From positions 124,001-188,000 of the forward strand of contig CAJNDS010002848.1 in NCBI GenBank assembly GCA_905221605.1: a stretch of 64,000 nucleotides of DNA, read 5' to 3'. This document shows positions 1 to 64,000 of this stretch, piece after piece. The notes beneath the pieces were generated by a model. It searched no databases and was not told the origin of the DNA. It saw nothing but the letters and a program-made list of their open reading frames with translations. The stretch comes from Symbiodinium natans (lineage: Eukaryota > Sar > Dinophyceae > Suessiales > Symbiodiniaceae). Numbering within the stretch: position 1 is the stretch's first letter; each line of letters opens with the position of its first letter. The position numbers were made by a program, and so were the translations under genes.

Positions 1-2
1 CA

Positions 3-2599
3 GTGCGCGGTGACGGATCGGTCGTGACCTGGGGTAATCCGGGCGCAGGTGGTGACAGCTCCTCCGTCCAGGGCGTGCTTAAGAATGTCCGACACATCCA
101 AGCATCGAGTCACGCGTTCGCCGCCACTCTGGCAGACGGCTCCGTTGTGACTTTGGTGTGCACTGGGCAGATCTAGGTCGTCTTGAAAGACGATATAAAA
201 CCACAATCGACCCGAGACCCTGCTTCTGCTCCCTTTCCTGTTAAGGTGACGTGGGGCAATGGGCGGTGCGGTGGCGACAGCAGCTCTGTGCAGGGGAAGC
301 TGGTTGGGGTGCAGCGCATCTGGGCATCCAAGCTGGCCTTTGCCGCCCTCACCAGCAACTTGGGGGCCATGGTAGAGGGGCTTTTTTGAGGGTACTCAAG
401 ACTGTGACCCCTAAACGGCCCCACCAGGCCCCGGCAAGCCCCAATCCATCCACTCCTAAAATTGCCCCAAAGATCCCAAAGCGACATAAACATCTATAAG
501 CCCGAAACTCCCCGAACTCCAAAGCCTGACAGTCCCCAACGCCACAGGCGAGTCTCTGGTCACCTGGGGCAGTTTCGATGCAGGCGGGGACTGCAGCGCC
601 GCCGCAGCGGAGCTGGCGCAAGGCGCGCCCTGCCTTGGGGCTTTTGAGGGTTGTTAGCTTTTCCTGCAAGAGATGCATCGGTTTAGGCCGGCAGTCTTGA
701 GCCGATAGGGTCTTCCAGTGCTAGAGGATGGTAGAGGATTGAAAGGGAGACTCCAGCGATCTAGCAGCCTTGGTACCTTCCGACTGTGAAACTTTGCTTG
801 TCGTCCTTGTGGCATGCAGAGTCCACGCTGCAGACTTTAGACTCCGGGCGACGTCCCTCCAAGTCCAGAGCTCCCTGCACCCCCAAACAGGGTTAGGGGT
901 GTTGCGGGTTGTTGAAGGCAGTTGAGAGTTTACGCTGACTCACGAAGCCTCCACATCCTTACCCGACTCTACCAGCAAGGAAGAAGACCCTGAACACCCT
1001 GAACACCCTGAACACCCCCAACACCGTGAAGACAGTGAAAGACACTGAAAGACCCTGAAAGCTGACTTCAGGCGTACGGCAGGTCGCCGCTTCTGAGCTC
1101 GCCTTCGGGGCCGTGCTCCTGGATGGCTCGGTGGTGACATGGGGCGATAGTGACTATGGTGGAGACAGCAGTGGCCTGTTAGGTCTGGATATTTTTTTTT
1201 TGATCTTTACGGTCGAAAGCAGGACAGAGGCCCACCCCGAACTCGAAAGAACCTTCAAGTCGACGAAGCCGAGGGAGGGTTTCTTTAAGGCTCCCCAGCC
1301 ACCTCAGGCGCCGTGCGGCACCAGCTGCAGTCGGTTCGGGAGCTGCGGGCATCGCAAGGCGCTACCTGAGGGCTCGGCTTGCAGAGTGGTTTTGAGCTCT
1401 CAGTCATCTCGGGGCTGTGGGGTTCAAGACTAAGGGCTGGGGGGTTTCTGGAGATTGGAGTTTTTTTTGAGAGCACTGGTTGTCATTGAATCATTATGCG
1501 GAGATGCCTCTGCCTGCCAAGAAGCTGGAGGCCTTCGCAACCGGTCCCGAAGCACCGAGGTCAAAATCTTCAAAGTGGACCCCCGCAAGGCGCCAAACCC
1601 CGCAACCGGTCCCTCTCGAAGCACCAAGGCGCCTTTGCTGCCCTCCGTTCGGACGGTTCCGTGGTCACCTGGGGATGCTCGGCACTGACTAAACCTTCTC
1701 TCCGCACCTTTTAACTTCAAGAACACACCAAAAACACACAAAAACACAAGAAGCCAAGGCAAGGAGAGCTACGGGGCGCACAGCGGCACCGTCCAGGAGC
1801 CGCCTCGGGTTTCAGCGAAGCGAGATTTTCAGGGCTTCACTAGTGTTTCAATTACCGTGCGTTCAGACACCTCCGTGCCTCCAGGTCACATGTCGGCTTC
1901 AGAAAGGTTTTTTCAGCTCCAGGCCTCCAGGCCTCCAGTCCCACACCCCACACCCCACACCCCACACCCCACACCCCACACCCCACACCCCACACCCCAC
2001 ACCCCACACCCCACTGGCCGAAACTAAGCCCGAAGCCCCCCCTGATCCCTCAGCTGCAAGCTTGCAAGCTTCTTCCTAAGCTTGCTGCAGGAGCAGCTGA
2101 AAGATGTCCTGGATGTGCAGGCGTCAGAGGTGCGGGCACGTTGTGTTCACAGGTCAAAAGCCTCCGGGGGTGAGGGTTGCATGGGGGTATATTCGGGGGC
2201 AGTAGGCTGCATGCCTTCAAGACCCGCTTGGGCGGCTCCAACTCTTCGAGCTTGGTTTGATGAGCCGCCGTAATCTGCAGTGGGCTTCTTTGGACCCTTT
2301 TCGGGATGAGAGACTTGGATTTGTTCCTCAAAGGATCCAAGTAAGGCAGGAAGCCCAAAGGGTCTACGTAAGGCCAATCCCCCCCCCGCCCCCTTTCCCT
2401 TCCGAAGCCCGAGCATTGAACCTCCCTGGAGTCGGCTTTTGCGGCCATCCTTGCCGATGGCTCCGTGGTCGCTTGGGGGAACGAGCGTGCGGGAGGTGCT
2501 CGGGATTTTCACACCTGCACTTCGCAGTGGCGTCGAAACATGCAACCCCTTCTTCCAAGCCCTCATGTATGTACATATAGACATGTACACATGTATATA

Positions 2600-2630
<31 letters not shown>

Positions 2631-5534
2631 GTTCATACAAGGTTCTCATTCCAGTCCTGGTCGGCGTGGATTCTTTATCATTTGGGGTCATGGGTCCCTT
2701 TCTGCTAAAGGCTTAGGAGGGTTTGGTGCTTCGGGGCTTTTGCCGGACAAAGCCCAGACTGGACCCGAACCCGTGAGCCCGAGACATGGAGGCAACTGCT
2801 CGTCAGTGCAACACCTGCTGGTGGACACGCAGGAGCGGTTGGCTTTAGGCTTCGGGTTTTTGGGTTTAGGATTGAGTCGAGTGTGGAGGAATTTGTTTTT
2901 GTGCTTTGCAACTTCAAAATCGAATCCACTGCCCTTACAACTCAGGCATGAAGGCTCATTTTTTCCAAATCCGCACCACCCCCTCGCCCCGCAGACGCTT
3001 AGATGCCCCGAATCAACTTGGCCGTGGCCTCCCTCCAGAATTTCGCCGAGAGTCTGCGTGCCCTGCGCCCCATCCATCAGTACGCCATGAAGCAAACAAG
3101 GTGACAGCAACATCCACCCCCATGCGCTCAGTGGTTAAATTGTTTTGGAGCCTCGTTTCCCCTGCTCGGAGAACTCAAGAGCCTCCTGAATTTCCGAACA
3201 AGGAATAGGTCACTCTGACCCCGAACTCCAGCTTCGTGTTCTTATCTGCCCGGTTTACGGTAAATGCCATGTGGATCAGGGAGTATTGCTGAGGAGAGAA
3301 TCTTCCGATTCTTACAGTCTGCAGTTGGTTCAGATGGGTGTCCGGGGACTGTAGGGCTGTAAGCTGTTCTGTTCTGAGGTAACAGGTTGAGCGTGGCGGC
3401 CGAATCAAGAAGTGCCTCCCAAAAGAGCAGGAGCTCTGCGCCTCCTTGGGTGCCTTCGCCGCGCGGCGCCGCGACGGCTCCGTGGTCAGCTGGGGCAATG
3501 CTCTCTTCGGTGGCGACAGCAGCGCTGTGCAGGCCAAAGGGCATATTCCATGACCTGCATTATGTATTGTGTATTATGATGTAGTATGATGCAATGTGAT
3601 GTATTCTGATGTATTCTGATGTATTATGATGTATTATGATGTAATATGGTGTATGACGATGTAATATGATGAATTTTTAAATAAAATGATGTATTATGAT
3701 GTACTATGATGCATCATGATGTATTATGATGCATTTTGATGTATTATGATGTATTATGTACTCGGTATTCTGCCTCATGCATTATGTATTATGTACTATG
3801 TATTGTGTATTGCGTATTATGTATTATGTATTATGCATTATGTACAATGTATTATGTATATGTCTGCCTTCACATATACACATGTAGACATCCTCCACCT
3901 GTGTCCTACATATATGTAGCCTTCCTTTTGTTCAACGTCCAAGGCAAGGTCCAAGGTCCAGGGTCCAAGGTCCAAGGTGCAAGGTCCGAGGTCCAAGGTC
4001 CAAGGTCCAAGGGCCAAGGTCCAAGGTCCAAGGTGCAAGGTGCAAGGTCCAAGGTCCAAGGTCCAAAATGTTTGCGAACACTTGCAGCGTACTCGAAAGC
4101 CCCGTGCATGTGACGCATGCCGATCTAAGCTGTGGACAGCTTTGTTCGCTTGATTGCGCTGTTCTTGTGCTGCTTGCGTGGCTGTGGGCGATTTTATTTG
4201 GCATTTCTTGTGGCGAAGCTGGGCAAAAGCGGTGTCCTGCAGCTTTCTGCCGTGGTTTGCTCGGCTGCTGAACTTCAGCTAGCTGTGCTGGTCTTCCTCG
4301 TCCTGCTCCCCTTGGTTGTTTGACTCTAAGAAGCTTGCTGGGGACAGGCGTCGGGCGTTGGCCTTGTCATCTTCTGCCTCGCCAGCGTCAGCTTTGTGTG
4401 TAGTGGAGGGCAGGAGTAACAAGCGTGCTAGAATTGTGGCTTCATGCCTCCCGGACTGCCGCAAAGGTTATGAGAGCTTGCGGGGTGAGGAAGATTCGCG
4501 CATACGCGTGGTGCGGCGCACCTGTCGGTGGTTATTCCAGTTGCGCTGCCCTCGGGCAAGGCGGTGTTGGAGATGAGATGACATTTACTGGGATGTGAAA
4601 GCACTGCTTGGGCCCGCTGGGCCTTTGCAGTGAGTTGTGTGCCTGCGCTGAAAAGTCACCGTGCGGACTTCTTTAGGGTTCTTCAGGTCTAAGGATCCAA
4701 GGCCCGAAGCCCAATCCACCTGACAGTCTTGGATCTTGGATTCTTAGCCTGAAAGCTCTCTAACCTTGAATCCCTAGCCGAAAGCCCCCAAGACTAAACC
4801 CCAAGCTGTACACGCCAAAACCGTACAAGCCCTGCAAACCACTTAACAAGTCCCATAAACCCTACATACCCTACATAAACAACCCCAAATGCCCTAAAAA
4901 CCCTTTTTAAGTCCCATCAGCGCTATAAGCCCCTATAAACGCCTATACTTCCCATACACGCCGAGAAAAGCCCTATATAAACGCCTATCAAGGCCCTCTA
5001 TTGAACGCCCCAGTTGGTGAGGCCTCCTTACGCGACGTGCGTCGGCTCCACGCCTCGGGCCACGCCTTCGCGGCGATGCGGGAAGATGGCTCGGCCGCCC
5101 GGCGCAACGCCTCGCACTCCTGGGGGATCCGTTGACAACCTTAGGAGGCGCGATGTGGCCTGGTACACGCGGCCCTGACATACGTACCCCCAGATCCCTC
5201 AGAACCCATTGAAAACTGAATCCTGCCAAAAACATACAGGCCCGTGTACATGTAGAGTAGAGGTGTGGAGAACCGCAGGATGGCAAGCTTCAGGTAATCC
5301 AAGATCGGGGGGGCAACCAGTGCGGGAGCCAAGTAGAATGGTTTCCAATATTCCGTCCTCGTAGTCTTTATATACATGCTTGTTGATACTTATTGATACT
5401 TATTGTGCAGACTACCCCAGTTTGAATCAGTTAGGCCGCTCTGTTCGGGTTTGGCTTAGGTGGTGACCTGGGGGAATGCGGCCTATGGTGGTGACAGCGG
5501 TGCGGTGAAATCTGCACTGCGCTCTGTCGCCTGA
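3..5534 (+). CDS. RCC1-like ('VVTWG') repeat protein, 3' part, 13 exons
   Basis: The gene enters from the left edge. Reconstructed exons: 3-146, 246-354, 548-622, 1072-1173, 1308-1358, 1629-1673, 1764-1796, 2091-2129, 2432-2495, 2792-2832, 3431-3532, 5022-5103 and 5460-5534 (TGA at 5532). Spliced in phase they give eight tandem units of about 41 residues of the form DGSVVTWG-x(5)-GGDSS-x-VQ-x-QLKNV-x-x-IQAS-x-x-AFAA. Such repeats are common in dinoflagellates and are usually auto-annotated as RCC1/HERC/UVR8-like. RCC1 repeats form beta-propellers used in protein interaction, but units of about 41 residues are shorter than classical RCC1 blades, so the fold is inferred. Intron donors read GT (3), GC (6) and GA (3); all acceptors are AG. 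Introns fall at different points of the unit. Exon 12 has a degenerate end (GC donor at 5104). The last exon could instead end at a GC donor at 5529, so the stop is likely rather than certain. Exon phase and repeat continuity make the gene itself secure. Confidence 0.85.
1942..2013. repeat. ACACCCC heptamer microsatellite
   Basis: About ten tandem copies of the 7-mer ACACCCC, inside the intron between RCC1-like exons 7 and 8. It keeps one frame open as a His-Thr-Pro run, which is not coding. Confidence 0.9.
2570..2632. repeat. ATAC/TA-rich microsatellite
   Basis: TATA/ATAC-rich simple repeat with about eight consecutive ATAC units near its centre. It lies in the intron between RCC1-like exons 9 and 10. 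Confidence 0.8.
3562..3870. repeat. Degenerate TATGATGTAT and TATTATGT arrays
   Basis: A degenerate 10-mer array (TATGATGTAT-like) up to about 3770 passes into an 8-mer array (TATTATGT-like). Both are in the 1.5-kb intron between RCC1-like exons 11 and 12. Confidence 0.85.
3942..4068. repeat. CCAAGGT heptamer minisatellite
   Basis: About 18 copies of the 7-mer CCAAGGT with few substitutions (CCAAGGG, GCAAGGT, CCGAGGT). The array is open in several frames (LGPWTLD-type peptides on the minus strand), which I treat as an artefact of the period. Confidence 0.9.
4080..5010. other. Intron interior without recognised coding
   Basis: Rest of the intron between RCC1-like exons 11 and 12. From about 4790 to 5000 it is dense in CCTA-TAAAC/ACCCTA-like strings resembling degenerate telomeric repeat. 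No exon matching the repeat consensus is visible. Confidence 0.5.
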
Positions 5535-6462
5535 AGCTCATGGTGCGTGGTGAACGGGGCTTGGGGGGTGAGGATCATTGCGGTGAGCAGGCACGAGCGG
5601 AGTCAGGGTTCGGATGGAAAACCGTGTTTCACGCTTCCGTATAAGAAGATTCATCGCCCAGTGTACATATTCAGAATGGTGACGCGACCTTCGTTTCCGC
5701 CGATATTTTGAAGCGCAGAGGTCAAGCGCAAGGGGATCGAGGTTGACAGAGCTCCTGCGAAAGCACCGAACTTAACCCAGAGGTTAACCCACCACTCCTG
5801 AACAAAAGCCAAGCAAAAGCGCCCCGAAACCCTAAAGCCCACACAGCCTTTCAGCTGTGGCCCCTCAAAACTCTCCACCCCTGGTAGTTTTGAACACGGT
5901 TTAAAATGGGTTCGGAGGGTTGAGGTCTTGTTGTCTTTCTTAATGGATGTGTGGGTTTTTGTCTGGGTGAAATCTTGGGGTGCACAGGCCTTAAGGGTTC
6001 TAGGTCGCAGGCGCATGATGCAGATTCTCTATCATTTTCTTCTAACATTGACTAAACCCTCAACTGTTCCTGGCCAACCTCGTGAATTAGGTACTGCTCG
6101 AAAAGGGCAGAAGGCACATGGAGGGGAAAGAAAGACCGCAGGATTCGCTTTTGCTTGAGAGGCCACATGGGGTTATTGTACTCCCCCGTTCAGGGTTTTG
6201 GTTCTTCCCCTTTTTCTTGTTGGGTGCGCGGGGGGGGGGGGGAGGGGTTTTAGGTTTCAGGGCTTTGTGCCGGACCACGGCAAGTTAGTCTCAGGAGCTC
6301 GCGCCCTGCTCTCTTGCTGTCCAGCCAGATACCTGCTCAGGGGCTTTGGAAACGCAATGGGTACTTGATGACAACAACCCCTGAACCTGAAGGCTTTGAG
6401 GAGAACAGACGAATTGGTTCTTGGCATAGACCTTGACTTGGAAAGGCTTGGAGCAGCTGAAG
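5535..6462. other. Intergenic or FabD 5' region, nothing recognised
   Basis: Lies between the RCC1-like stop and the first recognised FabD exon. The N-terminal FabD exons (the PGQG motif and SQPA region) should be upstream of 6463, but I could not find them here. The stretch contains a G-run at 6230-6244 and TTTAGGG-like motifs. Confidence 0.4.
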
Positions 6463-9400
6463 CTTGAGAACCCTGCGGCAGCCGCCGACTTCACGGCCGC
6501 GGCAGGAGCGCAGAGAGAGAGAGAGAGACTGAAACAACGTCGAGACTTGATTGAAGGAAAGGTTGACTGGGGGTTTTAGTGATGTGGGCTGGCCGTTTAG
6601 GGTTTGCCGGGTTTTTAGGGTTTTTTGGGCATTTAGGCTCACTTGGGCTCCACTTGGAAGACAGTGTGAAATTGTAAGAGGTGCTGTGAGTGTCCAGGTG
6701 TTGAAGGCCGTAGGGCTTAAGCGGGTTTTGAGGAGCAGGTGTGTCGCAGAGCAGATCTGTGATCGGTCCGTATAATGTTAGGCTTCTTGCTGTTGAGTGG
6801 GAAAGTAAGGGGCCTCTTCATGAAGGAGTCGTCACTCCCCTCGTCACCATTGCAGGCCTTTCCTTGGGTGAGTACACGGCCTTGACAGCGGCTGGAACGC
6901 CCGGGCCTCAGCCGCCAAAGAAACTTCGTGATCCCAAGCTTGGGCCTTTCCCCCTTAAAGCCCTAAACCCCTGGCCACTGGCATCGAAACGGGAACATCG
7001 TAGGGGTCCAGCCCCTCGAGTTCGCGCATTTTTAATGTAAGTTTTTCAGCATGCAGCCCTACACCTTTCAAGATTCTCTCACCCCCTTTCAGGGCCCGCA
7101 CCCTGGGCCCAAGCGCCTTGCTGAAGGTTTGACTTCGCGACTGGCCTCCGCCTCGTCAAGCTGCGGGGTGAAGCCATGCAGGACAACAGGGGGATTAGGC
7201 ACCCGTTGCCGCAGAAGCGATGCGCTTGGGTTTAATGAGCTGGAAGGGACCGGAGAGGCTTTCCGTGACCCTACATGGAACTCCAGACCGAAAAGCCCAA
7301 AGTGCAGGAGGCGACGAAGCTGGGCACGGGTCAGGCGCGCGAGCGCGCTGGTGCTTTGGGACTTATGAGGTTTCTTTCTTTCCTGAGGGGAGGGGGGCGG
7401 CAAGGGCGAGCATCTCCCGTGCCCCTACTGCACCCTGAGAGGGTCTTTCAACAAGCCCTGACACCCTGAAACCTTGGCTCAAGCAACACCGTGCCCCAAG
7501 TCCTTAACTCCAACCCGAATGCCAGGCTATGGCGTCCGTCGCTGGCCTCACGAGGCTCAGCCACGGTGAGCATCTCATTTTCGGTTAGGCGAAGCAGCGC
7601 CGTAGAGTTTGGGGGCTCAAAAGCGGTAGTTGGCTTAGGCTTAGACTCGGCTTAGACCATCGTTGTACAAGTGGGCTAAACTCAGCTACAGCTTGACCTA
7701 AATGCTGGATAGGGTTGGAGAAGTTATGCAGAATGTTTAAATCTGGGGAGCCTGAAGGCTTACCTCTAGAGCTGATGCTGGAGAGCCAGAGTCATCGGCA
7801 CACGGGCTATCATGTGACGAAACGCGAAACGCGAAAGCCCCCCCAAAACTCCCTGAAAACCTAAACCCCTTTCCTGCAACCCTTCTCCACTTCTCCGCCC
7901 TTTCCAAGCTCTGCTTCTCCCCCCAGCCACCTGACTTCGAAACCGCTGTCCCTCCAGACCCTAAGAAACTTCAAAGGAAGTCCTTGAGAACCCCTTCCTG
8001 GGACCCTCAAAGGCCTTAAGCCGTCCTTTACACCAGCAGCTGCCCTTGAAACCAGCAGCTGCCCAAAGTTGACAGGGCGAAGCTGGAGGCGCCTTCGCCG
8101 GGTGAGAGGGAGAACTTTTGGATCCCTTTTGGGCCCCGTTTTGGAATGTGCATGTATATCTACTTGCCTCGCTGAAGAGTAGCCGGATCCTCGTACGTGT
8201 ATTGGGGCAGGGACACTATGCTATGGCAGAGCGAGTGTGTTGCCCACCTCGACCATGTGGGGTTTGGGGTTCCCCGAAGCCAGAGATGAGCTCATGTGAT
8301 CCCCCCACCAGACGCTTTGCCGGGATTGCATCGAGAGCGACGCAGACACCTGCCAGGCGGACTTGGGGATTTGTCTGGACACTTCCTGGTAGCTTTTTTG
8401 GTGTCACGCCTAAGCCAGAATCTGTAAACCGAACGCCAAGCCCCGGAGCCTGTACGTTTTCCGAGAACCACTCCGGAGGCCCTTGCCTTTGCGCCCAAAC
8501 TCCAGGAGTTCTGTCGCCAACAAGATACATACAGAAACACCATAGAACGATTAAATGTGTTCTCAGACTTGCACTAAGCCGTCATGTTGCTCCACAGTAG
8601 CTCTTCTTGGCAGGCTTCGGTGCCTGGGATCAAAGCCAACCCAAGCGATTCCGCAAAGGTGGCAAACTTCCTTTTTCCGAATGGCTTCTCCGTTGCCGGA
8701 ACGGAGCCGGCGGTGCAGCGGTTGGTGGGTCGGGCGGGGGCCCCGCGTCTTCCAGTGCAGTTTCAAACTTGTTGACCTCAGCGGAACCCCCAAATGCTCC
8801 TACACCCTGTAAACTTCACGGCGCTCGAACTGTAAAGCCATGAAAAGCGCCCGAGTGTGAGGCGACGGCCACCACTGGATGCCTCCAAGCCAAGCTGCTC
8901 AAAACCTCGGGTGCCTTCCACACGCGGCGCGGCTTGTGGCTCACTTCGGGGGTCTGGTGTCTTCGCGACCACTTTCGGCGATTGAACCCCCCCCCCCCGC
9001 CCCCTCTCCCCCTAATGATCCCTTATGAGGAGTGCGATTTTTTCGGCTCAGCGGTTTTGGGCCAGGGCTTGGATGTCGCAAGCCGAGGCAGCTCATGCAG
9101 CCAGCGCGCGAGCGGCTCCTGGCGGCACTCCGGGACGCGGAGCCATCCATGCGCTTTGGCGAGCGCTTGCGGTGACTTCTCTGTTGGAGCTTGGTGGAGG
9201 GTGCATCATGGGCCCCCGGCCCCAAACCCCCCCTAAAGCGGTTCTTGAAAATTCTTTGAAAATTGAAGTGGGGAATCTAATCTGATTTAGCAGAGGTCGG
9301 GCTTGCTTCTGCCAGCTAGTTGGTGACTGGGATACGACGACGGTGTCGCAGGGGCCTTAGGACTTGGAACTCCCGAAAACCCCCCCAGGAAGCCGCCCAC

Positions 9401-10544
9401 GCGCGACATCTACGCCAACCTCACCGGTGCAAGGCCTCTGTGCTTGATCTCACCGCGCCTTGCAGTGGCGCTAAAGATTCTAAAGATTCTAAAGATTCTT
9501 GCGGGGTCTTGCTGTGGAGGTCTCCAAACTTCTCTAAGCCTGGGAGCTCCCATTAGCGAGAGGCCTCACGAGGTCGCCCAAGTCCTGAGCAGGCTTCCAG
9601 CCGGCACGCCGGTCCAGGAGATCATTACGAGCTTGGCAGACCAGCTCACAAACTGCACCTCTTAGCTGATTCAGAGGTGCTGTTCGGGTTTTCGGGCTTC
9701 TAGCTCCGCTGCAGGGGGCGTAAGGGCAGGTGGCATAGGAAGTCTAAACTCCCCCCATATCCTGCCCAACACATGTTCCGACTGTGTTTTTTGCCTTCGA
9801 AAGAGCGGCAATCAGAAGTCCTCGATGTGCTGCCGCTTGAGCCGGTTGTGGCAACTAAGGCGTCCTGTGGGAGCCGTGCATGCGTGCTGCTCTGGCAGAC
9901 GGCCTGTCCGAGCACCTTGGGGTCAAGTTATCCATATTCTTGTGTCTCTCTAGTTGGAATTCTTGAAGGAGCCCGCCCCAAGCTCTTAAAAGCCTGAAGG
10001 CGAGGCCCTGAACCAAAAGTGTGGGAGGCCCTAAACCCTAGACCCTTTCTAAATCCGATCCGTGCCTCACATATCTCACATGCCCCCCCCCCCCCCCCCC
10101 CAAACGCCATCGCCCGCAAAAGAACGAAGACGCCTTGCAATTTCGACGCAAAGCTCTCCACCCTTCCGCCCAAGAAGCCCAACCCGAAACCCTGGAGCAG
10201 ATCCGCAGGTTTTACGAGCTGGGCCCCATGAAGCAGCTCAAGTCCATGATGAAGCGCCCCTTGGGCCAAGTAGGAATTTCAGCGGGCAGACTACATGTCA
10301 ACAACTATAAGAGATAATGTCTGGTGTTCGGGGCTCAGGGCTTCTTTTTGCCGGGTGTACGGTGTAGGGTTATCAGCTCTCCAGATCTAGATCGCTCATG
10401 AATCTCCAAAAGTGGGGGGATCCGGGCCAGGGTTCCCCTCCCAACTTCCGAGGCATCGACCAGTCGGCCTGGCAGAAGACCCAGCCGCTGGGCCGGATCA
10501 GCCGTCAGAGCCACACCCGACCGGGAGGTCCATGGGTTACTTGA
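6463..10544 (+). CDS. fabD: Malonyl-CoA:ACP transacylase (FabD/MCAT), N-terminus not found
   Basis: Transfers malonyl from CoA to acyl-carrier protein in type II fatty-acid synthesis, in algae usually in the plastid. Exons: 6463 (or 6469)-6505, 6856-6898, 7127-7181, 7308-7334, 7526-7554, 8076-8088, 8614 to about 8710, about 8890-8926, 9088-9150, 9389-9428, 9573 to about 9657, 10209-10255 and 10453-10544 (TGA). In order they give the nucleophile elbow GLSLGEYTAL (catalytic Ser in GLSLG), GLRLVKLRGEAMQ, QAMASVAGLTRAKLEA, ANFLFPNGFSVAGT, LKTSGAFHTR (catalytic His), LMQPARERLLAAL, IYANLTG, LADQLTNC, FYELGPMKQLKSMMKR and IDQSAW, all in family order. Donors are mainly GC with some GA. The 8076-8088 exon is only 13 bp. 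The junctions after 8614 and after 9573 are unresolved; an exon near 9878-9915 (VLLWQTA) may belong. A targeting peptide cannot be judged. Confidence 0.9.
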
Positions 10545-11230
10545 GCTGAGTAGGCAAAAGGTCTCCTACACTTTTGGTAGCCCTACTCTGGCCCTGCTTG
10601 GGATACCACAAACGCCAGTCGTAAGTGCCCATGAAGCACTCTCGAATGCTCCAAGTCCGTCCAACAACCGTGAAAGCCTCCCGTTTCTCGGGGGGTTCAT
10701 CTGCTCTACTCCCATGACTGAGGAATGTCATGGTTTGAGCACATCGCAAGCAGATTTGCTGCCAGCGGCTTGGCGGGCTTCGCTGACTTTTCAATGGCAG
10801 ATGAATCGAACTACAGTTACCATTTGGCTGGCTTGCTTGGAAGACGTTGGTTCAGTGGCAGCCCTCGGAGGCTGCTTCATGTTGCCGTGCCTTTGTTTGT
10901 TCCTTTTTCGTTCTCTGAGGGCCTTGGCCTAAAAAACTGGATTTGCGTTCATCACCCGTCGGACAGTGATTTCACAGAGGTAGAGACGAGACTCAGTCAC
11001 AGATTTCAGATTTGGTCTGCTTCCTTCACGAACATCTCCCTGAGCCTTCAACACATGCTTGCCGTTCGGCTTGTCTTGTCTAGCCGGGCCAACCCCTGCG
11101 AGAGCAACGAACAAGAAGATACAAGAAGTAGGCAACCCAAAATTATGCCGAAAACCCAGCCGAGGCTCGCCGCTTAGATGCTCTTCCCGGATGGCAGCAA
11201 AAAGCGCTGGGTCTAAACTTCCCAACCCCA
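10545..11230 (+). other. Unassigned region with one long open frame
   Basis: Downstream of FabD. A 150-codon frame is open at 10725-11177 on the + strand and a second frame overlaps it, so coding is not supported by frame length alone. A short exon-like piece at about 11186-11210 (MLFPDGSKKRW) follows a TTAG and ends before GTCTAA. No family is recognised. Confidence 0.25.
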
Positions 11231-11306
11231 GAAAGCCTCAGGTTTGAAAGCGCATTCCAAGGAAATAAAAACAAGTCGCTTGCCTCTGAGAAAATGCCAG
11301 GAAGGC

Positions 11307-11331
11307 TCAGGACCCCCCCCCCCCCCCCCCA
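11307..11331. repeat. Poly-C tract
   Basis: Run of about 20 C. Similar C-runs occur at 10083-10101 and about 12630-12648, typically shortly upstream of AG or exon-like sequence, so they may act as pyrimidine tracts. Confidence 0.7.
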
Positions 11332-11465
11332 AATGATCGCGGCCTAAAGCAGTGATCTGCTAGTGTCCAAGGAGCAGTCGTCAGAAGGGCAGCAGCAGGT
11401 AGCCGCTGCTTTCGTAGCAACCCTCGTAGGAACGGGAAGTAGCAGTCTGTGCTGTTGTACGTATA

Positions 11466-12417
11466 GTGAGTGCCGTCTTCAATCATGCGGTGCACGAGGT
11501 TGAGAGTATTACTCGGTGGGCGGTCGTTGGAAGATGCCCGGTTGCCATGCGGCAAGCGGTGGACAATCTGGCATGCCATGTCCGGACTTTTTTTTTGGTA
11601 TCTTCCCCCCGCAAAGTTCCAAGATCTCAAAGCACGACCCTGCACCCTTCAACATGGAGCACATGGAGCATTAGATATACCTGCCATAGATACTATTGGT
11701 ATAATAGTTGCTGAACCAGCAGGCGCCGAGTAGAGATCTTATGAGAACCTGCGGACGCCTAGAGACCCGTGGGAACAGAACACGCAGGCCTTTTGTCACG
11801 CCTCCAGCCCACATCGAGAATCCAATACTTCCCTTGTCCCTTCACTCCTGGAGCCATGGATGTGCCAGCGGACCCTGTGCGGTGCAGCGCTCAGAGATCG
11901 CGGCACGTTCCGTTCTGCATTCTGGTTTCTTTTTACTTGTTGACAAAAGCTGCAGGCAAAAAAGGTTTTGGGTGGGACCTGCCTCTTGAAGGTGTGTACC
12001 GGGGCTTCCTGAGTTTTTCTTGGGGGATGCGTGGTACAAGCCCAGAAGCCCTTCAAATCTTGCGACAAGAGTGGCGCACCACCTGCCGGGCCATGGTGAT
12101 AACAAAGAGAACATTGTTGTGGAGTGCTCTCCAAGAGGAATCCACATGTGAACTCTACTTCTCCCCAGACCCCTTAAGAGGGAGCCATGAGAGGTGGAGC
12201 TACAAGGAGCTAATCGACTCCTTCCCCACCTACCATGAGGGCACAGGCCCTGCGTGCCTTCGGTGGTTCAGGGCCTCAGGGTTTACACAACCTTGAGAGG
12301 GTTTATGAGATAGATTCGTTTCAAAGGCTTGTCGAAACCCTCTTTAGATGCCGTGCTGACCGGGATGCCCCTCAAAAGCCGACCCAGACAAGCATGAACA
12401 GGCTTTCCAAGTCTTAA
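11466..12417 (+). other. Unassigned open frames, possible gene or decayed gene
   Basis: Frame 11769-12296 is open for 175 codons; its last 60 codons look protein-like (SHERWSYKELIDSFPTYHEG). It then overlaps a second frame, 12235-12417 (VYEIDSFQRLVETLFRC). Two successive protein-like frames without a clear intron suggest either a frameshifted, intronless relic or two exons. No family is recognised and the minus strand is partly open too. Confidence 0.25.
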
Positions 12418-12619
12418 GATCTATCGTCGTGGTTTGCGGGCTGCTTCCGAATGGCTTTTCAGTGCTGCAGGGTTCATGTTCATGGTATTTAGCATGGAGC
12501 TGTCTGGTTTGGATTTTCGGCGAGCTTCAGGCGCAGCGGGGGCTTTCATGTAGCTTTGAACATTGCCGGGCTTCATGTGCTTGGAAATCTAAGGAAAAAT
12601 CCTACCTGCCTTGTGACCT

Positions 12620-12775
12620 TGCAGAACCGCCCCCCCCCCCCCCCCCCCAAACGATTCGTGGTGCCAGATGCGGCGTTGAATAGGATTCCGCCATTCCAAC
12701 CCCCACCTCCCGCACTCCAACAAGAAACTCACGCCCAAGCTGGGTTCCTGTCAGTCCTGACCACCCCGCCCTAGT
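12620..12775 (+). other. Poly-C tract followed by a candidate exon
   Basis: A C-run at about 12630-12648 is followed by an open Pro-rich stretch (FVVPDAALNRIPPF) to about 12750. It could be an exon, but adjacent frames are open as well. Confidence 0.2.
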
Positions 12776-13132
12776 GCCATTGTTTCACCGGCAAGGGGGA
12801 TCCCGGCCCCTTCGGGACTTCGCGTCCCGGCTGCCAGCAGGCAGCGCTGGCAAGCAACTTGCTCCGATTTTAGCTTCGTGTTTGGGGTTTGCGACGCGTC
12901 GGGTAAGGATTTGTGTAGCGTTTTCGCGAGCACCTCCCCCCCCTCTCCAGAAAAAGGCAACATGGCGACTCAGTCCGCAATCCTGAGCTGAATCTTGCGC
13001 GGCCGAGTTGCAGGGATTGGGAACAAAGCAGGCCCTTTCGACCCAATAGAAAATCCTTGAGACACTAAGTTTGAAGGCCCTTAACGCTCCAACACCCCTT
13101 TCCCCATTCCCCCCGATTCCCTAAGCCCCAAG

Positions 13133-13220
13133 GCCGCGGGAAGCCCCGCGGGAAGCCCCGCGGGAAGCCCCGCGGGAAGCCCCGCGAGAAGCTGCGCGGG
13201 AAGCCGCGCGGGAAGCCCCA
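13133..13220. repeat. 12-bp GC-rich minisatellite (GCGGGAAGCCCC)
   Basis: Six to seven tandem 12-mers with substitutions toward the right end. Each unit contains a short CCGCGG palindrome (SacII-type site). Confidence 0.9.
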
Positions 13221-14060
13221 GCCCCCGACACCCGAGCCGCACGGCCGCGGCCGAAGCCCAAGGAATCCGCCCGGGGCACTCGGGGGCAGGGCTTAGAGGC
13301 TTAGCGTGATGCAGGGACCTCACTTGTAATGAGGCATTAGCTTTCTGGTTGTGGAGTTTGGAGAGTCTATGGCTGTGGTAGTGAAGGCTTTATTCATGTT
13401 TCGGGGCGTTTCACGATTCGGCATGCATTTTCACGTCAACCTTGCAATCAAGGAGGTGCCCCCCCCCCCTCTCCAAAAAATAGAAAAAACAAAACAAACA
13501 GCAGCAGCAACAACAACAAAACACACCAAACGACCTGAACTCCCCCCCTGCGCATGACCGCGCAGGCCGCGGACCGCGAGCCTGCGCCGAAGCCGCGGCG
13601 CGCGGCCGCGGCTCGAGTCCCCGAGGCTCAGGGTTTCGGGGGGAGGTTTGGGGAGTTTAGGGGGCGAGGTTTGGGGTTTTAGGGTTTACGGGCTTTTGAC
13701 CCAAGGTACGGTTTTCGTGAGGCAGAACATGTATTTCGTAAAAGTCGTAAACCCTGTTCATAGGCCTCTAGGAGCTGATGGTGGGAAAGGGACGGCAGAA
13801 AGGATCAGAGATAGCTTGTTGCTGCAAAGTCTCCCAATTTTCGAAGTGTCTTTAGTGGGTCATTTTGACAAAAAACTAGAAGTTGGTAATGTCATGTCAA
13901 GATACGGCCACAAGGAGACACCAAGCACAGAACACAGGCAACACATTGAATCTACGGGATGTCTTAGCAACGAAATAGGATGAAAGGTTCTCATAAAATA
14001 AAATAAGGTTAAGATTGAGATACACGATATAATGAGCCCCACATGTGTAGTTGACATATT

Positions 14061-14193
14061 AGAGGGAGAGGGAGAGGGAGAGGGAGAGGGAGAGGGAGAG
14101 GGAGAGGGAGGGAGAGGGAGAGGGAGAGGGAGAGGGAGAGGGAGAGGGCGAGGGCGAGGGCGAGGGCGAGGGCGAGGGCGAGGGCGAGGGCGA
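14061..14193. repeat. (GGGAGA)n then (GGGCGA)n microsatellite
   Basis: Two contiguous hexamer arrays differing by one base: roughly 14 units of GGGAGA and 8 of GGGCGA. This indicates one substituted unit was amplified separately. G/purine-rich strand on +. Confidence 0.95.
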
Positions 14194-14411
14194 CGGGGTG
14201 ACACGTGCTCAGATGCACCTGCATGTGCGCGGTGGCTATTGTGGATGCGAAAATGCTTGCATGCAGACTCATCTGCATGTGTTCGCACGCGCGCACACAT
14301 GTACTCGGACGCGTGCGCGCACACATGTGTGTATGTGCATGGGTAGGACTGTATGCGGAAAGACATGTCGCACGCCGAAAGCTCTATAAATAGACGCGGG
14401 CCCACACGTAC

Positions 14412-14416
<5 letters not shown>

Positions 14417-14479
<63 letters not shown>
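14417..14479. repeat. (TG)n microsatellite
   Basis: About 30 dinucleotide units, preceded by an alternating purine-pyrimidine stretch (GCGCGCACACATG-like) from about 14285, which is Z-DNA prone. Confidence 0.95.
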
Positions 14480-14481
<2 letters not shown>

Positions 14482-14899
14482 GTTCACTGCTGGGATAAGC
14501 AGACTCATAATCGTAATGCTGAGACAAAGTTCAAAAACAAGCTGTGTCGTTGTCTGACGGCGAGCCAGAGGTGCGCGGGTGGACTCCAAACTAAGACCTG
14601 ACATCTTGAAATCCTAGCAAGGCCTTCGGGTTTGGGTTTAGGGTGTACGTAGGGCTTCATGGTTCAACGGCCACAAAATTGGCCTGTGGTTACAGCCTTG
14701 TAGCGGTTACATCTCGGCTAAAACTTCAGCACCCACTGTTCTAGCCCCAACTTGTGTGCTTATCCATGGCTGGGGCTCCAAGTAAGTGGAGCCAAGGCTG
14801 CTAAATTGATTACTCAAACCCGAGGTCCTGTCTAAGCCGCCCTAAACATCCTTAAGACAGTGTCCCAGACCCTGTCCCTAAGCGCCCGGACTCCCTCCT

Positions 14900-15370
14900 T
14901 TGCCCTGGGACGGCCTCTTTGCAGAGGTGCTGCCGGTGAAGGCCCAGGTTGCAGCGGCTGAGCCGCCAGGGGCTTGGATAGGTTTCAGGTTGCAGATTTT
15001 GAGGGTTTCAGCTTCTATGCGGCTTGAGGGTTTTCAGGGATTGCGGAACTTCTCGTTTGCCTCTTGTGCTGCCGGCCCTTGGCAAAGTTGGGCAGCAGTT
15101 TCAACTGGGGAGCAAAGTACCATGGATCCTTCGACACAGGCATCCAGGTTTTTGGGGTTTCGGTTGCCAAGGTCGATGTGATGTTCCGTTTTTGCTTCGC
15201 AGCTCGTTGGGCTCTCCAGTCCTGTGGGCGCAAAACTGGGTGAAAGGAACGTGCCGGGGATGTTCCGCCGGGATGAAGAATGCTTGAATGCGCGCAGACT
15301 CGTGTGTTGACAAAAGACATGGGGGACGTGCGCATGGACATGTTTGGAACCCGCCCGCGCAACCTAAAAT
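14900..15370 (+). other. Candidate exons, unrecognised
   Basis: About 14905-14990 encodes WDGLFAEVLPVKAQVAAAEP and includes internal AG/GT sites. About 15305-15365 encodes TKDMGDVRMDMFGTRPRN. Both look coding by composition but match no family I know; they may belong to the gene with exons at 15918 and 16526. Confidence 0.25.
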
Positions 15371-15917
15371 GCAGTTTGCAGAGCTGTTGGGCGCTTTAGA
15401 AATTCCCTGCGCCGTTTGATATGCTTGTCATTCTTTGTCCGACGGTTTCTATGGTCGCCGGGCCAAGGGGAGAAATAAGGGGTTTTGTACAGCCTTGCAG
15501 TGGGGTGCTAAACCTCAAGCGCAGACGGGGGTAGCAGCAAACCTTCGCAGTAAAATTTGGAAGCAAACAATCTCATCCCCTCAGTGCGGGACACCCCCCA
15601 AAGGACTCCCCTAATCCGAAGGCGGGGGCCGGTACCGCCGCCTTTTGCAGCGGTCGGGGCAGCCCTTCCAGAGGCTGCCTGCGACTTTGAACATTTTGAA
15701 CCATCCTGCATCTCAAGCTTCAAGCTGCGCCAGAGACAAGCGCCCTGCGAAACCTGCCATGCCCACCAGTCGAAGCCTGCAAAGCATTAAAACTATCGGT
15801 GGAATTGCATATGCTGCATCTCCTTCCAACACTCCCCTAAACAGGGGACCCCAAAACCCTAAACCTAGGACATCGCCAAAAACTTGCCCCAAGCCCGTCT
15901 GAAACCCGAACCCACAG

Positions 15918-16582
15918 GAGATGGAGGAGGCGGAGGAGGAGGCAGCGGAGCCGGGCGAAGGGGAGGCCCTGAGCCCCGAGTGCGTACCGGCGCGCTTGAC
16001 TTTTGGGGGTAGGCTATGGGGCGAGGCCTCCAGCTGGCTTCGGGCCCTTCCATGAAATGAGGCACCTTAAGCAGCTCTAATCTCCAGCGTGAAGCTTTGC
16101 GATCGCATCTTTAGTGGCTTTAGTGCTCACCAGACAAGTGGCAAGATTGTTCAGGGGTAGGCCTGCATGTAACTGTGGAGAAATTGGCAGGCTGGCTACA
16201 ACTGGCTTGGACTGACGGTTGTTTCTGTTTCTTTGTGTCTTTAACGTTGCAGTTTGGATGTCCCGGTCTCTTTTTAAAGGCGTTGGTTGCGCTTTTGGGG
16301 TGCCATGCGCTCGTCTCCAGAGCGATTCGAACGACCTGAGCTTTCAGTCAAAGAACCAGTCCGGACAACTGCGCTGAGTGCCTAGAAGCCCCCTGGTGCG
16401 CCGGCGAGACCATGGCAGACCATGGCAGAGCTGTGGGTGCAAAGGGGTTGTCAGCCGAAGGCCGAAGTAGGTGATGGCACGACTTTCAGGCTTGGTCTCG
16501 TGGAGCAGCCCCCGCCACTTGCCAGGCAGTACGCGGAATGGATGAAGTACTACCGCGAGTGCATCGAGTCTGGGCCTCTGAT
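15918..16582 (+). CDS. Two exons with acidic stretch and SPEQYAEWMKYYRE motif
   Basis: Exon 15918-15979 follows CCCACAG and ends at a strong GTGCGT donor. It encodes an acidic run (EMEEAEEEAAEPGEGEALSP). It joins in phase to 16526 onward (acceptor GCCAG), completing a Glu codon and giving SPEQYAEWMKYYRECIESG. The W-x-x-YY-type motif resembles short aromatic repeats in KH-domain and zinc-finger RNA-binding proteins, a weak analogy only. The exon end is unclear: candidate donors are GTGCATC after 'YRE' or a GC site near 16572. The gene's 5' and 3' partners are not established; a plausible terminal exon is at about 19385-19448. Confidence 0.5.
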
Positions 16583-16650
16583 CTTTCATCCCTTTCATCC
16601 CTTTCATCCCTTTCATCCCTTTCATCCCTTTCATCCCTTTCATGCCTTTC
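16583..16650. repeat. TTTCATCCC 9-mer minisatellite
   Basis: Seven copies of the 9-mer immediately after the SPEQYAEWMKYYRE exon. The frame stays open as FHP repeats but is probably intronic. Confidence 0.9.
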
Positions 16651-17199
16651 ATTTTGAGAAGTCGGTTTGGGGATGTCCTACCCACGCCCTCAGAGCGACA
16701 GTATGGGTTAGGTTTGAGACACAGTTGCTACACGTGACCACAGGCGACGCCAGAACTGTCATGAGCATAGCATGAGTTTCGCAAGGACGAGTCACTAGTC
16801 ATGCTCTGACGGTTCAGCCTGGATAGATTAGATGTTCGCGCAGGTGTAGGCTTGAATCGCCGGTAGAGTTGTCACGACAGACAGCAAAAACCTAGGTTGG
16901 CCTGAAGAGACTAGCAGATCCTTGACCTAACCTTGGCAGCAGAGGTACTTCCAGCAATGTGAAAGGAACTGCGCCCAGGAGGCCTAGCATGCTTTTGTTC
17001 AAGAAGGGGTTGCGCAGGGTCTTTCCTATGTTCATTCTTTTCTTCCCCGCATCACCGTGTGGGCCGCATGCGCGCATGCACTCGCGCTTTGAGGGATTTC
17101 GCAGGTGTTTTTGTGAGTCGCTTCAGATCGTTTTGCTTCGGCTTAGCAGAATCAGCAATTCTTCAAGTCCACGCCGGAGTGTTTTGTGCCAAAAGCTTA

Positions 17200-17565
17200 A
17201 TCCCCCACAGGCATTCGAAGACGTGTTGCCCACTCGAAGTGCCAGTTGCGAAGGTTGTCCGTCCGCGGTTTGAAGCAGCACAGGCCATGTGCAAGGGAAC
17301 GACATTGAGCGGCCGTGCTCTGGTGGCGGGTGGTGTCGACAAGCACTTGCAAGACGCGTCCGAGATTTCTCTGATGCGCGAATCTTTCAAAGGTCCACGT
17401 CGAGATTGCGCGTTTGCTGCTGGAAGCTCGTTCCAAGGCAAGCTTGCAGGACAGGTGCGATGCGACCGCTCTCTTGCGCTCGTCTTAGCACCAACAAGAA
17501 GTTATGCCACAGCTTCGGCACCACCTCGAGATTGGACGCTTGGAGCTGAACCCCGGAGCTGATGC
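17200..17565 (+). pseudogene. Ankyrin-repeat pseudogene fragment
   Basis: Three to four degenerate ankyrin units are visible across two frames. One frame reads VAKVVRPRFEAAQ and then GGVDKHLQDASEISLMRES (typical ADKxLQDxxxxTALMxAS). After a frameshift near 17385-17396 another reads HVEIARLLLEARSKASLQD, DATALL, then a TAG, then HLEIGRLELNPGADA. Ankyrin repeats mediate protein binding and are abundant in dinoflagellate genomes. The piece is intronless, with at least one frameshift and one stop, so it is most likely a dead copy, perhaps retroposed. Confidence 0.7.
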
Positions 17566-17579
17566 AGTGCCAAAGTTCA

Positions 17580-19370
17580 CATAAACGTTTGGGACTTTTC
17601 TTGGGGAGGCCAGGGAGGGGGAGGGGGGGGTCTTGGAGGATTGAGAATAAGGCTTTCGGGGTGGTATGGGTGTAAATGGAGAATTTTCAGAATTTTCAGA
17701 AACGAATCACTTCTAAACGGGTTTGACCTACACTCTGAACCCGTAGCCGCGGAGAGCGTAAGATGGACGGGCAAACGAGCTATGCCCGAACGTGGAATCC
17801 TTCCCAAGTATATAGATGCCGCAAGCCCCCGCAAGCCCGCATGCGGGGGCTTGGGGTGGCTCACATCTGTCGTTGCGAGAGGCGGGCGTGGAACCACCTC
17901 CCAGCCGCGGCGGTGGGGAGTCCTTGAGGCGATGGCGCACTTAAGGCTTCATGCTGCGGCGGAGTTACGCCCCCCAAATCCGAGACTCAGACTCCGACTC
18001 ACCCACAGTTACCCGAAATAGCCCCAAGCGCAAGGCTGAACTGAGCTCCTCGTTAAGCCACCCCGTGCAAGCCCTGTAACTTCAGCCCCCCGCAACGACT
18101 CCTAAGCCAACCATGAAGACACTGTGTGCTTGAAATCCATGCGCACACCGTATATAGTTTTGGGTTGGAATTGATCACTATCCAAGTTGCCCTGTCTGCT
18201 TGTGCAGTAAATATATTGGGTGCGGAACTTAAGCCAAAACTCAAAACACGATAGGTACATTTTGTCCCAACCATTTGATACCATTTGTTGAGGTTGAATT
18301 TTACAAATACGCCAAAATTGACAGAGTACAGTGTCTAGTTTTTTTTTTTGAAAATAGCAAGATAATACAATAAACAATTAGTTTCTAAAGAAATTGCCAA
18401 GCATGATAATACCAATTATTTTGTCCAAAATATCAAAACATCATTTTCATTCGACAACTACAACAAATACATAAACTAGAGAAAAATGCAAAAATGTACG
18501 CATATTATATATAAATAAATAGATAAATCAACAAATAGATAAATAGATAAATAGATAAATAGATAAATAAATAAATACATATACATACGCACAGATATAT
18601 GTACCGATTTCCTACGTGGGGTTTTACGCCTGGAGGCCTCCAGCCACTGATCGCCTCCCAGAAGTGCGCGACTGAAATCGCCAGAACGGAGCCGGGGGAG
18701 ATCTCAGGGGAAGCGTTTATGGGGGCTTTCAGGGGAAACATAGGGGATGTAAGGGTTTGGGAGTTTTTGCCTGGGAAGAAATATTGGCCGTGGCCTTGCC
18801 CTGGAGACCCCCAAAATATCGAAGAAGCCCAATATCTTCAACACCCTTCGAGACTTGACCGCCCTAACCTCCTGGGCAAATCCTCTCGAACTACCTGAAG
18901 CTTAGGGAATCTAAAGCAAACAGCCCTTGAGCCTGACAAGAACCCGGCACCCGCAGTGAGCCGCGCCCCGGAGGCTCGATCTGGCGGTTTAGGGTTCACC
19001 AGGGGTTCATAAGGTTGCGTCGAAAATTCGAAGGTGCATACTTGATAGGGGCGCAGGCTTTCGCAGCTGAGAAGGGAGGGCAGAGTGTACAGATATTGAA
19101 TCGTTCAGAACTCTGTTTCAGGCACAGCTTAAGCTCCGAAGTAAAATTCGCATGGGCTTCTCTAGGATGTACAGCGCAATCCTGGAGCAGGCTGGAGCAT
19201 CTCTAGTCCCAATCTTGGGCCTTGCAACCCTCTACTCTCCGTACTCTCTCTCTCTACTAGTACCCTCCCTGAGCCTGCCTGGTGAAGCGTTGAAGCCCCG
19301 CATGATGACGCTGCAGTGATCTGCGGTGCTTCAATCTTCATCCTAAGCTTCGGCCGATGAGGCTCTTTTT
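17580..19370. other. Non-coding or unassigned stretch
   Basis: No recognised exon. 18100-18500 is AT-rich and contains an (AAATAGAT)n array at about 18510-18585. Open frames at 18599-18898 and 19015-19206 are protein-like in part (QPLIASQKCATEIARTEPGE) but unassigned. Confidence 0.4.
18510..18586. repeat. (AAATAGAT)n microsatellite
   Basis: Degenerate 8-mer/4-mer TAGATAAA array followed by ATACATAC. Confidence 0.85.
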
Positions 19371-19384
19371 TCCCTGACGTACCG

Positions 19385-19448
19385 AGACCCAGCGCCCCAT
19401 GCCGGAACGCTGGGCGCCTTCAAGCCCGGCTACTTCCGTAGCATGTAG
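19385..19448 (+). CDS. Candidate terminal exon (GTLGAFKPGYFRSM, stop)
   Basis: The reading RDPAPHAGTLGAFKPGYFRSM ends in TAG at 19446-19448. The composition is strongly protein-like, and AG acceptors lie immediately upstream (ACCGAG, ACCCAG). It may be the 3' end of the gene carrying the 15918 and 16526 exons, 2.8 kb upstream; phase through a GC donor is compatible but unproven. Confidence 0.4.
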
Positions 19449-20159
19449 AGATGAGGGGCAATACAGGAGCCTAAGAATTCATATCGACATCGTCCCCTTC
19501 GAAGCCCGCATGAAACTCTAAGCCCAAGCTGTAAGCTGCCCAGAAGAATCCCATTCGAGTCAGTGCACAGACCATGGGCCCAATTTCAGGTGCGCCCGCC
19601 ACTGCCCGCCTTCGAGGCCACCGGAGTGTTGCGACTTCGGGACCGCGTTTTTGGGCTTTGGGCACTTGCGGGGGCCCGTGTAGGGCCAGGTGGCCGTCGA
19701 GCTTAGGGGGTTGCGGGGCTTGCCTTGGGTTTTCAGGGCTCTTTCGGGCTTAGGGCTTAGGTAACTTAGGGCTTAGGGCCGGCTCTATGTGGGTTGAACC
19801 TTGACGGATCTTGCAGCCTCAGAGGTCCCTTAGCCGAAGCGGCATCGCAAGGGGCAAGCATCGCACGTTCGGCTTTCAATCGAAGTTCGGGCGATTTCAG
19901 CTACAACAAGACATTTGACACTTACAAATGAAACAAACTTTAATGCACACTTATTTAAATTTCGAAGATGTATAGTTTTAGTCATAGGCAAACACTGGCC
20001 TTGAAAAGAACATCGAAAATTCGAGAATAAGATCGGCAATTTAAACTTCTTGAGTTTTAAGTTATGAAATTTAACCTGTTCCAATTTGCTTTGAAGGCCA
20101 AATGTTCCAGGTTTACCTTGGTACCCGAACACAGCCGTCGAATACAGGTTCTGTGTACA

Positions 20160-20313
20160 CACCGCCAAGCCCAAACTCCGCCCCCCAACCCACGCAACCC
20201 CCGCACCCCCCATCAAGAGCCGCAGAACCAAGAAACCGATCCCTCAGTCAGCAGCGCCCTCGCCATTCTCGCTGAATGGTGCCGCCTCTCTCATGCCGCC
20301 CCCACTGCCTGAG
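20160..20313 (+). CDS. Candidate terminal exon, frame ambiguous
   Basis: Two frames are open. One gives a Pro/Ser-rich reading (KSRRTKKPIPQSAAPSPF); the other a helical reading ending in a stop (DPSVSSALAILAEWCRLSH, TGA at about 20311). I cannot choose between them. Confidence 0.3.
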
Positions 20314-20820
20314 GCCCCAAAGGGTGCTGAGGAAAGGGCTTCAGGGGGTTGCAGGGCGTCAGGGCTGTGCCTGGGGTTACGGCGTTCAGGGTCTATGTTG
20401 TGTTCTGATCTTCAAGTCTCTGTTTGTCCCATTGTGTATCTAGTCGGAATGGGCATCTCTGCTGGTCGGTTAACTGTTCCTCACATGGTTCCTCGGCTCT
20501 TTTCATGCTCGTAAGGGTCCCGGAAGCCTGAACCCTGAACCAACCAAGTCCCAGCTGTTTGCTCTTTGCTCTGTGCTCTGTTCTTCGCATGGCCATGAGA
20601 AACTGTCAACGACGGCAAGGGTCTTGGGGCGACGCCCCAGCCGCTGTTGCAGGCAATGGGATGGGGGGCGGCTGTTAGAGAGATTTGCGATGTGAGGGTG
20701 GTTCAGGAGCTGGGGCTTCACCTAAATGTGTGCCAGTCTTGACGTGCATTCTTGTCCTGCCGCACATTGCTGTGTTCCAGCGTGTGGCGAAGTAGAATAG
20801 TGCGCTGCAAGTACGAGGGG

Positions 20821-20846
20821 TATGTATATATATATATATATATATG
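20821..20846. repeat. (TA)n microsatellite
   Basis: About twelve TA units at the left edge of the satellite complex. Confidence 0.9.
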
Positions 20847-20896
20847 TGAGAGAGCCCTTTCGGGTCTATTTTGCGTATCCTCTTGCTTGCCTTCTA

Positions 20897-23037
20897 TTTA
20901 ATTAATTTAATTAATTTAATTAATTTAATTAATTGAATTAATTGAATTAATTGAATTAATTGAATTAATTGAATTAATTGAATTAATTGAATTAATTGAA
21001 TTAATCGAAATCAACAAATTTCTTTTGCGAATTCAATTAATTCAATTAATTGAATTAATTTAATTAATTTAATTAATTCAAATAATTGAATTCGAAAAAC
21101 CTCTTTCGCTAATTCAATTAATTCAATTAATTCAATTAATTGGATTAATTGAATTAATTGAATTCGAAAAGCCTCTTTCGCTAATTCAATTAATTCAAAT
21201 TCAATTTCAATTAATTCAATTAATTCAATTCAATTAATTCATTAATTCAATAATTCAATAATTCAAATTAATTCAATTAATTCATTAATTCAATTATCTA
21301 TTTTTTTTTTTTTAAACAAAGATTTTTCCCCCTATTGAATTAATTATTTCAATTAATTCAATTAATTCAATAATTCAATTTGAATTAACTGAATTAATTG
21401 AATTCGAAAAGGCTCCTTCGCTAATTCAATTAATTCAATTAATTCAATTAATTGAATTAATTGAATTAATTGAATTAATTGAATTAATTGAATTAATTCA
21501 ATTAATTCAATACGCGGGAAATCCGGATTTCGATTAGGGAACCCCACATAATTGAATTAATTGAATTAATTGAATTCGAAAAACCTCTTTCGCTAATTCA
21601 ATTAATTCAATTAATTCAATTAGTTGGATTAATTGAATTAATTGAATTCGAAAAAGCCTCTTTCGCTAATTCAATTATTTCAATTAATTCAATTATCTAT
21701 TTCTTTTTTCAAAACAAAGATTTCCCCTCTATTGAATTAATTCAATTAATTCAATTAATTCAATTAATTGAATTAATTGAATTAATTGAATTCGAAAAGC
21801 CTCCTTCGCTAATTCAATTAATTCAATTAATTCAATTAATTGAATTAATTGAATTAATTGAATTAATTGAAATTGAATTAATTGAATTAATTCAATACGC
21901 GGGAAATCCGGATTTCGATTAGGGAACCCCACATAATTGAATTAATTGAATTAATTGAATTCGAAAAACCTCTTTCGCTAATTCAATTAATTCAATTAAT
22001 TCAATTAATTCAATTAATTCAATTAATTGGATTAATTGAATTAATTGAATTCGAAAAAGCTTCTTTCGCTAATTCAATTAATTCAATTAATTCAATTAAT
22101 TCAATTAATTCAATTATCTATTTCTTTTTTCAAAACAAAGATTTTCCCCTCTATTGAATTAATTCAATTAATTCAATTAATTCAATTAATTCAATTAATT
22201 GAATTAATTCAATTATTCAATGAATTGAATTAATTCATTAATTCAAGTAATCTCATTAATTCAATTATTCAATTAATTCAATTAATTCCATTAATTCAAT
22301 TAATTCAATTAATTGAATTCTTGAATTAATTGAATCGAAAGCCTCCTTCGCTATTGAATTAATTCAATTAATTGAATTAATTGAATTAAATTAATTGAAT
22401 TAATTGAATTAATTGAATTAATTCAATACGCGGGAAATCCGGATTTCGATTAGAGAACCCCACATAATTGAATTAATTGAATTAATTGAATTCGAAAAAC
22501 CTCTTTCGCTAATTCAATTAATTCAATTAATTCAATTAATTGGATTAATTGAATTAATTGAATTCGAAAAGCCTCTTTCGCTAATTCAATTAATTCAATT
22601 AATTCAATTATCTGAATTTTTTCAAAACAAAGATTAATTGAATTTGAATTAATTCAATTAATTCAATTAATTCAATTAATTCAATTAATTCAATTAATTC
22701 AATTAATTCAATTAATTCAATTAATTCAATTAATTCAATTAATTGAATTAATTGAATTAATTCAATTCGAAAAGCCTCCTTCGCTAATTCAATTAATTCA
22801 ATTAATTCAATTAATTGAATTAATTGAATTAATTGAATTAATTGAATTAATTGAGTTAATTGAATTAATTCAATACGCGGGAAATCCGGATTTCGATTAG
22901 GGAACCCCACATAATTGAATTAATTGAATTAATTGAATTCGAAAAACCTCTTTCGCTAATTCAATTAATTCAATTAATTCAATTAATTGGATTAATTGAA
23001 TTAATTGAATTAATTAGATTAATTAAATTAATTAAAG
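20897..23037. repeat. AT satellite of GAATTAATT 9-mers in both orientations with higher-order units
   Basis: The basic 9-mer GAATTAATT and its reverse complement AATTAATTC occur in alternating blocks, so many block pairs are inverted repeats able to form hairpins. Two spacer classes recur: GAATTCGAAAAA-CCTCTTTCGC-type and AATACGCGG-GAAATCCGGATTTC-GATTAGGG-type. The latter begins near 21508, 21893, 22424 and 22871 (spacing about 385, 531 and 447 bp) and holds a perfect 14-bp palindrome, GAAATCCGGATTTC. Long frames here (IELIQLIQL peptides) are products of the period, not genes. Confidence 0.95.
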
Positions 23038-23040
23038 GGT

Positions 23041-23427
23041 CCATAATCTGAGTTATCATGATTATGATAACTTTAGGTTCCCAAACTTGAGTTATCATGA
23101 TTATGATAACCTTAGGTTCCCAAACCTGAGTCATCATAATTATGATAACTTTAAGGTCCCCAGTCTGAGTTATCATGATTATGATAACCTTAGGTTCCCA
23201 AGCCTGAGTTATCATAATTATGATAACTTTAGGTTCCCAAACCTGAGTTATCATGATTATGATAACCTTAGGTTCCCAAACCTGAGTTATCATAATTATG
23301 ATAACTTTAGGTTCCCAAACCTGAGTTATCATAATTATGATAACTTTAGAGTCACCAACTGGAGTTATCATAATTATGATAACTCCTTAGGGTCCCACCC
23401 CTGAGTTATCATAATCATGATAACTTT
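23041..23427. repeat. 39-bp tandem repeat with a 20-22-bp palindrome
   Basis: About ten units of about 39 bp. Each carries GTTATCATAATTATGATAAC or the T-to-G variant GTTATCATGATTATGATAAC, followed by a spacer of about 17 bp like TTAGGTTCCCAAACCTG (itself partly palindromic, GGTT-CCC-AAACC). Every unit can form a hairpin. Confidence 0.95.
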
Positions 23428-23504
23428 TAATTCGCAGCTTCACCTTAAGAGAGAGGTGCGCGAATAGGGGGGTGTAATATCAAGCGATTGTGTGCTACAA
23501 TATG

Positions 23505-24935
23505 GAGTAGGGATCAGGGCTTGCGATTTGACTCTTTGGAGCAAAAATTAAACCCAAAAACTTAGGGACCAGGGCTTGCGATTTGACTCTTTGGAGCAAA
23601 AAATGAACCCAAAACCTTAGGGGCCAGGGCTTGCGATTTGACTCTTTTGAGCAAAACATGAACCCAAAATCTCAGGGACCAGGGCTTGCGATTTGACATT
23701 TTGGAGCAAAAACTGGTCCCAAAATCTTAGGGACCAGGGCTTGCGATGCTACTCTTTGGAGCAAAAAATGCGGCCAAAATCTTAAGGACCAGGGCTTGCG
23801 ATTTGACTCTTTGGAGCAAAAACTGGGCCCCAAATCTTAGGGACCAGGGCTTGCGATTTGACTCTTTGGAGCAAAAATTAAACCCAAAATCTTAGGGACC
23901 AGGGCTTGCGATGCTACTCTTTGGAGCAAAAAATGCGCCCAAAATCTTAAGGACCAGGGCTTGCGATTTGATTCTTTGTAGCAAAAACTGAGCCCCAAAT
24001 CTTAGGGACCAGGGCTTGCGATTTGACTCTTTGGAGCAAAAATCAAACCCAAAATCTTAGGGACCAGGGCTTGCGATTTGACTCTTTTGAGCAGAACATG
24101 AACCCAAACTCTCAGGGATTGCGATTTGACATTTTGGAGCAAAAACTGGGCCCAAAATCTTAGGGACCAGGGCTTGCGATGCTACTCTTTGGAGCAAAAA
24201 AAGCGCCCAAAATCTTAAGGACCAGGGCTTGCGATTTGACTCTTTGGAGCAAAAACTGGGCCCCAAATCTTAGGGACCAGGGCTTGCGATTTGACTCTTT
24301 GGAGCAAAAATTAAACCCAAAATCTTAGGGACCAGGGCTTGCGATGCTACTCTTTGGAGCAAAAAATGCGCCCAAAATCTTAAGGACCAGGGCTTGCGAT
24401 TTGATTCTTTGGAGCAAAAACTGAGCCCCAAATCTTAGAGACCAGGGCTTGCGATTTGACTCTTTGGAGCAAAAACTGAGCCCAAAATCTTAGGGACCAG
24501 GGCTTGCGATTTGACTCTTTGGAGCAAAAACTGGGCCCAAGATCTTAGGGACCAGGGCTTGCGATGTCACTCTTTGGAGCAAAAAATGAACCCAAAATCT
24601 TAGGGACCAGGGCTTGCGATTTGACCTTTTGGAGCAAAAACTGTGCCCAAAATCTTAGGGACCAGGGCTTGCGATTTGACTCTTTGGAGCAAAAAATGAA
24701 CCCAAAAACTTAGGGACCAGGGCTTGCGATTTGACTCTTTGGAGCAAAAAATGAACCCAAAATCTTAGGGGCCAGGGCTTGCGATTTGACCTTTTGGAGC
24801 AAAAACTGGGCCCAAAATCTTATGGACCAGGGCTTGCGATGCTACTCTTTGGAGCAAAAAATGCGCCCAAAATCTTAAGGACCAGGGCTTGCGATTTGAC
24901 TCTTTGGAGCAAAAACTGGTCCCCAAATCTTAGGG
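23505..24935 (+). repeat. 55-bp satellite, block 1 (forward)
   Basis: About 26 tandem units of roughly 55-56 bp, each beginning GGGACCAGGGCTTGCGATTT and continuing GACTCTTTGGAGCAAAAA. Variants differ at the GATTTGAC/GATGCTAC and AACTGGGC/AAATGCGC positions in alternating patterns, implying multi-unit amplification. Confidence 0.95.
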
Positions 24936-25868
24936 CCCAGTTTTTGCTCCAAAGAGTCAAATCGCAAGCCCTGGTCCCTAAGATTTGGGGTTTGGTTTTT
25001 GCTCCAAAGAGTCAAATCGCAAGCCCTGGTCCCTAATATTTGGGGCACAGTTTTTGCTCCAAAGAGTCAAATCGCAAGCCCTGGTCCTTAAGATTTTGGG
25101 CGCATTTTTTGCTCCAAAGAGTAGCATCGCAAGATCTTGGGCCCAGTTTTTGCTCCAAAAGGTCAAATCGCAAGCACTGGTCCCTGAGAGTTTGGGTTCA
25201 TGTTTTGCTCAAAAGAGTTAAATCGCAAGCCCTGGTCCCTAAGATTTTGGGTTTAATTTTTGCTCCAAAGAGTCAAATCGCAAGCCCTGGTCCCTAAGAT
25301 TTGGGGCTCAGTTTTTGCTCCAAACAGTCAAATCGCAAGCCCTGGTCCTTAAGATTTTGGGCGCAGTTTTTGCTCCAAAGAGTAGCGTCGCAAGCCCTGG
25401 TCCCTAAGATTTTGGGCGCATTTTTGGCTCCAAAGAGTAGCATCGCAAAATTTTGGGCCCAGTTTTTGCTCCAAAAGGTCAAATCGCAAGCACTGGTCCC
25501 TGAGAGTTTGGGTTCATGTTTTGCTCAAAAGAGTTAAATCGCAAGCCCTGGTCCCTAAGATTTTGGGTGTAATTTTTGCTCCACAGAGTCAAATCGCAAG
25601 CCCTGGTCCCTAAGATTTGGGGCTCAGTTTTTGCTCCAAAGAGTCAAATCGCAAGCCCTGGTCCTTAAGATTTTGGGCGCAGTTTTTGCTCCAAAGAGTA
25701 GCATCGCAAGCCCTGGTCCAATTTTTGCTCCAAAGAGTCAAATCGCAAGCCCTGGTCCCTAAGATTTGGGGCCCAGTTTTTGCTCCAAAGAGTCAAATCG
25801 CAAGCCCTGGTCCCTAAGATTTTGGGTTTAATTTTTGCTCCAAAGAGTCAAATCGCAAGCCCTGATCC
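24936..25868 (-). repeat. 55-bp satellite, block 2 (inverted)
   Basis: About 17 units of the same 55-bp repeat, reverse-complemented. The switch at about 24935 is head-to-head around a shared GGGCCCAGTTTTTGC segment. Together with block 1 this makes an inverted repeat of over 900 bp. Confidence 0.95.
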
Positions 25869-26050
25869 CAAGATCTTAGGGACCAGGGCTTGCGATGTCA
25901 CTCTTTGGAGCAAAAAATGAACCCAAAATCTTAAGGACCAGGGCTTGCGATTTAACTCTTTTGAGCAAAACATGAACCCAAACTCTCAGGGACCAGGGCT
26001 TGTGATTCCACTCTTTCGAGCAAAACATAAGCTACAAATCTCAGGGACTA
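25869..26050 (+). repeat. 55-bp satellite, block 3 (forward)
   Basis: Three forward units. The second orientation switch is at CCCAAGATCTTAGGGA (about 25867-25882), around a short palindrome. Confidence 0.9.
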
Positions 26051-26575
26051 GGGCTCGAGAATTGCAAAGGACCGCCGCGATACTCCAACGACGTGCTCTT
26101 CGATTTGGAGGAGACAGGCGACTTGAACTACACATACGCTACGCTTGTACATTAACTTGCAGTGTTCACACGGATTCATCATCAACGCGACATTTGCACG
26201 AAGCAGAATACAATTACACCACAGCTGTTTAGCATCGTAGAGACTCCGAACCTGTCACCGCGTCCACCGAAGAATGGCGAAGGTTTCCCGCGAGGCTCTT
26301 GTCCAACGACACAACGCAAGCCCTGGTCCCTAAGATTTTGGGCCCAGTTTTTACTCCAAAGAGTCAAATCGCAAGCCCTGGTCCCTAAGATTTTGGGTTT
26401 AATGATTGCTCCAAAGGGTCAATTCGCAAGCCCTGGTCCCTAAGATTTTGGGCCCATTTTTTGCTCCAGAGAGCATCTGCTGCTGTTAAGGTTGCAAAAA
26501 ACTCCAACGACTTCGCAAACTTGAACGACTTTGCAATGCTTCTCGATGAGAGCAATCACTACCTAAAGCCCTCCT
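26051..26575 (+). CDS. Exon-like fragments embedded in the satellite
   Basis: Non-repeat islands at about 26051-26312 and 26469-26575 interrupt the 55-bp satellite. Three protein-like readings occur: about 26091-26155 (RYSNDVLFDLEETGDLNYTY, then a stop), about 26228-26315 (FSIVETPNLSPRPPKNGEGF), and about 26471-26572 (SAAVKVAKNSNDFANLNDF, AMLLDESNHYLKPS). Codon use is less GC-rich than in the FabD or RCC1-like exons. They could be exons of a gene whose introns are filled with satellite, or captured fragments. No family is recognised. Confidence 0.4.
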
Positions 26576-27095
26576 GGTCCCTAAGATTTTGGGCCCAGTT
26601 TTTGCTCCAAAGAGTCACATCGCAAGCCCTGGTCCCTAAGATTTTGGGTTCAATTTTTGCTCCAAAGAGTAACATCGCAAGCCTGGTCCCTAAGATTCTG
26701 GGCTCATTTTTTGCGCCAAAGAGTAAAATCCCTAAGATTTTGGGGTCAATTTTTGCTCCAAAGAGGCCAATGGCAAGCCCTGGTCCCTAAGATTTCGGGG
26801 TCGATCTGTGCGCCACAGAGTCAAAGCGCAAGCCCTGGTCCCTAAGATTTCGGGGTCGATTTGTGCTCCACGGAGTCACATCGCAAGCCCTGGTCCCTAA
26901 GATTTTGGGCCCAGTTTTTGCCCCAAAAGGTGAAATCGCAAGCCCTGGTCCCTAAGATTTTGGGCTCATTTCTTGCTCCAAAGAGTAACATCGCAAGCCC
27001 TGGTCCCCAAGATTTTGGAATCGATTTTGCTCCAAAGAGTCAGATCGCAAGCCCTGGTCCCTAAAATGTTGGGCTCAATTTTTGCCTTTCCCTTG
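26310..27095 (-). repeat. 55-bp satellite, block 4 (inverted)
   Basis: Reverse-orientation units at about 26313-26468 and 26576-27095, split by the exon-like island at 26469-26575. Includes truncated units (GTAAAATCCCTAAGATT at about 26725) also present in the downstream duplicate. Confidence 0.9.
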
Positions 27096-27097
27096 TC

Positions 27098-27351
27098 TTC
27101 TTCTGCTTCCTTTGAACTGATAAAACACAAGAAAGGAACTCATATGATAAAGCAGTGGAAGGGAAAGGGGGGTGACTCCCTGCGCGTGGACCTTTCTCCT
27201 CCTCTCCGGCCTATCTCTTCTGTTCCTTTCCTCACCCTTCTCCTTCTCATAGTTCTTCCTTTTTGTTTTTCTCATTTCGAAAAGAAAGAGGGAAGGGAGA
27301 AACAAGGGAGAGAGAATAGATAACGAAGAGTGCCATCTTCTTTGCGTCTTG

Positions 27352-27394
<43 letters not shown>

Positions 27395-27636
27395 ATTCAT
27401 CTGTCTTCTATTCTTTTCTTTGCTCTTCCCATTAACAATGCAATCCTTGGTGTATCTCCTCTCTCCTTCTCTCTTCCTGCAACAGATGTCCTTTTGGATC
27501 GTTTTCTGCATCTTCAAGCGAGAAAAAAGGACACCCAAAAGAAAACACTGAGGGTGTCCCTTTGCTCGTTTGAAGACACAGAAGATTGAAAGGGACGCCC
27601 ATGTTGGATTGGCTGCAAACCCAGCTGATGCTCATG

Positions 27637-27735
<99 letters not shown>
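27098..27735. repeat. TC-rich module, copy 1, with (CT)n tracts
   Basis: Pyrimidine-rich module beginning TTTCCCTTGTCTTCTTCTGC, with conserved AAACACAAGAAAGGAACTCA and AAGCAGTGGAAGGG segments and (CT)n tracts at about 27358-27390 and 27639-27733. Open frames in it (ERERER/SLSLSL) are repeat artefacts. Confidence 0.9.
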
Positions 27736-29260
27736 GTCCCTAAGATTTTGGGTTCATTTTTTGCTCCACAGAGTGACATCGCAAGCCCTGGTCCCTAAGA
27801 TCTTGAGCCCAGTTTTTGCTCCAAAGAGTCAAATCGCAAGCCCTGGCCCCTAAGATCTTGGGGTCGATTTGTGCTCCAAACAGTCAAATCGCAAGCCCTG
27901 GTCCCTAAGATTTTGGGCCCAGCTTTTGCTCCAAAGAGTAACATCGCAAGCCCTTGTCCCTAAGATTTTGGGCACAGTTTTTGCAGAGTCAAATCGCAAG
28001 CCCTGGTCCCTAAAATTTTGGTCATGTTTTGCTCCAAAGAGTGACATCGCAAGCCCTGGTCCCTAAGATCTTGGGCCCAGTTTTTGCTCCAAAGAGTCAA
28101 ATCCAAGGCCTGGTCCCTAAGATTTTGGGTTCAAATTTTGCTCCGAAGAGTCAAATCGCAAGCCCTGGTCCCTAAGATTTGGGGCCCAGTTTTTGGTCCC
28201 TAAGATTCTGGGTTCATTTTTTGCTCCAAAGAGAGTGACATCGCAAGCCCTGGTCCCTAAGATCTTGGGCCCAGTTTTTGCTCCAAAGAGTCAAATCGCA
28301 AGCCCTGGTCCCTAAGATTTTGGGTTTAATTTTTGCTCCAAAGAGTCAAATCGCAAGCCCTGGTCCCTAAGATTTTGGGCCCAGTTTTTGCTCCAAAGAG
28401 TCAAATCGCAAGCCCTGGTCCTTAAGATGTTGGGCGCATTTTTTGCTCCAAAGAGTAGCGTCGCAAGCCCTGGTCCCTAAGATTTTGGGCCCAGTTTTTG
28501 CCAAAAGGTCAAATCGCAAGCCCTGGTCCCTAAGATTTTGGCTTCAATTTTTGCTCGAAAGAGTAACATCGCAAGCCCTGGTCCCCAAGAATTTTGGGCC
28601 CAGTTTTTGCTCCAAAGAGTCAAATCGCAAGCCCTGGTCCCTAAGTTTTTGGGCCCATTTTTTTCTCCAAAGAGTCAAATCGCAAGCCCTGGTCCTTAAG
28701 ATTTTGGGTTCATTTTTTGCTCCAAAGAGTAGCGTCGCAAGCCCTGGTCCCTAAGATTTTGGGCCCAGTTTTTGCTCCAAAGAGTCACATCGCAAGCCCT
28801 GGTCCCTAAGATTTTGGGTTCAATTTTTGCTCCAAAGAGTAACGTCGCAAGCCTGGTCCCTAAGATTCTGGGCTCATTTTTTGCGCCAAAGAGTAAAATC
28901 CCTAAGATTTTGGGTCAGTTTTTGCTCCAAAGAGGCCAATGGCAAGCCCTGGTCCCTAAGATTTCGGGGTCGATCTGTGCGCCACAGAGTCAAAGTGCAA
29001 GCCCTGGTCCCTAAGATTTCGGGGTCGATTTGTGCTCCACGGAGTCAAATCGCAAGCCCTGGTCCCTAAAATTTTGGGCCCAGTTTTTGCCCCAAAAGGT
29101 GAAATCGCAAGCCCTGCTCCCTAAGATTTTGGGCTCATTGCTTGCTCCAAAGGGTAACATCGCAAGCCCTGGTCCCCAAGATTTTGGAATCGATTTTTGC
29201 TCCAAAGAGTCAGATCGCAAGCCCTGGTCCCTAAAATGTTGGGCTCAATTTTTGCCTTTC
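27736..29260 (-). repeat. 55-bp satellite, block 5 (inverted)
   Basis: About 27 inverted units. The part from about 28750 repeats the unit order of block 4 from about 26579 including the same truncations, showing a tandem segmental duplication with a period of about 2.17 kb. Confidence 0.9.
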
Positions 29261-29262
29261 CC

Positions 29263-29541
29263 TTCTCTTCTTCTGCTTCCTTTGAACTGATAAAACACAA
29301 GAAAGGAACTCATATGATAAAGCAGTGGAAGGGAAAGGGGGGTGACTCCCTGCGCGTGGACCTTTCCATAATACTCCATCATATTCCTCCTCTCGGCCTA
29401 TCTCTTCTGTTCCTTTCCTCACCCTTCTCCTTCTCATACTTCTTCCTATTTGTTTTTCTCATTTCGAAAAGAAAGAGGGAAGGGAGAAACAAGGGAGAGA
29501 GAATAGATAAGGAAGAGTGCCATCTTCTTTGCGTCTTGTTT

Positions 29542-29579
<38 letters not shown>

Positions 29580-29821
29580 ATTCATCTGTCTTCTATTCTT
29601 TTCTTTGCTCTTCCCATTAACAATGCAATCCTTGGTATCTCTCCTCTCTCCTTCTCTCTTCCTGCAACAGATGTCCTTTTGGATCGTTTTCTGCATCTTC
29701 AAGCGAGAAAAAGGGACACCCAAAAGCACTGAGGGTGCCCCCTTTGCGCGTTTGAAGACACAGAAGGCGATTAAAAGGGACGCCCATGTTGGATTGGCAG
29801 CAAACCCAGCTGATGCTCATG

Positions 29822-29895
<74 letters not shown>
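29263..29895. repeat. TC-rich module, copy 2
   Basis: Near-identical to 27098-27735 with small indels; (CT)n tracts at about 29545-29571 and 29823-29893. Part of the 2.17-kb segmental duplication. Confidence 0.9.
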
Positions 29896-29898
<3 letters not shown>

Positions 29899-32060
29899 CC
29901 CTACATATGGGCGATGGAACGGGTGTCCTTTTCAATCGTTTTCTGCATCTTCAAGAGAAAAACGGACACCCCACAAGAAGGAAAAGTAACATAAGAGATA
30001 GGGAGGGAAATTGACCCTTTCCTCTCTTCTTATCTGCTATTTTTCTTATTCGCTTCAAAAAAGCAACATAAGGGAAAGGGGATTTCCTGAAGAGGAGAGA
30101 GGGAACCTATCTGTGAAAAGCAAGAATGGTTTTTTCTAGTTCGAAAGGGAATAGGGAGAGACAAGGGAGAGATGATATGTACAGCTTTGCGCCTCATTTT
30201 GTGATTCCGTCTCCTTGCTTCCTGTCTCTTCTATTCCATGCAGCACGCTTCGAGAAACATAGCATCCTTGTTATCTTTCCTCTCTCACTTCCCTTTCCCT
30301 TCTCTTCTTCTGCTTCCTTTGAACTGTTAAAAACACAAGAAAGGAACTCATATGATAAAGCAGTGGAAAGGTAAGCAGAGGGTGACTCCTTGCGCGTGGA
30401 CCTTTCCATAATGCTCCATCATATTCCTCCTCTCGGCCTGTCTCTTCTGTTCCTTTCCTTACTCTTCTCCTTCTCATAGTTCTTCCTTTTTGTTTTTCTC
30501 ATTTCGAAAAGAAAGAGGGAAGGGAGAAACAAGGGAGAGAGAATAGATAACGAAGAGTGCCATCTTCTCTGCGCCTTGTTTTGTCTCTCCCTCTTCTCTA
30601 TTCATCTGTCTTCCATTCTTTTCTTTGCTCTTCCCATTAAATATGCAATCCTTGATATCTCTCCTCTCCTTCTCTCTTCCTGCAACAGATGTGCTTTTCG
30701 GTCGTTTTCTGCATCTTCAAGCGAGAAAAAAGGACACAGAATGCGATTAAAATGGACGCCCATGTTGGATTGGCAGCAAGCCCAGCTGATGCTCATGATT
30801 CTCTCTCTTTCCCTACATATGGGCGATGGAACGGGTGTACTTTTCAATCGTTTTCTGCATCTTCAAGAGAAGAAGGGACACCCCACAAGAAGGAAAAGTA
30901 ACATAAGAGATAGGGAGGGAAATTGAAGACCTCCTCATTTTACTTAGTCATTCCCTTTCCTCTCTTCTTGTCTGCCCATTTTCTGTGCGCCTTGTTTTGT
31001 CTCTCCCTCTTCTCCCTTCATCTCTCTTCTAGTCTTTTCTTTGCTCTTCCCATTGAAATGCAACCCTTTTTATCTCTCCTCTCTCCTTCTCTCTCCCTCC
31101 TCTTCTCCTGTTCCCCTCTAAACGACAAAAACGCAAGAAAGGAAGAATAAGAGGGAATGGAGGCCCTGTTCCTTTCTTCTCCTCTTTCAATGGATGGGGG
31201 AAGTGGGCGGAGTTGGCTCCTTGCCCGTACACCCTCCCCATGCTTCAGCAAACCCCTCCTCTCGCCCTATCGCCTCTGTTCTTTTCCTTGTGCCCAAACG
31301 GAAAACGAAAACGGGTTCCTTTAGATGTTCATTGTCCTTCCTTTGGTTTTTATTTCACAGGGAAAAGAACCAGAGAAGAGAAAGATAAGAACGAGAGGTG
31401 AGATGAAAACGGCACCATCTTCTCTTTGCCCTTTTTTTGCACCTCCCTCTCCTGTCTTCATTTCTCTTCCACTCTTTTTTTCCATTGCTCTTCCCATAAT
31501 ATTGCATTCCTTTTGATAACTCACAGGAAATTAAAATGGCCTCCTTGTTGTCTCTCCTCTCTCACTTCCCTTTCCCTTCTCTCCTTCTGTTTCCTTTTAA
31601 CTTTAGCTGATAAAACACAAGAAAGGAGCTTGTAAAATCAAGCAGTGGAAGGGTAAGCAGAAGGTGACTCCTTGTGCGTGGACCTTTGCCGTACTTCATC
31701 ATACCCCTCTTTTCGGCCTATCTCTTCGGCTCTTTTCCTAACCCTTCTTCTTTTCATTTTTCTTTTTGTTTTTCTCATTTCGAAAAGACAGAGGGAACGG
31801 AGAGATAAGAGAGACAGGATAGATAAAGCAGAGTACCATCTTCTTTGTGCCTTGTTTTGTCTCTCCCTCTCCTTTATTCATCTCTCTTCTATTCTTTTCT
31901 TGGCTCTTCCCATCTCCCTCCTTCTCTCCCTTCTCTTCTCCTGTTCACGAGAGCCTTCGACTTTAGGGTTGAGGAGAAAAAGAGAAGAGAAAAGAGGAAC
32001 TACCTGGTTCTTGTTCCTGAGGCCACCATAGTACGACTGACGTGACAGCAGCGTACCCTC
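29896..32060. repeat. TC-rich module copies 3 and 4, diverged
   Basis: Further copies start at about 30293 and 31569 (the CTTCTGCTTCC-, AAACACAAGAAAGGA- and AAGCAGTGGAA-like segments recur) and carry less of the (CT)n tract. The region is purine/pyrimidine-skewed throughout. I see no gene; long frames follow the skew. Confidence 0.8.
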
Positions 32061-32214
32061 GTGGAAACGTGTATGGCTGTAAGAAAACTCGAGTCCCAGC
32101 TTCCAAATAGACCCTATTTAAGCCACCCACGCCCTCCCTCCCCCCTCTCCTCTATCTTCTCATAGAAAATGGAAATGAACCGTGTCCTCTTTCTTTTAAT
32201 GCAGAATGCGAGAG

Positions 32215-32216
<2 letters not shown>

Positions 32217-32279
<63 letters not shown>
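32217..32279. repeat. (CT)n microsatellite
   Basis: About 30 CT units. Confidence 0.95.
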
Positions 32280-32281
<2 letters not shown>

Positions 32282-32493
32282 ATGGGACATGCAAGTCCTC
32301 CTGTATTTTGTTTTCAATGAAAGATCTCTTGGGGCTTCGGTTCAGTGAACAATTATCTCAATCAATGACGAAGTCCGTAACTTCTAGCGTGTATGTTGTT
32401 GCTTAGGAACAAATATAAATGAAGCATTTTGCTTTGTTTTTTAAATACTACACATGCAAACTAAGCAAAAAGAACCCTAAAGGTATCAGCCAC

Positions 32494-32722
32494 ATATATA
32501 TATATATATACACATGTAGTATGTATGTGTATATACATATATGTATAAGCATATATATATATATATACAAACACATATGTGTGTGTGTGTGTGTGTATGT
32601 GTATATATATATATGTATACACATATTTGTACAAAACATATGTATATATACACACACACGCATATATTTTTATATACATAAATATAGACACACAAATATA
32701 CATAGTTCAATTTATATGTATG

Positions 32723-32761
<39 letters not shown>

Positions 32762-32790
32762 GTATATAGGTATGCATCGGCGCGTATAGG
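32494..32790. repeat. (TA)/(TG)/(CA) compound microsatellite
   Basis: Alternating purine-pyrimidine DNA with several TA runs and short TG and CA runs; right edge of the satellite complex. 32060-32490 contains no recognised gene. Confidence 0.9.
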
Positions 32791-32809
32791 TGTATACATG
32801 TACGCACAG

Positions 32810-33795
32810 GCATTGCAGTCGCTTCAGATGTTGCAGCACGAGCCCCAGAAAATGGTGACATGAACCCCAGGCACTCGGCCTCCAACCTCTCGGAACCCCA
32901 AGCTCAAAGACCCCAGGCTGAGGTAAGAGAGGCCTTGGGGTGTGCCAGGGATCATATGTCCTCATGTGGGTGGGCTCTTCCAGTAGCTCTTTTTGGGGTT
33001 GCTGCGGATTTTCTTAAGTTTCAGAGTGGCGCAGCCTCCAGACATCATCCCTTCCCAGCCCCCCAGATGTGCGAGTTGTCCGCGTTGTTCCCCAGCCAAG
33101 CCAAAGCGTCCCCAGAAGCATTCAACTCACTTCCGCTTTTGCTTCTTGAAGGGCACGGGTTCCGACTTTGAAGAGGGCCCCGGAGTAGTTGAAGTACAGC
33201 ATGCAATGATCTAGTAAAAGGAACCTCGAACCCTGGAGCCTGGAGCCTTGCCCCGAATCCCTGAACCTCTGAGCCTGGAAAGTCCCGTGGTGCACGCCCT
33301 CTTTGTGTGTTAGAAACTCACCAGTAGGGAAATAAAGGGGGTACCCTTGTGCGCATTCACCTGCAAGTTTTTTTCCTAGGCAGCAGCAGCAGCTCCAGAT
33401 GTTGCAGCTGCAGCAGGTGCAGCAGCTGCTCACAGGCACCTGTGGGCTCCGGTTCAAGGGGGGTTTCGCAAATTCATGCGGGCCTGGGGTTCAGGGTCAG
33501 GGGAGTCGGGGCTGGAAGGCCGAGAAGGTTGCAGTCCAGACCGAAGGGTCGGGGTGTGGGACCACGTCGGGGGCTCGTGCTTCCTAACCTAACACTCCCT
33601 CACCAGGAAGCCTGCTCAACGGCGGCCTTGGGGGTGGGCTCTGTGGCGGGCTTGTGGGCCTCATGCCGGGTGCCCAAGATGGAGATGCCGGTGTCTGTGC
33701 AAATCCAGGGCGAATGCGTTTTGGCATAAAAATCCACAACCTTTTCTTAGCCTTGGCTTCCAAGAGCTACTCGGGCCTGTACACCCTGCGGGGTG
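32810..33795 (+). CDS. Gln-rich and Gly-rich exons, gene unassigned
   Basis: Exon 32810-32854 (acceptor GCACAG, donor GTGACA) encodes ALQSLQMLQHEPQKM. A candidate at about 33068-33130 encodes MCELSALFPSQAKASPEAF. Exon 33380-33435 (acceptor CCTAG, GC donor) encodes QQQQLQMLQLQQVQQLLT. It joins in phase to 33607 onward (acceptor CACCAG), giving GSLLNGGLGGGLCGGL-VGLMPG up to a GT donor near 33672. About 33762-33792 reads KSYSGLYTLRG before GGTGAG. The low-complexity composition suggests a disordered regulatory or RNA-binding protein; this is inference. It may or may not be the 5' part of the SMN-like gene that follows. Confidence 0.5.
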
Positions 33796-34397
33796 AGGGA
33801 GTTAAGGGTTTAAAGGTTGCGGGCCCTCAGCCCCTAACGACCCCAACGGCTGGCAAACGTCTGTGTTGATGTCCCTGAGCCGACCAGCCTTTACATTCTG
33901 CCAACCTGTAATAGACAAAGGCGATGTCACTGGAAAACCAACCAGCACACCCCAAACGGCCTGTCCGAACCTGCCTCACCAGACAAAAGCTGCGGCATGC
34001 GTCGTAACACCATGACATCGCGATGTCGCCAACTGGCCTGCTGAACACCCCAGCACACTTGTGCAAATCCGCTTAGAGCTTCGCAAGCCCTGATCCTCTC
34101 GAGGGTGGATTAGTTTCCAGCAGTGTAGCTTTCAGGGTCCTGTGTGATTTGGCGTTTTCGTGGTTTGGGATTGAGAGAGCTGTTTAGCAGGGGCAATGCT
34201 TTGCAGAACTGAGGCCGCTGCAGGCGTCTCCCCCTGCCGCCCACACCTCGGCTTTGATACAACACATTGAGTTCAACGAAGATGCTTGTGAGACCTATTC
34301 ATTGTTGCAACACAGGTGGTGCTGGCTGAAAGCTTACGTAGCTGTAGTGGTCTTCTCCCTCCGACCACATGGTGCTGTCGCCATGCCCCACCCGGAG

Positions 34398-35551
34398 GCA
34401 TCGAACCTGTCCAACGAGATGCTGGCAAATCTCCTCATGGCCTGGTACTACTCAGGGTGCCCGCCAGGGTCCTGCGTTTCATCACACATCACGTACAGTG
34501 CACACCTTGGATCTCTTATGTGACCCTACAACATTCCCTTCAGTCTTGAGTCTTTACCTGCAGAGCATTGATGAGCATTGTGTGTAGTCTCGCCATCATG
34601 TTCCGTTTTCCCGATGTGGAGTGTGCAGTATCCAAGCCCCAGTCCCGGGAGTCCCGGGTCGGAGTGTGGGAGTGAGCTTGAGATAGCTCGAAGGTGCCTG
34701 GGATAGTAGATGCATTCGCTGCGCTCCAGGAGGAAGGTGTAAAGGAACCTTGATCATACAGCAACAGACGAGTGAGATCAAGAGCATCAGCATGAAGCTG
34801 GACGAGCTCGCAAGAAGGCTAAAGTTGAGATGATTCTTGCTCTGGTTGGGTACACCAGTAACCTGGAGAGGAGCTGCGGTGCCCGAATCACTACCTGAAC
34901 ATGGTGAAGCCCTCTCTGGCAGGTGTGGAGCACGTGCATTGGTTCGACAATGGGCCTGTAGATGAGGAATCAGGAATCTGAGGACCCATAAGTTGATGCA
35001 CCTTTGCCACTCCGAACTCCTCTTCAAGTCGGAGGAACACAGAGGTCTACTTTGAAGAGGCCTTTCCCTTGCTCCCGCGGCTCCTCGAGCAAGGCCTGCT
35101 GACGACCACGCCATGAGACAGAGGTTGAACATGAAAGTCTTTGACGCAACGCCTGTTTCGATCCACTATGCCGACGAGGAGGAGGAGGAGGGGGAGGGGG
35201 AGGAGGAAGAGGGGGGGGGAGGAGGAGATTGTGTCAAGTCAGTATGGCAGCATCCTGGTACAACCTTCAGAGCTGACAACGTAGTTGTTACAAGGACACT
35301 ACGGCCAATGGAGAGAAAGGGCTCAACTCATATGAGAACACCCTTTTGGCAAAGCACCGCTTCGGTGTGTTAAGATTTGCGTGGTCTGTCAGTTCCAAGC
35401 TGTCCAATCCTTCGGCAGAAAGTGTAGTTTTTTTTTTTGTTGTGCTTTTGGGGTTGGGGAGCTGGAAAAACTCGCCTGATCTCGCCTGCCACTCCTGTGG
35501 CCGGCCAGGTACTACACGGGCGAGTATGCGGCCAAGCAGGGCCACCGCTGA
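34398..35551 (+). CDS. SMN: SMN-like protein, C-terminal YG-box exons
   Basis: Exon 34398-34456 (acceptor CCGGAG, GC-start) and exon 35509-35551 (acceptor GGCCAG) join across a 1,052-bp GT-AG intron (34457-35508). They give NEMLANLLMAWYYSG-YYTGEYAAKQGHR-stop (TGA 35549-35551). This matches the SMN YG box (L-x-x-x-L-x-SWY-x-SGY-x-TGYY), the C-terminal oligomerisation helix of the survival motor neuron protein that organises Sm-core assembly on snRNAs. The Trp-Tyr, Ser-Gly-Tyr and Thr-Gly positions are all present; the last Tyr-Tyr-x-Gly is partly replaced (GEYAA). Upstream SMN exons (gemin2-binding motif, Tudor domain) are not recognised in this window. Confidence 0.75.
34758..35175 (+). pseudogene. 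Coding-like relic inside the SMN intron
   Basis: Within the SMN intron, 34758-34829 reads QQQTSEIKSISMKLDELARR and about 35036-35115 reads NTEVYFEEAFPLLPRLLEQG in another frame, followed by a Glu/Gly-rich stretch up to about 35225. Stops and frame changes between them argue for a decayed gene fragment rather than exons. Confidence 0.35.
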
Positions 35552-37789
35552 GTTAACCAGGGATGGCCTGTTGAAAAATTGAAAGCGGAGCGGTTAGCTT
35601 GTACTAACCCCAAACTTCCAAAAGGTCGGGAGCGTCAGGAATTAGGAGTTGGGGGGATGGAGATTCACCTTTACGATATCAGACTTCGCCGCTTGTAGCT
35701 TTAGCGTCTTGGTCAGTGCGTCAGAGAGCAGCAATACATCAGTATCTTACCTCGAAAGCTGAAGCCGCAACCCTGCCGATTTTTGTAGCACAGGAGCGGC
35801 GAGTAGTCCAGATCAATTTTGAGCCCGATTGCTGCGCAGCCCTTTCCCCCCTCCGTTCGCACAAAACCACGCAATGAATGCATTAAAGTATGCGTATATG
35901 TAACTACATGATGGAGCCGAACTATGCGCATTCTACGCAGCTGTCTATGTAGAAGTGTATATATATATATATACACTTGTCAATGTTTGTGTCTACATGA
36001 ATGAGCAGTAGCAGAGACAACCATGAACATAATCAGAACAATAGCACGGACGTTCAACATGGGCAGCAGAACGCCTGGACTTGCGGCTCCTGCCCCCGCT
36101 GATGTTATCTTGGCTGAAGGAGACATTGGTAGCCGCATTGTAGGCAGTGTCAGCTGTGAGGATGCGCGTTGAGTTGTCAAGTCCGCAATGTTCATGGCAA
36201 TGAACACAGCGAACACCTCCCTCCTTCGTGATGGAACTTTCAAATGTGCTTCATGTGTCCTGCTGGACCCTGTAGCGCTGGACCGGGGCGACTGGGTTTG
36301 GGATCCACGGTAGGGTTGCGGGACTCCATGCTCGAGAGGTGGGTGTAGCGCGGGGGCATATAGGCATAGGGTTCGGGACCTTTATCCAAGCGCCGCCATG
36401 GCATCACTTCAAGTCCAGATGGAGGCCTTACATGGTGGTTCCATCCGTTCCATCCCCCCCAGGCTGTTTGGAACTTGGGGGTGGAGAGGCCACAGTTCCG
36501 TACAGCACATCCCCTGGCGTAGCCACCCGAAGCAACCCACCTTGGCCTCAGGACTCAAACTTTAGAGGCCCCAGTACCCTGGTGCTCCTTTGCCAGTCAA
36601 TAAGAGGGCTTTCAGTAGATGTAGGACCTCTTTGGGCCTTCGCTTTCAGTACTCCAGTGGTTTAGGGTTTGGGGTTTACGGGTCTGATGCCCTGCGAGAC
36701 CTAAACCGTGCTAGCAACCCCCCCCCCCCTCCCCCCCGACAGTTGAAGTTCAGGAGGCCTACGTCTTCGTCATATGGAGGGGGCCAAGCGTAACAGCTTT
36801 CCAAGGACCGCTCCAAAACATGAAACAAAAAGCCGTAAGCCCCAAGCCGGCACGGTCACGGGGCTCAGGAGTTTCGGTTCTATGCAGGTCTATTCGGCAC
36901 CCAGTATGCAAAAGTGGCCACGTAGGAGCTCGCAGTCCCGGGAGCCAAGTGCCGCTTCAACTGAGTGAAGAACATGCTTAGGACTTAGGCAGACAAAGTG
37001 TTGGATCATGTTGTGGGATCTGGTCGGCTCAAGCTGTGTGTGGTGATCGCCCGGGTGCTCTGGACCGGCTGTGCAATCCGTCGAAGGCGAGTCCCCAGCT
37101 GTGTAATGCACGCAGTGTGATCCAATTAATGAATTATTTAGTGCCGTGGGGCTGGACGAAGTCTGCTCCCTTGTAGAGTCGAAGCTTGCACGTTCAAGCG
37201 AAGTTTGAGACGTGCCTAGTCCCAGCATGGAGTGCAAGACAGGGGCCTTCCAAAGACGCGCGGAGCACGCATGTGCCAAACCCGCATCTCTACTCTATAC
37301 AGCAGTTGATCAGTCAGGACAGTCGACAGCGCTCGCCGAAAACATGCGGCCTCAGCAGAGATGTGTGCTTGGCCATCGCAACCTGGTCCTTGCATGGAGT
37401 GCAGGACAGGAATCTTCCAAACGGAGACAGATGGTGCCATAATTGGCCCTCCCATCACGAACCTCGTTGTGTCCCATGGCTGAGCGATCAGGACGCGCGA
37501 AAGCGTTGCGCAAAAAACAGGTAGCCCATGGCCAAACAGAGACACGAAGCTTGAAGCGTAGCTCCAGCAGGGTGACGCTGTCTCGAAGTATTGGGGGCCC
37601 AGGCAGAGGTTCACCACAGCTTCATTTGACGGGACGCGGCTGTGCTACGTGGAGTCCCAAACCCCAAAGAACCCGATGTAGGATTCAGGACAGCTTTCTC
37701 AAAGGAGCATCAACCCACAAAGCCGAAAGGCAGGAAGAGAGCTGCAGAAGTTGCGAGAGAAGTGAGATTGCATGTGTTGCATGTGAGAG
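35552..37789. other. Intergenic or unassigned stretch
   Basis: No recognised gene. Holds a short ORF at 36022-36172 (MNIIRTIARTFNMGSRTPG), a (TA)n at about 35958-35975, a C-run at 36718-36737, and two imperfect copies of a segment containing GCATGGAGTGCA at about 37228 and 37393 (about 165 bp apart). Upstream exons of the DUF1244 gene may lie at its right end. Confidence 0.4.
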
Positions 37790-40554
37790 GCATATGCATT
37801 CCGACAGCTCCTGGAGCACTTGCAGTGGCGCAGCGATGCCGGGAGACCCTGCTTTCAAGCCCTGAGAGGTGCTCCCTGCAAAGGGTGCCCTGAGAGGTGC
37901 CCCCGCCCTCTGGGCTTAGAGGCTTGCGTTTTTAACTCAAAAGGTTTGGGCGTCGCCTTAAATGATCCAATCGTTTCGCTTGAAGTTGCACTTTTGCCGT
38001 TTTGGACAAAGCACCCTCTTCTGCCCGACCTCCCCCTCCTACAATTCACCCCTCCACAAACAACAGCCCCCAAAAACAACATACCGGGGGTTATCTTCCC
38101 TTTTGCGTTTTTGTGTTGTTTCCTTGGAGGCCCGCGGAGGGTTCCCATAGCAGGTGCAAAACATCGACCTCATGAACTTGGCCGGATTCTGCAGGAACTG
38201 CCTCTCCAAGTGGTGCTCCTGGTGAGTGAAGCTTCGGGTGTGGGATTTCCCCCAAAACCCCTAAAACCAACCACAAAACCAACCCCCGACGCATGCGGAG
38301 TGCAAAGATCGCGCGCGCACGTAGCTCGATGGTCCACAAGCTTTGCGGCTAGTTGAGCCTTGCCCGAAAACACGGAAAGCCTTTCTTAAACCCTGGATGC
38401 GCCGCAACTTCTGCTGGCACAGGCGGCCTCAACAGTAATGGGGGCGAAACTCTCACTTCAAAGCACAAGGTTCCACAGCGAAGCCAGTCGCCGTTTAGCC
38501 GAAGCCCTTCCTTGCAGGTACCACGCAGGGGCCAAGGCGTGGTGTTCTGAGGTTGAAAAGGTTTAGGCCATTGGGGCTCCTGAGGGTTTTGTTGTTGTCT
38601 TCAGCCCCCGCCCCAATTCGTGAATACCTTTATAAAGCCTTTAGACTCTTCCCAGCAGCTGCTTTTGAGAGCTTCTGGGCGCGGCATTGGGGATGCTGGT
38701 GCGTAGGGTTAACGTCCAGAGCTCGCCCTTCCCAGGAATATCTGAACTGTAGGGCACTGGGCTGAGAGGAGGGTTCGCTTTCAGAAGTCCAGCATGTGTG
38801 CGCAAACTGGGCCGAGGAGTTGCTGTATAGAGCTTGAAATTTCCTAACTCCTGCATGCATTCAGCCGCTATATCTGTGGGGTGTTGGCCCACGCAGTTGA
38901 TGGAAGCACTCTGTGGCAGCAAGCCACACAGGGCCGGTCACTTACTGAACCTAACCCGAACCAAGGAAACAAAAACGGATGTTGCATGTCGCTGGCTTCG
39001 CAAGGGAGGGGGGGGGGTGGGGTGGCGCCTGGGGCTTCAGGTGACGGCTTTATGGAGGGTGTGCAAGATGAGTATCCTGAAACAAAACACAGCAATGCAC
39101 GAGATAAGTTGGGCCAGGTTTATGGCGTTCCCATGGAGTACGAGGCCTGAGTGTCGAGAGCAAGCCGTGGCTTTGAGATTCTCTTCTCCTCTCCTCTCCT
39201 CCCCTCTCCCCTCCTCTCATCGTCTCTGAGATTCTCTTCTCTTCGTTCGCTCCCTCACTCGCTCTCTCCCTCTTCTCCCTCTCTTCTCCCTCTCTTCTCC
39301 CTCTCTTCTCCCTCTCTTCTCCCTCTTCTCCTTCTTCTCCCTCTCTTCTCCCTCTTCTCCCTCTTCTCCCTCTCTCCCTCTCTGCCTTTACCCCCTCGAT
39401 GGCACAAAACAGCGGCACAACTGGGCAAAGGCCAATGTGTCTCTCAAGGGCCAGTGCCTTTGTTTTATGAATATCATCTCTCTTTTTTGGGGCCGGGGGG
39501 GGGGGTGTTGAGGTTTGAGGGGTTGTCTCTCTTTATACGCGCATGAGCAAAGGAGGCGTGCAACTTCGCCACGGCCTCGGTATGGGTCGGGGGCAACTGG
39601 ATAGACCCGCAGGCCTTATCGAATCTTCCAGAAAGTCCGTGCCAGTTTTCTCTCAGATGACGGGTCATCTCAAGTTTATGAGTGATGGAGTAGTTCCTGA
39701 CCCACGGAACTGTAGCTCAGTATCTCGGCAGCAGCTGGGTTTTCAGAAGGCCTCCGCTTCACGGCCCTTAAACCCCCTAAACCCAAGGGGTGCCACAGAG
39801 GTAGGTTCTCAGCATGGTTTTGGGGTCTTCGGGAGATAGGCCGTGCAGTAGGATGATTCAGAGTTTGGCTTGACGGCCTTGCGCCATCCTCAACTCACAT
39901 GTTGGTTGTTCATTGAGGTGGTGTAAACTCATAGTAACTCATGAAGTACACGCAAAGCTACTCTGGTCCGTTTCGTCCGAGACCATGTAGGAAAGTATCC
40001 CCGCTGCTATACCAGCCAGCGATGGCCCAATGTTCTGAAACTCTGACGCCCCGAAGAGGAAATGGAATCATGGCGTTGGGGCTTGAAGGCTGCGCCCCAT
40101 TTACGCCTAGCAGGCTTTGTTTGTTGCTGGTCAAAGGGTTTGGGGGGAGGGCTTGTGGCATGTCCGCCCAAGGTCTACGGCCAGCCGTATGCAGACTGGA
40201 AGAAAGTGCACCAAAAGAAAGCCTCCCAGGACGGTGGACACTTCTTGTTTCAGAGGGCCGTGTCAGTGTCTCCGGCGGGTTTATGCCGATCCTACGTAGG
40301 GCGTTGGGACAGGTGCCCTGAGAAGGACGCACAGTGGCTGGAGGAACTGGAACTCATAGGGCATGGCCGCATGGTGCATGGGGTTCGGCGCTGGAGCTAG
40401 TGGCCCTGGCGACCATGCCAGAACTTATTTTTCCCGTCACCCTCTCCCCCAGGAGCAGCTTACGGTGTTCGAGTCCTCCAAGGCCGAAGTCGAGTTTTGT
40501 CGGATCAACGTTTTTTCTTACAGTTGTTCCTCTCCTACTGCTCAAGGGCTTTGA
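37790..40554 (+). CDS. DUF1244-family protein, intron-split
   Basis: Exons: 37790-37837 (AYAFRQLLEHLQWRSD; GC donor), 38154-38221 (VQNIDLMNLAGFCRNCLSKW; GTGAGT donor), 38518-38536 (19-bp microexon YHAGAK; GC donor), 39118 to about 39147 (VYGVPMEYEA), 40173-40229 (VYGQPYADWKKVHQKKASQ; GA donor) and 40453-40554 (EQLTVFESSKAEVE, TGA 40552). Together they follow the DUF1244 order: helix with HLQxR, the NLAGFCRNCLSKW signature with its two Cys, a short MxYEA segment, VYGxPYxxWK, and EQLxxFE. DUF1244 proteins are about 100 residues, mostly proteobacterial, of unknown function. A few residues expected between MEYEA and VYGQP are missing, so an exon may be unseen or that segment deleted. The N-terminal exon is not found. 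The bacterial family in an intron-rich nuclear gene suggests an old transfer. Confidence 0.85.
39178..39392. repeat. TCTTCTCCC-type pyrimidine minisatellite
   Basis: (CTCTCTTCTCC)-like tandem units in the intron before the VYGQPYADWK exon of the DUF1244 gene. Confidence 0.85.
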
Positions 40555-41510
40555 GGACTTGAGGGCTTTTAGAGCCTCCGGTTGAGCTTAGAGATCGCAG
40601 CTTCTAGGCTCTTGCTTTCGCTAGGTTTGGGACCCTTTGGTGTCTGTTTGTCTTCCAGCCCAGCCTTAGTATGGACGCGTTTCCATGTGTGAGAGGGCTC
40701 TGAAGTATGGGCCCTTGGGTTGTATCGGGTATCAAAGGGGTGGGGCTTCCCAATTCAGGGCCCATACTAAGAGGCCCTTGTAACTACCCTTTCATAATTT
40801 CCGAGATGTTTGATTCATTAGTTTCAGAAAGCTTCCTCGAAATCGTTCAAGCTCCTGCCCAGGGTAGTCCTACATATGAGAACTCCTCAAGGCTTCGACA
40901 ATGCTTTCCACTTCCTCCACACCCGCTTCCTGTTTCGCAGTACGATTCCAGGAGATGCATGCAAAGACAGAGCCAAAGATTCTCCTGGCTGGCCAGGTGC
41001 TCGCGCACAAACGCTGAGTGTTACAATGCACGCCCTCAAGCCCCAAATCTGATGAGGCGACACGTCATTTTTTTCCGCAGAGGTTGCCTGGGGGTCTACG
41101 TTCGAGAGAGGGGGTTCAAGTCGCACAAGCGCTTCAGATTTACCACCTGGTACCCTGGCACACCGCGAGCCCTCTCGGTGGCAATCGCGTAGCTATAAGC
41201 GATTCTTCACCTGGAATCACCCCAAAGCTCCCACAAGCTGCATTGACCGCCTTGACCGCGTAGCTATATCTCGCCGCAGCTTGGATCCAGGCGCCTTTCT
41301 AAGAAAGGCGCCATGCAATATGCCGCAGATGCACATGATTCCTTCTCTCATCAACTCTGTCGATGCATGCTGCCGCAGGCCTAGCTGGCCACTAGGATTG
41401 GTGATTTGATGCCCTCTCATAAAAGAACCCTGGAACAGAAGAGGCCTCTCCCTCCTACACCCTCCTTCCCTCGCGAAATCCTTGCAGACATGAACGGATG
41501 CAACGCTCCA
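40555..41510. other. Unassigned stretch downstream of the DUF1244 gene
   Basis: Several frames are partly open (40707-41192 on +), with no recognised motif. Confidence 0.35.
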
Positions 41511-44410
41511 CACTACAGTGCGAAAGAGACAGTACACAGAACAGATAGAACAGTTATCGCTGGAGCTGCTCCGGTATCGGCGCCGCCCTGATGACCCTGG
41601 TGGGCCAGGACCTGTGGCATTGGTATGGCAATACTCTTGTTTGTGAGAGGAAATCCTATTTGCTTCGCCCAACAGAGACTTGCTCATAGAATTGGGTTTG
41701 GGGCAGCGGGCTTAGAGGTTCAGATTTGCCCCAATGCCGAAAGCCTGAACTTCGGCTGTGCCTGTGCCCGGCAGGAGCACGGCGCACTGGCCCCACAGCC
41801 AGGGAAGCTGATAATGCGTCGGGGTGCCGCATGGCAGGCAAGCGGCTTTCACAACACTTCACAACTCTCAAGTCCTCAAGAAAAGGAGCTATCGAAGAGA
41901 ACACGTGCCGAAACCGCAGGCAAGCTCTGGCGCAAAGCTTCGATTGTCGAAGCCGGTGCCGGTGCCGCGAACGCGCGGGGCCCCAGGAAAAGAACGGCTT
42001 GGCTTTACAGAGGATCGGGTGTGGTGTGTGGTATTTGGCCACCCCGACCTGCAACCAAAAGTTGCATCCTCGAGCTTAAAATAACATTTGGCACGTCGCT
42101 TTGCTTGCCTCGAGGACGGGGGAGGAGGCCCAGCGATCGATTTGTGTGGCCCAGGCTCGGACCCCGACAGTGTTTACCCCTCCGCCGGCCTCCCCCCGGA
42201 ACAAAAAGGAGACATGCTTTCGAATCTTCGCGGAAGAATCAGTTTGCTCAAGGGGGGTCGACGCCAACCGGTCTTGGGCCCACTCTTCGCGAAGTGTGTT
42301 TTGGGCTGGCCGCTTGCCCGATCGGGTTGGGCCGGGCCGAGCCGGCTTTTCCAACCTCCGCATTCGGCATTCCCATGTATTCCCATGTCTCTTGTTGGGG
42401 GGTGGCTCGGGGCAAGAGACTTTGACGTCCAGCATGGCAGAGAGCCTTAGAGGGTTTAAGGACATTGCTTGGTGGGATCTTCCAGCGTTTGGGGAAGGCT
42501 ACAGTGGCTACGGGTCAACCCGACCTTGGGAGTAGCGCCCCTCATAAGACCCGAGAAGCTGGGCACGTATCCAGGGTTTCGGGTTTTGGGATAGTTCAGG
42601 TTTCAGGGGGGGTCTATTTTAGGGTCCCTTATTGTCGTAAACCCCCGAATGTAACTACCGGATAGTAACCCTTTACCTCGAACGCTAGCCCCTTCAAACC
42701 TTCAAACCGCCAGCGGACACACTGAGATATTGCAAGGCCCTCGGACCACCCTGCCCAAGCCCCCGAAGAGGACCTTTTGTGAGTGTGAGGGGCCTTGCGG
42801 CATTTCTGGACTTCGACTTGGGGCAGCCACAGCACCGTAGCGGCTTTGGCGCCTTGATGTGGTTGAGGAGGGGTTTGGGAAGTCATGGGCCCCGGGCGGT
42901 ATTTTTCTAGGGGACGTTCTGGAGCCCAGCAGAGCCGAGGTTCTCTAAGCATCCTGGGCCCTAAAGGGCTCTAGAATATCCCGAAGCCCTCTGTGCAGAG
43001 GAGGATCTCGGGCCACTCGCGCCCAAGGAGGCACCGACGTAGAAAAGCCTTCAAGTTGCCGGCTTGGGGTTTTCTGAGTTTTCTGACGTGGGGGCACCGG
43101 TTTGGGGGGTCTAGGGAAGATGTTCAAGCGGATGTGAAGTTCTTGTTGAGGTGGGAAGGATGGGGCTGGAACTGCCACAAGTCCACGTTGGAGTTCCTGC
43201 TTGAGCAGCCCAAAGTGCGGGGTAGGAGAGGAGAGCATTCGTACCGTAAGAACCCAACCCCCCAAACCCAAACACTCCCAGGAGCTGGGTTTCCGAAGGC
43301 TCAAGCTGACTCACTCCCATTCTTTATGCCCACTGAGGCCACCTTGAAACGTCACCCTGTTTCACGCCGCACCACATGCCACATGACTTGAAGCAAATGA
43401 TCCCCTTGGAGGCTCCCCGGCCCGGCAAGCCCTCGCGGTCGCAGGGCTCCTGGGAGCCGAGCTTCCAGGCCTCTTTCCTTTTAGGCATCCCCTTTTGCAC
43501 GTCCTCCTGGTTCCTTGTGCAGACATCAGAGAGCCCTGGTACAAAGAAAGAGTTCCCTTTGTCGGATGCCCCGAACAAGAAGGAGTGGGAGAGAGAAATG
43601 GGAGAAGCGCACGTTGTGAGTTCCCATGAGTTTTTACACTTCGGAGAGGCGGCGAAGGCATCCACAGGCTACCGGGCCCAGCGGCCTCCTGCAGGAGAGC
43701 GTTTTTCGTTTTAAGAAGGGTGGGCTTGATTTTAAACTTTGCTATTTTCTAAGCCCCAAAAGCTCACCTCAGTCCAGCTACTTCTGCCAGCTGCAGCCTC
43801 AAACCTCACTGGGCCCATGGCCGAAAATATCGCAGGAGCAGCGCCCTCACACCGGCCCGGCACCTTGGAGATCAGGCCCCCGCGTAAGGGAAGGTGAGGG
43901 AAAGCTTGGGCCTTCACGAACAACAAATCACCAAACGTGTGTGGTCCGACCCGCAGGAGAGCCGCAGGAGAGCCCAGAGAGCCCAGAGAGCCCAGCCTGT
44001 TTAACCCGGAGGTGGTGGACCTGACCCGTCTGGTCTGCCACAAGCCTGCCACAAGACCTCTAGCTTTGGTTCCGTTACGATCCCGCAAGGCGGTGGCAGT
44101 GGCCCACCGGGAATTCCAGCACTCCGGTGCGAGGCCGGGCCCGAGGTCAGAAGTTGTTTTGTTCTGTTCTGTTTTTGTTCGAGATCGGCTCTTAACTTCA
44201 GTTGAGGCGATTTGGTGTTTGGGCTTCTTCCGTGTGCTTCCTTTGGTTGTGTCTAGTGTGTTGTCTTGCTGCTTGTTTTTGCAGGAGTGAGGACGGTGGA
44301 GTGTGGAAGGTTGGGGTTTTGAAATCTGAACTCTTCTGCAGTGGAGGTGCTTGCCCCTGAGCCTGAACCGTCACCGCTACCATGACATCTTTGTGTGCTG
44401 CTGCCCCTGA
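41511..44410 (+). CDS. Cluster of candidate exons, unrecognised gene
   Basis: Likely exons by composition and splice context: about 41527-41590 (RKRQYTEQIEQLSLELLRY, GT donor), possibly joined to 41775 (ARRTGPTAREADNASG); about 42110-42300 (three frames open, one reading AGLPPEQKGDMLSNLRGRIS); about 43110-43225 (REDVQADVKFLLRWEGWGW, STLEFLLEQPKV); 43524-43614 (acceptor GTGCAG, donor GTTGTG, two possible frames); about 43965-44150 (SLFNPEVVDLTRLVCHKP); and 44342-44410 (acceptor CTGCAG), reading RCLPLSLNRHRYHDIFVCCC and a TGA. I cannot name the family or prove one gene. Confidence 0.4.
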
Positions 44411-44539
44411 AGCCCTCCCAGCAGCACCTTGACAGATCCAGCAAACCGTCGCAAAATAGTTTCCAATAGATCATCGACCCTCAGGCCTTACGTGCATTTA
44501 GGCTCGAGATTGCATGCGCAAAGTACAACATGACGGCCT

Positions 44540-44832
44540 TAAAGAGCTACAAAAGAGGTCCGGGTCCGCCGTTGCCGGGCACCTTGGCGTATGCCTCGGA
44601 CAGTGGCCCTGAGGCTCCCGAGGAGGAGGGGTTCCGGATTTCCTCGCCTGGGCTCAGTTTTGGGTTTGGGCTTGAGCAGGGTCATGGGTACAGTGGTACA
44701 ATTGACGACAACTGATGCGAACTTCTGCCATGACTTGTTTGGGGCACCCATGGACTTTCAATGACATCCCCTGCCGCCAGGAGCCTCTGCCGTGGGCCGC
44801 GCCGGAAGATGATGCGCCGTCGGACCGACATA
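44540..44832 (+). other. Candidate acidic/Pro-rich exons
   Basis: About 44542-44655 reads PGPPLPGTLAYASDSGPEAP then EEEGF; about 44780-44830 (acceptor CGCCAG) reads EPLPWAAPEDDAPSD. Both are protein-like and unassigned. Confidence 0.3.
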
Positions 44833-44879
44833 TATATATATATATACACATGTATATGTTTGTTTTTTTTTTGACCGCT

Positions 44880-45288
<409 letters not shown>

Positions 45289-45299
45289 GACCAGGGTGC

Positions 45300-46630
45300 G
45301 CTCGGCCTATAACCACAGGAGTACTCCGGCCAGAAGGCTCCCCCCCCCCCAAGCGAGTACTCAAGCTGGCGAGGGTTGGATGGATCACTTGGCAAGACAG
45401 CCCACTTCTCAGACTCAAAGCTCTTCCCACCATGATCCCTCATGGAGGAGGTACTAAGCAAGGGATGCAAACTTGAAGAAGGGGCATAGCTAGAGCTACA
45501 ATTAAATTAGAAGACCCTACAGGGTCGTCCGACACGCACGCACTCACGCACGCACCGCCAGCAAGCAAGGGGCAAACGGCACAGCTCGCCGAAGCCCCAT
45601 CGGCTGGACACGTCACAAACAATATCCCCTTGGTGCGATGGGGCAGTGCCTAAAGCTGAAGGCACCACCCCGGGAGGGGGAGCATTTGTGCACATCGGCG
45701 TGTTCAGACCCGAGCTGAGGCGTTTTTGGCTTTTATAGACGGCACGCCGAAACCCGGCGTGAGAAGCTCGGCCGCCCAAAGCCGAGTGCATGAGAAGAAA
45801 CCTAAACCCTGTCATGAGCCATGTCGGACGGCGCCGGATGGAGGGTTTGATTGAGGGTTGCCCGAAGCCCCACGCCCGAAGGATGCGGAGGCTCCGCCGG
45901 AGGCCCGATCCCCAGAGAACCCCAAGGGAGAGTGTCAGGGGGCTGTTCAGGGCTTGCTGCTTGGGGGGCTATTCTTCATTCATGTATTTGCATAAATACA
46001 TAAACAAGTAAGAATGTGTGTATATATATAGTATGTATAATGTATATACATAGTATATCTGTAGGCTGTGCGTGGCCTTTTGAAGCTATTGGCGCTTTCT
46101 GATACGGCTAACGGCATCCAGGTTCTGCAAGAAGGAGCCACTGTTTTAGCAACCATGCCGCAGAGACCCCCCTTTTAACAAGCATACAAGTCGAACAACA
46201 AATGCGGGACTCTTCTTAAAATCCCTAAGCTTAGGGGAGGTTGAGGGATTTGTGACGGTCGGAGCTTGATTCGGAGGCCCCTGCGAAGGAAGTACCCTCC
46301 GGTGCGGAGGCCTCCGATGATGCCCCGGCCTTGGGCAGTGGGGTTTGACAGGCTTGACAGGGGGGCGCGGCAACCCAGCAAACAAGATGGAAGCTTTGGT
46401 TCACAGGTTCATGACTCCATGACGGTTGTTCTTTCTATACATCGACTCGTCCCTTCATGGCCAGTTGGCAAAGACTGTCGCGTTTTCATGGGCTCATAGG
46501 GGGCAATGGAGAACTATACCCTCAGTGAATTGGCCACGAATGAAAGGGTCCAGGTCAAGAACTGATCTCACATAGACGTCAGGCCTCCAACATTGACATG
46601 GCCAGTATGGCAGCCCTTCGCCCCACCCCA
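45300..46630. other. Unassigned stretch
   Basis: No recognised exon. TA-rich simple sequence at about 46018-46060. Confidence 0.35.
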
Positions 46631-46631
46631 G

Positions 46632-46709
46632 GCCTCCGAGAACGACGCGCCGCCGGAAAGCAGCAGCGAGGAGGGAGACTCCGGCACCGTGGAGGAGGCA
46701 CGCCCCTAG
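46632..46709 (+). CDS. Candidate terminal exon, acidic Ser/Glu-rich C-terminus
   Basis: Acceptor ACCCCAG, then ASENDAPPESSSEEGDSG and TVEEARP with TAG at 46707-46709. The acidic serine-rich tail resembles a casein-kinase-2-type target region, inferred from composition only. Confidence 0.45.
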   Translation, partial: ASENDAPPESSSEEGDSGTVEEARP

Positions 46710-46733
46710 ACAGTTCAAGACCGCTATCAGCAT

Positions 46734-48415
46734 CTCACGGATGACTCAGGGTGTGGCTGCCGTATTGGGAACGAGTTGCCTGTTCTTGCACGATGCAGCT
46801 CCGCAAACGTGGTAAACGTGTAGGAACACGTAACCAAGCTCCCGAATGCCAGGACCCCGAGCAAACCCAGCCCTGTATAGACCTTCGTAGAGCAGCCCTG
46901 AGAATGCCCCCCGTATCCCTGAGAAAGGGCGGTTCAGGGTGTTACGAGTGCCAGGCTCCCAGTGAGCGTTCCGTGGAGGAGCCGAAGGCTGCTGGGTTTG
47001 CCCGGGAAAAATGTCTTTATGAGTCTTATTTGAGCAGGGCTTACTTGAGGGGTCAGTGACCCCGATTTCTCTGAGGGCTGGAACCTCCGAACCGGCAAGT
47101 TTGGGTGGCAGAAGCAGGGGTTCGGATGCAGGCCTGATGATGTGTTTGGCTTTGTTTCGTGATCAGGGGCGGGCATGAAACAGGGGGGTGGGGGCGGGAA
47201 GGGGTGACTTGATGCAGGCTTCAAGGTGTGGTCCGACTTCTTGAATCCTGTCCTAAACTCTTTGTGAAGCCTAGCCGGACCTAGACCTTGGCACAGATTG
47301 CGGATCACATGCTTGAGGTTCAGTTTGAAGATGCCTCCCCTACGTCTCAAGAAAGGCACTCGCAGCAAAGGCGTGATCATGTTCGATGAGGAACCAGCGT
47401 TCATGTATAACAAGGTCGAGCCGTTGTAGTTCAGAGCGGATATGGGCTCTAATAGGCGATGTCTCAAGCCTCCCATGAAGGCTTCTAAAGCCTGCACCTC
47501 ACCCGACATCCGCTGCGAGACAGGAGCCAACCCAGCAGCAAGCTCCAGCGCACGCCAGCAACCGAGCGCTCTTGTTGGGATAGGGGAGTTCGTGTCGAGT
47601 TGAAGAGTCTAGGACCCTTCCTACGTCTGATGTGATGTGGTGGGACTGAGTGTTGGCCGCAGTGTCCAGTCAAGGATGTAGGGGAAGCGGGCGGTTTGTG
47701 GATGCTGGGAACAGGGGATTCGCGGACCTTGTGATTTTCGGGCCTCGGGCGCGAGAGTGGCGCGAGCCTCCGGAGTTTCTGGGGCGCTTAGACATGCAGA
47801 CTCAGACAGGAAGCTCCATAAAGAGTTCCCGCACGCCACGTTCGCCCAACATGCGACATTTATCCTTAGAAAAGCCTGTGTCGAGCAGCCCGGATCGCCC
47901 CTCCCCCTCTCCCCCTGCCCTTCAGCACCACCTTCACATCATGCCAACAGCCCGAAGGCCCCCAAGAAAAGCCCGGAACTCTCCTGGAACGCCAGGTGAG
48001 GGCGCAGAGCCGAGAGAAGGTTCAGAGCCAGGCCAAGGGCTTGGTGCCGGGGGGGGGGAGTTTGATGGGCGTTTAGGTAGGCAGTCGGCGGAGTTTTCTC
48101 TAATGAACATGTCGATTTTTTAGGAGGCTTCACATTGGCTTTAGATCTCAAAGTGGCTTAGGGCAGCCCCGGCGGATCGTTTAGCCTTGGGAGCTCTCAC
48201 GATACACCCGACAATTCTCCACCCCCAACTCCGGAAACCCGAAGCCCCAAAGTTCAGCCCCCAAGCCCCCATCCCGTCTGACAGGATCCGGCACCCGGGA
48301 GCCGGAGACTTGGAAGCAGGCTTAGAGGCTTACATGAAGGCGGACACAACTGGCTTCTGCACATCTCGGACCGCGGAATGCGGGCGTGCCCCCCCCAAAC
48401 TTCGCATCCCTTTGT
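46734..48415. other. Unassigned stretch
   Basis: Holds a 198-codon minus-strand open frame (46934-47530) and a 157-codon + frame (47650-48123); neither has a recognisable motif and both overlap other open frames. Confidence 0.3.
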
Positions 48416-48419
48416 GCAG

Positions 48420-48988
48420 TTCGTCTGGGCTGCCAAGTCTTGCATTGAACTTCTTGAACACAAAGCCGCGCTGCAAAAGCCAGACGTCCAAGACTTTGTG
48501 CTTAGATGCAAGCATGCAGCAGACCTCACCTCGACCTGAAGCCCACAAGCGCATGTATTTCAGATGCTTTAGACGCCCCATCCCCTGTAAATCCCAGCGT
48601 GTTGGGATCTTTGGGTTGGGGTGGATAGGGGCATGCGGCTGATGCGCAGAGGTTTCCTCTCGGAGGACGGCTCGGCGGATGAAAGGCCCGGCCTCTGGGC
48701 GGAAGTTGTTGTTTTCCCCCTCCCCCCTCCCAGAACAGCGCAGAAGACATGGGGGTTTCCGAAATTAGGGGTACCTTCTGTCGGTCCTTATGATTTGGGA
48801 ATCTTACTATTTGAGGATTTATATAATGGGTCCCTTATTGACGTAAAGCCCCGTATTGTGTATCACTTGGACACCCCCTTCAAGCCAGGCTGAAGGAAGA
48901 GCCCAAGGAGGAGCTACTCGCAGCAGTCGCGGCCAAGCCGCCAAGGAAGGCCCAGCCTCAGAAGGCGGGACATCTGTTGAGCGTGTAG
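48420..48988 (+). CDS. Candidate three-exon gene 3' end, unrecognised
   Basis: Exon 48420-48536 (acceptor TTGTGCAG) reads FVWAAKSCIELLEHKAALQK, PDVQDFVLRCKHAADLTST. With a GA donor it joins in phase to 48652-48704 (acceptor GCAGAG, GT donor): FLSEDGSADERPGLWAE. Exon 48889-48988 (acceptor AGCCAG) reads LKEEPKEELLAAVAAKPPRK and ends in a TAG at 48986. The last junction is not in phase with a visible donor, so an exon may be missing. No family recognised; the first exon is predicted helical. Confidence 0.45.
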
Positions 48989-49096
48989 CTACACTACATT
49001 ACACTACGCTCCATCCCCAAATCATTCGTGACACCTAATGATCTATGACCTATAACCACAACAATGTATGTGATGGGGATTTTTGAAGTCCAGGTA

Positions 49097-49119
49097 GTGT
49101 GTGTGTGTGTGTGTGTGTG
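49097..49119. repeat. (GT)n microsatellite
   Basis: About eleven GT units. Confidence 0.9.
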
Positions 49120-49471
49120 CAAGGTATGTCAATCTCAAGAGACTTGTTGACCGACCCGGGGGGTGGGAATTGAGATTTGGGAGCTCAATGTCTTGACAGT
49201 TTTGAAATGTCGAGGTTTGGAGGCTTGTAGTTTCGGCAACTGAGCTTCTAGACCTGAAGCGCTCTTCATCGTCCAAAGCCCATCCACATTAAGCCCTTGG
49301 AGCCACCTCCAGGCCGACAGAAGCAATGCAAACTCCGCCAGCACGGTGCTCGGAGTACTTCTGGCCGCTGCGCCAAACGCTGGTTCGTTGCGGTGCCAGT
49401 CAGCCCTAAGCATTCCTAAGCCCGATGAAGCCTGCAAGCGCCACAGGCCCCATAAGCCCTCCATGCCCCAG

Positions 49472-49555
49472 GTTTTCTCTCGGACGACGAGAGCACGACG
49501 GAAGCGCGGGGCCTCCCAGAATCGCCGGCATGGGACAATGAAGTGAAACTACAGG
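49472..49555 (+). CDS. Candidate exon (LSDDESTTEARGLPES)
   Basis: Acceptor CCCCAG, then FLSDDESTTEARGLPESPAW and DNEVKLQG. Protein-like; unassigned. Confidence 0.35.
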
Positions 49556-49559
49556 GTTG

Positions 49560-52500
49560 TAAAGTATGAAAGTTAGGAGTTTGGGAGGGTTTAGGGTTCA
49601 GCGGAACAAATCTACACACCTTTAACAAAAAGCATCCCAAAACACACATTTTTGGACCTGCAAGCGACGGATCAGAGGAGCTGCGCAGGCACCCTGAAGC
49701 TTCCCCAACTCGAGACGAAAATGGGGGGAGGAGAGAAGAGACAAAGCTCAACAAAAACGGAGAAAGCGCACCCTGAAGGCCCGCACCTCCTGCACCGGTT
49801 GCCAGTCGTGTACTGAAGCCGGCCAAAGGACCTGTTCGGAAGAGAATGTGACTTCGGTGTTCAGATTGCTGGGCGTTAATGTCAACCGTCTTATGCTGTC
49901 ATGGTGCACCATTTGATTTGGCCACCTGCCCTGCACAAGGACGGGTCGGATGCGCCAGCGGTCTTGTGCCGCATTCAACAGCCTCATGCGTTCAAGATTT
50001 AAAGAGGGTTGAACAATGTTGAACATCGCTCATATACCCATGTCATTCGATATCAGTGCCAAGGAGACCGCTCGCGCCATCCAATTGGCGCTTTGTCAGA
50101 AGGATGGTTCCTGAATATGCTTGGCCCCCACACGTGATGGAACACTCGTATCCCAACATCCTTCTCGGAACCCTCCCTTTGATGAAGCGTCAATCTTCTA
50201 GTTTTGAACATGCCTGGGGCTGACAAAATGTCACCACCTGGGTCACCTGGAGTGAGCGGCGCCTGCGAAGGACAAGAAAGCTCAGTGACTCAGGGAAGAG
50301 TAGCCTGAATACAACACGGGGTCTGCCATTTTGGATGCCTTGATGCTCTGAAGATATTTTCTTGCCTTGCAGGTTTTGTTTGGTAACTCCAAGAACCTTA
50401 GAAAACCGAAACCTCGAACCCCGCCCTCGACGCTTTCTCCACTTCGTGCCAGACGATGGTTCCTTCGGGCGGCCACTCCAGTGCCAATGCCTGAGACGTC
50501 TGCATCTGGACTCTTCGATTTGGGGCTCAGTTATTGCCCAGCCGTCAAATGGCTTCCTTCCCCAAATTGAGCGGCCTGTCGTGCGAAGGTCTGTGGCCAG
50601 GGCTGTGACGCCACGCCGCTGCCCGCGCCGGTTCCCAGCCAAGGCATCTGTTTTTTTTGGGGGCTTCGGGTTTCGAGTTTCAGGTCTGAAGTCCGGGGTT
50701 TAAGCCCATCCTCGGCTAAAGATTTTAGAGCTCGTGTTCAAGTTCAAGTGTCTACCGGGTCAATCCCAGTCCTTTGGTGGTTTGGCGAATGACCCTGAAA
50801 GACATGTACTTGCGGCCTTCAAGCGGCCAAGCAAGGGTTGGTGGTTTGCAGGTTTTCACACGTGGTCCATGAGCACAAGGAAGCATCATAAACCATCATG
50901 AGCCTTTCAGTACCCACAAGTACATACGGGTGACTTTGCCGATAAAGCAGATGTGATTTCGATGCATCTGCGCTCACAGTCCTTGCTGCAAGTTGTTGGT
51001 TTCCTGTAGAACCGGGCACTTCGGCGAACGTGGTTCCGCGGGCTTTGGCAAGCACTGCGTCGCCCGGACATGCAGGGACATGGCTGGTGCACACACAGAG
51101 GCTCTCGGTCCCTGGCTTCAGCGGCGCAGGTCCAGGGCTTGCGGCGCATCGTTGCCGAGTCATCCCTAAGCGACGGGTGGGAGCCACTTTGTTCTGGAAA
51201 TGAACGCCTGCAACAAAACAACGCGCTGATGAGTTGTCCGGACTTTCTCAAGAGCCGTCTTGTATGCCCACGAGATCGCTTTGCCCCCTCCCCGAACCCG
51301 CCCCGAGTCAACCCAAGCCCGGGCCCATGCCCCAACCGCCCGAGCCTGGACCCTCCGCCCGGAGCAGGCCTCTGTTCAAACCCGCCTAAACCTTGTTAAG
51401 TGCCGAATTCTTGATATTAATGCCCAAGCTCGGAAAGCCCCAAACCCTACACACTACATACCTAGCGCTTTGTCCCAAACCCTTCTCCGAAACCTACACC
51501 CTGAGACCCTCTAGCAACTCTAGCGCTTTGCGGCGCTAGCGCAGTACGGGCGCTCCCTTAAACCCGCAGCCCAAAGAACCAAACCCAAGACGCCAAACCC
51601 TAAATCCTTCCCGAAACCAAGCGCTAGCGCCGCACGGGCGCTTCCCTAAACCCCCAAAGTCTAAACCCAAGACTCCAAACCCTTTGAACCCTCCAAAACC
51701 CTTCCAAGACCCTCAAAGCATCTAAACCCACGACTCAATCCCTGAAGCCGCGCTCCTCATTCTAAGTTTAAGACTTTTTTTCGGACTCCTGAACCCTAAG
51801 CGCTAAGCCTGACCCACGCCCTAATCTCACCCGAGCACCCGGGCGAGATCCTGACATTGAAACAGCTCACCTAGCCGGAAAGAGTTGAGTCCGTCAACAC
51901 CGTCGACCCCGTAAGATATCCCGAGACCCTCTCCTGAAAGGCGTCACCGAAGCACGCATCGCCGTGCTCACTGCTCGGCCCCGAGGGCTGGAAGGTCCGT
52001 CTTCGCATTTAAAAAGTTTAAAGCTTTTAACAGGGGTGCCACGAGTGCCGTGTGCCCATCGGTGCTTGTGTGTAAGTTGTTTGGGATCGTGACAAGAAGC
52101 CCCGCTCTGCAGCTGTGGTGCCCTTAGGCATCCGACAGGGCCACCCAGGGCATCTATGAGGACAAGTGGTGGACTTACAGCTTTTGGGTTTAGGGCTTCC
52201 GGCATGTTGTGGTTGAGGAGTTTCGGAGTTAGGTTCGGGGTGGTCTCGCCGTAGATGCTTAAGACACAAGGGCTTGCTTCAGGAAGCCCGGGGCATGATG
52301 GCACCCAAACCTACCTTAAGGCCCCCAGAGCCAGGGTAACTTTCCACACTGCAAGAACGCTTCCAAAACTTGAAGTTGAGGTCGGGCCCGGCAGTGGTGG
52401 AAGCGGCCACGGGCCCAATGGGAGGGGGGGGGGGGGTTTGGTTTGGGGGTGCCGGGGTTCACGGGTTTTTGAACCACTTTGAAACCTCTGGCGAACAGTG

Positions 52501-53036
52501 TGGACAAGCCTGAAGCCAGTTCGGGCCGGGCCTTCAGGGTGGCAGCACGGCAAGGTACGCAGTGCATGGTCTTTGGCTTCTTGGTGAAGCATCTTACCTT
52601 GCCCCAAATTTACAGTCTTACCTCACGTAGCTTGTGCCCACGCCAAAACCATCCCAAGCCCCAAGCCCCAAGAAAGGAATGGAACCACAGACCTTCTTGA
52701 TCCTTCTTGGCCGTGCGAGGTCAATCTCTTCGCTGAGCGCAGCGGCGTGCTGCAGCCCAGGCAGAAGGGGGTCTGTCAGTCCACTCAGTCATCCCACAGT
52801 CCAGATGGAGCCCTCAACCCCCTGAATTCTGCAAACTGTGATGCGGCTTGAATCTTCTGCTTCTAGCAATGATTCGCCTGGGGAGATTTACCCCACTGCC
52901 CTACGTCCGGAATCCTTCATCTGCAGAGCTTTGCAGAGCTTCGGGCCTAAATCCCTGGCAATGCGGGTGTTCTTGAGCGCTAGAACCGTGACTCTAAACC
53001 CTGTCCACCTCACGCCCAAGTGCCCAAGTGCCTTGT
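49560..53036. other. Long unassigned stretch, intronic-looking
   Basis: No recognised exon. 51400-51800 is dense in AAACCCTA-like motifs and contains two copies of an AGCGCTAGCGC/ACGGGCGCT element at about 51528-51560 and 51619-51650. Open frames on both strands at 50190-50640 and 50819-51335 have no motif. Confidence 0.4.
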
Positions 53037-53040
53037 GCAG

Positions 53041-53175
53041 TTTTGTGGAGCAGAAGATTGTGCCAGACAACGAGGATACCATCTTTCAGCACAGACCTCG
53101 GTGACCCAGTCCGCGATGTGCTTGCGCAGCTCGAGATGATGACTTCACTGGGGAAGCTGGGGCACTCCGAAGTTT
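53041..53175 (+). CDS. Candidate exon(s), frame ambiguous
   Basis: 53041-53100 (acceptor TTGTGCAG, donor GTGACC) reads FVEQKIVPDNEDTIFQHRPR. An overlapping frame from about 53090 reads TDLGDPVRDVLAQLEMMTSL and runs to a stop near 53175. The KIVPDNEDTI string is reminiscent of the loop that precedes TTGGTG in MogA-type proteins, but the TTGGTG exon lies 10.8 kb downstream with many other exon candidates between. Confidence 0.35.
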
Positions 53176-53668
53176 GAGGTCATAGCTACCCATGAGCTTT
53201 ACAAGTAACCTGAGGAGCGCCCTAAGACCATCCCAAGACCACCCACTGGGCATGACACCCGTCCCAAACCAACCCAAGACCTTGAAAGGAAAAACGTCCG
53301 ACCTGGGCAAGCCGTATGGACTCGAACGGTCGGCGTCCGTTGATCCCAAGAAGACTGTGGAAAGATCGCCTGAAACCCTATCATCTATAAACCCTGTGTG
53401 TGCGTCACACCCTACGCACCTCCTAAACCCAAGAAAGCTTCAAACCTCGGATCCCGAAGTCCCCAAAGCCCTCTGAGCCCTCTGAGCCTTTCAAACCCGT
53501 TCTTGTCCAAAAGCCATGGCCACGGGCTCCCGGGCCTGGAGGCCTCGACCGCCAGGAGCCCAAGCTTCTTTGCCGGGAGGGGAGGGTTGTTGGGGTCTTG
53601 TGTAGGGGTGGCTTTGGGTTTGAGGCCACTGTTGCAAATGTCTCTCGTTCAGTGCATAGCGAAACTTC

Positions 53669-55315
53669 ATGAGTCAAAGTTCCAACCGACACGAGCTCGA
53701 GAAAACCGCCTTTGGCGGCGTGGGCCAGGTAAGTGCTAAACACTCTGGCCCCTTCTAGAAGTTGAAACACACCCTCAGTTGTACATAAGGGCTGTATTTG
53801 CTCGAACATGTTAGAGAAACTTTTCATTTTTCATCACATCTATTTGTGAGATCCGCTCTGGAAGTGGGAACTGGCCGGGGCGGGTAATTTGCCGGATGCT
53901 TTGCAGGATGCCCTAACCTCTCAGCCAGAACGAAGATTGGCTGTCCCGCGGCCGTGTCAAACTTGTCACACACACAATGGGACAGGTGAGACACGTGTGG
54001 TGAAGTGCACTCCTACCCCGTTCAGTTAGACGCAAAGCCAGCCAAAAAACTCCATAGCATTTTAGGTCACGTTGAGTTAACATTGAATTAGAGATTGCTA
54101 AAATGTTGTATACGGCCGGTGAGCAGTTGTCCTGCCAAATTGTCAAATGGGCTTTGGGGGGTTTGAGGGTTTGGAATGACCTTTAACACGTTCCACCTTG
54201 ATTAGTTGTGTTGTCTCTACTCAAGGGTTGTTCAAAGACCGGCTGGTTCACACAGTCCAATCCATGCCTTTGAAGGACCAAAGGTCCGAAACCCTCGCAC
54301 CGTGTGACTGTTCCGTTATTTGTTGCTCTTTACCCAATAATGCCTACAAGCCTTAAACCCTCTTTGGGAGTCAGGTCCGAGCGTCATCGCATGTGGCAGG
54401 TGCCTTCTTCCGGGGACCATCCTATTCTTGGGGTTCCCAGCTTGGAGGTTCCCATCGTTTTCCCCAAATGTGATCTACAACCCCAGAGACCAGCTTGCCC
54501 ATCTCCCTGAGCATTTCCGGGTCATTCCAAGAGGTTTCACTAGAAAGGCTACTGTACGGGGCCCCTTCATTTGTTGTTTTCAGAGCTTTGAGTTGATGCT
54601 ATTGGGGTTCAGGGCTAACTTAGAGCGTGGAGAAAATTGGTTGGCCATCCAAGTACTGCAGCTGTTCACAGCAATGAAAGGGGTGGACCCGCATGTCAAA
54701 CTAGCTCATCCTTTCCGACTGACGCCCGCTACCGCCTTCCTGTATCAGGCTGGCTTCGCCCGCCGGCGCTTGGAGCGACAGGTGGGAGTGGTTCGGTATT
54801 CCTGTTGTCTTCCAGGGTTAGGGTCTAGGAAGTTTAGGGCAAGTCATTGCGTTTCTTTTGGCTCTTACATCTTCAACAGAGTAGACATGTTTGAAGGTGC
54901 GGATATGGAGACTCAAAACCTTGGGTCCGTGAGGCCTGCCCAATCCTTGCAAAGCCTCTCACAGGCCTCACTTGCCCAGAATCCTATGCACCCCAAGCTC
55001 GAAGAAATCTAGCGGCGGCGACCTGCATCACAAACTCTGCCGAAAGACCGAAAGACTGCTTGGTCAAGTTTAGCATTGTACATACTACAATGAGCATGTT
55101 GTTTATCGCGGCAACAAACACTTTCCCAATCTTGGCCGGAGCTTTCTTAGTTTGCCCACCACCGTTGCTGTCAGTCCTTCAGGCTATTTAAGGCTTCAGG
55201 GCAGCACGTCAAACATCAAGAGGCAATCTCGAAGGTGATTGTCAAAATTGTCTTCGGCTGTTTGGGTGGACAGATCTCCTTATATTGTTGGTTTGCAGCA
55301 GCAGCTGCAAAACAG
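53669..55315 (+). CDS. Candidate gene 5' part with a membrane segment
   Basis: Three exon candidates all have phase 0/0 and GT-AG ends. 53669-53728 starts with ATG (MSQSSNRHELEKTAFGGVGQ) and ends at GTAAGT. 54662-54781 (acceptor CTGCAG, donor GTGGGA) reads LFTAMKGVDPHVKLAHPFRL, TPATAFLYQAGFARRRLERQ. 55223-55315 (acceptor AAGAG, donor GTATGC) reads AISKVIVKIVFGCLGGQISL, YCWFAAAAAKQ, with one predicted transmembrane helix. Whether they are one transcript is unproven; intermediate exons may exist (about 54585-54615). No family recognised. A candidate continuation is at about 55640-55715 and a terminal exon at about 55945-56073. Confidence 0.45.
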
Positions 55316-55944
55316 GTATGCGTTGTAACGTTTTTTTGGGGTACCTTTGCCAGAACGCCTGGCAGGGTTGTCTGATTTGCACATGTCTCCGGGCCGAGGC
55401 CCCATCGTCACGAAGATGTTTCATCGTTTAGAAACTTCTAACCTCTCAAAGATTTCTCAAAGTGCAGGCCAATAGAGCGAGTTCGAGACTCCGGTGCATG
55501 CGTGGGGCCGGGTTAAAGCCTGTCCCTACTTCCTCTGAACCCTAAGGCCTTGATTTACTGGACACATTTGGGAATTCATTATGTATCAAGTACCAGGACG
55601 CGTCAGGCAGGCGGGCGGGGGTGGTTCAGAGCAGTTGACTTCAGGGTCCGTAGGACGAAAGCATGCCAGGAGATGTCTCCCGTTGCGACGGAAGGGCAGA
55701 TGGTGGCTGCTGATTCAGGTGCTCTCAGAGTCTCCAGCGGGTCAGGGGGCCTCCTTGCATTGTAGCGACAAGTTTCATGTTCATTGCTGACAGGGCTTCT
55801 ACGCCCGTTGAGGTGTTCGGCGTCATAAGGCTTTGAGGATGCCGAATGAAGCCCTAGAAACAGTTTCCTCAAGCCCAAGAAGCTTCTTCAACCTCTCCTT
55901 CTCCTTGCGCTATCCCGTAGCATCTAAAGCCCTGATCCCTAGAG

Positions 55945-56073
55945 TCCCTAGAGCGCACGCCCAAAGAGGCCCCCCAGCTTCCCACATCGAGGTCACCCAT
56001 GCTGAGTACTTTGGGCATTCTCACTCAGATCATCTTGAAGGAGGAACCCTCGGTTCCTCCTGAGCCCCTTTAA
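55945..56073 (+). CDS. Candidate terminal exon (ends SVPPEPL)
   Basis: Reads LERTPKEAPQLPTSRSPMLS, TLGILTQIILKEEPSVPPEPL and TAA at 56071-56073. AG acceptors lie within CCTAGAGTCCCTAGAG just upstream. A second frame is also open. Confidence 0.35.
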   Translation, partial: SLERTPKEAPQLPTSRSPMLSTLGILTQIILKEEPSVPPEPL

Positions 56074-56691
56074 AGCAGAGCTAGCATTGAAGAGCCCCTG
56101 AGACCTACCCCGCAAGTGGGAGAAAGCCGTCTCAAACCTGGGCCTTAGAGGGATTAGATGGGATTCGTTGTGCTACGGAGGGTTGCGGGGAGTTTTCTTG
56201 AGGTGCAGACCACGGTTTCAGCGACAACTTCTTCGAGACATCGTGCCCGTGCTGTAATCTCAAGATCCGAGAAGCGCTGGGTTTGAGAGAGGCAAGGGGC
56301 CCCGAAGCACGTCGACGCACCAAAGTAGAAGACCTCCGAAGTGTGTTCAAGCACTCAGACATTCTCCAAACTGTATTGGGATAGAAGTGGCCTACTACCA
56401 CACTGTAGCCGACGAGCTGCGCATGACAACATCAACAACTGAACTTAACAACAACCCATGTACCGTACTGCAGCCCATGACGCTGGCCCGCGTTCTAAGC
56501 ATCCCTATATATACAGCACTCTTAGCTTTCAAACCTGAACCCTGAGCATTAGGCAACTAACCTTAGGCTACACTCATTCAGACCCTCTGAACCGCAAGTC
56601 GTCCCACACTCCCGTCTAAGCCACAACCGCAAACCGCGGTTCCGAAACGCCCTAAACCGCCCTAAGCCCCAAACCTCAAATGGCAACACAG

Positions 56692-57495
56692 GCTCCGCGC
56701 TTACGCCGAGCGCCAGCAAGCGCGCCTCTGGCCAGCGCTGCCGGCTGCCTCGAGTGCTCCGCTGCTTGAGAGGCGGGTAGGATTTTGGGGCTTACAGGGT
56801 CTTAGGATGTCTTAGGGGTTGAGGCTTGTGGGCAGAAGCTTGAGGGCGCTTTCAGTGCATCTTCCTTGAAGTGTAGGACGCGTATATCGCATCTTCGAAT
56901 CATGTAGGGAATTTTTGGGAGATCGGAGTTCTTCTTCCGCCATCTCGTCATGTAAGGGTTTAGGAGATTCAGGTGCCCCCCCCTTTTTTGATGCCTTGAA
57001 TTGCCCGAGTTCCACACTGAGCCCGAAACTTCAGATCCCAGGCTCTCAAACCTGGATCGTAACAAAAGCCATACAAAAGCCTATCAGAAAACCCTCTGAG
57101 ATCCCTTTTTAAAACTCTATAAAGTTCTGCAGCACATGAGGCGGGCAGGGCTTGCGGGCCGCGGCACCAGCATTGAGCCCAGGCCAGGGAGAGAAGGGAG
57201 GTGCGTTGAGGAGTTTTAGGGGGTCGAGGAAGTCGAGGGAGTCGAGGGAGTCGAGGGAGTCGAGGGGGTCTAGGATCTCAAGTGCCAAAACTTGATATGT
57301 ACTCGGCGCTCTCTGCCAATGACCCGCCTCTGTCTGCACAGCATGTTGTTTTGACAGCGGCACGCAGTCCAGGACGCCCAATCGACCTCCAAAGTGGGGG
57401 CAGCTTCATTCGCCGCCAAAGCACTCTGGGCGCCGCGCCAGCTGCATCCTAGACCCCGAACCCTGGAGCGCGTATAAACGAATAGCTGTTCTGTG
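56692..57495 (+). CDS. Candidate exons, basic protein, unrecognised
   Basis: 56692 to about 56772 (acceptor ACACAG) reads LRAYAERQQARLWPALPAAS. 57133 to about 57180 (acceptor TCTGCAG) reads HMRRAGLAGRGTSIEPR. With a GC donor this could join to about 57372 (acceptor GTCCAG), reading TPNRPPKWGQLHSPPKHSGR up to a TGA near 57493; an alternative frame gives PIDLQSGGSFIRRQSTLG and a TAG at 57450. The (GAGTCGAGG)n array at about 57226-57270 lies in the intron. Confidence 0.35.
57226..57272. repeat. GAGTCGAGG 9-mer array
   Basis: Five near-identical tandem units. Confidence 0.85.
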
Positions 57496-58271
57496 ATTTG
57501 CGACGTTTCGGATTGAGGAAGGGTGTTCCCTCAAAAAACCTCGAGAACAGCGCCTTGCAGACGGGTTCTGTTGGGAGGACATTGTGCAACACTACCGGTT
57601 GCAGGTACATAGCACGGAAAGGCCCTGAAAGTAGGAAAGCCGCTCCCAGGCCCTGTGGGTGGGATCCGCGGACGGGGCCGGGGTGGGGGGAGGGGGGTGG
57701 GGGTTGGAGGTGGCCAGGGTTGTTTAGGGGTTTGTGCCTCGCCGCCGGGCGATCCACAGAAAACCAATGTGTGCAGCGGGTACGTACCTCTACTACGAAC
57801 AAAGTTGTAGTTGGATCCAATTTCCTTACGGGGCAGGACTAGGGAAAGAAGATTCTCGACTCCCAATCACAGCGCTAGGTGAAGTTGCAAGTTGCTGGGT
57901 CCAGAACCATGACGGGCATCCTTACAACCTGCCAGCCACAAAACATTCAGAGCTGTTCAGCATGCAATGCATGCACACTTCAGACCCTAGCTCGGTTTCC
58001 CAGTTCGGACACATGCAATCCCTTGTTCTCGGTTCAATGGTCTTTTAAAGGGAGCCTGTGCCTCCCACGGAGGAGAAACGCTCACCACTGGGGTTTCTAG
58101 CTGCTAAGCGCTTTAGGCCCCCAATCGGCAACCGCTGCCAACTCGTGCAACTCCAAGGCAGACGCATTGCAGAAGCTCGCTGGCAGGTTCAGGACCACAT
58201 CGGCCTAGACTGTCTCATCCTACCTCTACTGCGTGCCTCGAAAATAGCCAAGGTTAGGGGTTGTACCCTTG

Positions 58272-58277
<6 letters not shown>

Positions 58278-58302
<25 letters not shown>

Positions 58303-58304
58303 GA
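58278..58304. repeat. Poly-G tract
   Basis: About 25 consecutive G on +, able to form G-quadruplex; the longest homopolymer in the window. Confidence 0.9.
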
Positions 58305-58555
58305 GGTAAGCTCCCTTATTAGGAGCCACAATTAAGCACAGAAGGGCTTTGTCACTTAAGCAGCTTACTTGGGAACGTAGAAGCCGCTGAAGCCTGTGTA
58401 TTGCAGTATTAGTACAGTATGGGTCCGAAACCCAGCACCAAGCACCAAGATTTCGGGGCTTTCGGGCTTGACGCAATGCGTAGGCTGGTCTTGGCTCTCT
58501 GCGAAATCGTGATTAGCTGAGAAACTAAAACTCTCAATTCCAAGCTCCCCTTCAG

Positions 58556-58666
58556 GAAGAGGATGCCTGTCGCCGCTGGTCACCCCGCTCTGATGAAGAG
58601 GCAGCTCTTATGTGGGGCACTTTGCACCTGCCGGTTTCAAAGCTGGGGCTCAGCACGTTGGCTTGA
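58556..58666 (+). CDS. Candidate terminal exon (EEDACRRWSPRSDEEA)
   Basis: Acceptor CCCTTCAG, then EEDACRRWSPRSDEEAALMW, GTLHLPVSKLGLSTLA and TGA at 58664-58666. Protein-like; family unknown. Confidence 0.4.
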   Translation, partial: EEDACRRWSPRSDEEAALMWGTLHLPVSKLGLSTLA

Positions 58667-59330
58667 CTGAGGTCGGGAGTTTCCGGTGTTGAGAATTAAG
58701 GAGATACAGTACCGAACGGTTAGACGCATCCTGAACAAGTCCGCTTTCTTGCTGTGTTCTGAGATTCTTGAACACAGGCACGCCCCTGCACCCTAGAGCC
58801 CAACATTGCAGACTCCAAAACCCACAGCTGTGCAAACCCCTAACCCTCCTGTAACAAGCCGAAGCCTGTGCGTTGTGGCCCCAAACTCCCGAGTAACAAA
58901 TGATGATAGGACTGGGCCGGCCCAGTCCCGAACTTCCGCAGACGGGAGTTGAAGTTCTCCAAGATCCCGAACCTAAGAATTGCCCAACTCAGCAAGGGCC
59001 GATATGGCCGATCGCCACCGGCAGGCGACCTGCCAGCGATTGTATTCAGTAGGTGCTTTGGGGCGTAAAGTGTTAGCTTCCAGAGTCTATGGTGTGTTTT
59101 CAAGCTATGTTGTCGGGCTCGCCGTTGCAACAGCAACTTGCCGCTTTCTCAAGTCTCGTCCTTGGACATGAGAGGGCCTGTTGAGTTTCTTTGTTCCCAT
59201 CCCCTCCTCGTAAGCTTAGAGCTCCTCTTTGTTCAGAACTGTGGATTGCGATTACCGGGCTGGTGGAGCAGGTCCTTTGCAGGGCTTCAACCATAAGCTT
59301 TGCAGACGTAGAAATCCTGCAGCAGAAGAG

Positions 59331-59495
59331 ATGGCGTTTGGACCCCCCCTCAGCTTTCGAGAAAAACTTGCAAGGCTGGCCGAGAAAGCGGCTGCGAAGC
59401 GAAGAGAGTGCCTTGGGCGGAAGCGGCAGTGGCCCACGTGGGTTGAGGATGGTTTCAGGTTTCGCGGCGAAACTCGCGAGTCTCTGACCATGGTA
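59331..59495 (+). CDS. Candidate exon, basic helical (FREKLARLAEKAAAKRRE)
   Basis: After CTGCAGCAGAAGAG an ATG at 59331 opens MAFGPPLSFREKLARLAEKA, followed by AAKRRECLGRKRQW and PTWVEDGFRFRGETRE. A second frame is open throughout, so the frame choice rests on composition. Long basic helix; unassigned. Confidence 0.4.
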
Positions 59496-60219
59496 GGCAG
59501 GAATGCGCATGCAAAAGGCTTCGGTGTCTGGGGAACGATCTCTAGGCCAGAGCCTGCACCCTACTCCCAGGCAGAGCAACATCAGGGTTCGAGGGGTTCT
59601 GACCTCCATCTAAATTCCAGCCCCAAAGCCCAGTTCCAAGGAAGTCCTTCGCGAGACCTTTGGACTCCGGTTGCATGCGCCGCTCGAAGGCCGACGGAAG
59701 ACAGGGGAGGTCGGTTGCGGAAGCTTAAGCAAAGGCCCCAGAACTCAGCAAAGGCTCTGTTCGGGGATTGAAACCTGTATTTTGGGGGAGCCCAGGACCT
59801 GGGGACTTGGGGCTTAGCCCTCTGCTCTACTGCCCTGGAGCATCTGGAGCTTTGCAAGGGGATCCAAGCTCTGCGGCCCTGCAGGACGCCTCCCTCCCGT
59901 GTGGCCCCCAGCTTCGAGGGTGCACCGCGGCCTGCAGCTGCCGCGCCGGCCTGTTTGCGTGTTTTTGTTTTCTATTTCGGGGAAGTGAGGGGTAGGGTTT
60001 GGGCCGGGTTTAGGCTTTTAAAAGTGGTCTGTGGCTTTCTTGCGGATGTTGAGGCAGTTGGGGATTCGGGATGGCTCACCACCACTACTACAGGAGAAGC
60101 CTCTGGGCCCACAGCCTCCCACATAGACCCCAGGATTTGGGGTGAGCCGAGCCCCGAACAATAAACGGGATCAGGGTCCGGGGACCTAAGCCCATTAAGC
60201 CCCAAACCTGGACTGCAAG

Positions 60220-61584
60220 CGCTGGAACCAGCAGGGCGGCGCCTGCGCGGACCTCTTCACGCCACCGCGCCGCATCGCAAAAGCCGGGGCTGCAAGAGTC
60301 CTGTTTTGCTTTGGGGGGGGAAGGGGAGGTTTTCGGGAGTTTAGGTTTGACAGGGCTTGGGTGGAGTTTAGGCAAAGCGGGGGTGACCTTAAAACCCACC
60401 AAATATGGGGCAGCAGAAGAGGAGCCCGAAACGTTAAGACACGGACAAATAAGCACTATAGAGTGAATCTGAGGAGGTCCTAGGCCCATCCAGATCGCCC
60501 TCACACATTTCTGCAGACGTCAAGGAAGCTTCGTTCGATTTTTTCCCCGCTCGGTTTTCGTCTTTGTGTTTTTTTGGGCCAGGGTGGCGTGTAGGGGAGT
60601 CTCGGGAGGCCTTTGTGAGGCCCCGGACGGGCCCGCCGCAGAGCTTGCGGAGCTCCCGCCGCGACTTCGGAAGGCCTGGGGAGAAGCCCCCACTTTCTGC
60701 GGCATCATTGTGGGGTTCCCCTCAGCCTTTTCAGGAGTCGTTTCAAAGGTCTTGTGGGGATGAAGGAAGGCAGCCTAAGTTGGAAACGCTCAAAACAGGG
60801 AAACGCACAACATCACACAACTGGTCCTTGGATTTTGGGCCTGGCTGCTGTTCTCAAAAACATGCCGCTCGTTGCGTTGTTTTGAACCTGCACCATTCCA
60901 TATCCTGCCATGTTAAAGCCTGAAGGGCCTGAGCTGCAGGCGGGAGGAAGCGAACATCCCGCGCTCGGGCACCATTGTCTTCGAGGGAAACCCGTTTCGG
61001 AAGCTTGGCATGGAACTTCCTTCGTTTGAGCCGTCTTGTGGCAGACCAGAGCTAGCATCAGAAGCAAGGTCGCGTCCCAGTCACTCCCTGTTTGCCTGCA
61101 GCGAAAACGTTGTGTATGAAAGCGGTTTGCCAAGGGTAGGGTACCCTTATGTTCACGAGGGGGTTTGAGCTAGGGTACTCTTCTGTAAGTTTCTTAGCCG
61201 GTTTGGCTGCTCTGTTACGCCTTGAAGATGAAGTTCGGAAAAAACAGTGTCACTTGAGATGACAAGAACTGAACATAAGCGCAAGGGGTATTGTGCTGCA
61301 AGGCCATAATTGTAGTTGCAAAGGAGTGTCGATCGCCTGGAAGTGTCTGCACACCCAGCATCCAGCTAGGACACCTGCAGCATCCTGCAGCCCGTTGCAA
61401 TGAAGCTTTAGCCTTTCAGGTTTGGGGGGTCCGGTCGCCCACCCAAAGCCAAGAGTCCATCCTGCCACTAGGACGGTGCGGCGGCGACTCCTCGATGATT
61501 GGGACGAGGCGGATGCACGGCAGTCAGTCATCTTTTGCCCTGAGTGCTATTCTTCTCAACTCGCCCCGAACGCCCCAACCTCTG
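60220..61584 (+). CDS. Four-exon chain ending in a CPEC motif, unrecognised protein
   Basis: Exons 60220-60288 (acceptor TGCAAG; GC donor), 60620-60660 (acceptor TGTGAG; GC donor), 60940-60993 (acceptor CTGCAG; GT donor) and 61472-61584 (acceptor CACTAG; GTAAGC donor) join in phase. Readings in order: RWNQQGGACADLFTPPRRIA, KAG-APDGPAAELAELPP, REEANIPRSGTIVFEGNP, TVRRRLLDDWDEADARQ and SVIFCPECYSSQLAPNAPTS. The CPEC pair could be half of a zinc site. Upstream and downstream exons are not settled; an acidic terminal exon (EEEAETAPKIEEVPDSPEAP, TGA near 61796) follows at about 61707 but is out of phase with the GTAAGC donor. No family recognised. Confidence 0.6.
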
Positions 61585-61706
61585 GTAAGCCCGTTTCGCC
61601 GTGCTTCAAGCAGGGTTCTTGACATCATGATTCTGTTTTTTTGGGACGTAGGGCCTCTTGGCCATCGACCCCTGCTCTACATCTCTACGCATGCGCTTGA
61701 AGCTTC

Positions 61707-61798
61707 GGACAGGAGGAGGAAGCCGAAACCGCGCCGAAGATTGAGGAAGTGCCGGATTCACCCGAGGCGCCGGGAGCTTTTGCTGGAGGGGACTGTCA
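61707..61798 (+). CDS. Candidate acidic terminal exon
   Basis: Acceptor CGGACAG, reading EEEAETAPKIEEVPDSPEAP then GAFAGGDCQD and TGA. A basic Arg-rich alternative frame is open across the same DNA and would be in phase with the preceding GTAAGC donor. Confidence 0.35.
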
Positions 61799-62310
61799 GG
61801 ATTGAGGCGTTTAGGGCGAAGGGCCCTTGTGCAAGCCTTGAAGCCCGTAGGCTTTGAGCCCTCAACCTACCGCTAGGATGCCCAGTAGGCGTCAGTGCCG
61901 GCACGCGTCTTCCCCTGCTTACACTTTTTTTCGTTCTCATTCGTTTCTGAGCGTAGACTGCCTGCCAATGCGCATGCCAACCAAAAGTTGTGGTGTCTCC
62001 CTGAAGGCGCATACTGACATGGCCGGGGTTTTGTCTTTTTTCTTTTCCCTTAATCCTGTAGCCTTCGTAGCTTAAAGCACTTGCATGGAGACTTGAAGCT
62101 CATGTCGCTGATGCCTGGAGGCGTCGGGGCCCTTGGCAATTGAGTTCCTTCACGCCAGCGGCTAGCAGCAGTGATGTGCGGAGCTGGGAAGAAAGCTTCG
62201 CGAGTGGCAGTAAGAGTTCTCTCTCGAGCTTGTTGGCGCAGCACATACGTTTCGAGGGAGCTGCTCATCCGTTGCAGGTGGCTTCGGCAGACAGGATCAA
62301 AATCAAGGGG

Positions 62311-62422
62311 TCCAGGTTGTGTGGAGAAGGACAACGGCGAGGTGCAGCTTCACTTGCGAATATCATCGTGCTACGTGCAACGGGTCGAGGAGAGCAGCGG
62401 AGAGCCATCTCGCTGCCCCTAA
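62311..62422 (+). CDS. Candidate terminal exon (VEKDNGEVQLHLRISSCY)
   Basis: Acceptor GGTCCAG, then CVEKDNGEVQLHLRISSCYV, QRVEESSGEPSRCP and TAA at 62420-62422. Strongly protein-like beta-type sequence; unassigned. Confidence 0.45.
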
Positions 62423-62424
62423 GA

Positions 62425-63930
62425 TAGACACAATTCGGACACACGTCGTTGTGCCAGCCTCGGCCGCTGTCCCCAACTGCCCCGGGCTAACAAGAAGAGT
62501 TCAGAGCCTGAGTCTCAGGGTTTTGGAAGCGGCTTAGGACCTTAGGATCCCAGCCCTCCTACAAACAGTTGCAGGTTTCTGCGACTTAGCAGCGATAGCA
62601 GGGATGGTTGCAGTGGCAGAAGCCACGGCCGCCAGGCGGATATGGTCCTCCTCAGGGCTTAGTCACATCTAGTCACATCTAGTCACCGTGTTTCCGGCTG
62701 CTCAAGGTTCATGGGGGAACGCCATGCCCTCACCCTACACCTTTCACAAATTCCGTGGGCACGGCAGAGAGGTGGCAGAGGCATGGCCTCTAATGCATGT
62801 TGTGCAGTCTGCGAGGATTGGGGCTTCGGAAATTTACAGGGCCCGAAGCAGCCCTTAACCCAAACCTGCCGGCCTACCCCATAGCCATAGCCCCACCCAA
62901 AACCCTTACACCTTCCTCCTGAGAGCTTCAGGGGCCCCTAGCCTCCAGTCCGCGACCCGTGGAATTCAGAAAAACAGGGGAGCGCCCAAGCCGGGGATTC
63001 GGCCTCAGCTTCAGACTTGCAGGCTAAGTCTTAAGTGGTGTCCATGCCCTCGGTTTTCGGATGTTGGAGGAGTTCAACCGGCATCCTAGCTGGCTTGGCC
63101 TGACTCGCTTCCAGACTCAATCAACAGGCGCGGCAAGGTGGTTCTGCTGGAAAAGTGCAGATTTGATTATTTACTTCAGTGGCTCTCAACGATGACCTGC
63201 GTTGTGCACTCTAGCAACGGCTGCATGACTGCTCTGTCTTTTTTGCCAGATTTGTTGTGGGCTTGTAGGCTTGTAGGCTTGTAGGCTTGCAGTGTTTCCG
63301 TCAGCTGTTCTACATTTGTTGCGATATCTTCCCGGAGACCCTTGGTATCTGAGCTGCAGTTGGGCTGAAGATGCTGAAGTCAGCAGCTCAACATGCAAAG
63401 ATCCAAAGGGCCTAGTTGGCCTCCAGCCCTAAGTCCTGAACCTTAATGCCCCAAGTGCCAGCACCCAAGAGACTTGGGATTCGGCCGAGGGCACTGAAGT
63501 GCTGGAGTGAGGCCAAGGCGCAGGGCGTTGCAATTCAGGGTTTTGGGATGTTCTTCGGAAGTTCTTAGGAAGTTCTGATGAGCCTACAAGACGCTTCGGG
63601 GATAGGCGTCCGGTCTCGGCAAGATGGCACTGCCGGAAGCCTCCGCCCCTCTTGCCCCGGGATCGCAGACCCGCCTGCTTTCAAAAAGCAAGCAAACGCA
63701 AAGTGCCCCGATTTAGAGGGTCGCACGGCATACCCGAAGGCCCCTAAGACACAGGCTTGCCAAACTGAATGGATAGGACCCAGCCTTACATTATAACAGG
63801 TTATGCACTTTCACAGTCGTATCGTGCGAGACCATTCGCCGTGCAGGTTTGTTGTCGAGGTATAGAATAGAATGCATAAGTAATGCATACAACACCGAAC
63901 CTCCAATGCTGCCGCAGCTGCATCAACCCA
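62425..63930. other. Unassigned stretch, probably intron(s) of the Mo-cofactor gene
   Basis: No MogA-type N-terminal motif (VSDxxxxGxxxDxSG) is visible. Contains short repeats TAGTCACATC (about 62662-62686) and (TGTAGGCTT)n (about 63264-63291). Confidence 0.4.
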
Positions 63931-63933
63931 CAG

Positions 63934-64000
63934 GCGTGCGATGTGATCTTCACCACTGGTGGCACGGGCTTTGGGCCTCGTGATGTGACGCCAGAGGCGA
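63934..64000 (+). CDS. Molybdopterin adenylyltransferase exon (MogA/Cnx1-G/gephyrin-G type), partial
   Basis: After CAACCCACAG the frame reads ACDVIFTTGGTGFGPRDVTP-EA to the window end. This is the diagnostic TTGGTG-x-x-x-RDVTPEA loop of the MoaB/MogA fold, which binds molybdopterin and adenylates it in the step before Mo insertion. The Asp of RDVTPEA belongs to the active site in Cnx1G and gephyrin G. Only 22 codons are present; the 3' part lies beyond the window and the 5' exons are not recognised. Whether an E (MoeA) domain is fused cannot be told. Confidence 0.85.

What the first reader, a model, noticed from the sequence alone, without database searches (positions are those of the whole stretch)
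147..5459. GC and GA intron donors dominate, with direct repeats at the two intron ends
In the RCC1-like gene, where the repeat consensus fixes every junction, twelve introns start GT (3), GC (6) or GA (3) and end AG. Both boundaries usually share a string: CAGGAGC at 1794/2088 and again at 2830/3428, CAAGGCGC at 1355/1625, GTGAC at 147/246. FabD and DUF1244 junctions show the same AG|GC or AG|GA pattern. With such repeats the intron edges can be slid without changing the mRNA, as expected of introns inserted with target-site duplication (introner-like).
Basis: partly seen in the sequence, partly recalled or inferred. Interest (0 to 1): 0.75.

Follow-up and report, generated by a model that had tools for sequence, protein, structure and literature searches.

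The report
Transposon-born introns with inherited GC/GA donors
In this dinoflagellate alga many introns look like small mobile DNA pieces that duplicated four exon bases when they landed, the first copy becoming the odd GC, GA or GT start of the intron; the same thing is already described in a related alga, so this is a clear new instance rather than a new kind.

Summary
Partly confirmed. The RCC1-like gene (window 3-5534, +) has 12 introns modelled with AG ends, and GT donors are a minority in every reading. Eight junctions are fixed by the 41-residue repeat; introns 2, 3, 4 and 6 are not, so donors are GT 3, GC 6, GA 3 (three units one residue off) or GT 4, GA 4, GC 3, GG 1 (no indels). Boundary repeats exceed cross-paired introns in every reading (p 2e-4 to 1e-3). 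I then tested 99 introns in Hsp70, glutamate synthase and CPSase genes of the same 759-Mb dinoflagellate genome: GC 52, GA 25, GT 21, GG 1. Intron base +2 equals exon base +2 after the acceptor in 55 (29.1 expected, p<1e-4). Matches of 4 or more bases from the donor G occur in 10 (2.5 expected), of 5 or more in 1. Two CPSase paralogs show introns present in one copy only, four with a perfect 4-bp duplication. So these introns look like introner insertions, with the donor copied from the target exon; the AG in the strings is splice consensus. U1 and U6 look canonical. This matches published Symbiodinium microadriaticum introners (PMC9860276). No RNA was available.

The parts
3..5534 (+). RCC1-like repeat gene, 3' part: 13 exons and 12 introns in the window, stop codon 5532-5534; repeat exons continue upstream of the window edge
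   Evidence: Pfam RCC1_2 at 21.6 bits, just under its cut-off of 22
147..245 (+). intron 1, donor GT, boundary repeat GTGAC, CTTTGG at +5
355..547 (+). intron 2, donor GC, repeat GC, CTTGGG at +5 (unit one residue short); gap-free alternative 363-552 has donor GG
623..1071 (+). intron 3, donor GC, repeat AGGCG (unit one residue long); gap-free alternative 610-1061 has donor GA
1174..1307 (+). intron 4, donor GC, repeat GGC (unit one residue long); gap-free alternative 1171-1307 has donor GT
1359..1628 (+). intron 5, donor GC, repeat CAAGGCGC (4-bp duplication GCGC)
1674..1758 (+). intron 6, donor GA, CTCGGC at +5 and GCCAAG at the end; alternative 1682-1766 with donor GC
1797..2090 (+). intron 7, donor GA, repeat CAGGAGC (4-bp duplication GAGC)
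2130..2431 (+). intron 8, donor GT, repeat GAG; acceptor followed by T
2496..2791 (+). intron 9, donor GT, repeat GGAGG
2833..3430 (+). intron 10, donor GA, repeat GCAGGAGC (4-bp duplication GAGC); no other copy among the scored genome candidates
3533..5021 (+). intron 11, donor GC, repeat AGGCC; contains TGTATTATGA, TATTATG and CAAGGTC tandem arrays
5094..5459 (+). intron 12, donor GC, repeat GG

Best explanation
The introns descend from short DNA transposon-like introners. Shown statistically and at empty sites: insertion makes a 4-bp target-site duplication (TSD) whose first base is G. The upstream copy (GNNN) becomes the first four bases of the intron, the element (in several recent copies with CTTGG-like starts) supplies the AG acceptor, and the downstream copy restarts the exon, so the coding sequence is unchanged. 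The donor dinucleotide is therefore the first two bases of the exonic target: GT, GC or GA. Inferred: targets starting GG do not survive because GG hardly works as a donor; afterwards intron bases +3 and +4 decay and donors drift towards GC, so old introns keep mainly the +2 match. Inferred and untested: splicing is by the ordinary spliceosome, which here tolerates a very weak 5' splice site.
For: RCC1 boundary excess in every reading of the gene. In 99 introns of other genes: +2 match 55 vs 29.1 (p<1e-4); run of 4 or more from +1 in 10 vs 2.5 (p 3e-4), 5 or more in 1 vs 0.6 (p .45). With the 12 RCC1 introns, 111: 63 vs 34.2, 14 vs 3.0, 2 vs 0.8. The +2 excess repeats in 27 CPSase introns collected after the idea was formed: 16 vs 7.0, p 1e-4. 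Presence/absence between L069 and L070: TSDs GTGG, GAGC, GAAC, GCAC perfect; GCTC/GTTC 3 of 4; GAGC/GAAG 2 of 4; a seventh, at residue 734, reads GACT/GTCT, 3 of 4, by eye. Shared termini: 28 bp at 89% between introns L069:732 and L070:675, 29 bp at 93% inverted between L070:675 and L069:293. CTTG begins at +5 in 11 of 99 introns, other offsets at most 5. Exon +2 is G in 3 of 92 acceptors followed by G, against 28% of bases after G in these coding sequences (p 7e-10) or 16% after AGG (p 3e-4). U1 5' end ACTTACCTG (2 of 16 copies read) and U6 ACAGAGA are canonical.
Against: No RNA: all junctions are inferred from protein alignment with a bonus for G at +1 and AG at the end. At +3 and +4 taken singly the excess in the 99 is not significant (30 vs 26.3 and 30 vs 26.0, p .2). 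Base -3 also matches more than expected (33 vs 25.4, p .04 in 99; 40 vs 29.0, p .009 in 111), which a pure 4-bp duplication does not predict. In CPSase alone the run of 4 is 2 of 27 vs 0.5, p .09. Two older presence/absence introns between Hsp70 paralogs L056 and L059 match only in GC. Terminal inverted repeats are not detectable in bulk. A genome pattern of 7-bp CTTGGCT/AGCCAAG ends with G-starting flanks gave 47 rows, of which by eye 7 (4 distinct sequences) have equal 4-bp flanks, about 0.7 expected. Searching the fetched loci for CTTGGGGACC found, outside CPSase, mainly satellites and chance-level hits. RCC1 introns show no repeat family.
Confidence: 0.85

Rival explanations
1. The shared strings are only the splice consensus (AG|G at both sites) and no duplication occurred.
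For: AG precedes the donor in 54 of 99 introns and G follows the acceptor in 92 of 99; part of most quoted strings is this consensus.
Against: Cross-pairing keeps the consensus and still gives fewer matches at +2 and for runs of 4; the four perfect recent insertions lie at sites without AG before the donor (CGCA, CTCC, TCGA, GGCT).
Confidence: 0.05
2. Introns arose by tandem duplication of short exon pieces or by patching of double-strand breaks, leaving repeats of variable length.
For: One Hsp70 copy (L054) has a 70-bp internal duplication that could act as such an intron; the L070 residue-675 intron contains a second copy of the downstream exon start; the L070 residue-734 intron is largely a TTTAGGG array.
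Against: Runs of matches stop after 4 bases (10 of 99 reach 4, 1 reaches 5), without the long flanking identity that tandem duplication would leave; some recent introns share termini.
Confidence: 0.08
3. The donors are odd because the spliceosome of this lineage has relaxed its recognition, independently of how introns arose.
For: +2 is C in 52% and +3 to +6 show no GTAAGT-like consensus in 111 introns.
Against: The U1 and U6 copies read have canonical recognition sequences; the donor base tracks the downstream exon base, which relaxed recognition alone does not predict.
Confidence: 0.15

Closest known systems
Introners of Symbiodinium microadriaticum (Gozashti et al. 2022, PMC9860276, Fig. 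2B legend; passages seen)
   Different: There called from repeated families; here the signal is also seen in introns of conserved genes without a detectable family, and inverted repeats are clear in only a few
GC and GA donors with AG|G acceptors in dinoflagellates (PMC4083563; Table 2 of PMC10666404; passages seen)
   Same: Same donor mix: Symbiodinium natans GT 23.6, GC 58, GA 18.4%, AGG acceptors 97.1%; here in 99 introns GT 21, GC 53, GA 25%, AG|G 93%
   Different: The passages seen count donors; here the donor base is tied to the base of the target exon
Introner elements of Amoebophrya (Farhat et al. 2021, PMC7789003; passages seen)
   Same: Inverted repeats inside the intron ends and 3-5 nt direct repeats at exon/intron borders
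   Different: Splice motifs there are far more varied and a U1 component is reported missing; here U1 snRNA genes are present and canonical
Roy et al. 2023 Curr Biol, dinoflagellate introners (not held; known only through passages of the review PMC11453091)
   Same: Dinoflagellate introns attributed to introners
   Different: Could not be read; it may already contain the donor-inheritance result

Membership tests
Introners (DNA-transposon type) | target-site duplication at intron ends | tested here: met
   10 of 99 introns with 4 or more matching bases vs 2.5, stop at 4; 4 presence/absence introns perfect. For the RCC1 gene: 4 of 12 with 4 or more
Introners (DNA-transposon type) | presence/absence between closely related copies with an empty site | tested here: met
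   six CPSase introns between L069 and L070 and a seventh by eye; not found for the RCC1 introns themselves
Introners (DNA-transposon type) | many introns sharing sequence (a family) | tested here: inconclusive
   three CPSase introns share 28-29 bp termini; RCC1 introns gave no copies beyond tandem arrays; glutamate synthase introns hit only telomere-type arrays, 40 of 4800 candidates scored
Introners (DNA-transposon type) | terminal inverted repeats | tested here: inconclusive
   7 bp in L069:732 and L059:337; no bulk signal; genome pattern 166 vs 17 reversed controls but flanks mostly not duplicated
Introners (DNA-transposon type) | element supplies one splice site, the duplication the other | tested here: met
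   in the four perfect cases the inferred donor dinucleotide equals the first two bases after the insertion point of the empty site; RNA not available
Spliceosomal introns | removed from mRNA at the inferred junctions | not testable with these tools
   no transcripts; proteins join in frame

The most novel reading that the evidence does not exclude
The GT/GC/GA donor classes of this lineage are not different splice-site types but fossils of where each intron landed: new introns inherit GT, GC or GA from the exon, GG targets are eliminated, and GT and GA donors then drift to GC. Support in 99 introns: donor base equals exon +2 base in 55 (29.1 expected); exon +2 is G in 3 of 92; where exactly one of the two bases is C it is the donor in 31 and the exon in 7 (p 1e-4). 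Mutation bias or acceptor context could also produce the last two.
Probability: 0.5. Interest if true: 0.55.

Novelty: new member of a known kind. Interest (0 to 1): 0.42.

Why it matters
It ties two known oddities of dinoflagellates, non-GT donors and boundary repeats, to one cause that can be tested base by base. It also sharpens an open question: with canonical-looking U1 and U6, how does the spliceosome find a 5' splice site that is whatever exon sequence the element happened to hit?

Tried and rejected
Splice-consensus-only reading: rejected by cross-pairing. A 5' G/T-rich to 3' A/C-rich polarity of introns: significant in the 12 RCC1 introns (p .02) but not in 72 others (p .72), so dropped. 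Bulk terminal inverted repeats: no correlation beyond composition in 84 introns. Genome pattern for 7-bp inverted ends with G-starting flanks: 47 rows, 7 with equal flanks by eye, one cut off by the listing. Family search with six glutamate synthase introns: dominated by telomere-type arrays, 40 of 4800 candidates scored. RCC1-like paralogs as a second intron set: L066-L068 are nearly intronless, 1 usable intron of 4. Other references: E. coli FabD too diverged, aconitase 2 weak hits, GroEL none, SdhA did not complete. A low intron penalty over-split FabD and one RCC1 run and was abandoned. Fold energies of seven recent introns are mixed (z -0.2 to -3.7 against single-base shuffles). Telomere-like motifs are spread over the whole window, so not treated as part of the mechanism.

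Rows dropped before counts: 122 first-set introns, 83 with good flanking alignment, 72 after removing rows not starting G and ending AG and Hsp70 positions shared by L053 and L054; 84 CPSase introns, 47 with good flanks, 27 after the same filters; 72 + 27 = 99. Four of the six scanned CPSase presence/absence introns failed the flank filter and are not in the 99. In one search (sites matching at least 24 of 30 bases) 12 rows were listed: six CPSase introns, two Hsp70 (L056:152, L059:264), and four rows that are not empty sites (L069 and L070 residue 40, L069 residue 334, L054 residue 23).

Full report
What is there. The window lies in a 759-Mb unnamed assembly, contig C2536:124001-188000. It is a dinoflagellate: the spliced leader CCGTAGCCATTTTGGCTCAAG sits in one short cluster with U1, U4, U5, U6, 5S and SRP RNA genes. 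Window 3-5534 (+) is the 3' part of an RCC1-like repeat gene; Pfam RCC1_2 scores 21.6 bits on unspliced frames, just under its cut-off of 22, and the repeat motifs recur in every exon. Paralogs elsewhere carry the same 41-residue unit in long open runs with few or no introns.

Donors and repeats in the gene. Twelve introns with AG ends join the exons in frame. Eight junctions are fixed by the repeat (GT 3, GC 3, GA 2). For introns 2, 3, 4 and 6 more than one reading is possible: with AG|G acceptors the total is GT 3, GC 6, GA 3, with three units of 40, 42 and 42 residues; without indels it is GT 4, GA 4, GC 3, GG 1. Units of other lengths occur in the intronless paralogs too, so neither is excluded. 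In all readings GT is a minority and the boundary repeats exceed cross-paired donors and acceptors (4.58 vs 3.11, p 8e-4; 4.00 vs 2.60, p 2e-4; eight fixed introns 5.38 vs 3.18, p 9e-4). By position the 12 alone are too few: +2 8 vs 4.7 (p .057), -3 7 vs 3.2 (p .03).

Wider test. I wrote a protein-to-genome spliced aligner (saved, first run) with a bonus for G at +1 and AG at the end and none for the second donor base, and aligned E. coli DnaK, GltB and CarB to Hsp70, glutamate synthase and CPSase loci (searches; alignments 60, 65, 70, 102). After the filters given in Tried and rejected 99 introns remain. Donors: GC 52, GA 25, GT 21, GG 1. Comparing the base at the same offset from both splice sites with cross-paired introns: +2 55 vs 29.1 (p<1e-4), +3 30 vs 26.3, +4 30 vs 26.0, +5 27 vs 26.1, +6 22 vs 25.8. 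Runs of at least 4 from +1: 10 vs 2.5 (p 3e-4); at least 5: 1 vs 0.6; at least 6: 0. With the 12 RCC1 introns (111): 63 vs 34.2, 14 vs 3.0, 2 vs 0.8; using the gap-free RCC1 reading instead: 60 vs 33.8, 14 vs 3.0, 2 vs 0.8. The first 84 introns suggested the pattern; the 27 CPSase introns came later and repeat the +2 result (16 vs 7.0, p 1e-4) but not significantly the run of 4 (2 vs 0.5, p .09). Base -3 is also in excess (33 vs 25.4, p .04 in 99), which I cannot explain.

Empty sites. CPSase paralogs L069 (C2123) and L070 (C2424) give six introns present in one and absent in the other. L069: GCCGCA|GTGG CTTGGC...AATAAAG|GTGG, empty GCCGCAGTGG; GACTCC|GAGC CTTGGG...CCCCAAG|GAGC, empty GACTCCGAGC; CATCGA|GAAC CTTGGT...CTCCGAG|GAAC, empty CATTGAGAAC. 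L070: GGGGCT|GCAC CTATAT...GTATAAG|GCAC, empty GGCCTGCAC; plus residue 711 (3 of 4 bases) and 675 (2 of 4). A seventh, L070 residue 734, was missed by the scan because the aligner put the junction three bases off; by eye it reads GAG|GACT...AAG|GTCT against GAGGTCT. Two older cases between Hsp70 paralogs L056 and L059 match only in GC. None of the four perfect cases has AG before the donor. Introns L069:732, L070:675 and L069:293 share 28-29 bp of terminal sequence, partly inverted, so at least a small family is visible.

Mechanism. An element inserts with a 4-bp duplication GNNN. The left copy opens the intron, so the donor is exonic sequence; the element brings the AG; the right copy continues the exon. 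Two further results fit. Exon base +2 after AG|G is G in 3 of 92 against 28% in the coding sequence of 11 of the loci (16% after AGG), as expected if GG targets give poor donors. When exactly one of donor and exon base is C, it is the donor in 31 of 38 (p 1e-4), as if donors drift to GC. Both have other possible causes, such as acceptor context or mutation bias. U1 (ACTTACCTG; 2 of 16 copies read) and U6 (ACAGAGA; one copy read) are canonical, while the donors match CAG|GTAAGT at only 3.8 of 9 bases on average; how such sites are recognised remains open.

Against and limits. No RCC1 intron was found as a genome-wide family: the stretch with intron 10 and part of 9 hit only the RCC1 exon elsewhere (40 of 104 candidates scored), and the search over 1-10600 returned chiefly tandem arrays (39 of 440 scored). 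The pattern for inverted ends is enriched (166 vs 17 reversed controls) but mostly without equal flanks. Only three gene types besides RCC1 were sampled.

Known or new. Donor classes and AG|G are published (PMC4083563, PMC10666404, passages seen), as are 4-bp duplications with donor co-option in Symbiodinium microadriaticum (PMC9860276, passages) and direct plus inverted repeats in Amoebophrya (PMC7789003, passages). Roy et al. 2023 is not held. The searches of the held library listed no title or abstract start stating that the donor base follows the target base in ordinary introns, but only listings and some passages were seen, so I claim no priority.

Noticed in passing
L039 (G000:C479, about 103.6-106.8 kb) 1-2250: Spliced leader, U1, U4, U5, U6, 5S and SRP RNA genes in one 2.3-kb cluster; the spliced leader recurs in L039-L043 of the same contig. 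In the two copies read, U1 is preceded 20 nt upstream by CAGGTAAGT, the complement of its own 5' end.
   Followed up: partly
L058 (reverse strand) introns at GltB residues 989 and 1015; L070 intron at residue 734: Introns carrying long telomere-type arrays (CCCTAAA or TTTAGGG); the one at 1015 also has a 5-bp boundary duplication.
   Followed up: partly
L054 near DnaK residues 23-31: A 70-bp internal duplication absent from the paralog L053; it could be an intron made by tandem duplication or an alternative exon.
   Followed up: no
L062-L068: RCC1-like repeat paralogs with long open frames and few or no introns, in contrast to the 12 introns of the window gene.
   Followed up: partly
window 20896-29255 and 44881-45286: AT-rich 9-bp array, a 55-bp satellite in both orientations, and an almost perfect (GT)203 run.
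   Followed up: no
L050 and L051, upstream of the window: The same sequence context recurs every 4 kb or so (L050 2478 and 6465, L051 458 and 4534), suggesting a tandem array.
   Followed up: no
window 4071-4482, inside intron 11: About 76% identical to one other place, G000:C746:852949-853300; fetched as L052 but not analysed.
   Followed up: no
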